Part shown: positions 1-64,000 of the stretch, in pieces
Layout: each line of letters begins with the position of its first letter
Position numbering within the stretch: position 1 is the stretch's first letter
DNA from: Herbiconiux sp.
Lineage (GTDB): Bacteria > Actinomycetota > Actinomycetes > Actinomycetales > Microbacteriaceae
DNA: 64,000 nucleotides
NCBI RefSeq assembly: GCF_023264855.1
Contig: NZ_JAHFUW010000014.1
Span: 1 to 64,000, forward strand
Direction: 5' to 3'
The notes under the pieces: generated by a model
Databases searched by the model: none
What the model was told of the DNA's origin: nothing
The model's input: the letters and a program-made list of their open reading frames with translations, nothing else
Position numbers and translations under genes: made by a program

Positions 1-701
1 GGATGGCGCCGCTGGCGGCCGCCGACCGGGTGCGCAGCGCGCTGCTGGCCGCCGTCGGGCACGACCTCCGCCGTCCGCTGGCGGCCGCGACCGCCGCGGT
101 GACCGGGCTGCGCCAGCCGGGGGCGGCAGACCTCTCCGCCGCCGACCGGGACGAGTTGCTCGACACCGCCGAGACGGGGCTGCGGTCGCTCGCCGACCTG
201 CTGACCGACCTGCTCGACGTCAGCCGCGTGCAGGCGGGCGCCCTCGCCGTGACCCTCGAGGCGGTCGAGGTCGACGACCTGGTCGCCGGTGCCGTGGACG
301 AGCTCGAACTCGGCCCCGACGACGTGGTGCTCGAGATCCCGGTCGCGATCCCGCCGCTGCAGGCCGACCGGGTGCTGTTGCAGAGGGTGCTGGTGAACCT
401 GCTGTCGAACGCACTGCGCTACGCGCCGGTCGGTGAACCCGTGGTGATCGCCGCATCCGATTTCGCCGGGTCGGTGCAGCTGCGGGTGATCGACCGCGGG
501 ACCGGTGTGCCCGAGGAGCGGCGGGACGACATCTTCGTGCCGTTCCAGCGGCTGGGCGACACCGACAACTCCACCGGTCTCGGCCTCGGGCTCGCACTCG
601 CCAAGGGCTTCGCGGAGGGCATGGGCGGCACGCTCGAGTTCGAGGACACCCCGGGTGGCGGGTCGACCATGGTCGTGACGCTCAGGGCGTCCGCCGGATG
701 A
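1..701 (+). CDS. kdpD: Sensor histidine kinase, KdpD-like, C-terminal part (5' truncated)
   Basis: The reading frame is open at the left edge, so only the C-terminal ~232 residues of a sensor kinase are present. In order I see a dimerisation/phosphoacceptor box with GHDLRRPLAA (His about 20 residues into the visible part), an N box (NLLSNALRYAP), a G1 box (DRGTGVP) and a G2 box (GLGLGLALAKGF), so both HisKA and HATPase domains are intact. The H box resembles KdpD, the K+/turgor sensor that phosphorylates KdpE. The next gene, 13 nt downstream, is a KdpE-like regulator. The ATG at base 3 is probably internal and not the true start. Assignment to Kdp rests on similarity of the pair, since kdpFABC would lie outside the window. 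Confidence 0.8.
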   Translation, partial: MAPLAAADRVRSALLAAVGHDLRRPLAAATAAVTGLRQPGAADLSAADRDELLDTAETGLRSLADLLTDLLDVSRVQAGALAVTLEAVEVDDLVAGAVDELELGPDDVVLEIPVAIPPLQADRVLLQRVLVNLLSNALRYAPVGEPVVIAASDFAGSVQLRVIDRGTGVPEERRDDIFVPFQRLGDTDNSTGLGLGLALAKGFAEGMGGTLEFEDTPGGGSTMVVTLRASAG

Positions 702-714
702 GAGACTCGGCACG

Positions 715-1427
<713 letters not shown>

Positions 1428-1446
<19 letters not shown>

Positions 1447-2714
1447 AAGGCCGTGATCGCCGCGGCGAGAGCCGTGAGGTCGTCGACGTGCGCGAGTTCG
1501 CGGGCCGAGTGCATCGAGAGCAGGGGCGCGCCGACGTCGACGGTGCGGATGCCCAGCCGGGTCGCCGTGAGAGGGCCGATGGTCGAGCCGCAGGGCACCG
1601 TGTTGTTCGACACGAACTCCTGGTAGGGCACGCCCGCCTGCGCGCACGCCCGGGCCCAGAGCGCGGCGCCGTGCGCATCCGTCGCATAGCGCTGGTTGGC
1701 GTTGATCTTCAGCAGCGGCCCGCCGCCGGCGACCGGGTGGTTGGCCGGATCGTGCTTCTCGGGGTAGTTCGGATGCACGGCGTGGCCGGCGTCGGACGAC
1801 AGGCACCACGAGGCGGCGAGCGACCGCGCGCGCTCGTCGGCGGTCGCGCCGAGCGCGGAGGCGATGCGGCCGAGCACCTCGGCCAGAAACGGTCCGCTCG
1901 CACCCGACCGCGACTCGGAGCCGAGCTCTTCGTGGTCGAAGGCGGCGAGCACGCTGATGTGCCCCTCGGCCGGCGGGGCGGCGAGGAACGCGGTGAGACC
2001 GGCGTGCACCGAGCTGAGGTTGTCCATCCGGCCGGCGGCGAAGAGCGTGTCGTCCAGGCCGAAGCGCGCGGGCGGCTGCGTGTCGGCGGTGAGCAGGTCG
2101 TATCCGGCGACCTCGCCGCCGTCGGCGAGCCCGGCCAGACCGGCGAGGAGGCCGACCAGATCGGCGTCACCGGCCGAGCCGACCCCGAACACCGGTGTCG
2201 TGTGGCGCTGCCGGTCGAGCGTCAAGCCGTTGTTGGCGTCGCGATCGAGGTGGATGGCCAGTTGCGGGATGCGCAGGAACGGCCCGGTGCGCACCAGGTG
2301 TTCGGTGCCGTCGTGCGCGACCAGCCGGCCGGCGAGCTCGAGCTCGCGGTCGAGCCAGGAGTTCAGCAGGGGGCCGCCGTACACCTCCACGCCGGCCTGC
2401 AGCCAGCCCTGCGAGGCGAGGGTGGGCTTCGGCTTGAGCTTGAACCCGGGGGAGTCGGTGTGCGCGCCGAGGATGCGGAACGGGGTCGTCGGGCCGGCCG
2501 TCCCCGGCATGCTCCAGGCGATGATCGCGCCGTCGCGCAACACGTGGAAGCGGCCGCGGCCCGCCGCCGTATCCGTCCACTCCTCGGTCTCGTGCAGGCG
2601 CGTCGACCCCGCCGCCTCCAGTCGCCGGGCCGTCTCGGCGGCCGCGTGATACGACGAGGGCGAGGCGCGGATGAAGTCGGCGAAGTCGTCGAGATGCGTC
2701 GAGGTGTCGGCCAT
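1428..2714 (-). CDS. apeB: M18 family aminopeptidase (aspartyl aminopeptidase type)
   Basis: 428 aa starting at ATG 2714 (MADTSTHLDD). The open frame continues upstream without sequence that looks coding, so this start is chosen by homology. M18 metallopeptidase features are visible: GAHTDSPG (His85, metal ligand), FDHEELGSES (metal ligand and catalytic Glu region), SSDAGHAVHPNYPEKHDP, and a C-terminal MHSARELAHVDD with a further metal-binding His. The family is a cytosolic dizinc exopeptidase removing N-terminal, often acidic, residues. Length is normal for the family. It converges with kdpE (19 bp overlap) and is divergent from a lipoprotein gene. No operon partner is evident. Confidence 0.9.
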
Positions 2715-2868
2715 CCCCCCATCCAACCACTCCGGATGCCCCGGGCCGATCCGGGTTCCACCGTCCCTTCGGGCACGCACGCGGCTCCGAGCGGACGGTC
2801 GGTTTCGTGCCCTATCGTCGGATCCGGGATCGCCGTCCGACAGGCGGTCCGTGCGAAAGGGGAGCCGG

Positions 2869-3354
2869 ATGTCTGCGCGCAAGACTCCCTCATCCTCCGG
2901 CGGGCGATCGATCGTCACGACCGCCGGAGTCAGAACCGCTGGAGCTGTGGCCCTGGTCGGTGCCGCGCTGCTCGTGCTGGCCGGCTGCTCGGCCAACCCC
3001 ACGGCCGCGCTGTCCAAGCTCGCGCACCTCGACTCCGGAACGCTGCTCGCCTCGGGCGAGCTCCCGCCCACGATCGATGGCGTCGACTCCGACATCGTGC
3101 CCTCCTCGTACCGCCTGCTCACCGAGCACGACGGCACCGAGTTCTGGGTCGGGGTCACCGGTGAGAACGACGTCTGCTTCGTCGCCGAGGCGGCCGAGAC
3201 CCAGGCGCGCTGCGTCTCGGCGCAGCAGTTCGGGCTGCACGGTGCGACGCTCCGGCTGGAGTCCGACGACGAGCTGTACTGGCTGCACACCGAGTACATG
3301 ACCGTGGATCCGGTCTGGACGCCGATCTCGCCGAACGTCGCCATCCGCGACTGA
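2869..3354 (+). CDS. Small predicted lipoprotein of unknown function
   Basis: 161 aa from ATG 2869, preceded by an AAAGGGGAG ribosome site. The N-terminus is basic and Ser-rich, followed by a hydrophobic stretch and a lipobox LVLAGC at about residue 36, so it should be lipidated and anchored on the outer face of the membrane. The mature part is soluble, with two Cys (VCFVAE and ARCVS) that could form a disulfide. I recognise no enzymatic motif. It stands alone between a divergent peptidase and a PhzF gene. Confidence 0.7.
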   Translation: MSARKTPSSSGGRSIVTTAGVRTAGAVALVGAALLVLAGCSANPTAALSKLAHLDSGTLLASGELPPTIDGVDSDIVPSSYRLLTEHDGTEFWVGVTGENDVCFVAEAAETQARCVSAQQFGLHGATLRLESDDELYWLHTEYMTVDPVWTPISPNVAIRD

Positions 3355-3431
3355 GGTCGCTCGCGGCCGCAAGGCCGCGCATCCGGGACTGGCTTCTTGA
3401 ACGGGCCGGGATGTCATCGCAGAATCGGACG

Positions 3432-4148
3432 ATGAGCACAGAGACACCCCTGCCCACCGAGATCCCGGTCGACGTCGTCAACGTCTTCACGAACGAGGAG
3501 GGCGGCTTCGGCAACCCGCTCGGCCTGATCCGCAGCACGCCTGCGACGCGAGGCCGCGAGCAGGAACTCGCCACGGAACTCGGCTTCAGCGAGACCGTTT
3601 TCGTCGACGAGTTGATCGAGTCGGATGCCGTGGGCCGGGTCGCGACGATCCGCATCTTCACGCCGGTGCACGAGCTGCCCTTCGCCGGGCATCCGTGCGT
3701 CGGAACAGCGTGGTGGCTGGCGCAGCAGGGCCTGCCGGTGGTCTCCCTGCGCGTGCCGGCTGGCGATGTGGCGGTGCGCTATGACGGCGGCCTCAGCTGG
3801 ATCACCGGACGAGCGGAGTGGGCGCCGGAGTTTGAGTGGCACGAGCTGGCGACTGCCGGTGAGGTGGAGGCACTGGACCCTGTGGCCTTCGCCACCGGGA
3901 AGCACTACGTCTGGGCTTGGGTCGACGAGACCGCCGGGCATCTGCGGTCGCGCATGTTCGCGCCCGAGTTCGGCATCGCGGAGGACGAGGCCACCGGGGC
4001 CGCTGCGGTGCGGATCACTGCGATGTTGGGGCGGGATCTGGTGATCGACCAGGGGGCTGGGTCGCGGTTGGTGACACGGGTGGAGGGGGAAGGTCGGGTT
4101 TCGGTGGGCGGGGGGAGTGTGTCTGCGGAGGCTGTCGTGCTGTGTTAG
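3432..4148 (+). CDS. PhzF family isomerase/epimerase
   Basis: 238 aa from ATG 3432 (MSTETPLP); an in-frame ATG at 3411 would add seven residues. PhzF hallmarks are present: VVNVFTNEEGGFGNPLG near the N-terminus, the catalytic-Glu motif GFSETVFV, HELPFAGHP and the C-terminal EDEATGAAAVR. PhzF proteins are two-lobed diaminopimelate-epimerase-like enzymes. Family members outside phenazine clusters have mostly unknown substrates, and no phenazine genes are nearby. It is somewhat short for the family, with the middle lobe compact. The last 120 bases are very G-rich. Confidence 0.8.
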   Translation: MSTETPLPTEIPVDVVNVFTNEEGGFGNPLGLIRSTPATRGREQELATELGFSETVFVDELIESDAVGRVATIRIFTPVHELPFAGHPCVGTAWWLAQQGLPVVSLRVPAGDVAVRYDGGLSWITGRAEWAPEFEWHELATAGEVEALDPVAFATGKHYVWAWVDETAGHLRSRMFAPEFGIAEDEATGAAAVRITAMLGRDLVIDQGAGSRLVTRVEGEGRVSVGGGSVSAEAVVLC

Positions 4149-4322
4149 TTGCCGGGGGCGCCGGGCTTCGCTCGTCGCTCCCGGGCGGCGCCGGTCCCTG
4201 CCCGGCGTCGCGCGACATGTGAGTGCGCGGTCGAAGTACCCGGCCTTCGGTCGGGCACTTCGGCCACACGCTCACCTTGGGTCGTCGAGTACGGCCTGAG
4301 ACTTTGCACCCAGGCCTGAGGG
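4149..4322. other. Intergenic stretch between convergent genes
   Basis: About 170 bp between two convergent genes. It contains GC-rich partly complementary blocks (around 4150-4200) that could fold into an imperfect bidirectional terminator hairpin, but there is no clean stem followed by a T run. I see no gene here. Confidence 0.4.
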
Positions 4323-5831
4323 TCAGTGGGCTATTACGGGGGCCTCGTCTACTGCTGCGGTGGGGGCGGGGGTGGTGTGGGTGAGGGAGGCGCCGTGGCC
4401 GCGGCGGCGGAAGAGGAGGGCCGCCAGGAGGGCGCCGAAGGCGAAGAAGCCGGCACCCCACCAGTAGACGACCGCGTAGCTGGCCACCGCGGCGTCACCC
4501 AGCACCTCGGGGGAGGCGGGCAGGTGCGAGGCGACGTAGTCGGCGGCCGCGGTCGCCGCGAGCGTGTTGAGCAGCGCCGTACCGATCGATCCGCCCACCT
4601 GCTGGCTGGTGTTCACCATGGCCGAGGCCACGCCGGCGAACTGCCGGTCGACTCCGAGCGTGGCGGTCTGGATCGACGCCGGCATGATCGAGCCCATGCC
4701 GAAGCCGAGCACCATCAGCGCCGGCAGCAGGTCGGCCGCGTAGGTGCTGTCGAGGTTCAGGCGGGTGAGCAGGATCATGCCGGTCGCCGCCAGCGCCATG
4801 CCCACCGGAACCATGATCTTCGGCCCGAACCGCGGCACGAAGATGTTGGTCGAGAGCTGGGCGGCCAGCACGAGCATGCCGATCATCGGCAGGAACGAGA
4901 CCCCAGTCTGGATCGGCGAGTAGCCGAGCGACACCTGCAGGTAGTAGGTCACGAACAGGAAGATGCCGAACATCCCGGCCCCCGCGATCAGCACCGAGCT
5001 GTACGCGGCGCCGCGGTTGCGGTCGAGCACGATGGCGAGCGGCAGCAGCGGATGCGCCGCCTTGCGCTGCCAGAGCACGAAGGCGACCAGCAGGATGCCG
5101 GCGGCGGTCAGCATGCCCCAGCTGAGCGGCGAGTCCCAGCCATCCGTCTCCGCGTTCGAGAAGCCGTAGACGAGGGCGAACAGGGCGCCGGAGACGAGGA
5201 TGGTGCCGGGTACGTCGAGCTTCGGCCGCGGCCCGCTGCGCGCCACGGTGGTGACGAACAGGACGGCGCCGATCACCGCGATGATCGCGATGAAGACGTT
5301 GATGTAGAGGTTCCAGCGCCAGTTGAAGTTCTCGGTGAGCACGCCGCCGAGCAGCAGGCCCACGGCTCCACCGGCTCCGGCGATGGCACCGAACACGCCG
5401 AACGCGCGGGCGCGCTCCTTGGGGATCGTGAAGGTGGTCGTCAGCACGGCCAGGGCGGTGGGCGCGAGCAGGGCGCCGAACGCACCCTGCAGGGCGCGGG
5501 CGGCCACCAGCAGGCCGAAGCTGTCGGCGGCGCCGCCCAGGGCGGAGGCGGCGGCGAAGCCGATCAGGCCGATGATGAAGGTGCGCTTGCGGCCGATGAG
5601 GTCGGAGAGGCGGCCACCGAGCAGCAGCAGGCTGCCGAAGGCGAGGGAATAGGCGGTGATGATCCACTGGCGGTCGCCGTCGGAGAACCCGAGGTCGGCC
5701 TGGGCGGCGGGAAGGGCGATGTTCACGACGGTGGAGTCGAGCACCACCATGAGTTGCGCGAGCGCGACGGTGGTGAGGGTCCACCAGCGGCGTGAGGAGG
5801 CCGCGATCGGGATGGCTGAGGTCGAAGACAT
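4323..5831 (-). CDS. MFS drug efflux transporter, DHA2 (EmrB/QacA) family
   Basis: 502 aa from ATG 5831. About 14 hydrophobic segments are predicted, as in the drug:H+ antiporter-2 family. Typical motifs are QLMVVLDSTVVNIALP in the first helix and the loop motif GRLSDLIGRKRTF after helix 2. A C-terminal cytosolic tail is rich in Arg/Ala. The protein should export drugs or metabolites by proton antiport. It is transcribed divergently from a TetR gene with repeated motifs between them, the usual arrangement of a substrate-induced efflux pump. A TATATA -10 box on the minus strand (5841-5846) lies only about 10 nt before the ATG, so the transcript has a very short leader. Confidence 0.9.
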   Translation of the reverse strand: MSSTSAIPIAASSRRWWTLTTVALAQLMVVLDSTVVNIALPAAQADLGFSDGDRQWIITAYSLAFGSLLLLGGRLSDLIGRKRTFIIGLIGFAAASALGGAADSFGLLVAARALQGAFGALLAPTALAVLTTTFTIPKERARAFGVFGAIAGAGGAVGLLLGGVLTENFNWRWNLYINVFIAIIAVIGAVLFVTTVARSGPRPKLDVPGTILVSGALFALVYGFSNAETDGWDSPLSWGMLTAAGILLVAFVLWQRKAAHPLLPLAIVLDRNRGAAYSSVLIAGAGMFGIFLFVTYYLQVSLGYSPIQTGVSFLPMIGMLVLAAQLSTNIFVPRFGPKIMVPVGMALAATGMILLTRLNLDSTYAADLLPALMVLGFGMGSIMPASIQTATLGVDRQFAGVASAMVNTSQQVGGSIGTALLNTLAATAAADYVASHLPASPEVLGDAAVASYAVVYWWGAGFFAFGALLAALLFRRRGHGASLTHTTPAPTAAVDEAPVIAH

Positions 5832-5840
5832 GACGGCCAC

Positions 5841-5888
5841 TATATACGGAACTTTACGGTTTCGGATAGCGACAGTTTCGGATATGAT
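5841..5888. promoter_or_regulatory. Divergent promoter/operator region for MFS and tetR genes
   Basis: The 10-mer GTTTCGGATA occurs twice as a direct repeat at 5859-5868 and 5875-5884, start to start 16 bp. A third, imperfect inverted copy (CGGAAC) lies at about 5847-5852. A plus-strand -10 (TATGAT, 5883-5888) abuts the second copy and a minus-strand -10 (TATATA, 5841-5846) abuts the inverted copy. A TetR-type dimer binding these motifs would cover both promoters. Confidence 0.6.
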
Positions 5889-5980
5889 GAGTTCAGGTGA
5901 TGTCCACGCATACACTCGAAGGAGCGATCCGGTCGCCCCCTGTTCCACCGCTCCACGATCCGAAAGGGATGCCCGCCGCG

Positions 5981-6607
5981 ATGACGCAGCTCGATGTCTC
6001 CGAAGCCCCCGCGCCCAAGCTCGGCCGCAAGCGCGACCACTCGCGCGATCCCGAGATCCTCGACGCCGCCCTCGAGGTGCTCGCCGAGGAGGGCTACGAC
6101 GGCATGACGATCGACATGGTCGCCGCGCGGGCCAAGGCGGGCAAGGCGACGCTCTACCGGCGCTGGGCCTCGAAGGGCGAGCTGGTGGTAGATGCCGTGG
6201 CCTGCATGAAGAAGAATGACCTCGACCCCGCGCGCCTGCCCGACACCGGTACCCTCCGTGGTGACCTCATCGCGATGATCAAGCCGCGCTCGATCGAGGA
6301 CGCCGAGAAGAAGATGCAGGTGATGGCCGGTCTGATGTCGGTGCTGACGCGTTCGCCCGAACTGGCCGAGGCGATCAGCCAGGCCATCGTGCAACCTCGC
6401 GCCGAGGTGAACCGCATCCTGTTCCGCCGGGCGATCGAGCGCGGCGAGATCCCCTCCGACTGCGACATCGATGCGCTCTCGATGGTCTCGCCCTCGATGG
6501 CCGCCTACCGCACGATGGTGCTGCAGAAGCCGGTCGACCGCGAGTTCCTGCTCGATCTGATCGACGGCGTCATCCTGCCGGCCGTCGGCATCCGCCCGCC
6601 CTACTGA
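5981..6607 (+). CDS. TetR/AcrR family transcriptional repressor
   Basis: 208 aa from ATG 5981, with an alternative ATG at 5969 adding MPAA; a GAAAGGG site precedes both. The N-terminal helix-turn-helix reads ILDAALEVLAEEGYDGMTIDM, then AKAGKATLYRRW, a classic TetR DNA-binding domain. The C-terminal two thirds is the variable ligand-binding and dimerisation domain. It is divergent from a DHA2 efflux pump and probably represses both the pump and itself until a drug-like ligand binds. The N-terminal arm (APKLGRKRDHSRD) is basic and could add DNA contacts. Confidence 0.88.
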   Translation: MTQLDVSEAPAPKLGRKRDHSRDPEILDAALEVLAEEGYDGMTIDMVAARAKAGKATLYRRWASKGELVVDAVACMKKNDLDPARLPDTGTLRGDLIAMIKPRSIEDAEKKMQVMAGLMSVLTRSPELAEAISQAIVQPRAEVNRILFRRAIERGEIPSDCDIDALSMVSPSMAAYRTMVLQKPVDREFLLDLIDGVILPAVGIRPPY

Positions 6608-6680
6608 GCTGCCCCGGCCTCAGCGGGGTCCCGGTGTCGGCGGCGGCGGATAGCCTGGCAGCACCAGGAGGTGAGGCCGG

Positions 6681-9600
6681 ATGATCGTCATCGGCGCTGA
6701 TGGCCGCGAGGCCGGTACCGTGCTCTACAGCGCCACCGATCTCACCGCCGCCGCGAGTTGCGAGTTCGCGCTCGTGCGGCGGCTGGATGCCAAGCTCGGG
6801 CGGATCGATCCGGTCGTCGACCCGGTCGACGAGATGCTCGAGCGCACGGCCCGCCTCGGCGATGCCCACGAGCTGCGGGCGCTGGAGCGGTTCCGGGCCG
6901 AATTCGGCGCGTTCGACGGGGTCTCCGCCCGGGGAGTGGCCGAGATCGACCGGCCCGAGCGCACGGATCCCGCGGGCCTGCTGGCCCAGCAAGAGGTCAC
7001 CCTGCAGGCCCTGCGAGCCGGGGCCGACGTCGTCTTCCAGGGCACCTTCTTCGACGGCCGGTTCCTCGGTTTCGCCGACTTCCTGGTCAAAGTTCCGGCG
7101 GCGTCGGTTCTGCCGGTGCCGGTTCCGGATGGCGCCTCCGCGGCCGTGGCGAGGTACGAGGTCTACGACACCAAGCTCGCCCGGCACGCCAAGATCACCG
7201 CCCTGCTGCAGCTCGCCGCGTACGCCGAGCAGCTGGAGCGACTCGGCGTGCCGCTCGGCGACGAGGTGCACCTGCTGCTCGGCGACGGTTCCCGGTCGAC
7301 CCATCGGCTCGCCGACATCCTGCCGGTCTACCGGGACCGCCGCGAGCGCCTGGAGTCGCTGCTCGACGAGCGGCTGCACGCGCCGGCCGTGGAATGGGGC
7401 GACCCGAGGTACACCATCTGCGGCCGCTGCGCGGTCTGCACGCCCGAGGTGAAGCGGCACGACGACGTGCTGCAGGTCGCCGGAATCCGGGTCACGCAGC
7501 GCGCTCGCCTGCAGGCCGCCGGCATTGCCACGATGCACGAGCTGGCCTCCTCGACGGGGCTGGTCGACGGCCTCGCTCCCGCCACGCTGGACACGCTGCG
7601 CGACCAGGCCAGGATGCAGAGCGAAGGCCGCGACGGCCTGGCCTTCCGCGTGTACGACCCGCTGCCGCTCGCGGCCCTGCCCGAGCCCGATCCGGGCGAC
7701 GTCTTCTTCGACTTCGAGGGCGACCCGCTCTACACGGAGCCAGGCGATTCCGGCGGCGCCGGTGCCGACTGGGGTCTCGACTACCTCTTCGGCCTGGTCG
7801 AGCACGATCCCGACAGGCCGGGCGAGACCGTCTTCCGGCCGTTCTGGGCGCACGACCACGCCCAGGAACGCGAGGCGCTCCGGGCGTTCCTCGACCACGT
7901 CACCGAGCGGCTTCGGGCGCACCCCGGCATGCACATCTACCACTACGCCAACTACGAACGTGCGCACCTGCAGTCCCTCTGCGCGCGCCACGGCGTGGGC
8001 GAGGCGCAGCTCGACGAACTGCTGCGCCGCAACGTGCTGGTCGATCTCTATCCGGTGGTCAAGAAGAGCATCCGTGTCAGCTCCTCGTCGTACAGCCTCA
8101 AGAAGCTCGAGCCGCTCTACATGGGCGATCTCTACCGCGACAGCGAGGTCACCAACGCGGCCGACTCCATCACGGCCTACGTGCGCTACACCGAGCTGCG
8201 CGACGCGGGCCGGGCGGATGCGGGGCCGGCGGGTGCGGCGGCGGCACGCGCCGCCGAGCGCCAGTTGCGTGAGATCGCCGACTACAACGAGTACGACTGC
8301 GTGTCGACCATGCGTCTGCGCGACTGGTTGCGCAAGCGTGCCGTCGAGAACGGAGTCGTCCCTGCCGACGACGGCGCCGAGCAACCGTCCCTGGCGGGCG
8401 ACACCGATGCCGCCGACGGGCTCGTCTTCGAGGAGAGCGCCTTGCACCGCGCCCTCGGCGAGCGCCTGGCCCGAGAGCCCGGCACCGAGGGAGCGGTCGA
8501 TGACCCGGCCGACCGCACGGCGGTAGCCCTGGCCGCAGCGGCCATCGACTACCACCGGCGCGAAGACAAGTCGTTCTGGTGGGAGCACTTCAACCGCCTC
8601 GAGCAGCCGATCGAGGAGTGGGCCGACACGCGAGACGTGCTGGTGGTCACCGCCGGCGTCGTCGAAGCCGACTGGTACCGCAATCCGGGTCAGCGGGCCG
8701 ACCGGCGGATGCTGCGCCTGCGCGGTGAGCTGGCCCCCGGCAGCAGGCTCGACGAGGGCATGCGCGGGCGGTTCCTCGTGTACGACCCGCCGCATCCGTG
8801 GCCCGCTCCCCGGTCGCGCGGCACCGATCGGGTCGCGCACGAGCGCAGCACGGTGCGCGGCGCCGGCGTTCTGCCGGGCGGCGCTACCGGGTACCTGATC
8901 GAGGAGGCGCTGCCGATGAACGGCGAGCCCTACTCGGCGATGCCCGTGGCCATCACGCCGGCCGCGCCGCCGAAGACGGCCTCGCTGCAGTCCGCGATCG
9001 CCGAATGGGGTCAGCAGCTGGCCGACGCCCTCCCGGAGTTCCCCGCCGACGCGGCGCTCGACATCCTGCGCCGGGGCACGCCCCGCCGGCACGACGGCGG
9101 CACCCTCGAGCCCGTCCGCGAGGGTGCGCGGGGCACGATCGACGCCATCCGTGACTCCCTCGTGGCGCTCGATCACTCCTACCTGGCCGTGCAGGGCCCG
9201 CCCGGAACCGGCAAGACCTACACGGGCGCTCGTGTCGTCGCCGACCTCGTGCGCCGGCACGGCTGGAGCGTGGGCGTGGTGGCGCAGTCGCACGCGGTGG
9301 TCGAGAACATGCTCGACGCGATCGTGGCCGCCGGCGTCGACTCCGAGCGGGTGGGCAAGGCCAGCGAGTCCGAGACCGCACGCTTCACGGCGCTGCGCGG
9401 AAAAGACGCTCTCGGGCGGTTCCTCGCGTCGGCCCGCGCCCGCGGCCACGGCGTGGTGGTGGGCGGCACCGCCTGGGACTTCTCGAACGTCACAAGGGTC
9501 GGCCGCCGCGAACTCGATCTGCTCGTGGTCGACGAAGCCGGCCAGTACTCGCTGGCGAACACGATCGCCGTGAGCGTGGCCGCCCGCAACCTGCTGCTGC

Positions 9601-10394
9601 TCGGCGACCCTCAGCAGCTTCCCCAGGTGACGCAGGGCACGCATCCGGAGCCCGTCGACGACTCCGCGCTGGGCTGGCTGACGGCCGGCCACGACGTGCT
9701 CCCGCCGGCCCTGGGCTACTTCCTCGACGTGAGCTGGCGGATGCACCCCGAGGTCTGCGAGCCGGTCAGCGTGCTCTCCTACGAGGGCGAGCTGCACGCG
9801 CAGCGGCCGGCCACCACCGATCGCTCGCTCGACGGCGTCGAACCCGGTCTGCACCTGCACCCGGTGCGGCACAGCGGCAACGCCACCGAGTCGGCCGAAG
9901 AAGCCGAGCGGGTGGTCGAACTGGTGCGGCACAGCGTCGGCCGGCGATGGAGCGACCCCGGCGAGCACGGCGACGGCGGCGGCGACGGCGGGGGAGACGG
10001 CGGCGCCGCATCCGGTCGCGCGCTCGAGCCCTCCGACATCATCGTCGTCGCCCCCTACAACGCCCAGGTGGAGCTGCTGCGCGCCCGATTGGCCGAAGCG
10101 GGCTTCGACGGCGTCTCGGTCGGCACGGTCGACAAGTTCCAGGGCCGGGAGGCCCCGGTGGCGATCGTGTCGCTGGCGGCCTCGTCAGCGCTGGAGGTGC
10201 CCCGCGGCATCGGGTTCCTGCTGATGAAGAACCGCCTGAACGTGGCGATCTCCCGCGCGAAGTGGGTGGCGCACCTGGTCTACTCGCCCGCGCTCACCGA
10301 TCACCTTCCGGTGAACGAGTCCGACCTGTCGACGCTGTCGGCGTTCCTGCGGCTCACGCGAGCTGCTCCCACCGTCCGTGCACCTGGCGGGTGA
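6681..10394 (+). CDS. TM0106-type RecB-like nuclease fused to SF1 helicase
   Basis: 1237 aa with a strong AGGAGG site. Domain order: a PD-(D/E)XK (Cas4/RecB-like) nuclease with DFLVK (~132) and EVYDTKL (~160); a Cys cluster CGRCAVC (~247-253) that may hold metal or Fe-S; an RNase H-like 3'-5' exonuclease domain with FFDFEGDP (~342) and NEYDC (~535); then an SF1 helicase with Walker A GPPGTGKT (~840), Walker B LLVVDEA (~948) and VGTVDKFQGRE (~1146). A Gly/Asp-rich insert (~1095-1110) interrupts the helicase. The family is assumed to process DNA or RNA ends in repair or defence, but its substrate is not established. The 3' end overlaps the convergent gene by 41 bp. Confidence 0.85.
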   Translation: MIVIGADGREAGTVLYSATDLTAAASCEFALVRRLDAKLGRIDPVVDPVDEMLERTARLGDAHELRALERFRAEFGAFDGVSARGVAEIDRPERTDPAGLLAQQEVTLQALRAGADVVFQGTFFDGRFLGFADFLVKVPAASVLPVPVPDGASAAVARYEVYDTKLARHAKITALLQLAAYAEQLERLGVPLGDEVHLLLGDGSRSTHRLADILPVYRDRRERLESLLDERLHAPAVEWGDPRYTICGRCAVCTPEVKRHDDVLQVAGIRVTQRARLQAAGIATMHELASSTGLVDGLAPATLDTLRDQARMQSEGRDGLAFRVYDPLPLAALPEPDPGDVFFDFEGDPLYTEPGDSGGAGADWGLDYLFGLVEHDPDRPGETVFRPFWAHDHAQEREALRAFLDHVTERLRAHPGMHIYHYANYERAHLQSLCARHGVGEAQLDELLRRNVLVDLYPVVKKSIRVSSSSYSLKKLEPLYMGDLYRDSEVTNAADSITAYVRYTELRDAGRADAGPAGAAAARAAERQLREIADYNEYDCVSTMRLRDWLRKRAVENGVVPADDGAEQPSLAGDTDAADGLVFEESALHRALGERLAREPGTEGAVDDPADRTAVALAAAAIDYHRREDKSFWWEHFNRLEQPIEEWADTRDVLVVTAGVVEADWYRNPGQRADRRMLRLRGELAPGSRLDEGMRGRFLVYDPPHPWPAPRSRGTDRVAHERSTVRGAGVLPGGATGYLIEEALPMNGEPYSAMPVAITPAAPPKTASLQSAIAEWGQQLADALPEFPADAALDILRRGTPRRHDGGTLEPVREGARGTIDAIRDSLVALDHSYLAVQGPPGTGKTYTGARVVADLVRRHGWSVGVVAQSHAVVENMLDAIVAAGVDSERVGKASESETARFTALRGKDALGRFLASARARGHGVVVGGTAWDFSNVTRVGRRELDLLVVDEAGQYSLANTIAVSVAARNLLLLGDPQQLPQVTQGTHPEPVDDSALGWLTAGHDVLPPALGYFLDVSWRMHPEVCEPVSVLSYEGELHAQRPATTDRSLDGVEPGLHLHPVRHSGNATESAEEAERVVELVRHSVGRRWSDPGEHGDGGGDGGGDGGAASGRALEPSDIIVVAPYNAQVELLRARLAEAGFDGVSVGTVDKFQGREAPVAIVSLAASSALEVPRGIGFLLMKNRLNVAISRAKWVAHLVYSPALTDHLPVNESDLSTLSAFLRLTRAAPTVRAPGG

Positions 10395-10644
10395 CCTGCC
10401 AGGCGATCGGCTCGGCCGACACCCGGGCGCCGTCGATTCCCTGCTCGGCGATCAGGAAGGCCGCCTCGTCGGTGTCGGCCGTGTAGCGCACCGTCACGCG
10501 CGGAGCGCCGTTGACGATCGCGATGTCGGAGGCTTCCACGGTGGTGAAGTCGGCGATCGCCTGGGTGAGCGTCGGCAGCACGGTCTCGGGCTTGACGCCG
10601 AGCTCGAGGGTTCCGACGATCATGGTCACGCGGTAAGAGGGCAT
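10354..10644 (-). CDS. Hypothetical small protein
   Basis: 96 aa from ATG 10644, chosen because GGAG lies 8 nt upstream; an ATG at 10650 is the alternative. The sequence alternates predicted strands and helices (YRVTMIVGTLEL, then TLTQAIADF, then VTVRYTADTDEAAF), suggesting a small alpha/beta fold. I recognise no family. It converges with and overlaps the helicase gene by 41 bp and is divergent from the SRPBCC gene, sharing a short promoter region with it. Confidence 0.6.
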   Translation of the reverse strand: MPSYRVTMIVGTLELGVKPETVLPTLTQAIADFTTVEASDIAIVNGAPRVTVRYTADTDEAAFLIAEQGIDGARVSAEPIAWQVTRQVHGRWEQLA

Positions 10645-10670
10645 GGTCATCGCTCCGATTCGGTCTGCAT

Positions 10671-10714
10671 GCTCCCAGCGTAGGGGAGCGCACCGCCCGG
10701 CAGCCCGCTACGGT
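10671..10714. promoter_or_regulatory. Shared divergent promoter with inverted repeat
   Basis: GCTCCC (10671-10676) and GGGAGC (10684-10689) form an inverted repeat. A minus-strand -10-like TACGCT lies inside it (10677-10682), and a plus-strand -10-like TACGGT (10709-10714) sits 6 nt before the ATG at 10721, implying a leaderless mRNA for the SRPBCC gene. Confidence 0.4.
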
Positions 10715-10720
10715 GTGCAG

Positions 10721-11215
10721 ATGGAGCTCGTCGAATTCGAAGCCACCGCCGACGCCGCGGCCTCGGCGGCCCAGGCCTTCGAACGCGTCGTTCCGCGGGA
10801 CGACGCCACGCTCTTCACCGGGTATCTCGTGCTGCCCGCCGTGGTGAACGTCTCCGAGCAGACCGGGCCGTGGGACAGGCCGGGGGAGGCCCGCACCGTG
10901 CACCTGTCCGACGGCAGCCGCTTCCGCGAGCACCTTCAGCGCTTCGAGCCGCCGGCGGATTCCGCCGCGACGGGCGTCTTCGACTACACCGTGACCGACT
11001 ACACCAAGATCCTCGGCCGGCTCGTCTCCGATGCCCAGGCGCGCTGGCGGTTCGAACCCGTTCCGGGCGGCGGATCGCGCATCCGCTGGTCGTACGGCTT
11101 CCGCCCGCGCCCGCGCTGCCGATTCGTCGTCAGGCGCCTCATCGGCCCGATCTGGTCGGTCTACATGCGGCGCAGTCTCGCGGTGTGCGTGCGGGTGGCC
11201 GAGGGGCGTGAGTGA
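10721..11215 (+). CDS. SRPBCC-type (polyketide cyclase/START-like) protein
   Basis: 164 aa from ATG 10721. The pattern resembles SRPBCC lipid/small-molecule-binding proteins: an N-terminal strand with ATADAAASAAQAFERV, a middle TGVFDYTVTDYTKILGRL, then RWRFEPVPGGGSRIRWSYGF, ending in a long amphipathic C-terminal helix. Such proteins bind hydrophobic ligands or act as cyclases, and the ligand here cannot be read from sequence. It directly precedes, and probably is co-transcribed and co-translated with, the ATP-grasp/acetyltransferase fusion, suggesting a shared small-molecule pathway. Confidence 0.65.
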   Translation: MELVEFEATADAAASAAQAFERVVPRDDATLFTGYLVLPAVVNVSEQTGPWDRPGEARTVHLSDGSRFREHLQRFEPPADSAATGVFDYTVTDYTKILGRLVSDAQARWRFEPVPGGGSRIRWSYGFRPRPRCRFVVRRLIGPIWSVYMRRSLAVCVRVAEGRE

Positions 11216-11231
11216 CCGCGGAACCCCTCGG

Positions 11232-13655
11232 ATGACGGCCGTTCTGCTCACCGGTTCGCGAGCGCCGGCCACCCTCGAGCTCGCCCGGCGCTTCGCCGAC
11301 GAGGGTGCGTTCGTGGTGGTGGCCGACTCGCAGCCCGCTCTCACCTCGCGCTCCTCGGCGGTCGGTGCCGCCTACCGGGTGCCCTCGGCGCGGTTCCGGC
11401 CGCGGGAGTTCGCCGTCGCGATCGAGGGGATCGCCCGCCGTCACGACGTCGATCTGGTGGTGCCCTGCTGCGAAGAGATCTTCTGGCTCGCCGGGTCGTC
11501 CGAGCGCCTCGGTGGGCGTCTGTTCGCGCCCCCGCTGCCCGTCTTGCGCCGGCTGCACGACAAGGCCGAGTTCGCCGCGCTGCTCACAGAGCTGGACATC
11601 GCGCATCCGGAGACCGAGGTGGTCGCGTCGCCGTTCGCCTGGCGCCGTCGGAGCGCGGTGCGGCGACGCAGCCCGGATGGGCCGCTGATCGCGAAACCCG
11701 CGTTCTCGCGCTTCGGCGGCGAGACCATCACGATCCCCGCCGGCTCCGGTCTGCCCTCCCTGCCGAGGGTCGACGCCGAGCAGCGCTGGCTGCTGCAGGA
11801 GTTCGTGACCGGTGAGGAGTTCTGCACCTACGCCGTGGCGGTGGCCGGGAGCCTCACGGCGTTCGTCACCTATCGGCCGGTCGCCCGGGCGGGGCGAGGA
11901 GCCGGCGTCGCGTTCGCCCGGCTCGACGACGCCGATCCGCTCTCGGTGCAGGCACGGGGGATCGCCGCAACGCTCGCCTCGGCGCTGTCCCTGACCGGAC
12001 ACTTCGGGCTCGATCTGATGCACTCCGCCGCAGGCCTCCAGGTGCTGGAGTGCAATCCCCGGGCCACCAGCGGGGTGCACCTGTTCGCCCCGGGCGACGG
12101 GCTCGCAGGGGCGTTCTCGGGCCGACCGGCCGGCAGCCCGAGCCGCGCCGGCGCTCGGCTCGGCCTGCCGCACCTGATGTATGCCCCGAGGAGCATCCGT
12201 TCTTTCGGCCAGCTCGGTGAGGCCGCCCGCCAGATGCGCTCGCCCGACGTGTTGAGCCAGCCCGGCGATCGCATCCCGTTCCCCGTGCTGCTGCGCTCGC
12301 TCGCCGTGCAGAGCTCGGTGGCCGCGAGGAACGGCGTGTCCCTGCTCGCCGCCTCCACGCTCGACATCGAGTGGAACGGCGAGCCGATGCCCCCGGTCGC
12401 AGCGACCGGTGTGCTGCACCCGCCGCCCGAGGCTGCGGAGGGGCGGCTTCTCGAGGAGCAAGACCGCTCGGACTGGCCCCGCCGGCTGGCAGCCGAGATC
12501 GACGACGCCGGTGGCCTGTCCGCGCTGGTCGAGAACCTCGGATGCGACTTCGGCACGGTCCGCATCGGTGGTCTCGACCTGCCGATGACCCGGCCGGCCT
12601 CCGCGCCCGGCCCGCAGCCGACGGTCGGGCAGGTCCGGGGCGGCACCCCGGAATTCTCCCCGATGCGCGACCTGAAGCAGGCGAGCGCGCACGCTTCGGA
12701 GCCTGACAGCTACGTCTCCTCGCCCATCTCGCACTACGTGCACTACGCCCGTGAAGAGCTGGCCGTACTCGAATCGCCCGTGTGGCGGGCCGTCGGCGCC
12801 GCGGTGGTCGGCCTGCTCGGCCGGGTGTTGCGTGCCGGCCGGGCCGACGACATCCTCCTGCTCGGCAACGCCCCTGTCTCGACCAATCTGCTGCCCGACC
12901 TGCCGGAGCGGGCGATCGCTGCGGCGACGGCGCGGATGAACCGCGATCATCCCGCGCTGGCCGTCGGCTGGCGCAGCGTCCACGCGCGAGGAGGCATCCG
13001 TCCCGAGGTGCTGAGGCGGTGCGGGTACCGCCTCATCCCCTCCCGCAGCGTGCTCTTCACCGAGACGCGCGGCTCCGAGTGGGAACGCCCCCGGGACACG
13101 GCCCGAGATGCCGCGATCCTGCGCTCCTCGGGCTACCGGGTGCGGGAGGCGCCCGTCGACCCCGCCACCGGAGTCTCGCCGTATGCCGTGCGGGTGCGTC
13201 TCGCCGAGCTGTACTCGATGCTCTACGTGCAGAAGTACTCGCGGCTGAACCCCCGCTACACCGAGCGGTTCGTCGAGGCGGCCCAGCGCAGTGGCCTTCT
13301 CCGGTTCACCGTGCTCGAACGGGACGGCCGGATCGACGGGGTCGTCGGCACGATCGTCGCGCACAGCTTTCTGGCCGCTCCGTTCGTCGGCTACGACACC
13401 GCGCTGCCGCAGGAGACGGGCCTCTACCGCATGCTCAGCTACCTGGTCGCCCGTCAGGCGCACGAGGCCGGGGTGCGCCTGCACGGCTCCAGCGGTGTCG
13501 CCGACTTCAAGCGCAACCGCGGGGCCGAGCCCGAGACCGAGTTCCTCGCCGTCTACGCGAAGCATCTAACGCCCGGGCGGCGGTTCACCTGGTGGCTGCT
13601 CGAGCAGATCGTCCGCCGTATCGCCTTGCCCCTGGTGCGCCGTCAAGGCCTCTGA
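11232..13655 (+). CDS. ATP-grasp ligase fused to GNAT-like acyltransferase
   Basis: 807 aa from ATG 11232. A GTG at 11208, with GAGGGG before it and an 8 bp overlap with the upstream gene, is a credible alternative. The N-terminal ~340 residues form an ATP-grasp fold: Rossmann-like start (VLLTGSRAPATLELAR), LIAKPAFSRFGG for ATP binding, LLQEFVTGEEFCTYAV, and the Mg-binding LECNPRATSGVHLF (~271-284). A middle segment of about 200 residues has no family I can name. The C-terminal ~230 residues (YSMLYVQKYSRLNPRYT, then YRMLSYLVARQAHEAG, then GVADFKRNRGAEPE) resemble a GNAT/FemAB-like acyltransferase. ATP-grasp enzymes join carboxylates to amines, so the fusion could build and acylate a peptide-like product. 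The substrate is unknown. Confidence 0.7.
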   Translation: MTAVLLTGSRAPATLELARRFADEGAFVVVADSQPALTSRSSAVGAAYRVPSARFRPREFAVAIEGIARRHDVDLVVPCCEEIFWLAGSSERLGGRLFAPPLPVLRRLHDKAEFAALLTELDIAHPETEVVASPFAWRRRSAVRRRSPDGPLIAKPAFSRFGGETITIPAGSGLPSLPRVDAEQRWLLQEFVTGEEFCTYAVAVAGSLTAFVTYRPVARAGRGAGVAFARLDDADPLSVQARGIAATLASALSLTGHFGLDLMHSAAGLQVLECNPRATSGVHLFAPGDGLAGAFSGRPAGSPSRAGARLGLPHLMYAPRSIRSFGQLGEAARQMRSPDVLSQPGDRIPFPVLLRSLAVQSSVAARNGVSLLAASTLDIEWNGEPMPPVAATGVLHPPPEAAEGRLLEEQDRSDWPRRLAAEIDDAGGLSALVENLGCDFGTVRIGGLDLPMTRPASAPGPQPTVGQVRGGTPEFSPMRDLKQASAHASEPDSYVSSPISHYVHYAREELAVLESPVWRAVGAAVVGLLGRVLRAGRADDILLLGNAPVSTNLLPDLPERAIAAATARMNRDHPALAVGWRSVHARGGIRPEVLRRCGYRLIPSRSVLFTETRGSEWERPRDTARDAAILRSSGYRVREAPVDPATGVSPYAVRVRLAELYSMLYVQKYSRLNPRYTERFVEAAQRSGLLRFTVLERDGRIDGVVGTIVAHSFLAAPFVGYDTALPQETGLYRMLSYLVARQAHEAGVRLHGSSGVADFKRNRGAEPETEFLAVYAKHLTPGRRFTWWLLEQIVRRIALPLVRRQGL

Positions 13656-13748
13656 ATCACCCGCAGATCTGTGCCTGCTGAGAAGGGTACAAACGCATGA
13701 GTGTCAAGCGCTCTGGTACTCAGAACATACGGCAGGTAGGCATGAGGT

Positions 13749-14054
13749 GTGAGTTCGATCAATTCCGAAGCGGCCCGAGTGCTCGGCGCCCGCATCCGGG
13801 ATGAACGTCAGCGATTCGCCATCAACCAGATGGAACTGGCCGATCTGGCCGGCCTGCATTTCACGAACCTCGGCAAGATCGAGCGCGGCCAGGCCAATCC
13901 CTCGCTGCACACGATTCTGCGGATCGCCGGTGCGCTGAACCTCAACCCGGCCGTGCTGGTCGACGGGATCACGGCCGACATGCTTCCCGACCGCCCGCAC
14001 AAGATCACGGTGGCCGATCTCATCCGTGCCCGCGAACAGGGCGAGAGCCGCTAG
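13749..14054 (+). CDS. XRE family helix-turn-helix regulator
   Basis: 101 aa from GTG 13749 (MSSINSEAARVLG). The HTH is clear: RIRDERQRFAINQMELADLAGLH followed by FTNLGKIERGQANPSLHTILRIAGAL, a Cro/CI-type fold. The remaining C-terminal tail is short, so it is probably a minimal DNA binder. It follows the ATP-grasp gene by about 90 bp in the same direction and might regulate that small cluster (inference). Its stop is 12 bp from the stop of the convergent next gene. Confidence 0.8.
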   Translation: MSSINSEAARVLGARIRDERQRFAINQMELADLAGLHFTNLGKIERGQANPSLHTILRIAGALNLNPAVLVDGITADMLPDRPHKITVADLIRAREQGESR

Positions 14055-14066
14055 AACTGAGCCTCC

Positions 14067-14372
14067 TCAGAAGCTCACCCGCCAGAGGTACTCGTCGTCG
14101 TTGGGCCGGAACCACCGGATGATCAGCACCGCCGACAAGGGCAGGGTGGAACCCCGGATGCGCAGCCGCACAGCCTGCCCGGGCGCGAGCAGCAACGGCG
14201 GGCTCGCCCGCATCATGCCGGTACCGATGAGGCTGAAGGAGAGCCCGCGCAGGGGCTCGTCGCCGACGTTCTGCAGCAGGTAGCTGCGCGGTGCGTCACG
14301 CCGGTCGAGCCGGAGCGGCACCGGATAGGCGAGAGGTTCGGGACGGTGAAGGAGATCGGTTCTGCGTGCCAT
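14067..14372 (-). CDS. Hypothetical protein, probable beta-rich domain
   Basis: 101 aa from ATG 14372 (MARRTDLLHRP), preceded by GGGGGT. The sequence (YLLQNVGDEPLRGLSFSLIG, then LLLAPGQAVRLRIRG, then AVLIIRWFRPNDDEYLW) reads as successive beta strands, like an immunoglobulin-like sandwich carrying a 'residual difference' motif. There is no signal peptide and I cannot name a family. It is convergent with the XRE gene and separated by 80 bp from the polymer-export ATPase gene. Confidence 0.55.
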   Translation of the reverse strand: MARRTDLLHRPEPLAYPVPLRLDRRDAPRSYLLQNVGDEPLRGLSFSLIGTGMMRASPPLLLAPGQAVRLRIRGSTLPLSAVLIIRWFRPNDDEYLWRVSF

Positions 14373-14452
14373 ACCCCCATGCAAACCCCGACCACCGACG
14401 ATCAGGCCGATCTCGGGCCCTCACCCGCCCCCTGTGGATAACTCCGCTGAAT

Positions 14453-15211
14453 TCACAACCCCGTTGCGGAGGCATATCGGTCCAGAGCCTCGTCGATCGG
14501 ACCGTCGAAGACCAGGCGGCCCTTCTCGAGGTAGAGCCCTCGCGTGCAGAACCGGCGCAGGTCGCGCTCGTTGTGCGACACGAAGAACAGCGTGCGCCCG
14601 CCCGCCAGGAGCTCCTCGATCCGTCGGTAGCACTTCTCCCGGAATCCCTTGTCGCCCACGGCCAATACCTCGTCGACGAGGATGATCGGCTCCTCCAACT
14701 GGGCGATCACCGAGAAGGCGATCCGCACCCGCATCCCGCTGGAGAGGTGCTTGTACGGGGTGTCGAGGAAGTCGCCGATCTCGGCGAACTCGATGATCGA
14801 GTCGAACCGCTCGTCCACCTCGTGCCGGCTCATGCCGTGCAGTCCGGCCGTGAGATAGACGTTGTCGCGCACCGAGAGGTCGTCGACGAACCCGCCGGTG
14901 ATCTCGATCAGCGGCGCGACGCCCTCGAGCACGCGCACCTGCCCCTCATCCGGAAGCACCACCTCGGCCACCAGCTTCAAGAGGGTCGACTTGCCCTGGC
15001 CGTTGCGGCCGATGACGCCGATCGCCTCGCCGGCGGTCACCGTGAAGTCGACCTCGCGCAGCGCCCAGAACTCGTCGGGGCGAGCGCGCCGGCCGCGCCC
15101 GGCGAACAGGTCTTTGAAGCTGCGCCGAGCGCGCCGATTGCGCTTGAACCGGATGCCCAGACCCTTCGCCTCGATCACGATCCGCTTCGGCTTCTCCACG
15201 GTCCCCGGCAT
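14453..15211 (-). CDS. tagH: ABC exporter ATPase, TagH/Wzt type
   Basis: 252 aa. Walker A is GRNGQGKSTLL, the signature is SSGMRVRIAFS (a degenerate form typical of polysaccharide exporters), and Walker B is PIILVDEVLAVGD. The insertion with GVAPLIEITGGF and the SVRDNVYL block are typical of RfbE/Wzt/TagH ATPases, which power export of lipid-linked polysaccharide or teichoic acid with a TagG/Wzm permease. The permease gene lies directly upstream with a 1-nt gap. There is no long C-terminal carbohydrate-binding domain, so it resembles a short TagH. The exact polymer is unknown. Confidence 0.85.
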   Translation of the reverse strand: MPGTVEKPKRIVIEAKGLGIRFKRNRRARRSFKDLFAGRGRRARPDEFWALREVDFTVTAGEAIGVIGRNGQGKSTLLKLVAEVVLPDEGQVRVLEGVAPLIEITGGFVDDLSVRDNVYLTAGLHGMSRHEVDERFDSIIEFAEIGDFLDTPYKHLSSGMRVRIAFSVIAQLEEPIILVDEVLAVGDKGFREKCYRRIEELLAGGRTLFFVSHNERDLRRFCTRGLYLEKGRLVFDGPIDEALDRYASATGL

Positions 15212-15212
15212 C

Positions 15213-16031
15213 TCAGATCTCCTTCAGCACGGCGCGCTCGGAGCGCCGGAAGACCAGAACGCCGACGGCGAGCAGCAGCACCGACATCCCGGCGCCGATC
15301 CCCACCTGGAACCAGTCGAGCTGATCGGCGAAAAAGCCGGTGCGGTACAGCGCGAAGATGCCGCTCAGCGGGTTGAACGCCGCCCAGGGCTGCAGGTTCT
15401 CGGGCAGATCGTGCGTACCGTAGATGATGGGGGAGGCGTAGAACAGGAAGCGCAGTGCGAGCTTCACGGCCCGCTCGAGATCGCGGAAGAACACCACCAG
15501 CGGTGCCACGATCAGCGCCACGCCCATGGTCAGCACCGCCTGCAGCAGGATGGCCAGCGGAAAGAGCAGCAGCCCGGGATTGACGGCCGCGCCCGCGAGG
15601 ATCGCGAACACGGCGAGCACGGGGAGGCTCGCGATGAACTCGATGCCCTTCGACAGCACCAGGCGGTTCACCCAGATGGTGCGCGGGATCTTGGTGGAGC
15701 GGATGAGCTTCGCCTCGCGCAGAAAGGCCCGCGTGGCATCCGACACCGTGCCGTTGAACCACATCCAGGGCAGCAGAGCCGTGAGCAGGAACACGATGTA
15801 GGGCTGCGTGCCGACCTCGCGGTCGAACACCTGGGTGAACACGAACCAGTAGATCCCGGCCATCACCAGCGGATCGAGGATCGACCACAGGTAGCCGAGC
15901 GCCGACGTCGAGTAGCGCACCCGCAGATCGCGCCGCGTCAGCAGCCACAACGACCGTCGGTACCGCGCCCAGCCGCCGTACGCCCGCCCGCCCGGAGCGC
16001 GAGGCACCGTCACTGGTGTCGCTGCGCTCAC
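15213..16031 (-). CDS. tagG: ABC-2 permease for polysaccharide/teichoic acid export (TagG/Wzm)
   Basis: 272 aa. It begins with a cytosolic N-terminus, then LLTRRDLRVRYSTSALGYLW, the recognised amphipathic start of Wzm/TagG permeases, followed by six membrane helices. The loop FFRDLERAVKLALRFLFYASPIIY is also a family mark. It pairs with the ATPase gene 1 nt downstream and follows a nucleotidyltransferase gene, forming a three-gene cell-surface polymer unit. No glycosyltransferases lie in the window, so the rest of the pathway is encoded elsewhere. Confidence 0.87.
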   Translation of the reverse strand: MSAATPVTVPRAPGGRAYGGWARYRRSLWLLTRRDLRVRYSTSALGYLWSILDPLVMAGIYWFVFTQVFDREVGTQPYIVFLLTALLPWMWFNGTVSDATRAFLREAKLIRSTKIPRTIWVNRLVLSKGIEFIASLPVLAVFAILAGAAVNPGLLLFPLAILLQAVLTMGVALIVAPLVVFFRDLERAVKLALRFLFYASPIIYGTHDLPENLQPWAAFNPLSGIFALYRTGFFADQLDWFQVGIGAGMSVLLLAVGVLVFRRSERAVLKEI

Positions 16032-16095
16032 GTGGTCAGGCCCCTTCGGAATGGATCGAGGCCGATTCTAGCCCGACCGACCAGGTCGGGCCGGT

Positions 16096-16788
16096 TCAGA
16101 CGAACAGGTTGGCGCGCTCGAGGTCTTCGGCGAAGTCGACCTCGACCGCGTACAGGTCGGAGATGTCGATCGGCTCGACGAGCACGCCGTCCTTCTCGAT
16201 GGCCAGCTCGAGGCCGCGCTCGAAGTAGTCCTGGTCGTTCACACGCTGCAGGTGACGGATGAACGCCGCCTTGTCGCGCGCCGAGATGTAGTTGATGCCC
16301 ACGGCCTCGCCGAGGCCGCCGACGACCGTCTTGGAGAGTTCGTCGATGTATCCCTCGGCGGTGGTGGTGTACTTCACCTCTTCGTCGGAGACCTTCGCGG
16401 TGTTCACCGTGACGAACGACTGGTCGCGCGCGATCATGGCGATCGTGCGGTCGAGCACGGCCGGGTCGAACACGACGTCGCCGTTCATCCAGAGCACTCC
16501 GCCCGAGGCCGACGCCTGGAGGGCGCGCAGCAGGCTCTTCGAGGTGTTGGTCTGGTCGTACTCCTCGTTGTACACGAAGGACGCCTCGGGGAACGCCTCG
16601 ATGATGTGCTCGAGCTTGTACCCCACGACGACGGTGACCTTGGCGGCGGAGCCGAAGGTGTGCCGGATGTTCTCGAACTGCTGCCCCATGATGGTGCGGC
16701 CGTCGCTGAGTTCGGTGAGCGGCTTCGGGAGGGAGCGGCCGAGCCGGCTCCCCATTCCTGCGGCAAGTATGACTACCTGGGTGGTCAC
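16096..16788 (-). CDS. Sugar/alcohol-phosphate nucleotidyltransferase, LicC-like
   Basis: 230 aa from GTG 16788 with an AAGGAG site 6 nt upstream. The nucleotide-binding start VILAAGMGSRLGRSLPKPL and the downstream VVVGYKLEHI, YNEEYDQTNTSKSLL and WMNGDVVF follow the order in LicC/choline-phosphate cytidylyltransferases and related NTP transferases. It should activate a small phosphorylated compound as a CDP- or UDP-derivative for a surface polymer. It precedes the TagGH-type exporter by about 65 bp. Which compound is activated cannot be determined from the sequence. Confidence 0.78.
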   Translation of the reverse strand: MTTQVVILAAGMGSRLGRSLPKPLTELSDGRTIMGQQFENIRHTFGSAAKVTVVVGYKLEHIIEAFPEASFVYNEEYDQTNTSKSLLRALQASASGGVLWMNGDVVFDPAVLDRTIAMIARDQSFVTVNTAKVSDEEVKYTTTAEGYIDELSKTVVGGLGEAVGINYISARDKAAFIRHLQRVNDQDYFERGLELAIEKDGVLVEPIDISDLYAVEVDFAEDLERANLFV

Positions 16789-17115
16789 GATCGTCTCCTT
16801 CGGTCTGCGCTGAGAGGGGGAGGAATGTGCGCGACACGGGCCGAGGGGCCCGGAGAATTCGAGGGGGACCGGCGCTACCGTCTGGACGGCGTTCGGGCCC
16901 GGTTAACCTCACGGACACATTCCAGACACCTCGTCATGCCTTCTTGCAGTGTACTGTGAACCCTTTCAGGGGCAACGGATACGACGTGTATCGTTTCTGT
17001 TTCGTGATGCGGCTCAGGGTGAGGCCGCGCGGGGTGCGACGTGTCAGACTGAGTGCTTCGTGCACGAGCGACGTCGGCCTGTGCGGGGCCGAAGAGGGAT
17101 TGATAGGTTAGTGCG
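16789..17115. other. Long divergent intergenic region
   Basis: About 330 bp between divergent genes. The only clear element I see is a minus-strand promoter: -35 TTGCCC (plus coordinates 16971-16976) and -10 TACACT (16949-16954), spacing 16, giving a leader of about 150 nt for the nucleotidyltransferase. A GATAC-N5-GTATC inverted repeat lies just upstream, near 16980. A TAGGTT box a few nt before GTG 17116 may serve the plus-strand ABC gene. No ORF here has coding character. Confidence 0.5.
16949..16976 (-). promoter_or_regulatory. Probable promoter of nucleotidyltransferase-tagGH operon
   Basis: Reading on the minus strand, TTGCCC, 16 bp, TACACT: a good sigma-A-type promoter. The predicted start of transcription is near 16942, leaving a leader of about 150 nt. 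Confidence 0.5.
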
Positions 17116-18258
17116 GTGAGCTCAGAGTCGGACACTCCCAACATCTCAGGAGCGCCCTCTGGGAGCGCGCGCGCCCCCCGTCGGGCGCCGGCGAAGACGG
17201 CTTCGGCCACCACCGCGGCCCGGCAGCCCGCGAAGCGAACCACCTCTGCCGCGGCGAAACCCGCCGCCCGCAAACCCACCGACGCGGTCACCGCGACCGA
17301 ACCCGCCGAGGTCGCCGCCAAGACTCCTGCCAAGCGCCCCGCCACCCCGCGGAAGCCGGTGCAGCGCAAGCCCGCCGCAGCGGCGCCCGAGGCTGCGGCC
17401 CCGCGCACCCCGGCCAAGCCGCGCACCCCGCGAACCCCGGCCCGACCGCGCACGGCGGCCAGCATCCCGCCCTCCGTGGTGCGTGACCTCGACCCCACGA
17501 ACATCGTGCTGTCGATCGCCGGCCTGGTGAAGAAGTTCGGCAGCACCACCGCCGTCGCCGGCATCGACATCGACGTGCCGCTCGGCTCGTTCTACGGCAT
17601 CGTCGGCCCGAACGGCGCCGGCAAGACGACGACCCTCTCGATGGTCACCGGGCTGCTGCGCCCCGACGGCGGATCGATCACCGTGCTCGACCAAGACGTC
17701 TGGCGCGACCCGGCAGCCGCCAAGCGCCTGATCGGCGTTCTGCCCGATCGCCTGCGCCTGTTCGACCGTCTCACCGGTCGCCAGCTGCTCTACTACTCCG
17801 GCACGCTCCGCGGCCTCGATGCGGCCACGGTCGCCCAGCGCAGCGACGACCTCGCCGCCGCGTTCGGCCTCGAAGACGCCCTGGGCCGCCTGGTGGCCGA
17901 CTACTCCGCCGGTATGACCAAAAAGATCGCCCTGGCCTGCTCGATGATCCATTCGCCGCGCCTGCTGGTGCTCGACGAGCCGTTCGAGTCGGTCGACCCG
18001 GTGTCGGCGGCGAACGTGGTCGAGATCCTCGAGAAGTACGTCGCCGGCGGCGGCACCGTCGTGCTCTCCAGCCACAGCATGGACATGATCCAGCGGGTCT
18101 GCGACCGCGTGGCGATCATCGTCGAGGGCGAGGTGCTCGCCAAGGGAACGGTCGACGAGGTGCGCCTGGGCGGCACGCTCGAGCAGCGGTTCGTCGAACT
18201 CGCGGGCGGCCGCAAGAGCGCGGAAGGCATGGAATGGTTGCTGAGTTCCTCCGACTGA
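17116..18258 (+). CDS. ABC transporter ATPase with Lys/Ala/Pro-rich N-terminal tail
   Basis: 380 aa from GTG 17116. Residues ~1-125 are low complexity and strongly basic (repeated AKP, RTP, PAK units), like a histone H1 or HupB tail, and are predicted to be disordered. From ~135 on there is a normal ABC domain: GPNGAGKTTTL (Walker A), DYSAGMTKKIALA (signature), LLVLDEPFESVD (Walker B) and SSHSMD (H loop). It resembles ABC-2 drug/antibiotic-type exporter ATPases. The permease gene overlaps its 3' end by 25 bp. The tail may contact nucleic acid or negatively charged lipid heads (inference). Confidence 0.85.
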   Translation: MSSESDTPNISGAPSGSARAPRRAPAKTASATTAARQPAKRTTSAAAKPAARKPTDAVTATEPAEVAAKTPAKRPATPRKPVQRKPAAAAPEAAAPRTPAKPRTPRTPARPRTAASIPPSVVRDLDPTNIVLSIAGLVKKFGSTTAVAGIDIDVPLGSFYGIVGPNGAGKTTTLSMVTGLLRPDGGSITVLDQDVWRDPAAAKRLIGVLPDRLRLFDRLTGRQLLYYSGTLRGLDAATVAQRSDDLAAAFGLEDALGRLVADYSAGMTKKIALACSMIHSPRLLVLDEPFESVDPVSAANVVEILEKYVAGGGTVVLSSHSMDMIQRVCDRVAIIVEGEVLAKGTVDEVRLGGTLEQRFVELAGGRKSAEGMEWLLSSSD

Positions 18259-19805
18259 AGCTCCGGCTTCTCGGCAACACCTTCAAGCGGAGCACTCCTC
18301 AGCTGGTCGGCATCATCATCGCGGTGGCCTACGGCGTCATCATGACCGCCGTCTTGGTGGCGCTGCTGTTCTCGCTCCGCGACGCCACCCCCGCGACCGC
18401 GCGCAACGCCGTCGTGATCGGTGGTTCCCTGGTTGTGGCCGGGTTCTTGCTCGTCCCCTTGGTGTTCTCGGTGCGCGACCGGATGGATCCGCGGTCCTTC
18501 GCCCTGCTCGGTGTCCCCGAGGGGCGGATCGCCTTCGGCCTTCTTGCCGCCGCCTTCCTCAGCGTTCCCGCCGTGTTCGTGACCGTGCTGAGCCTCGCCA
18601 CCATCGCCACCTGGTCGGTGTCGCCTGGCCCGGCGCTGCTGGCCGTGCTGTCGGCCGTGCTCGGCGCCGTCACCTGCGTGCTCGGCGCGCGCCTCACGGT
18701 CTCGCTGGCCGCCTTCGCCTTCTCCACCAAGCGCGCCCGCGAGGTGGGTGCCGTCGTCGGCGTGCTCGCGATCGTGGTGATCGTCCCCGGCGTGCTGCTG
18801 CTGATGATCACGAGCTGGGGCGCCGACGGTGGCACCTTCTTCGGCTCGCTCGAGCAGATCCTCGGCTGGACGCCGCTCGGCGCCGTCTGGGCGGTCCCCG
18901 CGGATGCGGCGAACGGCCAGTGGGTGTTCGCGGTGCTGAAGCTGCTCATCGCCCTCGCCACGGCCGCCCTGCTCTGGCTCGCCTGGAAGGGCCTGGTGGC
19001 GCTCATGGTCGTCACGCCCGGCCGCGAGGTGCCCGAGCGCGAGCACGCTGGCCTCGGCTGGTTCGGTGGCACCCCGGCCACACCCACCGGTGCCGTCGCC
19101 GCCCGCTCCCTCACCTACTGGGCGCGCGACTCGCGCTACTACGCCCAGCTCGTGATCGTGCCGGTCGTGCCGCTGGTGGCCGTGATCGTCTTCGTGTTCG
19201 TCGGCGTGCCGATCGAGTACACCGCACTGCTGCCCGTGCCGCTGATGTGCGTGTTCCTCGGCTGGGTCGTGCACAACGACGTCGCCTTCGACAACACGGC
19301 CATCTGGTCGCACATCGCCGCCGGCCGGCTCGGCGTGGCCGATCGTCTCGGCCGGATGCTGCCGGCCGTGTTGATCGCGATCCCGCTGATCGGCGTGGGC
19401 TCGTTCCTCAGTGTGATCTTCGCCAATGAACTGGATGCCCTGCCCGCGGTGCTCGGCACGAGCACCTGCCTGGTGCTGGTGGGCCTGGGGCTCGGCAGCA
19501 TCTTCTCGGCACGTTTCCCGTACGCGGCCACACGGCCGGGAGACGGGGCCTTCACCCAGCCGCAGTCGACCGGCGCCGTCTCGGTGCTCGCGCCGATGTT
19601 CTCGTTCGTGGGCACCGTGCTGTTGTCCCTTCCCACCATCGTCTACGGCGTGCTGGGGGTGTTCGTCGATCCCGCGTACTACTGGCTCTCGCTCTGGACC
19701 GGTCTCGGTGTGGGCGTCGTCGTCCTCATCGTCGGAGTCGCCTGGGGCGCCTTCCTGTTCGACCGCCGAGGCCCCGAGATCCTCGCGGCCGCCCAGCGCA
19801 ACTGA
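18234..19805 (+). CDS. ABC transporter permease, large integral membrane protein
   Basis: 523 aa from ATG 18234, inside the end of the ATPase gene, so translation is coupled. About 12 hydrophobic segments are arranged as two halves of roughly six, with a central soluble loop (TPGREVPEREHAGLGWFGG). I see no extracytoplasmic enzyme domain. It is the membrane partner of the preceding ATPase. The substrate is unknown. Confidence 0.8.
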   Translation: MVAEFLRLKLRLLGNTFKRSTPQLVGIIIAVAYGVIMTAVLVALLFSLRDATPATARNAVVIGGSLVVAGFLLVPLVFSVRDRMDPRSFALLGVPEGRIAFGLLAAAFLSVPAVFVTVLSLATIATWSVSPGPALLAVLSAVLGAVTCVLGARLTVSLAAFAFSTKRAREVGAVVGVLAIVVIVPGVLLLMITSWGADGGTFFGSLEQILGWTPLGAVWAVPADAANGQWVFAVLKLLIALATAALLWLAWKGLVALMVVTPGREVPEREHAGLGWFGGTPATPTGAVAARSLTYWARDSRYYAQLVIVPVVPLVAVIVFVFVGVPIEYTALLPVPLMCVFLGWVVHNDVAFDNTAIWSHIAAGRLGVADRLGRMLPAVLIAIPLIGVGSFLSVIFANELDALPAVLGTSTCLVLVGLGLGSIFSARFPYAATRPGDGAFTQPQSTGAVSVLAPMFSFVGTVLLSLPTIVYGVLGVFVDPAYYWLSLWTGLGVGVVVLIVGVAWGAFLFDRRGPEILAAAQRN

Positions 19806-19838
19806 CTGTGGGTCGCGCAGACGATCTAGAATCGTCTG
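19802..19838 (+). promoter_or_regulatory. Promoter with palindrome for DUF3039 gene (leaderless)
   Basis: TAGAAT (-10, 19827-19832) lies inside a perfect inverted repeat: CAGACGAT (19818-19825), 5 nt, ATCGTCTG (19831-19838). The ATG starts at 19840, about where transcription should begin. A weak -35 (CTGACT, 19802-19807) overlaps the stop of the permease gene. The palindrome could be an operator for a dimeric repressor. Confidence 0.5.
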
Positions 19839-19839
19839 C

Positions 19840-20136
19840 ATGGACCATCCTGCACGCGCTCGCGTCTCCGAACCGGGCGGCCTGCCCGACGGCGGCGGCG
19901 GAACCACGACCCTCGACCGCGAGCTCGAAGAGCTGCTCAACACCGAGAACATCGATCCCGGCGACCACGAGCGGTTCTCGCACTACGTCGAGAAAGACAA
20001 GATCCTCGAGTCGGCGATGACCGGCAAGCCCGTCAAGGCACTCTGCGGCAAGAAGTGGACCCCGGGTCGGGACCCGGAGAAGTTCCCGATCTGCCCCACC
20101 TGCAAAGAGATCTACGAGCGCCTGCTCGACGAGTAG
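19840..20136 (+). CDS. DUF3039 family protein
   Basis: 98 aa from ATG 19840. The conserved actinobacterial DUF3039 pattern is visible: TTTLDRELEELL, then DHERFSHYVEKDKI, then PVKALCGKKWTPGRDPEKFPICPTCKEIYE. Three Cys (ALCGKKW and CPTC) suggest zinc binding. The function is unknown for the whole family. It appears leaderless and has its own promoter with a palindrome. Confidence 0.85.
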   Translation: MDHPARARVSEPGGLPDGGGGTTTLDRELEELLNTENIDPGDHERFSHYVEKDKILESAMTGKPVKALCGKKWTPGRDPEKFPICPTCKEIYERLLDE

Positions 20137-20172
20137 CGGCACGGGTCCAGCGCACGCCGCCCCGAGGTCCGC

Positions 20173-21480
20173 TCAGACGGCGACGTACGCCGTCGGCAGC
20201 GCCGGATCGCCGGCCGCCAGGCGGAACGCCTGATCCGGCAGCTCCTTCAGCGCGGCTTCGCGATGCGCCCGCGCGGCGCGTACCCCCGCTTCGCCGAGGA
20301 ATGCCGCCTCGGCCACCCCGTCGACCATCAGCGGCACGTGCAAGGCCCGGCCGGCAGCATCCGCCGGCGCGGAATCGCCCACGTAGATCGTCTCCGACGT
20401 AGCCACACCCCGGGCGTCGAGCAGGCGCACCGGATGCTTCCGGCCGCCGTGACTGGCCTTGTCCGCCGATTTCTTGGCCACCGACACCCACTGGCCGTCC
20501 TCGCCCTGGCGGGCGACGAGCTTGTAGACCATGCCGGCGGCCGGATGCCCCGACCCGGTGACCACGGACGTGCCGACCCCGAACGAGTCGACCGGCGTCG
20601 CGGCCAGTGCCGCGATCGCGTACTCGTCGAGGTCGTTGGTGACGGTGATCTTCGTGCCGGTGTTGCCGAGGTCGTCTAGCTGCCGGCGTACGGCGCCGAC
20701 GAGGGTGAGCAGATCGCCCGAGTCCAGCCGCACGGCGCCGAGCGAGGGCCCGGCCACGCGCACGGCGGTGTCGATGCCGGTGGGCACGTCGTAGGTGTCG
20801 ACGAGAAGCGTGGTGCCCGATCCGAGGGCGTCCACCTGGGCGCGGAACGCCGCCTCCTCCGAGTCGTGCAGCATGGTGAACGCGTGCGCGGCGGTGCCCA
20901 TGGTGGGCACGCCCCAGCTGCGGCCGGCCTCGAGGTTGGAGGTGGCGCCGAAGCCCGCGATGTAGGCGGCCCGGGCGGCGGCGACCGCCGACCACTCACC
21001 GGTGCGCCGCGATCCCATCTCGGCGATCGGCCGGCCACCGGCGGCCGAGACCATCCGCGAGGCCGCTCCGGCCACGGAGGAGTCGTAGTTGAGCACGCTG
21101 AGGATGAGGGTCTCGAGGATGACGCCCTCGGCGAAGCTGGATTCCACCACGATCACGGGGGAGTTCGGGAAGTAGGCCTCGCCCTCGCGGTAGCCGCGGA
21201 TCGTGCCCGAGAAGCGGTAGTCGGCGAGCCAGTCGAGCGTCGCCGGCGCCACCACGTGCTCCCGCCGCAGGAACTCGAGTTCGTCGTCGCCGAAGCGGAA
21301 CCGGCCGATCAGCTCGAGCAGCCGCCCGGTGCCCGCCACGATCCCGTAGCGCCGGCGCCCCGGCAGCGAGCGCCCGTAGGCCTCGAAGACGCTGGGGCGC
21401 GCGTGCGTGCCGGCGCGGATGGCCGCATCGATCATGGTGATCTCGTAGCGGTCGGTGAGCAGGGCGGTTGACGCGGTCAC
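20173..21480 (-). CDS. pncB: Nicotinate phosphoribosyltransferase
   Basis: 435 aa from GTG 21480. NAD-salvage enzyme joining nicotinate to PRPP in the cytosol. Family features include [17 protein letters not shown] at the start, [36 protein letters not shown] (the active-site His region) and RLDSGDL. The start region overlaps the upstream ORF of murI on the other strand, and the true starts (21480 and 21552) are 71 bp apart, so the two genes share a short divergent promoter region. Length is normal. Confidence 0.92.
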
Positions 21481-21537
21481 CCTCCGAGCTTAGGCCGTGC
21501 CGGATGCGCCGCGCAGGGTCGGCCCAGGAGCGCGGGC

Positions 21538-21543
21538 TAGGCT
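21538..21543 (+). promoter_or_regulatory. -10 box for leaderless murI
   Basis: TAGGCT within GGGCTAGGCT, 8 nt before the GTG start of murI; no Shine-Dalgarno sequence fits between. The GGCTAG context recurs before two other genes in the window. Confidence 0.45.
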
Positions 21544-21551
21544 GTTGTTCC

Positions 21552-22388
21552 GTGAGTGATGCACCGATCGGGATCTTCGACTCCGGGGTGGGCGGCCTGA
21601 CCGTGGCGCGGTCGGTGCGGGATCAGCTGCCGAACGAGTCCATCCTGTACGTGGGCGACACGGCCCATTCACCGTACGGGCCCCGTCCGCTGGCCGAGGT
21701 GCGGCGCTTCGCGCTCGACGTGCTCGACGACCTCGTGGCGCAAGACGTGAAGATGCTCGTCATCGCGTGCAACACCGCGTCGGCCGCCATGCTGCGGGAT
21801 GCCCGTGAGCGGTACGACGTGCCGGTGATCGAGGTCATCCAGCCGGCGGTCCGCACGGCGGTCAGCACCACGCGCAACAACAAGGTCGGCGTGATCGGCA
21901 CGGCCGGCACCATCGCCTCGCGCGCGTACGACGACGCCTTCGCGGCCGCCCCGCACCTCGAGTTGTTCAGTCAGGCGTGCCCCGAGTTCGTCGAGCACGT
22001 CGAGGCCGGCGACACCACCAGCCGCGAACTCGTCGCCCTGGCCGAGGGCTACCTGCGCCCCCTGGTCGATCAGGGCATCGACACCCTCGTGCTCGGCTGC
22101 ACGCACTACCCGCTGCTGAAGGGCGCCATCTCCTACGTCGTGGGCGAGGGCGTGCGCCTGGTCTCCAGCGACACCGAGACCGCCAACGACGTCTACCGCA
22201 CGCTCGTGCGCACCGGCATCGAGCGCACCTCGCCCGCGCGCCCCACCTACCGCTACGAAGCCACGGGCGGCAGCGCCCAGGAGTTCATCCGCCTGGCCGA
22301 GCACTTCCTCGGCCCCGAAGTCTCATCCGTCGAACTCGTCGAGACCGGCGTCATCCCCATCCCCCCGACTCTCAGGAGAAACCCGTGA
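21552..22388 (+). CDS. murI: Glutamate racemase
   Basis: 278 aa from GTG 21552 ([16 protein letters not shown]), chosen because the family begins exactly there. It converts L- to D-glutamate for peptidoglycan without a cofactor. Both catalytic cysteines are present, in VIACNTASA and LGCTHYPLL, as are GDTAHSPYG and GTAGTIAS. The last four bases overlap the rph start (GTGA), giving a murI-rph-rdgB operon, an order common in actinobacteria. The end of murI carries the AGGAGA ribosome site of rph. Confidence 0.95.
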
Positions 22389-23152
22389 CCGACAGCACCG
22401 CATCCGCCGCACCGAGCAAACCCCGTAAGGACGGCCGTACGAACGACCAGCTGCGCACGGTCACGATCGAGCGCGGCTGGAGCGACCAGGCCGAGGGCTC
22501 GGCGCTGGTCTCGTTCGGCAAGACCAAGGTGCTGTGCACCGCCAGCTTCACCAACGGGGTGCCGCGCTGGAAGTCGGGCTCGGGCAAGGGCTGGGTCACG
22601 GCCGAGTACGCGATGCTGCCCCGCTCCACGAACGACCGGATGGACCGCGAGGCCGTGAAGGGCCGCATCGGCGGCCGCACCCACGAGATCTCGCGCCTGA
22701 TCGGCCGCTCGCTGCGTGCCGTGGTGGACATGAAGGCGCTGGGGGAGAACACCATCGTGATCGACTGCGACGTGCTGCAGGCCGACGGGGGCACCCGCAC
22801 CGCGGCGATCACCGGCGCCTACGTGGCCCTCGTCGATGCCATCGAGTGGGCGCGCACCAAGAAGTTCATCGGCCAGAAGTCGCAGCCGCTGCTCGACTCG
22901 GTGTCGGCCGTCTCGGTGGGCATCATCGACGGCACCCCGATGCTCGACCTGGCCTACACCGAAGACGTGCGCGCCGAGACCGACATGAACGTGGTCGTCA
23001 CCGGCCGCGGCCTCTTCGTGGAGGTGCAGGGCACCGCCGAAGGTGCGCCTTTCGACCGCAGCGAGCTGAACGAACTGCTCGACCTGGCGCTGATCGGCAC
23101 GACCGAGCTCGCCGAGCTGCAGACCGCCGTGCTCGCGGCGCCGGCCGAGTAG
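22385..23152 (+). CDS. rph: Ribonuclease PH
   Basis: 255 aa from GTG 22385, 4 bp overlap with murI. A phosphate-dependent 3'-5' exonuclease that trims tRNA precursors. Marks include [70 protein letters not shown] and [15 protein letters not shown]. The short N-terminal extension ([14 protein letters not shown]) is unstructured. Confidence 0.95.
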
Positions 23153-23163
23153 GGGGCATTCGG

Positions 23164-23760
23164 ATGCGCGTGGTGCTGGCCACCCACAACGCCAACAAGG
23201 TGCGGGAGTTCCAGGGCATCCTGGGGCGGATGCTGCCCGAGCTCGAGATCGTGGCGTACGACGGCCCCGAGCCGGTGGAAGACGGCACGAGCTTCGACGA
23301 GAACGCGCTGATCAAAGCGCGCGCGGCCGCAGCCCACACCGGGCTGCCGGCGCTGGCCGACGACTCGGGCATCTGCGTCGACGTGCTCGGTGGGGCGCCC
23401 GGCATCTTCTCGGCGCGCTGGGCCGGTCACGGCCGCGGCGCCCAGGCCAACCTCGAGCTGCTGCTCGATCAGCTCGCCGACATCGCGCCCGAGCACCGTG
23501 CGGCGCGCTTCGCCTGCCACATCGCGCTGGTCGTGCCGGAGACGGGATTCGAGCAGGTCGTCTCGGGCTCCTGGCCGGGATCGATCGCCACGGCGGCGCG
23601 GGGCGCCGAGGGCCACGGCTACGATCCGATCTTCGTGCCGGAGGGCCTCGAGGTCACCGCCGCCCAGCTCACGGCCGAGCAGAAGAACGCCGTCAGCCAC
23701 CGTGCCCGGGCGTTCGATGCCGCCGTCCCGATGCTGAGAATGAGCCTCATTACTGACTAG
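23164..23760 (+). CDS. rdgB: Non-canonical purine NTP pyrophosphatase (RdgB/HAM1)
   Basis: 198 aa from ATG 23164, 11 nt after rph. It hydrolyses dITP/XTP to prevent mutagenic incorporation. Visible motifs: VLATHNANKVREF at the start, DGTSFDENALIKA, ALADDSGICVDVLGGAPGIFSARW, GHGYDPIFVP and AVSHRARAF. Complete and of normal length. It is the third gene of the murI operon. Confidence 0.95.
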   Translation: MRVVLATHNANKVREFQGILGRMLPELEIVAYDGPEPVEDGTSFDENALIKARAAAAHTGLPALADDSGICVDVLGGAPGIFSARWAGHGRGAQANLELLLDQLADIAPEHRAARFACHIALVVPETGFEQVVSGSWPGSIATAARGAEGHGYDPIFVPEGLEVTAAQLTAEQKNAVSHRARAFDAAVPMLRMSLITD

Positions 23761-23806
23761 GGCGAATGGTGGCCCCGCGGTGTTCCGGGCGGCTAGCGTT
23801 GTGGTG

Positions 23807-24820
23807 ATGACGAACCAGACCGAGCCCCACGAGCATCCGGATGCCGGCGGCTGCGGCCCTGCCACGGAGCACGTGACCGGCGCTCCCGAGCGCAGCCACG
23901 GCGGCCACAGCGGGCACGGGCACAACCACGGCGCCGGGGCGAACCGCCGGCGGCTCTCGATCGCCATCGCGATCGTCGCCACCGTGCTCGTGGTCGAGGG
24001 CGTCGGGGCGTTCTTCACCGGCTCGCTGTCGCTGTTCGCCGACGCCGGCCACATGCTCTCCGACCTGATCGGCCTGATCGTCGCGCTGATCGCCACCATC
24101 GTCGCGGCCCGCCCGGCGAACGAGCGGCACAGCTACGGCTACCAGCGTGCCGAGGTGTTCGGCGCGCTGGTCAACAGCCTGATCCTGATCGTGGTGGCCG
24201 CCTTCGTGACGTTCGAGGCGGTGAGCCGCCTGATCTCCTCCGAACCCGGAGAGGTCAAGGGGCAGCTGATGCTGATCGTGGCCGGGATCGGCCTGGTCGC
24301 GAACTTCGTGTCGCTGATGATCCTGCGCGGCGGTGCGAAGACCTCCATCAACATGCGCGGCGCCTACCTCGAGGTGCTGGGCGACCTGCTCGGGTCGATC
24401 GCCGTCATCCTCGCCGCCATCGTCATCCTCACCACCGGCTTCGAGAAGGCGGATGCGATCGCCTCGCTGCTGATCGCCGCCATGATCGTGCCGCGGGCGG
24501 TCTCGTTGCTGCGCGACGTGGTCGGGGTGCTGAACCAGTCGACGCCCTCCGACATGGACGTGCAGGCCATCCGCCAGCACATCCTCGACGAGCCGGGCGT
24601 GGTGGACGTGCACGACGTGCACATCTGGGCCATCACCTCGGGGCAGTACGTGTTCTCGGCCCACGTGGTGGTGGAGAAGGCCGTCTTCGAGCGCGGCGAG
24701 ACGGGCCCGCTGCTCGACGCCCTGGGCGGCTGCCTCTCGTCGCACTTCGACGTGGAGCACTCCACCTTCCAGATCGAGCCCGCCGAGCACGCCCGCCACG
24801 AAGACCACTCGCACCTCTAG
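23807..24820 (+). CDS. CDF family zinc/cation efflux transporter
   Basis: 337 aa from ATG 23807. The N-terminal ~40 residues are rich in His and Gly (GGHSGHGHNH), a likely metal-binding arm. Six membrane helices follow, with the metal site signature LFADAGHMLSD in helix 2 and a second HXXXD-like site later. The C-terminal cytosolic domain has VDVHDVHIWAI and HVVVEKAVFE. It should export Zn2+, and possibly Co2+ or Cd2+, by proton antiport. A TAGCGT box 7 nt before the ATG suggests a leaderless transcript. It is convergent with the DedA gene. Confidence 0.9.
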   Translation: MTNQTEPHEHPDAGGCGPATEHVTGAPERSHGGHSGHGHNHGAGANRRRLSIAIAIVATVLVVEGVGAFFTGSLSLFADAGHMLSDLIGLIVALIATIVAARPANERHSYGYQRAEVFGALVNSLILIVVAAFVTFEAVSRLISSEPGEVKGQLMLIVAGIGLVANFVSLMILRGGAKTSINMRGAYLEVLGDLLGSIAVILAAIVILTTGFEKADAIASLLIAAMIVPRAVSLLRDVVGVLNQSTPSDMDVQAIRQHILDEPGVVDVHDVHIWAITSGQYVFSAHVVVEKAVFERGETGPLLDALGGCLSSHFDVEHSTFQIEPAEHARHEDHSHL

Positions 24821-24832
24821 GGTGCGACGGGG

Positions 24833-25585
24833 CTACTTCTCGGTATCGGTGCCGAAGACCTCGGGCTCGAGCGTGAGGCGCTCGGCCGCGCCGGTGATCT
24901 CCACCTCTTCGGAGACGGCGGCATCCGCGTCTTTCTTGGCCTTGCTGCGTTCGCGCAGGTAGTGGAAGACCGTCGGCACGATGGTGAGCACCACCACGCC
25001 GATCAGCACGATGTCGAGGTACTTCTCGGTGAACTCGCGCACCGGCTCGATCTGGCCGAGGCCGAAGCCGAGCAGCACGATGCCCGAGCCCCAGATGAGG
25101 GCGCCGATGGCGTTGTAGAGCGAGTACTTCTTGTAGTTCATGTGGCCGACGCCAGCGGCGATCGGGGCGAAGGTGCGCACGATCGGCACGAAGCGGGCCA
25201 TGATGACGGCGAGGGCTCCGAAACGCTCGAAGAAGGCGTTGGTGCGCTCGACGTTGCGCACGCTGAAGAGCCCCGATTCCTTGCGCTCGAACACGCGCGG
25301 GCCGAGCTTGTGCCCGATCAGGTAACCCACCTCGCCGCCGAGGAACGCGGCCAGCGAGATCGCGAGGCACACCCACCAGATGTCGATGCCGAACTTGCCG
25401 CCCACGGCGAGCACGCCGGTGAAGAACAGCAGGGTGTCGCCCGGCAGCAGGAAGCCGACCAGCAGGCCGGTCTCGGCGAAGACGATGGCGCAGACCACGA
25501 GGAGCGCGACCGGACCGAACACGCCGCCCAGCAGGGTGTTGGGGTCGAGCCAGGGGATGAGGGCGGTGGGGACGGCGGAAATCAC
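24833..25585 (-). CDS. DedA/VTT family membrane protein
   Basis: 250 aa. Typical DedA features: FAETGLLVGFLLPGDTLLF, LGGEVGYLIGHKLG, and the MARFVPIVRTFAPIAAGVG motif with conserved Arg residues. There are four to five membrane helices and a charged cytosolic C-terminal tail. Family members act as lipid scramblase-like transporters, including undecaprenyl-phosphate recycling in some bacteria, and affect membrane potential and drug resistance. Which role applies here is not known. Confidence 0.88.
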   Translation of the reverse strand: MISAVPTALIPWLDPNTLLGGVFGPVALLVVCAIVFAETGLLVGFLLPGDTLLFFTGVLAVGGKFGIDIWWVCLAISLAAFLGGEVGYLIGHKLGPRVFERKESGLFSVRNVERTNAFFERFGALAVIMARFVPIVRTFAPIAAGVGHMNYKKYSLYNAIGALIWGSGIVLLGFGLGQIEPVREFTEKYLDIVLIGVVVLTIVPTVFHYLRERSKAKKDADAAVSEEVEITGAAERLTLEPEVFGTDTEK

Positions 25586-25616
25586 GTGCGGTTTCTCCAG
25601 TCGACAGCGATGCGAG

Positions 25617-25698
25617 TGCGGGAGAAGGGACTTGAACCCTCACGCTCGAAAGCACAGGAACCTAAATCCTGCGTGTCTGCCAATTTCACCACTCCCGC
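25617..25698 (-). tRNA. tRNA-Leu (anticodon UAG)
   Basis: On the minus strand the acceptor stem GCGGGAG (25698 downward) pairs with CTCCCGC ending at 25618, with discriminator A at 25617. The anticodon arm is CAGGA-TTTAGGT-TCCTG, giving anticodon UAG, which reads CUA and other CUN leucine codons. The T arm GAGGG-TTCAAGT-CCCTT is visible. It is class II with a variable arm typical of Leu. The 3' CCA is not encoded. Confidence 0.93.
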
Positions 25699-25771
25699 AA
25701 GGGCGAATTCCAGTGTAGGGGGTGCTTGTTCGGCCCATCCTCAGCCGACGCGGCCCGCGCGGCGGGACGGT

Positions 25772-27022
25772 TCAGCTCGAGGAACGCGGATGCGGCACGT
25801 ATCGCGGAACGTTCCGCACCAGGATGCCGGCTCCCGCCAGTCCCACCAGGCCCATCAGCGCGGCGGCGACGGGGAGCGAGGCCACCAGCACCACCGCGGA
25901 GACGATCAGCGGTGCGGCGGCCGCTCCGGCGTCGGCGGTGAAGCGGAAGGCGCCGAGGAACGGCGCCGGGTTCGCGCGCGGCGCCAGGTCTGCGCTCAGC
26001 GTCATGATGATGCCGCTGCCCACGCCGTTGGCTACGCCCAGCAGGATCGAGATCGCCACGAACCACTGCACCGCGGCGCCGAGATCGTGCGTGAAGGCGA
26101 GCCCGATGAGGGCGAGTCCCATGCCCACCATCGAGGGGATGACACTCCAGAGGCGGCCGAAGCGATCCATGATCTGGCCGCTGGTGTAGAACAGGGCGAA
26201 GTCGGCGGCCGCGCCGATTCCGATCACGAGCGCGGTGGTCTGTGCCTCCAGCCCGATGCTCACGGCCCAGAGCGGCAGGATGGCCATCCGGCTGGCGCGG
26301 AGTGCCCCGACCACGGCGGCGCCGCTGCCCACCCGCACCAACGCTCCCCGGTTCTGCCAGATGGTGCGGAACAGGCCCGGGTTCGCCGCGAGGGGCACCC
26401 CGCCGGTGGCGGTCGGCACCGGGCGGGCGGCCCGCTCCCGCACGGCCATCGGGTCGTGCATCACCACCAGCAGCACGATCACGGCCAGCGCGGCCACGAT
26501 CTGCACACCGAAGGCCGTCTCCACCGAGCCGGTGAGCGCGATCAGGCCGGCGCCGAGAAAGGGCCCCACCAGCATCCCGCCCCGGAACGATCCGCCGAGC
26601 GTCGAGAGCGCGCGGGCCCGGATGCGCGCGGGAACGAACGTGGTCATGAACGCCTGGCGGGCCAGCGCGAACGTCGAGGCCGCGAGGCCGAGCGCGAACA
26701 CCGCGACGCCCAGCTGCACGATGCCGGGCGCGAGCAGCGCCAGCACCATCGCGGCCATCGACAGCACGGCGGCGGCGATCATCGCCGCCCGTTCGCCGAT
26801 GCGGGCCACCAGTGCGCCGCTCGGGATGTCGCCCACGAGCTGCCCCACCACGAGCATGGCCACCACGAAACCGGCACCGGCCAGGTCGGCGCCGAGCCCG
26901 GAGGCCACCGCCGGGATGACCGGGATCACCGCGCCCTCGCCGATACCGAACAGGAACGAGGGGATGAGGGCGGGCACGGCGATCGACCGGAACCGGAATC
27001 CGTCATCCGCCGCAGTGGTCAT
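25772..27022 (-). CDS. MFS transporter, 12 TM
   Basis: 416 aa from ATG 27022 ([10 protein letters not shown]). Twelve hydrophobic segments; the loop [18 protein letters not shown] resembles the MFS loop 2-3 motif, and the two halves are joined by a loop around residues 200-225 ([15 protein letters not shown]). It looks like the sugar/drug efflux type, but the substrate is unknown. It is divergent from prfB, 73 bp apart. The long upstream extension of the open frame is antisense to prfB and is not used. Confidence 0.88.
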
Positions 27023-27095
27023 TGCAACTACTTTACGCCTGCTAAGCACCGACCCGGGCCGCCGCCCAGCCCCTCTCACTAGACTGTTCCTCATA

Positions 27096-28202
27096 ATGCT
27101 TGACCTTGACCTCAGCGAACAGATCGCCCACCTCCGCTCCACCTTCTCCGACATCCGCTCGGTCGTCGACGTCGACGCCCTCACGGCCGAGATCGCGCGC
27201 CTCAGTGAGGAGGCCGGCGCCCCCGACCTCTGGGACGACACCGAGAAGGCCCAGAAGGTCACCAGTGCCCTCAGCCACCGGCAGGGCGAGCTGGCGAAGA
27301 TCGACAGCATCCAGAGCCGGCTCGACGACCTCGAGGTGCTTATCGAGCTCGCCAACGAGGCCGGCGACGAGGAGTCGGCCGAGGAGGCCAAGGTCGAGCT
27401 CGCCTCGATCCAGAAGGTGCTCGGCGAGCTCGAGGTGCAGACCCTGCTGAACGGCGAGTTCGACGCCCGGCCCGCGGTCATCACCATCCGTTCGGGCGCC
27501 GGGGGAGTGGATGCCGCCGACTTCGCCGAGATGCTGATGCGCATGTATCTGCGCTGGGCCGAGCAGCACAAGTACTCCACCACGGTGATGGACACCAGCT
27601 ACGCCGAGGAGGCGGGCATCAAGTCGGCCACCTTCGAGATCGATGCTCCCTACGCCTTCGGCACCCTGAGCGTCGAGGCGGGCACGCACCGCCTGGTGCG
27701 GATGAGCCCGTTCGGCGCCGCCGGCAAACGCCAGACCAGCTTCGCCGCGGTCGAGGTCATCCCGCTGATCGAAGAAGCCGGCGTGATCGAAATCCCGGAG
27801 AGCGACATCCGGGTCGACGTCTTCCGTTCCAGCGGCCCCGGCGGCCAGTCGGTGAACACCACCGACTCCGCCGTGCGCATCACGCACCTCCCCACCGGCA
27901 CGGTGGTCTCGATGCAGAACGAGAAGAGCCAGATCCAGAACCGGGCCGCCGCGCTGCGCGTGCTGCAGTCGCGGCTCATGCTCATCCAGCGCGAGCAGGA
28001 GGCGGCGCAGAAGAAGGAGCTGGCGGGCACCATCACGGCCAGCTGGGGCGACCAGATGCGCAGCTACGTGCTCGCGCCCTACCAGATGGTGAAAGACCTG
28101 CGCACCGATTTCGAGGTCAACAACCCTTCGGCCGTGTTCGACGGCGACCTCGACGGCTTCATCAACGCCGGCATCAAGTGGCGTAAGCAAAAGCACGACT
28201 GA
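27096..28202 (+). CDS. prfB: Peptide chain release factor 2
   Basis: 368 aa from ATG 27096. Recognises UGA/UAA and triggers hydrolysis of peptidyl-tRNA. The SPF anticodon-tripeptide site ([14 protein letters not shown]) and the catalytic GGQ loop ([18 protein letters not shown]) are present. The N-terminal coiled-coil domain is complete and in a single frame, so the programmed +1 frameshift with an internal UGA seen in many bacteria is absent. A TAGACT box lies 10 nt upstream of ATG, implying little or no leader. Confidence 0.95.
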
Positions 28203-28313
28203 GTCGCGCATCCGCGGGCCGGCGCCGCCGCCGAACATGTGAATTCTATGAATCCGGGTGTCCAGCGCGTCGTGCCGGGGATTCCGGATGACCCTGCTTA
28301 GAGTCATCACGTC

Positions 28314-29417
28314 ATGATTCGGTTTGATCGCGTAACCAAGACCTACCGGGGCACCAAGCGGCCAGCCCTGGACTCGATCGACCTCGAGATCCTGCGCGGG
28401 GAGTTCGTCTTCCTGGTGGGCGCCTCGGGGTCGGGCAAGTCGAGCTTCCTCCGGCTCGTCCTCAAGGAGGACCGGCCCACCTCGGGCAGCATCCATGTTC
28501 TCGGTCAAGACCTGAACACCATCTCCAACCGCAAGGTGCCATATTTCCGGCGCAACCTCGGCGTGGTGTTCCAGGACTTCCGGCTCCTGCCCGGCAAGAA
28601 CGTGTTCGACAACGTCGCCTTCACCCTGCAGGTGATCGGCAAGTCGCGCGGCTTCATCCAGGAGGCGGTTCCGGATGTGCTGCAGATGGTCGGTCTCGCC
28701 GAGAAGGCGAACCGCCTGCCGCACGAGCTCTCCGGCGGAGAGCAGCAGCGCGTGGCGATCGCCCGCGCCGTGGTGAACAAGCCCGCCATCCTGCTGGCCG
28801 ACGAGCCGACCGGTAACCTCGACCCCTCGACATCGGCCGGCATCATGACGGTGCTCGAGCGGATCAACGCCGGTGGCACCACCGTCGTCATGGCCACCCA
28901 CGACAACGCGATCGTCGACCACATGAAGCGCCGCGTGATCGAGCTGGTCACCGGCCAGATCGTGCGCGACGAAGACCAGGGCGGCTACGGCATGACCGCC
29001 GAGATCGCCCTGCAAGACAGCGGACTGACCGCCGAGATCGCCCTGGGCGATGGCCTGGTGCGCCCGGTCGGCCCGGCGCGCCCGCACACCCCGGGTGGCA
29101 ACACCAGCCCCGTGCAGCCGCTGCCGCCGCAGGTTCCCGCGCCCGAGCAGCCGGCCGTGCGCGAGCCGGTGACGGTACCGGCACAGGCGGCGCAGGCCCA
29201 GCCGGTGCATTCCCAGCCCGTGCCCGTGCAGGCGCAACCCGCGCAGCCGGCGTACGCCCCGCCGCCCATGCCTCCCCAGCACCTCCCCGAGCAGCAGCAT
29301 CCGGATCCCGCCGACCCGGCGACCGAATCGCTCACCCTCGCCGAGAAGCTCGGCCTGCGCGCCCCCGGCGCCCCGGCCGACCCGGCGAACGACCAGAACG
29401 TGGGGCCGACGACGTGA
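28314..29417 (+). CDS. ftsE: FtsE cell-division ATPase with Pro/Gln-rich C-terminal extension
   Basis: 367 aa. The ABC domain covers ~1-220 with [13 protein letters not shown] (Walker A), [15 protein letters not shown] (signature) and [12 protein letters not shown] (Walker B). FtsE normally has about 220-230 residues; here a further ~140 follow. The extension begins with a tandem repeat (MTAEIALQD and LTAEIALGD) and continues Pro/Gln/Ala-rich to the end, ending in a helical [13 protein letters not shown]. FtsEX controls peptidoglycan hydrolase activation at the septum. The 3' end overlaps ftsX by 4 bp (GTGA). A TAGAGT box 9 nt before the ATG suggests a very short leader. Confidence 0.93.
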
Positions 29418-30328
29418 GATTCGCACTGATCCTGGGTGAGGTCGGTACCGGCCTCCGCCGCAACGTCTCGATGGTCATCTCCGTCGTGCTCGTCACCTTC
29501 ATCTCGCTCACCTTCGTGGGCGCGGCCATCCTGCTGCAGATGCAGATCGGCCAGATGAAGAACTTCTGGTACGACAAGGCCCAGGTGGCCGTCTACATGT
29601 GCACCGCCACCTCCGGCGGCGAGAACTGCGCCGGCGGCGAGGCCGGGCAAGACCAGATCGCGGCCGTGCAGGCGCAGCTCGACTCGCCCACGCTGGCGCC
29701 GTTCATCGACAAGTACTACTTCGAAGACCACGAGCAGGCCTTCGAGAACTTCCAGAAGCAGTTCGCCGGCAACCCGGTGACCGAGTACGTGACGGCCGAC
29801 CTGCTCAGCCAGACCTTCTGGGTGAACCTCAAAGACCCCTCGCAGTCCGACGTGCTGGTCGAGAGCCTGTCCGGCCTCGCCGGTGTCGACAGCGTCACGG
29901 ACCAGCGCAGCTACCTCGAGCAGATCTTCTCCATCCTCAGTGCGGCCAGTTACACGGCCATCGGCATCGCCGGTCTGATGCTCGTGGCCGCCGTGCTGTT
30001 GATCGCCACCACGATCCGGCTCTCGGCCTTCTCGAGACGGCGAGAACTCGGGATCATGCGCTTGGTCGGCGCCTCGAACAGGTTCATCCAGACGCCGTTC
30101 ATCCTCGAGGGCATCATCGCGTCGCTGATCGGCTCGGTGCTCGCCGGCGTCGCCATCTGGGCGATCGTGCGCTTCTTCGTGCAGGGCTATCTGAGCGTGC
30201 AACTGCCGTTCACCTCGTTCGTGAGCGATACGGATGCGTTCCTGGTGATCCCGATTTTGATCGTCGGCGGTGCGGTGCTCGCGGCCCTCTCGGCGAAGTT
30301 CGCGATCACCCGGTACCTGCGGGTCTAG
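29414..30328 (+). CDS. ftsX: FtsX cell-division permease-like protein
   Basis: 304 aa from GTG 29414, overlapping ftsE by 4 bp. Four membrane helices: one after the N-terminal cytosolic segment ([20 protein letters not shown]), then a large extracellular domain (~50-170) that contains two Cys ([11 protein letters not shown]), then three C-terminal helices with the conserved [21 protein letters not shown]. It works with FtsE and a periplasmic/extracellular hydrolase such as RipC in mycobacteria. The partner hydrolase is not in the window. Confidence 0.93.
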
Positions 30329-30387
30329 AATGGTGGGCTGCCGTATTTCGGCAGCAGCATCCGTCAGATCCGTCCTAAGGAGTACCC

Positions 30388-30864
30388 GTGCCACGCGAAC
30401 GCGGACAGAAGGTCGTCGCGACCAACCGCAAGGCGCGACACGACTACACCATCGAGACCACCTACGAAGCGGGACTCGTGCTCACCGGCACCGAGGTGAA
30501 GTCCCTGCGCGAGGGGCGTGCCTCGCTCGTCGACGGCTATGCCTACATCGACGGGGGAGAGGCGTGGCTGGATGCCGTGCACATCCCCGAATACAACGAA
30601 GGCACGTGGAACAACCACCCGCCCCGTCGCAAGCGCAAGCTGCTGCTGCACAAAGAGCAGATCCTCAAGATCCACAACAAGACCAAAGAGGGCGGCTACA
30701 CGCTCGTCCCGCTGCAGCTGTACTTCAGCGACGGGCGCGCGAAGGTGGAGATCGCGGTGGCCAAGGGCAAGCGCGAGTACGACAAGCGCCAGGCGCTGCG
30801 CGAGCGTCAAGACAAGCGTGAGGCCGCCCGCGCCATGTCCAGCCGCCGCAACCTGGGCGACTGA
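30388..30864 (+). CDS. smpB: SsrA-binding protein
   Basis: 158 aa from GTG 30388 with an AAGGAG site. It carries tmRNA to stalled ribosomes for trans-translation. Family features: [34 protein letters not shown], the [15 protein letters not shown] loop and the basic C-terminal tail ([20 protein letters not shown]). It follows ftsX in the same direction. The tmRNA gene itself is about 1.8 kb further on. Confidence 0.96.
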
Positions 30865-30898
30865 GGCTCTCGGGCGTGTCGGCGCTCGGCCCTGGGCC

Positions 30899-31840
30899 TC
30901 AGGCCGGGAGGTCGTGTGAGACGCCCGTGAGCTCCTCGACGCGGGCGAACAGCGTGCGGCCCATGGTGCGGTCGCGGGCGTAGGCCTTCGCGCCCACCAC
31001 CGCGGGATCGCCCTTCAACTGCCGCCAGCCATCCGGGCCCCAGTACTGGCCACCGGCAGCCGCAGCGTCCGTCGCGGCGGCGACGATCGGCCTGGCGCCC
31101 GCGTCTTTGCCCTGCCCGATCAGCCGGTACGCCGCGCGCGACACCGGGTTGCCGGTCTTGGGAGCCGGCAGGATGTCGCGGGGCGGGCTCAGCTCATCGA
31201 CCGAGAACCCCGGATGCGCCACCAGGCTGGCCACGGTCGAGCCGTTCGCGCGCAGGCGCCGGTCCAGTTCGAAGGCGTAGGTCATCACCGCGAGCTTGGA
31301 TCGGCCGTAGCTGCGGAACTGGCGGAACGGGGTGCGGTTGCTCTGCAGGTCGTCGAGATCGAGCCGGAAGAACTCGTGGCTGATGCTGCCGAGGTGCACG
31401 ATCCGGGCGGTATCCTGGGCCCGCAGAGACGGCAGCAGGCGCGCGATCAGGGCTGCGTGCCCGAGCAGGTTGGTGCCGATCATGGTCTCGAAGCGATCGG
31501 CCGTGGTGCTGCGTCCACCGCCGGTCGACAGGATGCCGGCGTTGGCGATCAGGGTGTCGATTCGGGGCAACGCGGCCAGCTCGGCTGCCCCGTCGGCGAT
31601 CGAGGCGAGGTCGGCGAGGTCCAGGCGCACGAAGCTCGCACGGGCGCCCGCCGAGGGAACGTGCCGGCGCAGTGAGGCGAGTGCGGCCTCGCCCTTCTCG
31701 GGCGTGCGGGCGGCGATCACCACGGTCGCGCCGGCGGAGGCCAGCTGCTCGCTCTCCCAGTAGCCGAGGCCACCGGTCCCGCCGGTCACGACGAAGGTCT
31801 TGCCGCTCAGGTCGGGCAGCGTAGGTGCTGGCCCGCTCAC
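30899..31840 (-). CDS. Short-chain dehydrogenase/reductase
   Basis: 313 aa from GTG 31840, overlapping the SIMPL gene by 4 bp. The cofactor motif is VVTGGTGGLGYWESEQL (TGxxxGxG), followed by LIANAGIL (NAG). The catalytic Ser-Tyr-Lys set is HLGSISHEF, then SYGRSKLAV. The order resembles the retinol dehydrogenase-like/atypical SDR group. The substrate is unknown. It is co-directional and translationally coupled with the SIMPL protein, and it stands between smpB and ssrA on the opposite strand. Confidence 0.85.
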   Translation of the reverse strand: MSGPAPTLPDLSGKTFVVTGGTGGLGYWESEQLASAGATVVIAARTPEKGEAALASLRRHVPSAGARASFVRLDLADLASIADGAAELAALPRIDTLIANAGILSTGGGRSTTADRFETMIGTNLLGHAALIARLLPSLRAQDTARIVHLGSISHEFFRLDLDDLQSNRTPFRQFRSYGRSKLAVMTYAFELDRRLRANGSTVASLVAHPGFSVDELSPPRDILPAPKTGNPVSRAAYRLIGQGKDAGARPIVAAATDAAAAGGQYWGPDGWRQLKGDPAVVGAKAYARDRTMGRTLFARVEELTGVSHDLPA

Positions 31841-32523
31841 GAGCGCGCGACCGGAGAAGCTGCCGAGAAGCGTGCGTGAACGGTGGCCTCGATGACCAGG
31901 GCGCTCGGGCGCAACTCCATCCCGCCCCCACCCGCCGGTGCCGCCGAGCGGGCCATCGCCGCCAGAGGCAGGCCGTGGGCCACCGCGCCGGGGTTCTCCA
32001 ACAGTCCCGGATCGGAGATGGAGAGCGGCGTCACCTCGCCGAGTCCGAGGGCACGGGCGTATTCGCCGGCCTTGGTGAGGGCGTCGGAGATCGCACCCTG
32101 GCGGGCCTCGCTCTCCAGCCCGGCCTTGGTCTCCTCCGAGAGCAGCCACTCGATCCCGTCGACGGCGATGCCCTCGCGGATGGAGACGACGTCGATCCAC
32201 TCGGAGAGCGCCTCGAAGTCGTCGAACTCGGCATCCAGGAACACGGCGCTGTGGAACTCCACGGGCAGTCGCGTGCCGTCCTGGCTCCAGGGCCTCTGCC
32301 CCCACACCCGGATCTCCTCCGAGTGCCAGGTGATCACCGGGCCGGCCTCTTCGTCGAGGAGGGTCTCCAGCGAACCGGTGAGCGATTCGTGGGCGGCCCG
32401 CGTGGCAGCCAGAACACTGTCGCGCTTGGAGCCTTCGAAGCCGATGCCGATGCGCACCCGCGCCCGCTCCGGATTGTGGCGGAGCTGATGGCTCCCGGCC
32501 ACGGTGATGATCGTCTCAGGCAT
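31837..32523 (-). CDS. SIMPL (DUF541) domain protein
   Basis: 228 aa from ATG 32523 (MPETIITVAGSHQLRHNPERARVRI). The pattern ITVAGSHQLRHNPERARVRIGI at the start and the later AISDALTKAGEYARALGLG with EVTPLSISDPG are typical of SIMPL/DUF541, a group linked to oxidative-stress and IRAK-like proteins but without a settled function. No signal peptide, so probably cytosolic. It is the first gene of a two-gene operon with the SDR. Confidence 0.82.
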   Translation of the reverse strand: MPETIITVAGSHQLRHNPERARVRIGIGFEGSKRDSVLAATRAAHESLTGSLETLLDEEAGPVITWHSEEIRVWGQRPWSQDGTRLPVEFHSAVFLDAEFDDFEALSEWIDVVSIREGIAVDGIEWLLSEETKAGLESEARQGAISDALTKAGEYARALGLGEVTPLSISDPGLLENPGAVAHGLPLAAMARSAAPAGGGGMELRPSALVIEATVHARFSAASPVARS

Positions 32524-32576
32524 GGTCTCCACGATATTCCATGCGGCTGCATGGCTCATGCGATCACGAAATGTCG

Positions 32577-32649
32577 TAGTATGGAGGGCTGCTCCGGGTT
32601 CGCCCGGCAGCGTTTGAAAACTCAACAGCGTGCGACAGCGACCCGGCAG
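32577..32649 (+). promoter_or_regulatory. Probable promoter and precursor leader of ssrA
   Basis: A -10-like TAGTAT (32577-32582) is followed by a hairpin CCGGG-TTCG-CCCGG (32594-32607) and then TTTGAAAACTCAACAGCGTGC at 32613-32633, which to my memory resembles the AACTCAACAG block in rRNA leaders and spacers of high-GC Gram-positives. Mature tmRNA begins at 32650, so about 60 nt would be trimmed from the precursor. Confidence 0.4.
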
Positions 32650-33047
32650 GGGGATGATCGGTTTCGACATTGCCTGCGAAACTGCGAGAAGCGGGTCGAG
32701 GATGCAGGGTTATCTCGTAAACGATCTCTGCAAAATATAAGTGCCAATTCAAACAGCACTGTTGCGGCCAAGAAGGCCACCTTCGCTCTCGCAGCGTAGG
32801 TCTTCCTTCTAGCTAAATAGCAACTGTCGGTCCGGGAATGCTCTCTACCCGGGTTCCGGCATTATCTAGAGAGATTGCTGCGTGATCGTGTCTCAGGGTC
32901 ACGCGGGACTTGCACTGTGGCTGGGCTCGTCGACCTAGGTGCCTGTAGCAAAGGTCGGAGCCGAGTAGAACGTCTGTACAGGCTACGCCCGTAGAAGGCG
33001 CAGAATCACAGCAGTGGACGGGGGTTCAATTCCCCCCATCTCCACCA
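32650..33047 (+). ncRNA. ssrA: Transfer-messenger RNA (tmRNA)
   Basis: 398 nt. The 5' end GGGGATGATCGGTTTCGACA pairs with the 3' end CATCTCCACCA, where CCA is encoded (33045-33047). The conserved GGTTTCGAC and the 3' TTCAATTC T-loop are present. The tag reading frame runs 32743-32799: ANSNSTVAAKKATFALAA followed by TAG. Ending in ALAA is typical, and it directs Clp proteolysis. smpB lies upstream on the same strand. Confidence 0.97.
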
Positions 33048-33077
33048 TTCGGCCGCTGTCGCACGTTGTTCGAGTCA

Positions 33078-33578
33078 CTACCGCGGTGCCAGCTGCGCCG
33101 GGAGCTCGTAGGGCGGCTCGCGCAGCCCCGAGTCGGCCGAACGGATGCGGCGCAGGAAGTCCGCCACCGCCGGCAGCTCAGTCTCGCCGAGTTTCGCCGC
33201 GAACTCGGCCCCCACCACCTCGAGCACCTGTGACGTGGCCGTCTCCGCGGTCTCGCGGCCGAGGCCGGTCAGTGCGACGACCGACACCCGGCGGTCGTGC
33301 GTCGACACCGAGCGCTCCACCAGGCCGGCCGTCACCATGCTGCGGATCAGATTGCTCGCCGATCCGCTGGAGTACAGGAGCGATTTCGACAGCTCGCCCA
33401 CGCTCATCCGGCCCTCCACGTGGGAATGCAGGTTGTACAGCACGTCGTACTGCGCCCAGGTGAGGCGGACGCTGCTTCGCAGGCGCCCCTCCACCAGGCG
33501 CATGGTGCGCGTGTATGCCAGCACGAAGTCCGCCCACACGGCGAACTGCGCGGCAGTCAGTGGCGGGGTCGCGCTCAC
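33078..33578 (-). CDS. MarR family transcriptional regulator
   Basis: 166 aa from GTG 33578, overlapping the phosphatase gene by 4 bp. The winged HTH is visible: VRLTWAQYDVLYNL, then MSVGELSKSLLYSSGSASNLIRSM, then GLVERSVSTHDRRVSVVALT. MarR proteins bind DNA as dimers and release it on binding small phenolic or oxidising ligands. The partner genes are a histidine phosphatase, and its target is not obvious from context. Confidence 0.88.
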   Translation of the reverse strand: MSATPPLTAAQFAVWADFVLAYTRTMRLVEGRLRSSVRLTWAQYDVLYNLHSHVEGRMSVGELSKSLLYSSGSASNLIRSMVTAGLVERSVSTHDRRVSVVALTGLGRETAETATSQVLEVVGAEFAAKLGETELPAVADFLRRIRSADSGLREPPYELPAQLAPR

Positions 33579-34237
33579 CGTGCGGTCGCCTCGCCGGTGG
33601 GATCGGGTGCCGAGGCGTCTTCCAGGGCGACACCGCCGAGCGGGGTGCCCTGCCAATGGGTGGCGACCCAGCCCTCGGCCGGCGAGCCTTCGAGCGTCAC
33701 GATGCCGGTGTTCTCCAGGGTGCGGCCGCGGCTGAAGTCGGCGTCGATGTTGCGCGCCGACCACGATGCCCAGGTGCGGATCGCCGCGCCGTGGCTGAAC
33801 ACGGCCACGGTGCCGTTCGGATGCGCGTCGTACAGCGACGAGATGGCCCGGTCGTAGCGGGTATGGAATTCGGTGCCGTTCTCGCCGCCGGGGATGCGGG
33901 CATCGAAGTCGGTCCACCAGGAGAAGATCGTGCGCATGTAGGTCTGCACGGCATCCTGATCGGAGCGGCCCTCGAGCTCGCCCGCCGTGATCTCGAACAG
34001 GCCCTCGACGATCTGCGGCTCGATCCCGGTGGTCTCGGCCAGGGGAGCGGCCGTCAGGTGGGTGCGGCGCATGGTCGAGACCGCGATGGCGTCGATGCGC
34101 TCGTCGGCGAGCGCCCCGGGCACGGCGGCGGCCTGCCGGAGTCCGAGCTCGGTGAGGCCGGGGCCGGGGACGACCGTGCCGATCGCACCGTTGACGTTGT
34201 CGATGGTCTGGCCGTGTCGGATCAGGAGAAGTCGCAT
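33575..34237 (-). CDS. Histidine phosphatase family protein
   Basis: 220 aa from ATG 34237. The phosphoglycerate-mutase-like RHG motif is at the N-terminus (LLLIRHGQTIDNVNG), the downstream Glu is in GLFEITAGELEG, and the second His is in VAVFSHGAAIRTW. It removes phosphate from a small molecule or sugar phosphate through a phospho-His intermediate. It is translationally coupled to the downstream MarR gene. The real substrate is unknown. Confidence 0.88.
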   Translation of the reverse strand: MRLLLIRHGQTIDNVNGAIGTVVPGPGLTELGLRQAAAVPGALADERIDAIAVSTMRRTHLTAAPLAETTGIEPQIVEGLFEITAGELEGRSDQDAVQTYMRTIFSWWTDFDARIPGGENGTEFHTRYDRAISSLYDAHPNGTVAVFSHGAAIRTWASWSARNIDADFSRGRTLENTGIVTLEGSPAEGWVATHWQGTPLGGVALEDASAPDPTGEATAR

Positions 34238-34304
34238 CCGTTCCAGCTTAAGTGGTGAGAACGCGGTCGCGAAAACCGGGTGGTGAAGAAATGTCATTTC
34301 CGTC

Positions 34305-34310
34305 TACAAT
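34305..34310 (+). promoter_or_regulatory. -10 box upstream of the secreted protease gene
   Basis: TACAAT, about 47 nt before the ATG at 34357, in a stretch that is AT-rich for this genome. No good -35 is visible. Confidence 0.35.
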
Positions 34311-34356
34311 CGAGTCACTGAGCATCCCTCATGACAATCGACCGGAAGAGACCACC

Positions 34357-35877
34357 ATGCGCCCACCCTTGGCCACCCGAATTGCGGCCCTCGTTCCCCT
34401 CGTGCTCCTCGGCGGCACCCTGGCCGCCTGCAGCGCCGGTGGTGGTGCCGCCTCGGGCGCGAGCGACTTCTCGGGCGTGCAGTCCGCCACGATCCAGATC
34501 GAGTCGGAGGGAACGTTCGCGAACCCCGACAACGGTCAGACCGAAGAGCAGGCGGGCCTCGGCTCGGGCTTCTTCATCTCCTCCGACGGCCTGGCCGTCA
34601 CCAACAACCACGTGGTGGTGGGGGCGGGCACGATGAAGGTGCACGTCGGCGGTGGCGACACGGAGTACAACGCCGAGATCCTCGGTTCGTCCGAGTGCCT
34701 CGATCTCGCAGTGATCAAGGTCGAGGGAGAGGGCTTCCCCTTCCTCGGCTGGCAGAAGGGCGACATCACCACCGGCGAAGAGGTCTACGCCGCCGGATTC
34801 CCGCTGGGCGACCCCGAGTTCACGCTCACCAAGGGGATCGTCTCCAAGAACGACACCGCTGGTCAGACCGCCTGGGCGTCGATCGATCACACCATCGAGC
34901 ACGATGCCAAGATCCGCCCCGGCAACTCCGGCGGCCCTCTGGTCAATGCCCAGGGCGAGGTCGTGGGCGTCAACTACGCCAGCGTGGCCGAGCTCGACTC
35001 CAACTTCGCCATCCACCGCGACCAGGCCGAGTCGGTGGTGCAGAAGCTGATCGACGGCGACGACGTGCAGAGCCTCGGCGTGAACGCGCAGGCGCTGCCG
35101 CTGGACGACCAGGGCGAGTCGCTCGGGGTGTGGGTCAGCTCGGTGAAGGCCGGCTCGCCGGCGGATGCCGCGGGCCTGCTTCCCGGCGACGTGCTGCTGC
35201 GCATGGCGGGCAAGACCCTGGCGGCCGAGGGAACGCTCCAGGAGTACTGCGATGTCATCCGCACCCAGGGATCCGACGGGACCATCGACGTCGACGTCTA
35301 CCGGCCCGACGACGACGCCCTCTATCGCGGTCAGTTCAACGGCAAGCCGCTCGAGCAGGTCACGATCCCGGGGGTCGGATCGACCTCGACGGGTGAAGAC
35401 GACGGGCGCAGCTACACCACCATCACCGATGACACGGGTGTGCTGAGCGTGGAGGTTCCCACCGACTGGACCGACATCGACGGGGCGCCTGTCACCACCG
35501 AAGCGGGGCGCGAGTTCCTCGATGTGCGGGCCAGCACGAATCTGCAGCAGTTCGAGGAGAGCTGGGGCACCTCAGGCGTGACGCTGCAGGCTTCACCCAC
35601 GACGGATGCCGCCTCGCTCGACCCGCAGGTGATCTTCGACTCCTACTCGAACCTCACCGCTCAGTGCGCGAGCGGCACGACCGACGACTACTCCGACGGT
35701 GTGTACGAGGGCAAGTACCAGTACTACTCCGGCTGCGGCGGCCAGAGCGACTACGTGATCGTGGTCGCCTACCCCGAAGACACCAGCTATGTTCTGGTGG
35801 TCACGGTCGCGATCGCGAGCGAGGCCGATCTGCCGGCCATCGAGCACGTGATGGGCAGCTTCACGGCCACGTTCTGA
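34357..35877 (+). CDS. Secreted lipoprotein trypsin-like serine protease with PDZ domain
   Basis: 506 aa from ATG 34357. A lipoprotein signal peptide ends in LAAC (Cys ~25). The chymotrypsin-fold catalytic triad is intact: His in VTNNHVVVG, Asp in CLDLAVIKV, Ser in RPGNSGGPLV. A PDZ domain follows (~250-330: GVWVSSVKAGSPADAAGLLPGDVLL), then a C-terminal domain of ~150 residues (LSVEVPTDWTDIDG onward) of unknown fold with two Cys. It resembles HtrA/DegP-type surface quality-control proteases, but with an added C-terminal domain. A strong terminator lies 16 bp after the stop. Confidence 0.88.
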   Translation: MRPPLATRIAALVPLVLLGGTLAACSAGGGAASGASDFSGVQSATIQIESEGTFANPDNGQTEEQAGLGSGFFISSDGLAVTNNHVVVGAGTMKVHVGGGDTEYNAEILGSSECLDLAVIKVEGEGFPFLGWQKGDITTGEEVYAAGFPLGDPEFTLTKGIVSKNDTAGQTAWASIDHTIEHDAKIRPGNSGGPLVNAQGEVVGVNYASVAELDSNFAIHRDQAESVVQKLIDGDDVQSLGVNAQALPLDDQGESLGVWVSSVKAGSPADAAGLLPGDVLLRMAGKTLAAEGTLQEYCDVIRTQGSDGTIDVDVYRPDDDALYRGQFNGKPLEQVTIPGVGSTSTGEDDGRSYTTITDDTGVLSVEVPTDWTDIDGAPVTTEAGREFLDVRASTNLQQFEESWGTSGVTLQASPTTDAASLDPQVIFDSYSNLTAQCASGTTDDYSDGVYEGKYQYYSGCGGQSDYVIVVAYPEDTSYVLVVTVAIASEADLPAIEHVMGSFTATF

Positions 35878-35892
35878 CCATGCTCCGACGAC

Positions 35893-35924
35893 GAAGGGCC
35901 GGTCCCCGTGGGGGCCGGCCCTTC
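35893..35924. terminator. Bidirectional intrinsic terminator
   Basis: GAAGGGCCGG(T)CCCC, GTG loop, GGGGCCGGCCCTTC: a ~14 bp stem with one bulge, between convergent genes ending at 35877 and 35941. Confidence 0.75.
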
Positions 35925-35940
35925 GTTCGAGCGGATGGCG

Positions 35941-36459
35941 CTACTGAGCCGCACCGGCGAGGCTGCCGGTGACCTTTCCGTTCGGGTCGCCGATCAGGCA
36001 CGAGACGAGACGGTCGTTGCCGTTGGTCCACGAGCCCTCGGTCGGGGTGAAGTAGGTGAAGCCGTAGATCGAGTCGTCGTACGAGACCTTCACGAAGTCC
36101 TCGAAGCCGGCCTGGCACTCGGTCTCCGCCTGAGCATTGATGGCGTCGTCACCCGGGAAATCGCCGTCGGCGATCGAGAAGTCGTAGTAGACCTCGAAGT
36201 CGTGCTCCACGCTGCAATCGACGATCGGCACCTCGCTGACCTCGGTGCCCTCGGTGTCGTTGAGGCAGTCGCCCACCGACAGCGCGAACACGTCGGTGTC
36301 GGTCTGCTCGATCTCCTCACCGGTCTGCGAGTCGGTCGCCGGCGGGGCGGAGCTCGGGAAGAGCGCCGTGCAGCCGGACAGCGTGAGTCCGAGAGCCAGA
36401 ACGGCGCCGGCCGCTGCGAGCAGTCGCGAAGATGTGCGGGGGGAAGAGGTGATCGCCAT
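35941..36459 (-). CDS. Septum-formation-type lipoprotein
   Basis: 172 aa from ATG 36459 with GGAGG 6 nt upstream. Lipobox LSGC at about residue 30. The mature domain has the Cys and acidic pattern VFALSVGDCLNDT, VPIVDCSVEHDFEVYY, ETECQAGFEDF and DRLVSCLIGDPNG, as in the Septum_form family (PF13845). The function is unclear. A paralogue lies at 40844-41314, so the window has two copies flanking the aroA-sigR region. Confidence 0.8.
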   Translation of the reverse strand: MAITSSPRTSSRLLAAAGAVLALGLTLSGCTALFPSSAPPATDSQTGEEIEQTDTDVFALSVGDCLNDTEGTEVSEVPIVDCSVEHDFEVYYDFSIADGDFPGDDAINAQAETECQAGFEDFVKVSYDDSIYGFTYFTPTEGSWTNGNDRLVSCLIGDPNGKVTGSLAGAAQ

Positions 36460-36548
36460 GATGGCCTCCGGTCCTAGGGAAGAAGATGCCTGAGAGGAGC
36501 CTGTGAGCGCCTCCGCGTGACCATTATGGGGGTGATCCGTTCGATGGG

Positions 36549-37403
36549 TCAATTCGACGCCGCACGACCCCCGAGCAGCGCGACGACCTCGTCGTGCACG
36601 AGCCCGTTCGTGGCCAGAGCGCTGCCCGACCACGGGCCGTCCACACCGCCCACCGAACTGAAGCGCCCACCGGCCTCCTCGACCACGGGCACCAGGGCGG
36701 CCATGTCGTAAGGCTGCAGGTCGAACTCGCCCGCGATCTCGAGCTGGCCCTCGGCCACCATCATGTACGACCACATCTCGCCGTACGCCCGGGTGCGCCA
36801 GACGGCACGGCTCAAACGGGTCAGGTCGTCGAGCCGGCCCTCCTCGTCCCATCCCTTGAGGCTGTTGTAGCTGAGTGACGCATCGGCGAGGGTGCTGATG
36901 CCCGAGACGCGGATCGGGCGCGCGACATCCGGAGTGGCGTCCAGAGCATCCGTCGTGAAAGCCCCGAGGCCCCGCGCGCCCCACCAGCGGCGGCCGAGCG
37001 CCGGGGAGCTCACGACTCCCACCACCGGAACGCCGTCGATGGCCAGGGAGATGAGCGTGGCCCACACCGGGATCCCGCGCATGAAGTTGGCGGTGCCGTC
37101 GATCGGGTCGATGATCCACTGCCGGACGCTGCCGGCCGCGCCGCCGCCGGTGCCGAACTCCTCGCCACGCACCGAATCGTCGGGGCGCGCTGCGCCGAGC
37201 TCGCCGCGGATGGCCTGCTCGACGGCGCGGTCGGCATCCGTCACCGGCGTGCGATCGGGCTTGGTGGTCACGTGCAGATCGGTGGCCCGGAAGCGGGATC
37301 GGGACACGGCATCCGCCCGGTCGGCCAGTCGGAGGGCGAGCGCCAGGTCGTCGGCGAGGTCGGTCGAGGAAGACTGTGGGGCGGCGGGCGCGTTCTGGTT
37401 CAC
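36549..37403 (-). CDS. hisN: Histidinol-phosphatase, inositol monophosphatase family
   Basis: 284 aa from GTG 37403. The Mg-dependent phosphatase motifs are visible: TKPDRTPVTDADR, RGEEFG, WIIDPIDGTANF and QPYDMAALVPVVEEAGG. In actinobacteria the HisN type dephosphorylates histidinol phosphate. It is third in the order aroA-rsgA-hisN on the minus strand, an arrangement found in other actinobacteria. The choice of HisN over a general IMPase rests on context. Confidence 0.85.
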   Translation of the reverse strand: MNQNAPAAPQSSSTDLADDLALALRLADRADAVSRSRFRATDLHVTTKPDRTPVTDADRAVEQAIRGELGAARPDDSVRGEEFGTGGGAAGSVRQWIIDPIDGTANFMRGIPVWATLISLAIDGVPVVGVVSSPALGRRWWGARGLGAFTTDALDATPDVARPIRVSGISTLADASLSYNSLKGWDEEGRLDDLTRLSRAVWRTRAYGEMWSYMMVAEGQLEIAGEFDLQPYDMAALVPVVEEAGGRFSSVGGVDGPWSGSALATNGLVHDEVVALLGGRAASN

Positions 37404-37485
37404 GCGTCCAGGCTAGCGGGAGCGGTGACCGGCTCAGCCGCACCGGCGAGCGCCACCGAAGGCGAGTGCCAGGAGCGGGGCTCCG

Positions 37486-38529
37486 TCAGCCGCGCGTGTC
37501 GAGCAGCTTGCGCAGCGACTCCATCCGCGCCTTGCCGCTCTCGCCCAGTTCACCGGCCTCGACCCGGTCGATGATCTCCCAGTCGTGCGCCTCGCTCAGC
37601 GGGATGCCGTCGGGCGGGTCGCCCGCCGGCACGTGCGCGGTCGCCGCGAAGGAGCGCAGGATGTTCGCCGGGTCGACGTGGCCCAGGCCGAACGATCGAA
37701 CGCCCGGGGTGTCGATGATCCAGCCGGACCGGCCGTCGGGGGCCTGCAATCGCAGGCACACCGTCGACGAGGACGTGTGGCGTCCGCGCCCGGTCACGGT
37801 GTTCACCACGCCGGTGGCGCGCAGCGCACTCGGTACCAGGGCGTTGACGAGGGTCGACTTGCCCACACCGGAGTGGCCCACGGTCACGGTGGTGTGGCCG
37901 ACGAGCAGATCGGTCAGCTCCTCCATCGGCACCGCATCGCGGGAGAGCGTGACCACCCGGATGTCGAGGCAGTCGAACTGGGCGAGCAGCGGAGCCGGGT
38001 CGGCCAGGTCGGTCTTGGTGATGCAGAGGATGGGAGCGACGCCCGCGTCGAAGGCCGCTACGAGATACCGGTCGATCAGGCGGGCGCGAGGCTCCGGATC
38101 GGCGGCCGCCACCACGATCAGCATCTGATCGGCATTCGCTACGATCACCCGTTCCACCTCGTCGGTGTCGTCGGCGCTGCGGCGCAGCAGCGTGCTGCGC
38201 TCGTGCACGCGAACCACGCGGGCCAGCGTTCCCGGGTCGCCCGAGGTGTCGCCGACGAGGTCGACCCAGTCGCCGGTCACGATGGTGTTGCGGCCGAGCT
38301 CGCGGGCGCGGGAGGCCGTGATCTCGCGCTCCTCGGGGGTGTCCTGATCGACGCGCACCGAAAATCGGCCGCGGTCCACCGTCATGATCCGGCCGGCCAG
38401 CGCGTCCTTGTGCTCGGGCCGGGTCTTCGTGCGCGGCCGGTTGCCCTTGGGATTCGGGCGCACCCGGATCGTCGACTCGTCGAACTCCGGCTCGTCGTCA
38501 TCCTCGTCGTCGTCGGACCACCAGCTCAT
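37486..38529 (-). CDS. rsgA: Ribosome small-subunit-dependent GTPase A
   Basis: 347 aa. A circularly permuted GTPase that helps mature the 30S subunit: an OB-fold-like N-terminal domain (~40-120), then G4 [10 protein letters not shown]1 GHSGVGKST (~218) and G3 DTPGVRS. The C-terminal Cys-rich zinc knuckle usual for RsgA (CxxxxCxH...C) is not visible: the corresponding segment reads [14 protein letters not shown] with no Cys. The start of the protein is very acidic ([14 protein letters not shown]). It overlaps aroA by 4 bp. Confidence 0.9.
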
Positions 38530-39884
38530 GCGCCACCCGGGAGCATGCCCCGCCAGAGTTCGGGGAACTGCGGCAGCGTCTTCGCGGTGGTGGCGATGTC
38601 TTCGATCAGCACGCCGTCGACCGCGAGGCCGATGATGGCGCCGGCCGTCGCCATCCGGTGGTCGGCATAGCTCTGCCAGAGGCCGCCGTGCAGGGGAGCG
38701 GGCGTGATGGCGAGACCGTCGGGGAGTTCGGTGACCTGACCGCCGAGGCCGTTGATCTCGGTCGCCAGCGCGGCGAGCCGGTCGGTCTCATGGTGCCGGA
38801 TGTGGCCGATCCCGGTGATCTCGCTGGGCTCGGTGGCCAGCGCCGCCAGAGCGACGATCGCGGGTGCGAGTTCGCCCCCGGTGCTGAGGTCGATCGAGAT
38901 GCCCTTGATGCTGTCGCCGCCGGTGACGGTGAGGCGGTCGCCGTCACGGCTCACCGTGGCGCCGAACAGCGGCAGGATGTCGGCGAGATCGGCACCGACC
39001 TGCGTGGTTGAGGCCGGCCAGCCGGTGATCGTGACACTGCCTCCGGCCACGAGGGCCGCCGCCAGGAACGGAGCGGCGTTGGAGAGGTCGGGCTCGATGG
39101 CCACATCGGCTCCGGCTATGCGGCCCGGGCGCACGCTCCAGCGACCGTCGCCACTGCTCTCGACCTCGACGCCGCGGGCGCGGAGGGCGGCGATGGTCAT
39201 GTCGATGTGCGGCTGCGAGGGGAGACGGGAGCCCTCGTGCCGAAGCTCGAGGCCCTCCTCGAAGCGTGCCGCCGCGAGCAGCAGGCCGCTCACGAACTGG
39301 CTCGAGCTCGAGGCGTCGATGGTGAGTTCGCCCCCGGCGACCCGGCCGCTGCCGTGCACGGTGAACGGGAGCGCGGCGCGGCCGTCGTCACCGATGTCGA
39401 CGCCGAGTTCGCGCAGCGAGGTGATGGTGGTGGCCATCGGGCGGCGCCGGGCCCCCTCGTCGCCGTCGAAGGTGGTGGGGCCGAGGGCCAGAGCGGCGAC
39501 GGGTGGGAGGAACCGCATCACGGTGCCCGCGAGACCGCAGTCGATGGTGGTGCTGCCGAACAGTTCATCCGCCGGGGTGATCGCCAGGTCGGGGCCGTAG
39601 CCGCCGTCACCCTCCACCGGCACGATCGTGGTGCCGAGGGCCCGAAGCGCCTCGACCATGAGGTCGCTGTCGCGCGAATGCAGCGGCGCCCGCAGCACCG
39701 ACGGCGAATCGGCCAGGGCCGAGAGTACGAGCTCGCGGTTCGTGAGCGACTTCGAGCCGGGCAGTGCGAGTGTGGCGCGAAGAGGGGAGTGGGCGCGGGG
39801 CGCGGCCCAGTGCTCCTCGGCGGTCTGTGGTGCGTCATCGCCGTAGGGGTTGAACTGCGGGATGGAATTTCTCGAGACAGGCAT
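38526..39884 (-). CDS. aroA: 3-phosphoshikimate 1-carboxyvinyltransferase (EPSP synthase)
   Basis: 452 aa. Sixth step of the shikimate pathway and glyphosate target. Features: [61 protein letters not shown] and [15 protein letters not shown]. First gene of the aroA-rsgA-hisN set (4 bp overlap with rsgA) and divergent from sigR. A TATTCT box about 8 nt before the start suggests a leaderless transcript. The N-terminal ~30 residues are an extension before the catalytic core. Confidence 0.93.
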
Positions 39885-39935
39885 CGGTTATCAGAATAGT
39901 CGGCTGACGAATTGCGTGGAGGCCGGCGGAACCAC

Positions 39936-39960
39936 GGAACACCCTTGGAGGTCAGGCGTT
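39936..39960 (+). promoter_or_regulatory. SigR/SigH-type autoregulatory promoter of sigR
   Basis: GGAAC (39936-39940) and GTT (39958-39960) are separated by 17 nt, close to the consensus of the actinobacterial thiol-oxidative-stress sigma factor. This matches the positive autoregulation known for SigR/SigH. Confidence 0.55.
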
Positions 39961-40007
39961 TGACGACAACTGCAGTGCTGGAGGCTCCGGTCGTAGACTG
40001 GGCCACG

Positions 40008-40604
40008 ATGAGCACTCCCACCCCTGATCCCCGCGCCCTTTTCGAAGAGCAGGCCATCCCGTTCCTCGATCAGCTCTACGGCGCGGCCTTGCGGATGACC
40101 CGCAACCCGGCGGATGCGCAAGACCTCGTGCAGGAGACCTTCGTGAAGGCCTATTCCGCGTTCGGTCAGTTCGAGCAGGGCACGAACCTCAAGGCGTGGC
40201 TCTACCGCATCCTCACCAACACGTTCATCAACACCTACCGCAAGAAGCAGCGCGATCCCTACCAGGGCTCCACCAGCGACATGGAGGACTGGCAGCTCGG
40301 ATCGGCCGAATCGGTCACGGCGGCGCTCTCGAGCCGCTCGGCCGAGGCCGAAGCGATCGACCACCTGCCCGACAGCGACGTCAAAGAGGCGTTGCAGTCG
40401 ATTCCCGAAGACTTCCGCCTGGCCGTATACCTGGCCGACGTGGAGGGTTTCTCCTACCAGGAGATCGCCGACATCATGAAGACCCCTGTCGGCACCGTCA
40501 TGAGCCGTCTGCATCGTGGCCGACGACTTCTCCGGGGGCTTCTGACCGACTACGCACGCGAACGCGGACTGGCCGTCGCCTCCGTGAAAGGGAGCAAGAA
40601 ATGA
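40008..40604 (+). CDS. sigR: ECF sigma factor SigR/SigH (thiol-oxidative stress)
   Basis: 198 aa from ATG 40008. Region 2 reads [30 protein letters not shown] with [12 protein letters not shown], and region 4 reads [43 protein letters not shown]. In-frame TTG at 39960, with GGAGG 9 nt upstream, would give an isoform with a 16-residue N-terminal extension. The 3' end overlaps rsrA by 4 bp. The group controls thioredoxin and mycothiol genes under oxidative stress. Divergent from aroA, as in many actinobacteria. Confidence 0.92.
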
Positions 40605-40840
40605 CTGACTGCGGCTGCAACAAAGCCCGTGCCGAACTCGAAGAGTATCTGCGAAACGAGATCTGCAAGACGGATGCGGCTGATATCCGCGACCACCTGG
40701 AGACCTGCGAAGGCTGCCAGTCGGAGCTCCACATCGGCATCGTGCTCACGCAGACCGTGCAGCGTGCCTGCAAGGAGACCGCCCCCGAAGAGCTGCGCGA
40801 CCAGCTGCTGACCCGTCTGCGCACGCTCCAGGCCCACTGA
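40601..40840 (+). CDS. rsrA: Zinc-binding anti-sigma factor (RsrA type)
   Basis: 79 aa, overlapping sigR by 4 bp (ATGA) with an AAAGGGAG site. The ZAS zinc motif is clear: HLETCEGC, together with an earlier Cys ([13 protein letters not shown], and ICKTD). In this family oxidation of the Cys pair releases zinc and the sigma factor. Ends 3 bp before the stop of the convergent lipoprotein gene. Confidence 0.9.
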
Positions 40841-40843
40841 GGT

Positions 40844-41314
40844 CTATTGAGCCGCGTTCTCGAGCGATCCGGTTGTCTGACCGTCGGGATCGAAGACGAC
40901 ACAGCTGATCTCGCGCCCGTGGTCTTCATACCAGCTGGAGAGTAAGGGCGTGTAGCTGGCGTAGTTCAGCCGGGATTCGCTGATGTCGACTCCGACGAAA
41001 CCGGCGAAGGCCTCGGCGCACCCCTCATCGGCCTGCGAGGCGAGGTCGTCGTCGTCGGGATACATCTCATCGGCGCCCTTGCCCACCGCGTCGAACACGT
41101 GGTAGACCTCCGAGTCGTGCGGCTCGGAGCAGTCGACGCGGGGTACGTCGCGAACCTCGCCCGTGAGGTCCGAGTCGTTCAGGCACTCACCCACGGAGAA
41201 CGACAGGGGTGTGCCTCCGCCGCCTCCTGTCGAGCATGCGCTCAGCAGGCCGAGGCCGGCCAGAGCCAGTACGGCGGCGCCCAGAGGACGCACTGTAGGG
41301 GAATGAAGTCGCAT
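40844..41314 (-). CDS. Septum-formation-type lipoprotein (paralogue)
   Basis: 156 aa from ATG 41314 with a GGAGG site. Lipobox LLSAC at about residue 25. The pattern LSFSVGECLND, VPRVDCSEPHDSEVYH, DEGCAEAFAGF and REISCVVFDPDGQ parallels the copy at 35941-36459, including the ending (LENAAQ here, LAGAAQ there). Convergent with rsrA. A long hairpin lies upstream, directly after kgd. Confidence 0.8.
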   Translation of the reverse strand: MRLHSPTVRPLGAAVLALAGLGLLSACSTGGGGGTPLSFSVGECLNDSDLTGEVRDVPRVDCSEPHDSEVYHVFDAVGKGADEMYPDDDDLASQADEGCAEAFAGFVGVDISESRLNYASYTPLLSSWYEDHGREISCVVFDPDGQTTGSLENAAQ

Positions 41315-41329
41315 GGTTGCCTCCTGAAA

Positions 41330-41367
41330 ATACTGAATGATGCTCATTGCTGAGCATCATTCAGTAT
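41330..41367 (-). terminator. Perfect long hairpin after kgd
   Basis: Two perfect 17-bp arms (41330-41346 and 41351-41367) around a 4-nt loop; on the minus strand the hairpin is followed by ATTTTC. It sits 30 bp after the kgd stop and 15 bp before the start of the lipoprotein gene, so it is most likely a terminator. The stem is unusually AT-rich for this genome, so a regulatory role is possible. Confidence 0.6.
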
Positions 41368-41397
41368 AGCCAGAAGGCGACCGTGCGGCGCGAGGTT

Positions 41398-44300
41398 TCA
41401 GCTCAGCGCGCGCGTCAGGAGCTCGGCCTGCTCCACCGCGTGGCGCTTCGCGCTGCCGGCGGCGGGAGACGCCGCTGCCGGACGCGAGACCACCGAGATG
41501 GTGCGGCCGTTCAGGCGGCTGGCCAGCTCGGTGCAGATGAACGGCCAGGCACCCTGGTTCTGCGGCTCGTCCTGCACCCACACCAGCTCGGCGTTCGGGT
41601 ACTGGGCGGCGACCGCGTTGATCTCCTCCAGCGGCAGCGGGTAGAACTGCTCCACGCGCACGAGGGCGATGGCCTCGTTCGGGTTCTTCTGCAGCTCGTT
41701 GGCGAGGTCGTAGTGGATCTTGCCGGAGTGCAGCAGCACCTTCGTGACCGCAGCCTTGTCGGTGATCCGTACATCGTCGATCACCGGTTCGAAGCGACCC
41801 GAGGTCAAGTCCTCCACCGAGCTCGTCGCCCCACGCAGTCGCAGCATCGCCTTCGGCGTGAAGACGATCAGCGGTTTGCGCGGACGGGCGTACGCCTGGC
41901 GGCGCAGCAGGTGGAAGTAGGACGCCGGCGTGGAGGGCCGCGCCACGGTCATGTTGTTCTCGGCGCAGAGCTGCAGGAACCGCTCGATGCGCGCCGAGGA
42001 GTGGTCGGGACCCTGGCCCTCGTAGCCGTGCGGCAGCAGCAGAACGAGCGACGAGCGCTGGCCCCACTTCTGCTCGGCCGACGAGATGAACTCGTCGATG
42101 ATGGTCTGGGCGCCGTTGGCGAAGTCGCCGAACTGAGCCTCCCAGAGCACCAGAGCATCCGGTCGCTCCACCGAGTAGCCGTACTCGAAGCCCATCGCCG
42201 CGTATTCGCTCAGCAGGGAGTCGTAGATCCAGAAACGGGCCTGGCTCTCGGTGAGGTTCGCGAGCGGAAGCCACTCCTGGCCGTTCTCGCGGTCGTGCAG
42301 CACGGCGTGCCGCTGCACGAACGTGCCCCGACGGGAATCCTGACCCGCGAGGCGCACCGGGGTCCCCTCCACGAGCAGCGAGCCGAGCGCGAGGAGCTCG
42401 CCGAAGGCCCAGTCGATGTTGCCGTTGCGGCTCATCTCGACGCGCTTGGTGAGCAGCTGCTGCAGCTTCGGGTGCACCGTGAAGCCGGCGGGCTTGTTGT
42501 CGAAGGCGTCGCCGATCAGGTGGATCGCGGATGTCGCCACCGCGGTCTCGAACGGAGCGGTGGTGCTGTCGTCTCGCTGCGACTCGGGGCGCTCGAGGTC
42601 GGAGACCGCCTGCGTGTCTTCGGTGATCACCGGGATCGAGGAGGTCTGCGCCGCATGCGTCTCGGCGAAGGCGCGTTCGAGGCGGTCCTGGAAGTCGGCG
42701 TGGACCGCCTCGTACTCCTCCTCGGTGATGTCGCCGCGACCGAGCAGCGCCTCGGTGTAGAGCTTGCGCACCGAGCGCTTGGCCTCGATCAGGTTGTACA
42801 TCAGCGGCTGGGTCATCGAGGGGTCGTCGCCCTCGTTGTGACCGCGGCGGCGGTAGCAGATCAGGTCGATGAACACGTCGCGGTGGAACTGCTGACGGAA
42901 TTCGAACGCCAGCTGCGCCACCCGCACGACCGACTCGGGGTCGTCGCCGTTCACGTGGAAGATCGGTGCCTGGATGGTCTTGGCCACATCGGTGGAGTAC
43001 ACCGAGGAGCGCGACTCCGACGGGGGAGTCGTGAAGCCCACCTGGTTGTTGATGTTGATGTGGATGGTTCCGCCCGTGCGGTAGCCGCGCAGCTGCGACA
43101 TCTGCAGGGTCTCCACGACGATGCCCTGGCCCGCGAGCGCGGCGTCACCGTGGATGAGGATCGGCAGCGTGGAGAAGGTGCCGATGGGCTTGCGGTCCTG
43201 CTTGGCTCGCACGATGCCCTCGAGCACGCCGTCGGCGGCCTCAAGGTGCGAGGGGTTCGCGGCCAGGTAGACCGGGATCTCCTTGCCGTCGGTGGCGGTG
43301 AAGGTGCCCTCGGTGCCGAGGTGGTATTTCACGTCGCCCGAGCCCTGCACGGTGCGGGGGTCTTGCGTGCCCTCGAACTCGCGGAAGATCTGGCCGTAGG
43401 TCTTGCCCGCGATGTTGGTGAGCACGTTCAGGCGGCCGCGGTGCGCCATGCCGATCGCGACCTCGTCGAGGCCCTCTTCGGCCGCACCCTGGATGATCCG
43501 GTCCAGCAGGGCGATTGTCGACTCGCCGCCCTCGAGCGAGAAGCGCTTCTGGCCGACGTACTTGGTCTGCAGGAAGGTCTCGAAGGCCTCGGCCTCGTTG
43601 AGCTTCTCGAGGATGCGCATCTGCTCGTCGTGGCCGGGCTTGGCGTAGGGCCGCTCGACCTTCTCCTGGATCCAGCGACGCTGCGCCGGGTCCTGGATGT
43701 GCATGTACTCGATGCCGATCTTGCGGCAGTAGGAGTCGCGCAGCACGCCCAGGATGTCGCGCAGGTAGGACTGACGGGTGAGGCCGAACTCGCCCGTCAC
43801 GAACTCGCGGTCGAGATCCCAGAACGTCAAGCCGTGGGTCGCGATGTCGAGGTCGGGGTGGATGCGCTGGCGGTACTCGAGCGGGTCGATGTCGGCCATC
43901 AGGTGGCCGCGCACGCGGAACGCGTTGATCAGCTCCTGCACGCGGGCGGTCTTGTCGATGGCCGAGGCGAGGTCGACCTCGATGTCGGCGGCCCAGCGGA
44001 TGGGCTCATAGGGGATGCGCAGCTCGGCGAAGATGTTCTCGTAGAAGTCGCGCTGGCCGAGCAGCAGCTCGTGCACCTTCTTCAGGAACTCGCCCGATCC
44101 GGCGCCCTGGATGACCCGGTGGTCGTAGGTGCTGGTGAGGGTGATGACCTTGCCGATGCCGAGGTTCGACAGCACCTTCTGGGAGGAACCCTGGAACTCG
44201 GCGGGGTACTCGAGGGCACCGGCGCCGATGATGGCACCCTGCCCCTTCATCAGGCGGGGAACGGAGTGCACCGTTCCGATGCCGCCCGGGTTGGTGAGCG

Positions 44301-45231
44301 AGATCGTGGTGCCCTGGAAGTCGGCCGCGGTGAGCTTGTTGGCCCGGGCGCGCTTCACCAGGTCTTCGTAGGCGGAGAGGAACTCGTTGAAGCCCATGGT
44401 GTCGGCGCGCTTGATGCCGGGCACCATGAGGGCGCGCGTACCGTCGGGCTTGGGCAGGTCGATCGCGATGCCGAGGCCCACGTGGGCCGGGGCCACGACC
44501 GAGGGCTTGCCGTCGACCTCGTCGTAGTAGACGTTCTGGCTCGGGAACTCTTTGAGCGCCTGCACGAGCGCCCAGCCGATGAGGTGGGTGAACGACACCT
44601 TGCCGCCGCGCGAGCGACGCAGGTGGTTGTTGATGACGATGCGGTTGTCGATCATCAGCTTGGCCGGGATGGAGCGCACGCTCGTCGCCGTCGGAACGGT
44701 GAGGCTGGCATCCATGTTGCTGGCGAGCGTCTTCGACATGCCGCGCAACGGCGTGACGGCGTCTTTCTCGGCGGCTTCGGCCTCGGCCGCCGTGGCCGGA
44801 GCCGGCGCCTCGGCTGGAATCGGCTGGGGCTTGGCCTGCACGCTCGTGGTCTTGGCGATCGGCTGGGTGGCGGGGCGGGCATCCGCACCGGAGGCCTGCG
44901 CGATCTGCTCCGACTCGGTCTGGGCCGGCGGGCTCGAGGTCTGCGCCGAGGCGACCGGAGCGGGGGATGCGGCCTGCGGGCCGGCGGGAGCGGCGGGCTC
45001 TGAGGCATCAGCGGGAGCCGGGGCCGTGCCCTGAGTCTCGGCCGTGCCCTGGGCCGCAGCCTTCGACGAGACGTGGGAGCGGTAGCTCTCCAGAACCGGC
45101 CACCAGGACTGGTCGACCGAATTCTTGTCGGTCAGATACTGCTCGTAGAGTTCATCGACGAGCCATTCGTTGGCCCCGAATTCTCCCGATGCTCCGTCGT
45201 CTGTGCTCGTACCCGTCAACTGGCTGGTCAA
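41398..45231 (-). CDS. kgd: Multifunctional 2-oxoglutarate metabolism enzyme (Kgd/OdhA)
   Basis: 1277 aa from TTG 45231. Domain order: a short N-terminal anchor with FGANEWLVDELYEQY; an Ala/Pro-rich linker (~55-125); an E2-like succinyltransferase domain ending in TSTYDHRVIQGAGSGEF (~370); then the ThDP-dependent E1 (AIGMAHRGRLNVLTN, HGDAALAGQGIV, NNQVGFTT). The E1-E2 fusion is the actinobacterial form, giving 2-oxoglutarate dehydrogenase and decarboxylase activities for the TCA cycle; the lipoylated E2 and E3 lie elsewhere. Thr-rich sites recognised by PknG/GarA regulation are not evident at the N-terminus. Confidence 0.95.
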   Translation of the reverse strand: MTSQLTGTSTDDGASGEFGANEWLVDELYEQYLTDKNSVDQSWWPVLESYRSHVSSKAAAQGTAETQGTAPAPADASEPAAPAGPQAASPAPVASAQTSSPPAQTESEQIAQASGADARPATQPIAKTTSVQAKPQPIPAEAPAPATAAEAEAAEKDAVTPLRGMSKTLASNMDASLTVPTATSVRSIPAKLMIDNRIVINNHLRRSRGGKVSFTHLIGWALVQALKEFPSQNVYYDEVDGKPSVVAPAHVGLGIAIDLPKPDGTRALMVPGIKRADTMGFNEFLSAYEDLVKRARANKLTAADFQGTTISLTNPGGIGTVHSVPRLMKGQGAIIGAGALEYPAEFQGSSQKVLSNLGIGKVITLTSTYDHRVIQGAGSGEFLKKVHELLLGQRDFYENIFAELRIPYEPIRWAADIEVDLASAIDKTARVQELINAFRVRGHLMADIDPLEYRQRIHPDLDIATHGLTFWDLDREFVTGEFGLTRQSYLRDILGVLRDSYCRKIGIEYMHIQDPAQRRWIQEKVERPYAKPGHDEQMRILEKLNEAEAFETFLQTKYVGQKRFSLEGGESTIALLDRIIQGAAEEGLDEVAIGMAHRGRLNVLTNIAGKTYGQIFREFEGTQDPRTVQGSGDVKYHLGTEGTFTATDGKEIPVYLAANPSHLEAADGVLEGIVRAKQDRKPIGTFSTLPILIHGDAALAGQGIVVETLQMSQLRGYRTGGTIHININNQVGFTTPPSESRSSVYSTDVAKTIQAPIFHVNGDDPESVVRVAQLAFEFRQQFHRDVFIDLICYRRRGHNEGDDPSMTQPLMYNLIEAKRSVRKLYTEALLGRGDITEEEYEAVHADFQDRLERAFAETHAAQTSSIPVITEDTQAVSDLERPESQRDDSTTAPFETAVATSAIHLIGDAFDNKPAGFTVHPKLQQLLTKRVEMSRNGNIDWAFGELLALGSLLVEGTPVRLAGQDSRRGTFVQRHAVLHDRENGQEWLPLANLTESQARFWIYDSLLSEYAAMGFEYGYSVERPDALVLWEAQFGDFANGAQTIIDEFISSAEQKWGQRSSLVLLLPHGYEGQGPDHSSARIERFLQLCAENNMTVARPSTPASYFHLLRRQAYARPRKPLIVFTPKAMLRLRGATSSVEDLTSGRFEPVIDDVRITDKAAVTKVLLHSGKIHYDLANELQKNPNEAIALVRVEQFYPLPLEEINAVAAQYPNAELVWVQDEPQNQGAWPFICTELASRLNGRTISVVSRPAAASPAAGSAKRHAVEQAELLTRALS

Positions 45232-45366
45232 AGCCGATCGCCCACTTTCCGTTGCCTCACGTCCGTGGCACGTGCCGGTGTCTGCTGCGCTGCGTCTTCA
45301 CGCGTGACACGTGCGTATACAAGCCTAAACCTTCCTGGCACCTGTTCGGGCCACAGGCGTGCGGGC

Positions 45367-45372
45367 TAGCGT
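45367..45372 (+). promoter_or_regulatory. -10 box of leaderless guaB1
   Basis: TAGCGT inside GGGCTAGCGT, 7 nt before the ATG at 45380. The same context precedes the CDF gene (TAGCGT at 23794-23799). Confidence 0.5.
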
Positions 45373-45379
45373 GGTTCGT

Positions 45380-46819
45380 ATGGAGTTTTCAGGCGATCCG
45401 GGCCGCAACGATCTGACCTATTCCGACGTGTTCCTCATTCCCTCCCGATCGGCGGTGACGAGCCGCCTCGACGTGTCGCTCGCGCCGACGGACGGCACGG
45501 GCGCGACGATCCCGATCGTCTCGGCCAACATGAACTCCGTCACCGGTCCGCGCCTGGCGGCGTCGCTCGCCCGGCGGGGTGGTCTCGGAGTGCTCCCGCA
45601 AGACATGCCGCTGCAGGATCTGGCCGCCGCCATCCGCTGGGTGAAAGACCAGCCCGTGGAGTTCGACACGCCCTTCGCCTTCCATCCGGCGCAGACCGTG
45701 GAGGAGGCGTTGCGCCTGGTGCCCGCCGTACCCGGACACGGGCTCGTGCTGCACGAGAGCGACGGCGCCTTCGTGGGCTGCATCGCGGCGTCCCGTCTGG
45801 CGACGGCGCTTCCGGATGCCCAACTCGGCGACCTGCTGCACGGTGCGCTGACCGCCATCTCGGCCGACGACATCGACGGGCCGCGCGAGGCCTTCGACGC
45901 CATGGTGGCCGCCGACATCGACTTCGCGCCGATCCTGCGCCACGGAGCGCTGGTGGGAACGCTGAGCCGCACGAGCGCCCTGCGCGCGACGATCTACCGG
46001 CCGGCCGTCGACGGCGACGGGCGCCTGCGGGTGGCCGCCGCCGTGGGCATCAACGGAGATGTGGTCGAGAAGGCCCGCGCGTTGGTCGCCGCCGGCGTCG
46101 ACGTGCTCGTGGTCGACACCGCCCACGGGCACCAGGAGGGGATGCTTCGCGCCCTCCGTGCGCTGCGCGCTGCGCACCTGGGGGTGCCGATCGCCGCCGG
46201 GAACGTGGTGACGGCGCGGGCCGTGGCCGATCTGGTCGACGCAGGGGCCGACATCCTGAAGGTCGGAGTGGGACCGGGGGCGATGTGCACGACCCGCATG
46301 ATGACCGCGGTCGGGCGCCCACAGTTCTCTGCCGTGCTCGAGACCGCCGAGGCCGCGCGCGAGCTCGGCGCCCACGTCTGGGCCGACGGCGGAGTGCGGT
46401 ACCCCCGCGACGTGGCGCTCGCCCTGGCCGCGGGCGCAGCATCCGTGATGATCGGCTCGTGGTTCGCCGGCACCATCGAGGCGCCCGGCACGCTGGCTGC
46501 GGATGCCGACGGCCGGCTCTACAAGGAGAGCTGGGGGATGGCCTCGACCAAGGCCGTGCAGGAGCGCTTCGGGCGCCTCGACGCCTACGAGCTGGCGCGC
46601 AAGACCCTCTTCGCCGAAGGGATCTCGTCGAGCCGCATCTACCTCGATCCGCTGCGGCCCTCGATCGAAGACTTGCTCGACATGATCACCTCGGGGGTGC
46701 GCAGCTCGTTCACCTATGCGGGCGCGGCCACGATGGCCGAGTTCCACGATCGCGCCGTGGTGGGCACGCAGTCGGCTGCGGGTTACGAGGAGGGCAAGGC
46801 GCTGCCGGTCAGTTGGTGA
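45380..46819 (+). CDS. guaB1: GuaB1 family IMP dehydrogenase-related protein (GMP reductase-like)
   Basis: 479 aa from ATG 45380. TIM-barrel enzyme with a CBS-pair insert (~95-215). The active-site loop is GVGPGAMCTTRM (Cys catalytic), with VVDTAHGHQ before it and ADGGVRYPRD after it. The GuaB1 branch is actinobacterial and separate from true IMP dehydrogenase; from memory, members act as GMP reductase in purine salvage. Start and length are typical. Followed directly by the CorC leader region. Confidence 0.88.
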   Translation: MEFSGDPGRNDLTYSDVFLIPSRSAVTSRLDVSLAPTDGTGATIPIVSANMNSVTGPRLAASLARRGGLGVLPQDMPLQDLAAAIRWVKDQPVEFDTPFAFHPAQTVEEALRLVPAVPGHGLVLHESDGAFVGCIAASRLATALPDAQLGDLLHGALTAISADDIDGPREAFDAMVAADIDFAPILRHGALVGTLSRTSALRATIYRPAVDGDGRLRVAAAVGINGDVVEKARALVAAGVDVLVVDTAHGHQEGMLRALRALRAAHLGVPIAAGNVVTARAVADLVDAGADILKVGVGPGAMCTTRMMTAVGRPQFSAVLETAEAARELGAHVWADGGVRYPRDVALALAAGAASVMIGSWFAGTIEAPGTLAADADGRLYKESWGMASTKAVQERFGRLDAYELARKTLFAEGISSSRIYLDPLRPSIEDLLDMITSGVRSSFTYAGAATMAEFHDRAVVGTQSAAGYEEGKALPVSW

Positions 46820-46822
46820 CTG

Positions 46823-46828
46823 TATAAT
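46823..46828 (+). promoter_or_regulatory. Consensus -10 box before the corC leader
   Basis: Perfect TATAAT right after the guaB1 stop. Transcription would begin near 46835, four nt before the upstream ORF start. No clear -35 is visible. Confidence 0.55.
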
Positions 46829-46838
46829 CGGCGGGACA

Positions 46839-46937
46839 ATGGACGACCCTCCTTCTGCCCATCATCCGTTCTTCCTCTCCTCGCCGGTGGTAGCACCCTC
46901 CGGCCGCCTCCTAACGGGAGGCTCCCGTGGCCTTTGA
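46839..46937 (+). CDS. Upstream ORF / candidate leader peptide for corC
   Basis: 32 codons from ATG 46839 to TGA 46935-46937, starting MDDPPSAHHPFFLSSPVV. Five prolines and an acidic-proline start recall MgtL-type leader peptides (MEPDPTP in enterobacteria), which make ribosomes fall off when Mg2+ is low. It begins about 4 nt from the predicted transcription start, so it should be translated leaderless. It runs through the ribosome site of corC and stops 8 nt after the G of the corC start codon. Short, so its status as a gene is an inference. Confidence 0.45.
   Translation: MDDPPSAHHPFFLSSPVVAPSGRLLTGGSRGL
46906..46922 (+). promoter_or_regulatory. Hairpin covering the corC ribosome binding site
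   Basis: GCCTCC (46906-46911), 5 nt, GGAGGC (46917-46922): the right arm is the Shine-Dalgarno sequence of corC. Translation of the upstream ORF would open it. Confidence 0.5.
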
Positions 46938-48351
46938 GCTGATCATGCTCGGCGTGGGGCTCCTGCTCACCGTCGGCACCGGTTTCTTCGTCGCCTCCGA
47001 GTTCTCCCTCGTCAACCTCGACCGCTCCGATCTCGAAGCGCGCGCCGAGCGGGGTGAGAAGGGGATGCAGCCGACGATCAACGCGCTGAAGCACACCTCC
47101 ACGCACCTCTCCAGCGCGCAGCTCGGCATCACACTCACGACACTGCTCACCGGTTACACGATGGAGCCGGCCATCTCCAGTCTTCTGCGCGACCCGCTGC
47201 TGGGGCTCGGCATCCCCGAGACCGTGGTTCCGATCATCAGCGCGACCGTGGGCATCGTGTTCGCCACGCTGCTGTCGATGATCATCGGCGAGCTCGTACC
47301 GAAGAACTTCGCGCTGGCCCTGCCCTTGAAGACGGCGCGCATCGTGGTGCCGTTCCAGCTGGTGTTCACGGCCGTGTTCCGCCCCGCCGTGTCACTGCTC
47401 AACAACAGTGCCAACGGCATCCTTCGTGCCTTCGGCATCGAGCCGAAAGAAGAGCTGTCGGGTGCCCGTACGGCCGAAGAGCTGTCGTCGCTGCTGCGCC
47501 GTTCGGCGATGCAGGGCAGCCTCGACCTCGATACCGCGACTCTGCTGAACCGCACTCTGCTGTTCTCCTCGCACGACGCCTCCGACGTGATGACCCCGCG
47601 GCCGCGCATCGCGAGCGTCAAGCGCGACGACACCGCGGCGACCGTGCTGGCGCTCGCCCGCTCCAACGGGCACTCACGGTTCCCGGTGATCGACGAGGGC
47701 ATCGACGACATCGTCGGGCTCGTGCACGTGAAGCAGGCGGTGGCCATCCCGCGCGAACGCCGTGCGGAGGTGCCCGTCACGGCCATCATGACCGAGACGG
47801 TGCGCGTGCCCGAGACCATGAAGCTCGACGTTCTGCTCGGCGAGCTGCGCGGGCGGGGTTATCAGATGGCCGTGGTGATGGACGAGTACGGCGGAACCGC
47901 CGGCGTCGTCACCCTCGAAGACCTCGTGGAGGAGATCGTCGGCGAACTGGTCGACGAGCACGACCGTAGCCGGGCCGGAGTCGTGCAATCGCGGGGAGCC
48001 ACCACGTTCCCCGGTTCGCTTCGGCCGGACGAGCTGGCCGATCAGGCCGGCATCCAGGTGCCGGAGGACGGGCCGTACGAGACCGTGGCCGGCTTCGTGA
48101 TGAGCGAGTTGGGCCGGCTTCCTGTGGTGGGTGACACGGTGGTGCTTCCCGACGGGGCGCTGCGGGTGGAGCGCCTGGACGGGCGGCGGATCGATCGCAT
48201 CCGGTTCATGCCCGCTCCCGCCGAGGAGGTTCCGGATGCCGACGGCAGCCGGTCGGGCCTGGCCAAGAACCGGGCCGACTTCGACAGGGCCGTGACGAAA
48301 GACGCAGCGACCAAAGAAGCAGTGACCAAGAAGGGGGTGGACCATGTCTGA
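46927..48351 (+). CDS. CNNM/CorC family transporter (hemolysin-like), full length
   Basis: 474 aa from GTG 46927. DUF21/CNNM membrane domain (~1-185: SEFSLVNLDRSDLEARAERG, LGITLTTLLTGY, IGELVPKNFALALP), two CBS repeats (~205-330: VMTPRPRIASVKRDD, then AVVMDEYGGTAGVVTLEDLVEEIVGE) and a C-terminal CorC_HlyC domain (~345-430). CNNM proteins are linked to Mg2+/Na+ exchange and Mg2+ efflux. It is followed by a paralogue with an 8 bp overlap, so the two could form a heteromeric pair. Confidence 0.9.
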   Translation: MAFELIMLGVGLLLTVGTGFFVASEFSLVNLDRSDLEARAERGEKGMQPTINALKHTSTHLSSAQLGITLTTLLTGYTMEPAISSLLRDPLLGLGIPETVVPIISATVGIVFATLLSMIIGELVPKNFALALPLKTARIVVPFQLVFTAVFRPAVSLLNNSANGILRAFGIEPKEELSGARTAEELSSLLRRSAMQGSLDLDTATLLNRTLLFSSHDASDVMTPRPRIASVKRDDTAATVLALARSNGHSRFPVIDEGIDDIVGLVHVKQAVAIPRERRAEVPVTAIMTETVRVPETMKLDVLLGELRGRGYQMAVVMDEYGGTAGVVTLEDLVEEIVGELVDEHDRSRAGVVQSRGATTFPGSLRPDELADQAGIQVPEDGPYETVAGFVMSELGRLPVVGDTVVLPDGALRVERLDGRRIDRIRFMPAPAEEVPDADGSRSGLAKNRADFDRAVTKDAATKEAVTKKGVDHV

Positions 48352-49378
48352 TTGGCTCGGAATTCTCTGGCTCGTCCTCCTGCTGATCGGCAACGCCTTC
48401 TTCGTGGGCGCGGAGTTCGCCGTCATCTCGGCCCGTCGCTCGCAGATCGAGCCGCTCGCCGAGCAGGGCAAGGCCAGCGCCAAGACCGCCCTCTGGGCGA
48501 TGGAGCACGCCACCCTCATGCTGGCGACCAGCCAGCTGGGCATCACCGTGTGCTCGCTGCTCATCCTGAACGTGTCCGAACCCGCCATCCATCACCTGCT
48601 CGAGGTTCCGCTGCATCTCACCGGTCTGCCCGAAGAGGTGATCGGCACGGTCGCGTTCATCATCACGCTCGTGCTGGTGTCGTTCCTGCACGTGGTGTTC
48701 GGCGAGATGGTGCCGAAGAACCTGTCGTTCTCGGTGCCCGACCGCGCTGTGCTGCTGCTGGCGCCCCCGCTGGTGGGCATCGCGCGCATCTTCCGCTTCA
48801 TCATCGTGGCGCTGAACTCCACGGCGAACGGCGTGTTGCGCCTGTTCAAGGTGGAGCCCAAGAGCGAGGCCGCGAGTGCGTTCACGCTCGACGAGGTGTC
48901 GACCATCGTGGCGCAGTCCACGAAGGAGGGCGTGCTCTCCGATAACACCGGCACGCTGTCGGCGGCGTTCGAGTTCACCACCAAGACCGTGGCCGAGGTG
49001 GCGGTGCCGCTCTCGTCGCTGGTCAGCCTGCCCGATTCGGCCACGCCGGCCGACGTCGAACGTGCCGTCGCCAAGTACGGCTTCTCGCGCTATGTGCTCG
49101 TCGACGCGGAGGGGCTGCCTTCGGGGTACGTGCATCTGAAAGACGTGATCGATCTCGACGACGACGAGTTCGACGACCCGATCCCGGCCAAGCGCATCCG
49201 TCAGCTGCCCTCGCTGTTCGAGAAGACCGATCTGGAGGATGCCCTGGCCTCGATGCGCAAGTCGGGGGCGCATCTGGCGCGGTCGTTCACGGAGTCGGGC
49301 TCGACGACGGGCGTGCTGTTCCTCGAGGACATCATCGAGGAGCTGGTGGGCGAGGTTCAGGACGCTACTCGGCGGTAG
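48344..49378 (+). CDS. CNNM/CorC family transporter, short paralogue
   Basis: 344 aa from ATG 48344, overlapping the previous gene by 8 bp. The same DUF21 membrane domain (~1-185: GAEFAVISARRSQIEPLAEQG, FGEMVPKNLSFSVP) and two CBS repeats (~205-340), but the CorC_HlyC domain is absent. In actinobacteria such proteins often occur as adjacent long and short copies. It probably works with the long partner in ion transport (inference). Confidence 0.88.
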   Translation: MSDWLGILWLVLLLIGNAFFVGAEFAVISARRSQIEPLAEQGKASAKTALWAMEHATLMLATSQLGITVCSLLILNVSEPAIHHLLEVPLHLTGLPEEVIGTVAFIITLVLVSFLHVVFGEMVPKNLSFSVPDRAVLLLAPPLVGIARIFRFIIVALNSTANGVLRLFKVEPKSEAASAFTLDEVSTIVAQSTKEGVLSDNTGTLSAAFEFTTKTVAEVAVPLSSLVSLPDSATPADVERAVAKYGFSRYVLVDAEGLPSGYVHLKDVIDLDDDEFDDPIPAKRIRQLPSLFEKTDLEDALASMRKSGAHLARSFTESGSTTGVLFLEDIIEELVGEVQDATRR

Positions 49379-49444
49379 GTTCCGCGGGGTGGCGCGGCAG
49401 TCGTACGGGGCTGAATGTCGGTGGTCACTGATTGAATTAATCTC

Positions 49445-50803
49445 ATGATAGAGATGAAGGAATCGGATGCCGGCACACGGCGACGATTCCTCGCGCGTGA
49501 AGCGTTCGATGATGATCTCTACCTGCTGGAAGACATTCGGCGTCGGAAGTCGGCGTTGGAGGGGGACGAGAGCGTCGTGGTGGCGCGGTTGTCGCGGCGT
49601 GCCAGGGGGATGACATTGGGGCTCGACGCGGACGAGTCAGCGCTGTGTGGGTTTGCTCGAACCGACGAGGAGAAGCGGCTGCTGGTCGCCGAGGTCGGGG
49701 CGGCGGTGCGGGTGCCGGAGGGCACGGTCGGTGTGATGGTGTCGGATGCGGAGACACTCGCCACGTCCTTGCCGTTGACGTTGGCTGCTCTGCAGGCGGG
49801 GGAGATCACCGGCCGACACGCCCACGTCATGGTCGCCCAGTGCTCCACAATCCCCCTGGAAGCGCACGCGCAGTTCGAGGAGGCGTTGCTGCCGGTGGCG
49901 GGACGGTTGACGGTGGCGCAGTTCACCCAGCGCGCCCGCGTCTTCCGGGAGCGAGTGCATCCTGACTCTCCCCGTAAGCGGCACGTGGAGGCGTTGGATC
50001 GTCGGGGTGTGTGGGTGGATCCGGCGGCGGACGGGATGGCTCAGTTGAGCGTGTTGCTGCCGGCCGCGGATGCGATCGCGATCGATGACAAGCTCGATCA
50101 GATCGCCCGCTCCCAGCGCGGCCCCGACGAGCCCCGCACCCACGCCCAACGCCGCTGCGACGCAGCAATCGCCCTACTGCTCGATCCCGAGGGTGACCTT
50201 GCCCGGGTGGCGCAGCGGATCCGCCCGCAGGTCATCCTCACCGTTCCCGCCCTGTCGCTCCTGGGCCACACGGAGGAGCCCGCCGAACTGCACGGGTATG
50301 GCCCGATCGACCCCGTGACGGCCCGCCGCCTGACCGCAGACGCACCGAGCGTGACCCGGTGGCTGACCGACCCGGTCACCGGTCGGGTGCTGGATGTGGG
50401 GCGGGAGAACTACCGCATCCCGACCGAACTGCGCCTGGCGCTCACGATCGAAGACGAGACCTGCCGGTTCCCCGGCTGCCGACGCCGCGCGCAACGGTGT
50501 GAACTCGACCACGTCCACGCCTGGGCCCACGGCGGTGAAACCTCCCACGCGAACCTCGCGAGCCTGTGCTCGAAGCATCACCACTTGAAGCACGAATCCG
50601 ACTGGACCGTCGAAGCACTCTCCGACCGGGAGTTGCGGTGGACATCCCCGATCGGCAGGGTTCACATCACCGAACCCGCCAACCCGGCACACCCACCCTG
50701 GCCCGAACGACCACCGACCCCGGGGGTGGAACCATCACCGAAACGACCCACCTTCAAACCGGTCGGCGACAGCCCCACCATGCCTGACAACGCGCCCTTC
50801 TGA
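49445..50803 (+). CDS. HNH endonuclease domain protein (DUF222/13E12 family)
   Basis: 452 aa from ATG 49445 (second ATG at 49454). N-terminal DUF222 (~1-300: LEDIRRRKSALEGDE, GEITGRHAHVMVAQCS, RVAQRIRPQVILTVP) and C-terminal HNH motif CRFPGC, CELDHVHAWAHGGETSHANLASLCSKHHHLKH. 13E12-type proteins are usually multicopy in actinobacteria and associated with genome islands; nuclease activity has rarely been tested. The start region (GAATTAATCTC) is AT-rich for this genome, and no ribosome site is visible. It may be leaderless or a recent arrival. Confidence 0.85.
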   Translation: MIEMKESDAGTRRRFLAREAFDDDLYLLEDIRRRKSALEGDESVVVARLSRRARGMTLGLDADESALCGFARTDEEKRLLVAEVGAAVRVPEGTVGVMVSDAETLATSLPLTLAALQAGEITGRHAHVMVAQCSTIPLEAHAQFEEALLPVAGRLTVAQFTQRARVFRERVHPDSPRKRHVEALDRRGVWVDPAADGMAQLSVLLPAADAIAIDDKLDQIARSQRGPDEPRTHAQRRCDAAIALLLDPEGDLARVAQRIRPQVILTVPALSLLGHTEEPAELHGYGPIDPVTARRLTADAPSVTRWLTDPVTGRVLDVGRENYRIPTELRLALTIEDETCRFPGCRRRAQRCELDHVHAWAHGGETSHANLASLCSKHHHLKHESDWTVEALSDRELRWTSPIGRVHITEPANPAHPPWPERPPTPGVEPSPKRPTFKPVGDSPTMPDNAPF

Positions 50804-50838
50804 TCACCACCGCAACGGCCAGCTATCGGCCGAGGGAC

Positions 50839-51978
50839 TTAGTGGCGGGGGCGTGCTCGCAGGTACGGGGCGGGCCAGTAGTCGATGTCCACACCGAGCT
50901 CGGTGGCGGCACGCAGGGCGAAGTGCGGGTCGCGGAGCAGTTCGCGCGCCAGCAGAACCACGTCGGCACGACCCGAGGCCACGATCTCTTCTGCCTCCTG
51001 AGGCGTCGTGATCAGACCCACGGCCCCGACCGGTGCGTCGGCGTTCTGCTTCACATACTCGGCGAACGGAACCTGGTAGAGCGGACCGACCGGGATGCGC
51101 ACGCCCAGCACGTTGCCACCGGTCGAGATGTCGAAGAGGTCGGCGCCGGCATCCTGAGCCCACGCCGCGACCAGGGCGGTCTGCTCCTGGTTCCAGGGCG
51201 GCGCGGTCGCCGCCTCGCCGCGCTCATCGATCGCATCCTCGCCCTCGCCCGGCTCGTCGAGCCAGTCGGTGGCCGACAGACGCACGAACAGAGGCACGCC
51301 CTCACCCACCTCGGCACGGATGGCGCGCACGATCTCCAGCAGCAGCCGGGCGCGGTTCTCCAGCGAGCCGCCGTATTCGTCCGTGCGGTCGTTGGACGCG
51401 GGGGACAGGAACTGATGCACCAGGTAACCGTGCGCTCCGTGGATCTCGATGACCTCGAAACCGGCCTCGACGGCCCGACGGGCGGCCACCCGGAAATCGT
51501 CGACCACACCGGCGATCTGTTCCACCGTGAGTGCGATCGGCACGGCGTATCCGGTGAATGCTAGGGCGGAGGGCCCGACCGTCTGCCAGCCACCTTCTTC
51601 GACCGGGACTGTGCCCTGCGCGGGGCTCCAGGTGCGGTACGTCGACGCCTTTCGGCCGGCATGGGCGAGCTGGATGCCGGGAATCGCGCCTTGAGCGCGC
51701 ACGAAGGCGGTGATCCGAGTGAACGCATCGCGCTGCGAGTCGTTCCAGATACCCAGGTCTTCCGGTGAGATGCGGCCCTCGGGCGACACGGCCGTGGCTT
51801 CGGTCAGAATCAGCCCCGCACCGCCGATGGCGAACGAGGCGAGGTGTGCGAAGTGCCAGTCACCGGGCATCCCGTCACGCCGCTCCACCGAGTACTGGCA
51901 CATCGGTGCCACCCAGATGCGGTTGCGCGTCGTGACCGAGCGGAGAGTGAGAGGGGCGAAGAGAGCGGAGTCGGGCAC
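50839..51978 (-). CDS. Old yellow enzyme family flavin oxidoreductase (YqjM-like)
   Basis: 379 aa from GTG 51978 with an AAAGGA site. FMN-dependent TIM-barrel ene-reductase. Features: RNRIWVAPMCQYS with the regulating Cys typical of YqjM, LAHAGRKAS (the substrate His), IHGAHGYLVHQFLSP, NDRTDEYGGSLENRARLL and VLLARELLRDPHFAL. Uses NAD(P)H to reduce activated C=C bonds. It is divergent from the hydrate-dehydratase gene. Confidence 0.92.
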   Translation of the reverse strand: MPDSALFAPLTLRSVTTRNRIWVAPMCQYSVERRDGMPGDWHFAHLASFAIGGAGLILTEATAVSPEGRISPEDLGIWNDSQRDAFTRITAFVRAQGAIPGIQLAHAGRKASTYRTWSPAQGTVPVEEGGWQTVGPSALAFTGYAVPIALTVEQIAGVVDDFRVAARRAVEAGFEVIEIHGAHGYLVHQFLSPASNDRTDEYGGSLENRARLLLEIVRAIRAEVGEGVPLFVRLSATDWLDEPGEGEDAIDERGEAATAPPWNQEQTALVAAWAQDAGADLFDISTGGNVLGVRIPVGPLYQVPFAEYVKQNADAPVGAVGLITTPQEAEEIVASGRADVVLLARELLRDPHFALRAATELGVDIDYWPAPYLRARPRH

Positions 51979-52069
51979 GCGCGTCCTTTCGGAAGGCCAT
52001 CGGGGGTGTCCTTCGATTATCGTCCTTCGCGGGCGAGCCCCTGTCGGTCGCCCGTCCTATCGTGGAGTC

Positions 52070-52942
52070 ATGAGCGATCAGGCATCCGCGACCGACTGGC
52101 GTGACTGGACCGAACTGGCGGCGGCCGAGTGCATCGCGGCACCGGGAGCCGACGACGACAAGTACTCCCGGGGCGTGCTGGGAGTGGTGACGGGGTCGGA
52201 CGAGTTCCCGGGCGCCGCGGTGCTCGGCGTCGAGGCGGCCGCCCGGACGGGCCTCGGTATGGTGCGGTACCTCGGCCCCGACACGGCCAGCCGGTTCGTG
52301 CTGCAGGCGCGACCCGAGGTCGTCACCGCATCCGGCCGCGTGCAGGCCTGGCTCGTGGGCTCCGGGATGAGCGCCGCCACCCGCAGCGACGACGACCAGC
52401 GCCGGCTCACCGCGGCCTTCGCCGACGGCACCCCGATCGTGGTCGATGCGGGTGCCCTAGACCTGCTGGGCTCGGTCACCGGGCCCGCAGTCATCACTCC
52501 GCACGCGGGCGAACTCGTCGGAGTTCTCGACGCCCACGGCATCACGGCCGACCGCGCCGCCGTGCAGGCCGACCCAGCGCGCTGGGCCGAACGGGCGGCC
52601 GACGCCACCGGCCTGGTGGTGCTGCTCAAGGGCCGCGTCACCCACGTCTGCTCGCCCCTGCTCGACGGCGAACGGATCGGCGCACGCATCGAAGCACCCT
52701 CCAGCTGGGCCGCGACGGCGGGCTCGGGTGACGTGCTCGGCGGCATCGTCGGCGCCGTCATCGCCACCCACGCCGAGCAGGCGGCCGATCCGGAGCGCCT
52801 GGTGGCCCTGGCCGCGACAGGCGCCTATGTGCACGCCTGGGCGGCCGAACGAGCTTCACGCGGCGGGCCGATCGTCGCCTCCGACATCGCAGCGTCGGTG
52901 CCGCGGCTGATCGCGCGGCTGGTCAGCGGCATCGACGACTGA
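52070..52942 (+). CDS. nnrD: ADP/ATP-dependent NAD(P)H-hydrate dehydratase
   Basis: 290 aa from ATG 52070. Ribokinase-like fold repairing hydrated NAD(P)H. Markers: YSRGVLGVVTGSDEFPGAAVLG at the start, PAVITPHAGEL, VVLLKGRVTHV and the catalytic ATAGSGDVLGG. The epimerase domain often fused to it is absent here. A TATCGT box 6 nt before the start suggests a leaderless mRNA. Confidence 0.9.
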   Translation: MSDQASATDWRDWTELAAAECIAAPGADDDKYSRGVLGVVTGSDEFPGAAVLGVEAAARTGLGMVRYLGPDTASRFVLQARPEVVTASGRVQAWLVGSGMSAATRSDDDQRRLTAAFADGTPIVVDAGALDLLGSVTGPAVITPHAGELVGVLDAHGITADRAAVQADPARWAERAADATGLVVLLKGRVTHVCSPLLDGERIGARIEAPSSWAATAGSGDVLGGIVGAVIATHAEQAADPERLVALAATGAYVHAWAAERASRGGPIVASDIAASVPRLIARLVSGIDD

Positions 52943-53001
52943 ACGAGCCCGTCGACTGAAAGAGCCTGCCGTCATCGGCCGAAGTGCCGACTAGGTGTCG
53001 G

Positions 53002-53679
53002 TCAGTCGGTCGGGACGGCGGTGAGCGAGACCTCGATGGTCGAACGGCCCGACGCGGTGCCCGGCACGGTGATGCCGTAATCCGCCAGATCGACCGGGAT
53101 GCTGCCCGAGAGCGTCACCGTCTCGCCGTCCGTCTCGAGCAGTGCATCGAGCGACACGGTGTTGCTCACACCGCGAACGGTCAGGATCCCCGAAACCGGT
53201 ACCGTCTCGTCGTCACCGTCCTCGGTCTCCAGAGGAATGGCCTGGGTGAGCACGAACGTGGCGGTCGAGTTGCCGCCGGTCGCCGCGATCAGCCCTCGCA
53301 GCACCAGATCCTGCGCCGGATCCGAGCCGGCCAAGGTCGAGAGGTCGACCATGAACTCCGCCTCGGTGACGGCCTCATCCGTGCGACCGATCATGCCCGA
53401 GATGTCGGAGGTCCGCCCGCCGACGAGCTGCTCGCCCGCGGCACTCAGGCGGTACTCCACCCACGACGAGGGGTCGATCTGCCAGCTGCTGGTCGCGCCC
53501 GACGCTCCGGCCACCTCGTCGGCCGGGGTGTCGACCACGGTGGGGACGATCTGCTGCATCGTGGCCGTGGAGTCCAGCGCCATGCTGCGCCCGAGGATGG
53601 GCATCGCCACCGCGGCTACGGCACCGACAGCGGCCGCGCCCGCGATGAGGGCGACGACGTACTTGACGGAGTTCTTCAC
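53002..53679 (-). CDS. YceI family protein with N-terminal membrane anchor
   Basis: 225 aa from GTG 53679 (MKNSVKYVVALIAGAAAVGAV). A single N-terminal hydrophobic segment anchors it outside the membrane. The lipocalin-like YceI domain (~70-220) has TSSWQIDPSSWVEYRLS, EAEFMVDLSTL and VSGILTVRGVSNTVSLD. YceI proteins bind isoprenoids such as quinones. The upstream part of the open frame is not used. Ligand unknown. Confidence 0.82.
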   Translation of the reverse strand: MKNSVKYVVALIAGAAAVGAVAAVAMPILGRSMALDSTATMQQIVPTVVDTPADEVAGASGATSSWQIDPSSWVEYRLSAAGEQLVGGRTSDISGMIGRTDEAVTEAEFMVDLSTLAGSDPAQDLVLRGLIAATGGNSTATFVLTQAIPLETEDGDDETVPVSGILTVRGVSNTVSLDALLETDGETVTLSGSIPVDLADYGITVPGTASGRSTIEVSLTAVPTD

Positions 53680-53833
53680 GGGACGCTTTCGGATCGGGAA
53701 CGATGACCAGTCAAGCAAGCGAAGGTGGTCGATCGCTGGGAACCGCCGGAGTACGCCCTGCATCTTCGGTCACAGCTCGCCCCCCCCACCACGACGACTG
53801 CGCCGGTCACCGTGCATTCAGAGTGCGCCCACT

Positions 53834-55153
53834 ATGCTGACCCACGTGCTGACACGTGTGCGACGACTCGCTACCCGGCCCGTCGTCCTCTGGTCGGCGT
53901 TCGCCCTGACCCACCTGTGGCTGGGCTGGGTGGGTCTGAACCACCCGAACCTCCCGTTCGGCGACGTCACGAACGTGTACCTGCCGTGGGTGCAGCAGTC
54001 CCTCGACGGCTATCGTCTCGGCGTCGACGGCCCGTGGGTGTACCCCATTCTGGCGTTCCTGCCGATGCTCGCCTCCCTCGTTCTCGGGCCGGGCCTCTAC
54101 GGCATCGGCTGGATGCTGATGGTCAGCATCGCGGATGCCGCGATCTTCGCCTACCTGATCACCCGTCGTTCCCGCACCGAGGTTCCCGCCGCCGGGCACG
54201 GCCTGCGCATCCTCGCCGCCTGGTGGTGGCTGGCGTTCCTCCTGCTGATCGGCCCGGTTTCTGTCGGGCGCATCGACATCTTCACCGTCGACCTCGTGAT
54301 CGCCGGGCTGCTGGTCATCCGCAACCGGCCGGCCCTCGCCGGCGTGCTGCTGGGCCTGGCCACCTGGGTGAAGGTCTGGCCCGCCGCTCTGATCGCGGCC
54401 GGAGTGATCGCGATGCGCCGGCGCCTGCGCGTGGCCGTCGGCGCCCTGATCACCCTCGTGGGTGTCGCGGCCGGTGCTCTGGCGTTCGGCGCCGGGCTCA
54501 ACGCCTTCAGCTTCGTGTCCGAGCAGACCGGCCGCGGAATGCAGGTGGAGGCGCCCATCTCGTCGCTCTGGATGTGGCTGGCGTTCTTCGGCGACCGCAC
54601 GCGGGTGTACTACGACCACGAGATCCTGACCTTCCAGGTCACCGGCCCCGGCAGTGATCTCGCGGCCATGCTCATGACTCCTCTGCTCGTCGTCGCGGTC
54701 GCCGCCATCCTCGTGCTCGCCGTGTTCGTCGTGCGCACCGGCGCCGCCTCGACAGTGGTGCTGCCCCCGCTCGCCCTGGCGCTCGTCGCCGCGCTGATCG
54801 TGTTCAACAAGGTGGGGTCGCCCCAGTTCATGGTGTGGCTGTCGGCCCCGATCATCCTGGGTATCGTCACCCAGGGCCGCCGCTTCTTCCTCCCGGCGAT
54901 GATGGCCTTCGTGATGGGCGCGCTCACCCAGGTGATCTACCCGATCGCCTACGACTGGGTGCTGGGGCTCGACCCGGTGATGCTCGGTGTGCTGACCGTG
55001 CGCAACCTGCTCTCGATCGCCATGCTCGGGGTCGGTGTGGCCATGCTGTGGCAGAGTAGGAAGTCCTCACGACCCGTGGGCCCGAGAGAGGTGGATGAGC
55101 ATGCTGGTGGCCTTTTCCGTGGCACCTTCCGGCGGGCCGTCGCAGAGCGGTGA
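53834..55153 (+). CDS. GT87-like polyprenol-dependent glycosyltransferase, multi-TM
   Basis: 439 aa from ATG 53834. About ten hydrophobic segments; a DxD-like acidic pair is absent in the visible first loop, but FGDVTNVYLPWVQQSLDGY followed by a short loop is the usual GT87/DUF2029 N-terminal signature. Such enzymes add mannose from polyprenyl phosphate to cell-envelope glycans in actinobacteria. Its end overlaps the next gene by 59 bp. Confidence 0.75.
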   Translation: MLTHVLTRVRRLATRPVVLWSAFALTHLWLGWVGLNHPNLPFGDVTNVYLPWVQQSLDGYRLGVDGPWVYPILAFLPMLASLVLGPGLYGIGWMLMVSIADAAIFAYLITRRSRTEVPAAGHGLRILAAWWWLAFLLLIGPVSVGRIDIFTVDLVIAGLLVIRNRPALAGVLLGLATWVKVWPAALIAAGVIAMRRRLRVAVGALITLVGVAAGALAFGAGLNAFSFVSEQTGRGMQVEAPISSLWMWLAFFGDRTRVYYDHEILTFQVTGPGSDLAAMLMTPLLVVAVAAILVLAVFVVRTGAASTVVLPPLALALVAALIVFNKVGSPQFMVWLSAPIILGIVTQGRRFFLPAMMAFVMGALTQVIYPIAYDWVLGLDPVMLGVLTVRNLLSIAMLGVGVAMLWQSRKSSRPVGPREVDEHAGGLFRGTFRRAVAER

Positions 55154-55439
55154 CCCCGACGGCGCGAGCCTGCACGACGCCGTCGCCGCGGCGGTCGAGG
55201 TGGTGCGCTCCTCCGGCCTGCCGAACTCCACCGACGCGATGTTCACCACGATCGAGGGATCGTGGGATGAGGTCTTCGACGTGGTACGGCGTGCCACCGA
55301 GGCCATCCAGGCGTACGGCCCGCGCGTCTCGCTCGTGTTGAAAGCCGACATCCGTGGCGATCGCACCGGCGAGCTCGAGGGCAAGGTCGAGCGGCTGGAA
55401 GCGGCCCTCGCGCGTCGCGACGACCAGCCGGGCGCCTAG
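55095..55439 (+). CDS. Thiamine-binding protein (MTH1187/YkoF-like)
   Basis: 114 aa from ATG 55095 (MSMLVAFSVAPSGG); ATG 55101 is an alternative. The small ferredoxin-like fold with SLHDAVAAAVEVVRSSGLPN and TTIEGSWDEVFDVVRRATEAI matches DUF77/MTH1187 proteins, which bind thiamine. It lies inside the end of the preceding glycosyltransferase gene (59 bp overlap) and ends 2 bp before the stop of the convergent CWB2 gene. Confidence 0.8.
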   Translation: MSMLVAFSVAPSGGPSQSGDPDGASLHDAVAAAVEVVRSSGLPNSTDAMFTTIEGSWDEVFDVVRRATEAIQAYGPRVSLVLKADIRGDRTGELEGKVERLEAALARRDDQPGA

Positions 55440-55441
55440 CC

Positions 55442-56470
55442 TCACAACCGGCCGAGCGCCGCCAGCGTGGCCGCCGAGACGGAGTTCTCTCCGCCGAGCA
55501 CGGTGATCTCGGAGGGTTTCATCCTCACCAGTTCTGCGGCGACGCTCGGCGGGATGGAGTCTCTCTCGACCAGCAGCAGCGGTCCGTCGGCGCTGATCGC
55601 GGCGGGACCGCCCGACAGGGCGTCGGCGAAGCCGGCACCCGAGGCGATGTAGACGTGCGGCCCGCTCTGGTCGGGCACCGTCGTGGACGAGATGCCCACA
55701 GAGACCTCGTAGCGATCGGAGCCCGCGATGCGGACGACCGGCGCGATGGCGTTCAGCTGGCTGAATACCGCATCCGACACGCTGTTCACCCCGCCCAGCA
55801 AGACGATCGTCCGGGGCTGGTTCCGGGCCAGGTACGCCAGAACGTCTGACGGAACGGCGCCACGCTGCGTCAGCAGCACGGGCCCGCGACCGTGGCCGGC
55901 TGCCGCGCCACCGGAGAGCGCATCGGGGAAGGTCTCGCCGGATGCGACGTAGGCCACCGGAACCCGGCGCGTGAAGGCTGCATCGGCGACCGCGGCCGAC
56001 ACCGCGTAGCGATCGGCCCCGGCGATGCGGCGCACGACGGGGGCAAAGGCCCCGAGCGCGGTCTCGACCTCGGGGGAGATCGTCGCGGTGCCTCCCACGA
56101 TCACGATCGCCGCCGGCTGCAGCCTCCGGAGTTCCGCCGCGATAACCGGGGGGATGCTGTCGCGCGTGACGAGCAGCACACCGCCTCCCTCCACGCCCAC
56201 GGCCGCCGACGCGGACAGGGCGTCGCTGAACACCGCTCCCGACACGATGTCGACCACCGGTACGCCCGGAGAGAAGGTGTTCGCCGACAGCGCGGCCGAC
56301 ACCTCGTAGCGGTCTGCGCCGCCGATCCGCTCGATGCTGACGCGTCGTTCGGCCGGCGGAGCGGTGTCGGCCCGGGCCGTGGATCCCAGGAAGACCGTGG
56401 CGGCCACGGTGGCTGCCACGACCAGGGCGGAGACGATCGACCGGGAGCGTGGACGTGATGATACGAGCAT
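55442..56470 (-). CDS. Secreted protein with three CWB2 cell-wall-binding repeats
   Basis: 342 aa from ATG 56470; in-frame ATGs at 56488 and 56509 would extend it. A Sec signal peptide (LVVAATVAATVFLGSTARADT) is followed by three ~95-residue putative cell wall binding repeats 2, each with an IGGADRYEVSAALS- or IAGADRYAVSAAV-type start and VSGAVFSDALS-, VASGETFPDALS- or IASGAGFADALS-type middle, then VIVGG or VLLGG. There is no other domain, so the whole protein is a wall anchor. In Gram-positives CWB2 binds teichoic acid-type polymers. Confidence 0.85.
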   Translation of the reverse strand: MLVSSRPRSRSIVSALVVAATVAATVFLGSTARADTAPPAERRVSIERIGGADRYEVSAALSANTFSPGVPVVDIVSGAVFSDALSASAAVGVEGGGVLLVTRDSIPPVIAAELRRLQPAAIVIVGGTATISPEVETALGAFAPVVRRIAGADRYAVSAAVADAAFTRRVPVAYVASGETFPDALSGGAAAGHGRGPVLLTQRGAVPSDVLAYLARNQPRTIVLLGGVNSVSDAVFSQLNAIAPVVRIAGSDRYEVSVGISSTTVPDQSGPHVYIASGAGFADALSGGPAAISADGPLLLVERDSIPPSVAAELVRMKPSEITVLGGENSVSAATLAALGRL

Positions 56471-56494
56471 GAGATGAGGATATGTCATCTCATG
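56468..56494. promoter_or_regulatory. Inverted repeat at the start of the CWB2 gene
   Basis: CATGAGATGA (56468-56477), 7 nt, TCATCTCATG (56485-56494), perfect 10-bp arms. On the minus strand TATCCT (-10-like) lies inside it 6 nt before ATG 56470. It overlaps the start codon, so it could be an operator or a translation-controlling hairpin. Confidence 0.45.
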
Positions 56495-56524
56495 TCGAAG
56501 TGGAGCCATTCGGCTCGGGAGTCG

Positions 56525-57229
56525 TCAGTTGACGGGGAGCGGCTGGTCGTCGTCGGGCTGGGGGTTGGTGAGGTATTCGTCGCGGGGGAGCAGGCCGTCT
56601 TGGATGGCACGCTTGCGCAGCGCGACCTTGGTGCCTACGTCGATGCCCACCACGCGGTACTTCTCGCGGATGCGCTTGAGGTAGGACTTCGCGGTCTCCT
56701 CGGAGATGTCGAGGGCCTTCGCCACCTGCTTCACGGGCTCGCCACCGCCGTAGAGGGCCATCACGCGACGCTCCTGGGCGCTGAGCCGGGGCGAGGCGTC
56801 GAGGTCGTCGGCCGCGAGAGCCAGGTCGAGCTCGGTGGAGATGAAGCTGTCGCCCACCGCGGCGGCGCGGATGGCCTCGACGATCATGTCGGCCTCCTCG
56901 CTCTTCACCAGATAGCCCAGGGCCCCCGCGGCGATCGCCTCGCGCACCACGACGGGCTCGGAGTAGGTGCTCATCAGCACGGTCTTGACGCCGGCCGACT
57001 TGAGCGCGCGCAGTTTCACCGAGACGGGAAGCTGGTCTTTGAGGTCGAGGTCGAGCAGCACCACGTCGACCGGGAACTCCGGATGCGTCAGCAGGTCCGG
57101 CCAGGTCGTGACGGCGGCCACCATGCTGATGTCGTCGGCGGCTCCGCGGATCCACTCGGTCAGAGCACCGAGCAGCATGCGGTGGTCGTCGACGATGGCC
57201 AAACGGATAGGGTCCCGCTCGATCGTCAC
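56525..57229 (-). CDS. LuxR/NarL-type response regulator
   Basis: 234 aa from ATG 57229. Receiver domain with acidic pair VDDH (14-15) and Asp60 in VVLLDLDLKD; conserved Lys in YLVKSEE. The LuxR-type HTH covers ~150-210 (LSAQERRVMALYGGGEPVKQVAKALDISEETAKSYLKRIREKY). It ends in an acidic Pro/Asp tail. It is the third gene after the kinase and membrane partner (34 bp gap), forming one operon. Confidence 0.9.
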   Translation of the reverse strand: MTIERDPIRLAIVDDHRMLLGALTEWIRGAADDISMVAAVTTWPDLLTHPEFPVDVVLLDLDLKDQLPVSVKLRALKSAGVKTVLMSTYSEPVVVREAIAAGALGYLVKSEEADMIVEAIRAAAVGDSFISTELDLALAADDLDASPRLSAQERRVMALYGGGEPVKQVAKALDISEETAKSYLKRIREKYRVVGIDVGTKVALRKRAIQDGLLPRDEYLTNPQPDDDQPLPVN

Positions 57230-57263
57230 TGGAGCTCCTTCTTCACACTATGGGTCGGGCACT

Positions 57264-58535
57264 TCATAGGTCGGACCGCGAGGCATCAGGCACGACGACG
57301 TGGGCGTCGACGCTGACTCGCAACCTGCCGGTACGGGTCTCGAAGGAGTACCGGCCGACGCGGGACAGTGCCGACCAGACAGCGGGATCGATACGGCGGC
57401 GGGGTATGCCCTCGATCGAGATGACTATCGGAAGCACCATCCTATCGGCAGGCACACCACCGTTCGAGGAACTCGGCCGCCCCATCGACACCTCGATGCG
57501 AGGGGCGAAGCGCCCGGATTCGTCGACGATCAACCAGAGCGCCGAGAGCAGGCCGTCCCGCTGCGGTGGTTCGAGGTAGCCCGCCAACCCGTCGGCGTCG
57601 TGCAGCACCACGGCGTCGCCGAGCACCGCCGACTCCGTGGTGGCGTGCTTCAGCCAGGTCTCCCGGCGGCCCGCCACCAGCAGCCGGCGCAGGTCGGTGG
57701 CCAGCATCGACGCCGTCGAGGAGAGCGACTTGTCCAGCGGCAGCGCGACCCGGCCGGTCGCGACGTCTTGCAGCAGCTCCTCGGCGGCGAGGTCGAGCAG
57801 GGCGAGCTCTTCGGATGCCAGCAGCCCGAGGCCGTAGCGGGGAGCGCTGATGGTGCTCTCGGCCACGGTGCGATCCAGTTCCCGCTGCACCAGGTCGCCG
57901 AACGAGCGCACGATGATGATGCCGGCGAACGTCGGAACGACGGTGAGCACCACCGAGGAGATGCCGAGGGCGGCGGTTCCCGGCGAGGAGACCTCGAGCA
58001 CTGCGAGCATCACCAGCTGCACGACGGTGAGAGCGCAGACGGCCACGAGCACGTTCATCGTGGGGCGGAAGGTGACGCAGGCCAGCATGGTGGCACCGAT
58101 GCCGATGGTCACCGTCACGTAGCTCGCAGTGGGCTCGCTGTGCACCAGCGCGATGTAGTCCAGCGCGAGCGCGATGGAGTCGGCGGCGAGCACTCCCGCG
58201 AACGCCCAGAGCGGCAGCACGCCGCGGCGGCGGCGGGCGATCAGAACGGCCGCCGCGAAGGCGAGCACGACCACGGTCCAGCCGATCAGCGAGCCGGGCA
58301 GCCAGTCGTTCACCTCCCAGGTCCAGCCGAACGAGACCAGGCCGCGAACGATCAGGATGAGCCCCACGATCACCGCCCCGATGCCGAGGTAGCCGATCCC
58401 GAGCCGGGAGTCGCGCTCGATGTTCTGGCGGAGCTCGTCGACGGCCCGGGGGCCCGCGCGCCGGGCCCGGATCATCTCGGTCAGCACGCCGCCGTCTCCC
58501 GGCCGGGGCCGACGGCCCTCGGGCGCGGCGCTCAC
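57264..58535 (-). CDS. Six-TM membrane partner of two-component system, no kinase motifs
   Basis: 423 aa from GTG 58535, overlapping the kinase stop by 4 bp. Six membrane helices (~40-205) are followed by a ~215-residue cytosolic region with an initial helix (LGLLASEELALLDLAAEELLQDV) and a later strand-rich part (LSALWLIVDESGRFAPRIEVSMG). I see no H box, N box or glycine-rich ATP lid, so it is not a working kinase. It could be a degenerate kinase-like regulator or a sensor feeding the kinase. An in-frame Met at 58475 would give a shorter start. Confidence 0.75.
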   Translation of the reverse strand: MSAAPEGRRPRPGDGGVLTEMIRARRAGPRAVDELRQNIERDSRLGIGYLGIGAVIVGLILIVRGLVSFGWTWEVNDWLPGSLIGWTVVVLAFAAAVLIARRRRGVLPLWAFAGVLAADSIALALDYIALVHSEPTASYVTVTIGIGATMLACVTFRPTMNVLVAVCALTVVQLVMLAVLEVSSPGTAALGISSVVLTVVPTFAGIIIVRSFGDLVQRELDRTVAESTISAPRYGLGLLASEELALLDLAAEELLQDVATGRVALPLDKSLSSTASMLATDLRRLLVAGRRETWLKHATTESAVLGDAVVLHDADGLAGYLEPPQRDGLLSALWLIVDESGRFAPRIEVSMGRPSSSNGGVPADRMVLPIVISIEGIPRRRIDPAVWSALSRVGRYSFETRTGRLRVSVDAHVVVPDASRSDL

Positions 58536-59695
58536 TTGGGCACCTCGAGCACGACGGTGGTGCCGGATCCGGGGGAGGAGAACAGGCGCACCTTGCCGCC
58601 CACGTCGTTGATGCGGGCGATCACGGATTCGGCGAGTCCCAGCCGGCCCACGTCGACCGACTGCAGATCGAAGCCGACCCCCGAATCGGTCACCATCGCC
58701 CGCACCGTCTGGTCGTCTTCGGTGATGGTCACGTCGGCGGATCCGACTTCGGCGTGCCGGCGCACGTTCTCCAGGCACTCGGAGAGCGAGAGCAGGAAGG
58801 CGTCGAGCACGTGGCTCGGCAACAGGATCTGTCCGGAGCCGTGCCAGGCGACCTCCAGGCCCATCCGGCCGAAGCGCTGCTTGACCGATTCCAGGGTATG
58901 ACCGAGATCGCTGGTCTCGACCGGTTCGAGGGTGTAGCCCCCGGAGGAGCGCGGCATCGGCGTACCGCCGAGTCGCAACTGGCGCAGCAGCCGGGCATCC
59001 TCACCCGCCTGATTGCGCAGGGCATCCGGACTGACGCCGATACCGGAGTGCGCGAGCAGGGTGAGGGTGGCCAGGACGGTGTCGTGCAGCAGGCGGGCGC
59101 CGTGGCGGCGCTGCGCCTCGATCTCGCTCGCCTGCCGCTCGACCGCGTGCGCCCGCCCGAGCCGGGCCATGCCGGTGAAGGCGCGGCGCAGGCTCGCCGA
59201 CAGCCAGGTGGCGGCCACGAACAGGGCCACCCAGCCCACCACGATCGAGGCGATCACGAACGCGGCCCGCTCGGTCTGCCAGGTGGCGAGGGTGGCCAGG
59301 GCCAGCACCGGAACGTACGCGGGCAGTACCAGCCAGAGCAGCCGGGGTGATGCCGAGATGGTGGCGATCAGCGAGGGGATCGCGGTGGAGGCGAAGAAGG
59401 TGAGGCCGCTGGTGGTCGGGATGTCGTCGATGGCGACGCCGGGCAGCAGGAAGCTCGCGAGGGTGGCCACCCCCAGCAGGTAGGTCACGCCCGGCCAGAG
59501 CAGCGAACGGCTGTTGCCGACGAGCGAGAAGCCGAACGCGGTGAGCGCCATCAGGGCCAGGTTGAGGCCGTAATCGCCGAGGTGGCCGAGGTTGGGCACC
59601 AGGATGCTCACGAACGAGGCGCTGGAGAACAAGAGCCCGAGATTGCGCGAGGTGCGGTTCAGCAGCTTGCGGCGTTCGCGATCCGTTCTGGGCAT
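58532..59695 (-). CDS. Sensor histidine kinase, NarL-type (HisKA_3)
   Basis: 387 aa. Five to six N-terminal membrane helices (~15-165), then a coiled region (AVERQASEIEAQRRHG) with the phosphoacceptor His in RLLHDTVLATLTLL, an N box SECLENVRRHAEV, and a G1 box DSGVGFD with GSGTTVVLEV at the end. It pairs with the LuxR regulator at 56525. No extracellular sensing domain; the stimulus is probably felt in the membrane. Confidence 0.88.
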   Translation of the reverse strand: MPRTDRERRKLLNRTSRNLGLLFSSASFVSILVPNLGHLGDYGLNLALMALTAFGFSLVGNSRSLLWPGVTYLLGVATLASFLLPGVAIDDIPTTSGLTFFASTAIPSLIATISASPRLLWLVLPAYVPVLALATLATWQTERAAFVIASIVVGWVALFVAATWLSASLRRAFTGMARLGRAHAVERQASEIEAQRRHGARLLHDTVLATLTLLAHSGIGVSPDALRNQAGEDARLLRQLRLGGTPMPRSSGGYTLEPVETSDLGHTLESVKQRFGRMGLEVAWHGSGQILLPSHVLDAFLLSLSECLENVRRHAEVGSADVTITEDDQTVRAMVTDSGVGFDLQSVDVGRLGLAESVIARINDVGGKVRLFSSPGSGTTVVLEVPK

Positions 59696-59780
59696 CAGTT
59701 CACTGCTCTGGGCATTTCTGCATGATAGCGCGACCGCGCGGAACCGGCCGCGGACCGGATGTGCCTCGCCGCGCCTTACA

Positions 59781-59908
59781 CAGAAGTTCTGTTAGCGCTG
59801 CCCCCTGAAGTGGGGGTTGGAACATCGACAGGTGTCGGTAAACTCGAACGAGATCCGGGGGGAATTGGCCGGGGAGCGAGCTCAGCGCCGCTCCCCGGCC
59901 GCTTTTTT
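59781..59908 (+). ncRNA. Candidate structured small RNA with terminator
   Basis: A row of short hairpins: CCCCC-TGAAGT-GGGGG (59801-59816), CGACA-GG-TGTCG and CTCG-AA-CGAG, followed by a strong terminator (59867-59908). No ORF. A TTGGAA-N16-TAAACT promoter-like pair lies within it. It runs opposite to the flanking genes on either side, so it cannot be a leader or trailer of them. Confidence 0.35.
59867..59908 (+). terminator. Intrinsic terminator, 12-bp stem with T run
   Basis: GGCCGGGGAGCG (59867-59878), 10-nt loop, CGCTCCCCGGCC (59889-59900), then GCTTTTTT. Perfect stem. The T run follows on the plus strand, although the neighbouring genes are on the minus strand. Confidence 0.85.
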
Positions 59909-59925
59909 GCGTCAGCGTCGTCTCA

Positions 59926-61131
59926 TCAGAGCGCGAGCAGCCGCGAGATCTCCCGGCCCACCTCGTCGAACTCGATCAAGAAGCCGTCGTGGCCGAATTT
60001 CGACTCGATCACGATCGGGCGGGTGCCGTCGATGTTCCCCGGGATGTGGGCCGCGATCAGCTCCTGGTCTTCGACGGGGAAGAGCCGGTCGCTGTCGATG
60101 CCGACGATCAGCGTCTTGGCGCGCACCGACTCGAGCGCGGCGACCACCCCGGCCCGGCCACGGCCGATGTCGTGCGAGTTCATCGCCTCGACCAGCGTGA
60201 TGTAGGTGTTCGCGTCGAAACGGCGGGTGAACTTGTTGCCATGGAAGTCGAGGTACGACTCCACGGCGAAGCGCCCGCCGCCGCCCAGCGGACTGATGCC
60301 GCTCTGCCAGCTGCGCTGGAAGCGGGCGTTCAGCTCGCTCGGGCTGCGGTAGTTCAGCAGCGCCATCCGCCTGGCCAGCGCCAGCCCTTGGTGCGGGCCC
60401 TCGCCGTCGGGGGAGTCGTAGTACTGGCCGTCCTGGAACAGCGGATCGGCGCGGATCGCCTGCACCTGCACCGAGTTCAGCGCGATCTGGTCGGCCGAGC
60501 TCATGGCGGGGGCGGCGATGATCGCCACGCGGTCCATCTCGTCGGGGTACCGCACGGCCCACTCGAGCACCTGCATCCCGCCCATCGAGCCGCCGACCAC
60601 GGCGAACCAGTGCTCGATGCCGATCGTGTGAGCGAGGGCGTGCTGGGCCACGACCTGGTCGGCGATGGTGGTGAACGGGAAGCGGGCACCCCACTCCACG
60701 GCGTCGGGCGCGATCGAGGAGGGGCCCGTGCTGCCCTGGCAGCCGCCCAGCATGTTGGGGGCGACGATGAACCAGCGGTCGGTGTCGAGGGGGAGGCCCG
60801 GCCCGACGAGCCCCGGCCACCAGCCGTCGGTCGGATGCCCGGGCTCGGCGGGGTGGTTGAGGTTGCTGTCGCCGGTGAGGGCGTGCAGCACCAGGATGGC
60901 GTTGTCGCGCTCCGGCGACAGGGTGCCGTAGGTCTGGTAGGCGATGCGGGCCCGCGGAACCACCGCCCCGCTCTCGAACGTGAAGTCGCCGATCTCGGCG
61001 AACCTCCGCCGCCCCACGGGGTCGCCCACCCGCCAGGCTCCGGATGCCGGCGGCTTCCCGAGCACCGACCGGATCTCCGCATCGCTGATGAAGCCGCTGG
61101 GAACCGTGTCCTCGTTCGTCTGCCAATCCAT
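59926..61131 (-). CDS. metX: Homoserine O-acetyltransferase
   Basis: 401 aa from ATG 61131. Alpha/beta hydrolase-fold enzyme that makes O-acetylhomoserine from acetyl-CoA. Nucleophile Ser in VVGGSMGGMQVLEW, Asp in GIDSDRLFP, His in KFGHDGFLI. ALTGDSNL and NMLGGCQGSTGP are also family marks. The N-terminus has a short extension (MDWQTNEDTVPSG). It follows metY (whose product uses O-acetylhomoserine), with a hairpin between them. Confidence 0.93.
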   Translation of the reverse strand: MDWQTNEDTVPSGFISDAEIRSVLGKPPASGAWRVGDPVGRRRFAEIGDFTFESGAVVPRARIAYQTYGTLSPERDNAILVLHALTGDSNLNHPAEPGHPTDGWWPGLVGPGLPLDTDRWFIVAPNMLGGCQGSTGPSSIAPDAVEWGARFPFTTIADQVVAQHALAHTIGIEHWFAVVGGSMGGMQVLEWAVRYPDEMDRVAIIAAPAMSSADQIALNSVQVQAIRADPLFQDGQYYDSPDGEGPHQGLALARRMALLNYRSPSELNARFQRSWQSGISPLGGGGRFAVESYLDFHGNKFTRRFDANTYITLVEAMNSHDIGRGRAGVVAALESVRAKTLIVGIDSDRLFPVEDQELIAAHIPGNIDGTRPIVIESKFGHDGFLIEFDEVGREISRLLAL

Positions 61132-61190
61132 AACACGTCAATTCTGTCGTGCCCCGGGAGCCCCGATGACATTGTTACGTGCGGTGCTGG

Positions 61191-61230
61191 CGAAAGAGCC
61201 CCCTCGCACGGCGGCGAGAGGGCTCTTTCG
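61191..61230 (-). terminator. Hairpin between metY and metX
   Basis: CGAAAGAGCCC(C)CTCGC and GCGAGAGGGCTCTTTCG form a ~16 bp stem around a short loop. No long T run, so it could be a partial terminator or processing site separating metY and metX levels. Confidence 0.55.
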
Positions 61231-61242
61231 GTGCGAGAACCG

Positions 61243-62568
61243 TCAGACGACGTTGGCGCGGACGGTTTCGCGGGCTGCGGCGAGACCGGTCTCGAGGTCG
61301 GCCTTCAGGTCGTCGATGTTCTCCAGGCCCACCGAGAGGCGCACGAGGCCAGGAGTGACACCCGCGGTGAGCTGCTGCTCCGGGGTCAGCTGGGAGTGCG
61401 TGGTCGACGCCGGGTGGATGACCAGCGAGCGCACGTCGCCGATGTTGGCCAGGTGGCTGAAGAGCTCGAGGCTGTCGACGAAGGTGCGTCCGGCATCCAC
61501 CCCGCCCTTCAGCTCGAACGAGAGCACGGCGCCGACGCCCTTGGGAGCGTACTTGTTGGCGGCCGCGTACCAGGGGCTGGAGGGCAGGCCGGCGTAGTAC
61601 ACGGTGGCGATGTCGTCGTGGTTGTCGAGCCACTCGGCGATCTCCTGCGCGTTCTGCACGTGGCGCTCGATGCGCAGCGACAGGGTCTCGATGCCCTGGA
61701 TGAGCTGCCAGGCGCTGGCCGGGGCGATCGCGGCACCGAGGTCGCGCAGCAGCTGCACGCGTGCCTTGATGATGTAGGCGATCGGGTCGCCGAGGGCACC
61801 CGTGTAGCTCACGCCGTGGTACGAGGGGTCGGGCTCGGTGAGTCCCGGGAACTTCTCGACGTTCTTGCTCCACTCGAACGTTCCGCCGTCGACGATGATG
61901 CCGCCGATGACGGTGCCGTGGCCGCCGAGGAACTTGGTGGCCGAGTGCACCACGATGTCGGCGCCGTGCTCGAAGGGACGGATCAGGTACGGCGTCGCGA
62001 TGGTGTTGTCGACGATCAGCGGCACGCCGCTCTCGTGCGCGACACCCGACACCAGGGCGATGTCGAGGATGTTGATCTTGGGGTTGCCGATGGTCTCGGC
62101 GAAGAAGAGCTTCGTGTTCGGGCGCACCGCGCGGCGCCACTCCTCGGCGTCGTCCTGGTTCTCCACGAAGGTCGTCTCGATGCCGAGCTTGGCCAGCGTG
62201 TACTTGAACAGGTTGTACGTTCCGCCGTAGATCGACGACGACGACACGATGTGGTCGCCGGCCTCGGCGATGTTCAGCACGGCGAAGGTCTCGGCGGCCT
62301 GGCCCGAGGCGACCAGCAACGCTGCCGTACCGCCCTCGAGGGCCGCGACGCGCTGCTCGACGACATCCTGCGTGGGGTTGTGGATGCGCGTGTAGATGTT
62401 GCCGAACTCGGCCAGCGCGAACAGGTTCTGCGCGTGCTGGGCGTTGTCGAAGACGTAGGAGGTGGTCTGGTAGATCGGCGTGGCGCGGGCGTTCGTGGTG
62501 GGGTCGGGCTGGGCGCCGGTGTGGATCTGCTTGGTCTCGAACTTCCAGTTCGCAGCGTTGTCGCTCAT
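61243..62568 (-). CDS. metY: O-acetylhomoserine sulfhydrylase (MetY type)
   Basis: 441 aa from ATG 62568 with GAGGAAG 5 nt upstream. PLP-dependent enzyme that makes homocysteine from O-acetylhomoserine and sulfide. PLP-Lys is in HSATKFLGGHG; other marks are YTRIHNPTQDVVEQRVAALEGG, NPKINILDIALVSG and NTIATPYLIRPFEHGADI. A long open frame upstream is antisense to the acyltransferase and not used. Together with metX it forms the direct sulfhydrylation route to methionine. Confidence 0.93.
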   Translation of the reverse strand: MSDNAANWKFETKQIHTGAQPDPTTNARATPIYQTTSYVFDNAQHAQNLFALAEFGNIYTRIHNPTQDVVEQRVAALEGGTAALLVASGQAAETFAVLNIAEAGDHIVSSSSIYGGTYNLFKYTLAKLGIETTFVENQDDAEEWRRAVRPNTKLFFAETIGNPKINILDIALVSGVAHESGVPLIVDNTIATPYLIRPFEHGADIVVHSATKFLGGHGTVIGGIIVDGGTFEWSKNVEKFPGLTEPDPSYHGVSYTGALGDPIAYIIKARVQLLRDLGAAIAPASAWQLIQGIETLSLRIERHVQNAQEIAEWLDNHDDIATVYYAGLPSSPWYAAANKYAPKGVGAVLSFELKGGVDAGRTFVDSLELFSHLANIGDVRSLVIHPASTTHSQLTPEQQLTAGVTPGLVRLSVGLENIDDLKADLETGLAAARETVRANVV

Positions 62569-62606
62569 GGACTTCTTCCTCAAAGTCGTGGGATAGGACT
62601 GAGGGA

Positions 62607-62636
62607 AGAGTAGGGGCGCGGCCGGAGGAGGGTCAA
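62607..62636 (-). promoter_or_regulatory. Promoter of metY
   Basis: On the minus strand TTGACC (62631-62636), 18 bp, TACTCT (62607-62612). Predicted transcription start near 62600, leader about 32 nt. Confidence 0.6.
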
Positions 62637-62675
62637 TCGGCCCCGACTCGGGGCGTAACGCGGCTCGGCCCACCC

Positions 62676-63719
62676 TTAAGGGCGTCGCGCGAACAGCCAC
62701 TCCGCGCGCGGCTCCACCAGCGGCCGGAACACGCGCCGCACGAGCGTCGTCGAGAGCGCGAGGGTGAGCAGGATGCTGAACAGGATCATCCCGACGTGCA
62801 GCAGGTCGGACTGCGGGCCGTCGAGCATCCCGCTCTGCCGGATGGGGTAGAGCACGAAGGTGTGCAGCAGATACACATACAGCGTCGCCTGTCCGAGCGG
62901 CGAGAACCAGGTGGCGCGACGGGGCATCAGCGTGAGGAAGGCCAGCACGAGCAGCCCGGCCAGCACGATCGCGCCGAGCCGCAGCGCCCCTGCCCACCAC
63001 TGGTCGTAGCCGAACTCGGGATAGGCCTCCTGGAAGAGCAGCACCCGCCGCAGTTTCACCTCGCGCCACAGCGGCACGTTCGTGGCGATCACGAGGGCGA
63101 GGGCGGCGAACAGCGCGATCGACGCCGCGCGGATCAGCCACACCGTGCGCTGCGAGGCCGCCAGCCAGATGGCCGTCCAGGGGAGCTGCCGCAGCTTCCA
63201 GCCGAGCACGAAGAAGGGCAGCAGCGCGAGCGTGCGGTCCAGCGCGAACACGCCGCCGATGCCGGGCAGGTAGCCCGCGGCCACCGAGATCACCACGGAG
63301 ATCAGCAGCGGATACCGCAGCAGCGCGAGGTAGGGCAGGGCCACCCGCCACACGATCAGCGCGAGCAGGAACCACAGGGTCCACGAGGGGTTGGCGAAGT
63401 CGACGCGGGGCCGCCCGTCGAGGAGGGACTGGATGACGCTCCAGATCGCCTCGAAGATCAGGTAGGGGAGCACGAGATCGGTGACGATCCGCTTCAGCTG
63501 CTTGGGCCCCGGCGCATCCGCCTTCGCGAAGTATCCGGCGACTGCTACGAAGACCGGCACGTGGAAGGCGTAGATGAACAGGTAGACGCCGTAGGCCGTG
63601 TCCGACTCGGCGATGAGCTTCAGGATGGCGTGCCCGATCACCACCAGGGTGATCGCCACGAAGCGCGCGTTGTCCCAGAGCGGCACGCGCTTGGGGCGTG
63701 CGAGCGGGGCGGACATCAT
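62676..63719 (-). CDS. Acyltransferase 3 family membrane protein
   Basis: 347 aa from ATG 63719 (second ATG at 63716). About ten membrane helices; the catalytic His is in FVAITLVVIGHAILKL and the later WFLLALIVWR and LYVYLLHTFVLYPIR segments are typical of the family. It O-acylates a cell-envelope polysaccharide or lipid. A TAGTCT box directly upstream suggests a leaderless mRNA. Divergent from the SDR gene. Confidence 0.85.
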   Translation of the reverse strand: MMSAPLARPKRVPLWDNARFVAITLVVIGHAILKLIAESDTAYGVYLFIYAFHVPVFVAVAGYFAKADAPGPKQLKRIVTDLVLPYLIFEAIWSVIQSLLDGRPRVDFANPSWTLWFLLALIVWRVALPYLALLRYPLLISVVISVAAGYLPGIGGVFALDRTLALLPFFVLGWKLRQLPWTAIWLAASQRTVWLIRAASIALFAALALVIATNVPLWREVKLRRVLLFQEAYPEFGYDQWWAGALRLGAIVLAGLLVLAFLTLMPRRATWFSPLGQATLYVYLLHTFVLYPIRQSGMLDGPQSDLLHVGMILFSILLTLALSTTLVRRVFRPLVEPRAEWLFARRP

Positions 63720-63747
63720 TCCAGACTACCTTTGACGGTACGGAAGG

Positions 63748-63802
63748 GACCGGGGAGGTCCCGGTCTCGCTTGAGCGAATGGACCGGGATGACGCCCGGT
63801 CC
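63748..63802 (+). repeat. Duplicated hairpin arms before the SDR gene
   Basis: GACCGGG (63748-63754) and CCCGGTC (63760-63766) form one hairpin; GACCGGG (63782-63788) and CCCGGTC (63795-63801) form a second with the same arms, extended to GGACCGGG/CCCGGTCC. Arms 2 and 3 can also pair, so two folds are possible. Confidence 0.5.
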
Positions 63803-63817
63803 GGCGAAGGGACGCGG

Positions 63818-64000
63818 ATGAAGCGCGCGGTTGTGACAGGGGCGAGTTCGGGTATCGGGGCGGCGACGGTGAGACTGCTGCGCGCTCACGACTGGGAGGT
63901 CGTGGCGGTCGCCCGCCGGGAGGATCGCCTCCGGGCCCTCGCCGACGAGACCGGCGCCTCGTATTTCGTGGCCGACCTGACGAACGAGGCCGACGTCGAG
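63818..64000 (+). CDS. Short-chain dehydrogenase, N-terminal part (3' truncated)
   Basis: 61 codons to the window edge, starting MKRAVVTGASSGIGAATVRLL, with AAGGGAC before the ATG. The TGASSGIG dinucleotide-binding motif and VAVARREDRL followed by YFVADLTNEADVE are the classic SDR beginning. The catalytic Ser-Tyr-Lys lies beyond the window. Confidence 0.85.
   Translation, partial: MKRAVVTGASSGIGAATVRLLRAHDWEVVAVARREDRLRALADETGASYFVADLTNEADVE

Follow-up and report, generated by a model that had tools for sequence, protein, structure and literature searches.

An ATP-grasp–GNAT fusion protein as a candidate tailoring enzyme in a proposed fatty-acid-based pathway encoded at two loci

We found that an 807-residue protein encoded in the window, by which we mean the whole 64,000-nucleotide stretch of Herbiconiux DNA analysed here, joins an ATP-grasp module to a GNAT module in one chain (Table 1), and that its genus carries, at a second locus, genes for an adenylase, a reductase, a synthase and a P450. 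On the strength of sequence comparisons, we lean towards the view that the fusion is the tailoring enzyme of a fatty-acid-based pathway encoded at these two loci. What had been an isolated 'ATP-grasp/GNAT' annotation would thereby be placed in an orphan pathway, for which the genes at both loci are defined and the order of steps can be tested. The preliminary description of this DNA had proposed an ATP-grasp and acyltransferase-like protein in a biosynthetic setting, a view that Pfam matches and gene context support.

Table 1 Features of the window around the fusion gene
Feature	Position	Strand	Remarks
98-aa protein	10354-10650	-	
SRPBCC protein	10721..11215	+	PF10604, 164 aa
ATP-grasp::GNAT fusion ('FUS')	11232..13655	+	807 aa; ORF, Pfam and homologue searches
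ATP-grasp module, residues 1-386	11232..12389	+	PRK06849/NF005315-like; ends in DIEWNGEP
Variable linker, residues 387-480	12390..12671	+	Homologue alignments
GNAT (Acetyltransf_6) module, residues 481-807	12672..13652	+	Pfam
XRE-type regulator	13749..14054	+	HTH_3, 40.4 bits versus 23 (Pfam); judged outside the system
TagGH/Wzm-Wzt-like ABC exporter genes and nucleotidyltransferase-like gene	14453-16788		Near XRE

The fusion consists of two modules and a variable linker

The fusion was matched in all 16 genomes of the window's genus, so its frame is not due to chance. A single open frame runs across both halves in the window and in 14 of the 15 other genomes of the genus (a full-length match shows this in 12, and a frame of 1134 aa in G012 and of 1162 aa in G004 shows it in the other two), and the G009 copy is interrupted by contig ends. 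The dN/dS of the fusion was about 0.18–0.41 in the eight closest pairs, and the protein evolves under purifying selection. The full fusion is rare: 18 of 396 genomes in a phylum sample matched it, with both halves found in the window's own genome only. ORF reading reproduced the gene coordinates and the gap of 16 bp between the SRPBCC gene and the fusion that had been described, and the alternative in-frame GTG at 11208, read by eye, does create an 8-bp overlap with the SRPBCC gene. ATG 11232 is the likelier start: Met or Val occupies the aligned place in 10 of 15 homologues with a recovered N terminus, in a comparison whose cut was preset at that place so that only the residue letter is informative.

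For the first half, Pfam reported ATP-grasp_3 at residues 110–280 (27.5 bits against a gathering score of 23.2). The previously noted ECNPRATSG motif is present at residues 273–281, and K155, D261, E273, N275 and R277, which we take to be ATP- and Mg-binding residues, were invariant in 10 of 10 aligned ATP-grasp homologues. The NCBIfam model PRK06849 (NF005315) matched residues 3–386, almost its entire length, with 229.4 bits; this is below the equivalog cut-off of 406, as were the 330–371 bits of the three cluster homologues scanned. The model describes a 'hypothetical protein' ATP-grasp family, from which the fusion differs by its added GNAT. In a tree, the fusion joined ATP-grasps of Rhizobiaceae and Roseateles with weak support (91/78).

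The preliminary description had left residues 340–560 as an unassigned middle. This region instead comprises the end of the ATP-grasp module and the variable linker, together with a short stretch that belongs to the N terminus of the GNAT protein. We rejected a third domain because PRK06849 covers the protein up to residue 386, because a DIxWxG motif common to 10 aligned ATP-grasp proteins closes the module there, and because residues ~432–453 align with the N terminus of stand-alone GNAT proteins of Planctomycetota. Conservation was also lowest in the bins spanning residues 381–500, with minima at 401–420 and 461–480.

For the second half, Acetyltransf_6 (PF13480) matched residues 671–750 with 30.0 and 32.9 bits (gathering score 22.0). 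The acyltransferase assignment is probable at the family level only, since no more than 8 of 15 aligned GNAT homologues reached this family at E 0.01 and the AF2 model of residues 376–807 had a pLDDT of 37, from a 3-row alignment. The model of residues 1–403 had a pLDDT of 44, from a 5-row alignment. A PDB profile search returned no meaningful homologue of the GNAT profile; its sole match, a photosystem protein (E 0.015), was judged to be due to chance.

The fusion co-occurs with an adenylase at a second locus

Among 299 genomes of the window's family, 15 matched the fusion query, 9 with both halves and 6 with the ATP-grasp part only, and 18 matched the query for the F390-synthetase-related adenylase (hereafter F390), 12 of them strongly (E < 1e-30). 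A strong F390 match was found in all nine full-fusion genomes and in 3 of the 290 others (p 5e-15, uncorrected for kinship); this value overstates independence because seven of the nine belong to one genus. The six weak F390 matches (E 1e-4 to 2e-14) were counted as negative, and including them gives 9 of 9 against 9 of 290. These family searches scored few candidates per genome, so that misses are possible, and the F390 gene of L141 (G258) escaped the ORF caller, for which the window had served as training sequence. The two full-fusion genomes outside the window's genus are G040 and G268. The fusion of G268 resembles those of the genus (57%) but stands in a genome with a divergent core that bears a metallo-hydrolase (MBL; F390 41%), which suggests that this genome acquired fusion and core separately. 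In the tree, its fusion lies inside the fusion clade (100/100), grouped with the genus sequences (97/94).

The second locus (locus 2) of the window's genome (G000, contig C21, L105) holds, in a run, F390, an OleD-like short-chain reductase (SDR), an OleA-like synthase, a P450, an ADH and a nitrilase-like gene. A Paraburkholderia F390 query found a homologue in 16 of 16 genomes of the genus at 44–50% identity (in G002 as three pieces, 36–60%). With queries from the window's genome, the 16 loci of the genus contained F390 in 16, the SDR in 15, the synthase in 12, the P450 in 15 and the ADH in 11. The synthase count depends on the query: a distant one found it at 9 of 16, the one from the genus at 12 of 16; a G014 copy on a separate contig brings it to 13 of 16 genomes. 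G003 (L115), G013 (L117) and G004 (L118) had no close synthase genome-wide (best matches 34%) and retain the fusion, F390 and P450; G003 also had no SDR at locus 2. Cluster-type MBL, Rieske and DUF3419 genes were each found at 0 of the 16 loci, and searches elsewhere in five genus genomes gave weak MBL matches only. Fusion and locus 2 are ~37–93 kb apart in the 11 genus assemblies with both on one contig, and ~21 kb apart in G040. The SRPBCC gene and the fusion had been proposed to form a compact unit, which these data do not bear out, as the likely partners (adenylase, reductase, synthase and P450) lie at the second locus.

The locus 2 adenylase matched TIGR02304 (F390-synthetase-related) with 348.5 bits against a cut-off of 251.9, and its SSGTSG-like motif, TEG and C-terminal Lys are retained in 11 of 11 aligned sequences. 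The best PDB matches of the synthase were 3row and companion entries, which we take to be OleA. Like OleA, the synthase has the Cys, His and Asn residues (C116/H278/N308, in 14 of 14 aligned sequences). A catalytic Glu, aligned with Glu117, the base of OleA, was present in 3 of 14, all of them from the window's genus or G040 (L105, L110 and L140), and synthases of other clusters are without it.

Separate ATP-grasp and GNAT genes accompany a recurrent core

In other phyla, the two halves are encoded by separate genes, most of which lie within a conserved cluster. We compared 25 loci, 21 from named records and four from the window's family. Across them recurs a core of ketoacyl synthase III (KAS), OleD-like reductase, metallo-hydrolase and F390, with Rieske, sulfotransferase or DUF3419 genes as extras. 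Separate ATP-grasp and GNAT genes occur in such KAS-SDR-MBL-F390 clusters of Paraburkholderia, Rhizobium, Shinella, Roseateles and Paenibacillus. Two loci from Planctomycetota MAGs carry KAS, an SDR-MBL fusion, ATP-grasp, GNAT and Rieske genes, with no F390 in the stretch examined. GNAT was present in 13 of the 25 loci, in 10 with ATP-grasp and in three with DUF3419; no locus combined it with both or with neither. On plasmids of Rhizobium and Shinella (L087, L150 and L151), a DUF3419 gene lies between F390 and GNAT, in the position of the ATP-grasp gene. ATP-grasp genes without GNAT were seen in Pontibacillus, Novosphingobium and three Pseudomonas plasmids; the Pontibacillus and Novosphingobium loci contain the core and ATP-grasp, with no GNAT match.

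Among plasmids, the fusion query matched 17 records and the stand-alone GNAT query 12, of which 10 were also among the F390 matches listed (30 of 64). The two outside that list are Deinococcus records, in which the ATP-grasp/GNAT pair stands alone, with no core within 26 kb. None of the 18 solo actinobacterial ATP-grasp loci that we read had the core nearby.

The core can also exist without ATP-grasp and GNAT, as neither is present in the stretches read from E. coli, Ketogulonicigenium and a Paracoccus. Plasmids of Ketogulonicigenium vulgare and Paracoccus alcaliphilus (L156 and L157) carry the core with a sulfotransferase gene and a TetR regulator gene that are transcribed divergently. In E. 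coli, the core lies between narI and tRNA-Tyr/purU (L154:5155-12036, L202:3001-9882), where KAS-SDR-MBL-F390 is followed by genes for a PAP2 phosphatase, a sterol-desaturase-family protein and an acyl-CoA desaturase. Of the 5426 complete genomes of E. coli, 672 matched it, all but one (671) over at least 80%; these genomes have the core in common with the proposed pathway. No published function for it was found in the literature searched.

Proposed pathway and comparison with known systems

The scheme that we propose starts from the observed gene content, co-occurrence and conserved motifs; its reactions, substrates and products are all predicted. Synthase and reductase of locus 2 would make a beta-hydroxy fatty product, the TIGR02304 adenylase would activate the acid of that product or another acyl group, and the P450 would perform a hydroxylation. 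The ATP-grasp half could then use ATP to link a carboxylate to an amino acid, or to another amine, and the GNAT half could acylate the free amine. The fusion would unite these last two steps, which elsewhere would be divided between separate, usually neighbouring genes, or would involve a DUF3419 (BtaA-like) protein in place of the ATP-grasp. Several observations count against such a pathway: the three genus species that have no close synthase, the lack of a cluster MBL at locus 2, the Deinococcus pairs with no core, the loci with core and ATP-grasp and no GNAT match, the solo actinobacterial ATP-grasp loci, the cores that stand without either enzyme, the rarity of the full fusion, an adenylase that is of the TIGR02304 type and not OleC, the low pLDDT of both structure models and the weak tree support for the link to Rhizobiaceae and Roseateles.

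The boldest step concerns the head group. According to PMC6642084, BtaA, an enzyme of betaine-lipid synthesis, matches DUF3419. Because DUF3419 is the BtaA family and takes the place of the ATP-grasp in three Rhizobiaceae clusters, the analogy suggests that both may install an amino-acid-type head that is then acylated by GNAT, although DUF3419 is not among the genes at locus 2 of the window's genus. More tentatively still, and with some doubt on our part, the KAS-OleD-MBL-F390 core may build a widespread and undescribed bacterial lipid class whose polar heads can be exchanged: an N-acylated amino acid (through ATP-grasp and GNAT), an aminocarboxypropyl group (DUF3419 and GNAT), a sulfate (sulfotransferase) or an oxidised form (E. 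coli), with the fusion as a one-protein module for the amino-acid head. If this reading of swapped head groups is true, a new bacterial aminolipid family could be identified.

N-acetylglutaminylglutamine (NAGGN) synthetase also combines ATP-grasp and GNAT in one polypeptide, and the fusion might by analogy make a soluble acylated dipeptide, an osmolyte or signal, merely borrowing an acyl group from lipid metabolism. The presence of both activities in one chain fits this idea, as do the pair without a nearby core on two Deinococcus plasmids and, among the weak matches of the ATP-grasp half in a PDB profile search, an L-amino acid ligase, 3vot (E 0.03). We consider it improbable nonetheless, given that DUF3419 alternates with the ATP-grasp and that the enzymes are associated with the KAS/adenylase core. 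TIGR03103, which we take to be the NAGGN synthetase model, with a domain order opposite to that of the fusion, also gave no match to the fusion at E<=1 in an NCBIfam library that may omit it.

The proposed fatty-acid-based pathway resembles the Ole pathway (oleABCD; beta-lactone, olefin) in its OleA-like synthase, OleD-like reductase, adenylate-forming enzyme and P450, and differs from it by the added ATP-grasp/GNAT tailoring. PMC7064751 describes how OleA, OleD and OleC convert acyl-CoA to beta-lactones, and also an ole cluster with a P450. The best match of the locus 2 SDR was the OleD model NF042422, with 138.2 bits, far below the equivalog score of 580. No OleC was among the matches of the adenylase, and no OleB among the genes read at locus 2. 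PMC2649909 mentions a fatty-acid cluster in which a gene annotated as F390 resembles acyl-CoA ligases. No description of the gene set as a whole was found in the literature searched, a collection with few subscription papers and no bioRxiv preprints.

Neighbours of the fusion in the window

The genus loci that we read share one gene order, except for what falls past contig ends: helicase, 98-aa gene, SRPBCC, fusion, XRE, 105-aa gene. The conservation of the neighbourhood, which had been put forward as a check on a functional link, extends through the genus. SRPBCC is missing from G040 and G268, and XRE is widespread without the fusion.

The SRPBCC protein matched PF10604 with 40.6 bits (gathering score 27.4); prestin, its best PDB profile match (E 0.008), was judged to be due to chance. 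With the fusion, it could make up a small-molecule or peptide pathway that is complete in itself and independent of locus 2, in keeping with its position in 15 of 16 genomes of the genus, where it lies upstream on the same strand, next to the fusion or separated from it by a single gene. We regard this as rather unlikely. A search of the 299 family genomes found no SRPBCC match in G040 and G268, which have the full fusion; of the 60 genomes with homologues, 53 lie outside the genus and lack the fusion, and the neighbours at the eight such loci that we read were unlike those of the window. The co-occurrence of the fusion with F390 also argues against independence from locus 2. SRPBCC is found together with the fusion in a single genus, and we rejected it as a core partner on account of its absence from G040 and G268 and its presence in the 53 fusion-less genomes. 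It was likewise rejected as a substitute for the missing MBL, given that a cluster MBL at locus 2 and an SRPBCC match are both missing from G040. Within the proposed two-locus pathway, it may serve as an optional ligand-binding helper specific to the window's genus. An aldo/keto reductase gene separates it from the fusion in three genomes of the genus (L042, L044 and L046).

Control of the fusion by the adjacent XRE gene, another earlier suggestion, found little support. XRE has homologues (E up to 1e-15) in 109 of the 299 family genomes, and at 6 of 22 fusion-less loci examined it stands beside the same 105-aa gene. Because it is found so widely without the fusion, a role as dedicated regulator is improbable, and we rejected it.

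The exporter genes adjoin in the window and in most loci of the genus, and the fusion might accordingly be thought to decorate a cell-surface glycan exported by this TagGH/Wzm-Wzt-like ABC system. We rejected the link and hold it to be very improbable, as no exporter genes lie beside the fusion in G008, G010, G011 and G040, and the fusion of G268 stands in a different neighbourhood. The 98-aa protein on the opposite strand, which had no Pfam match at E 0.1 and no NCBIfam match at E 0.01, is 80–94% conserved in the genus.
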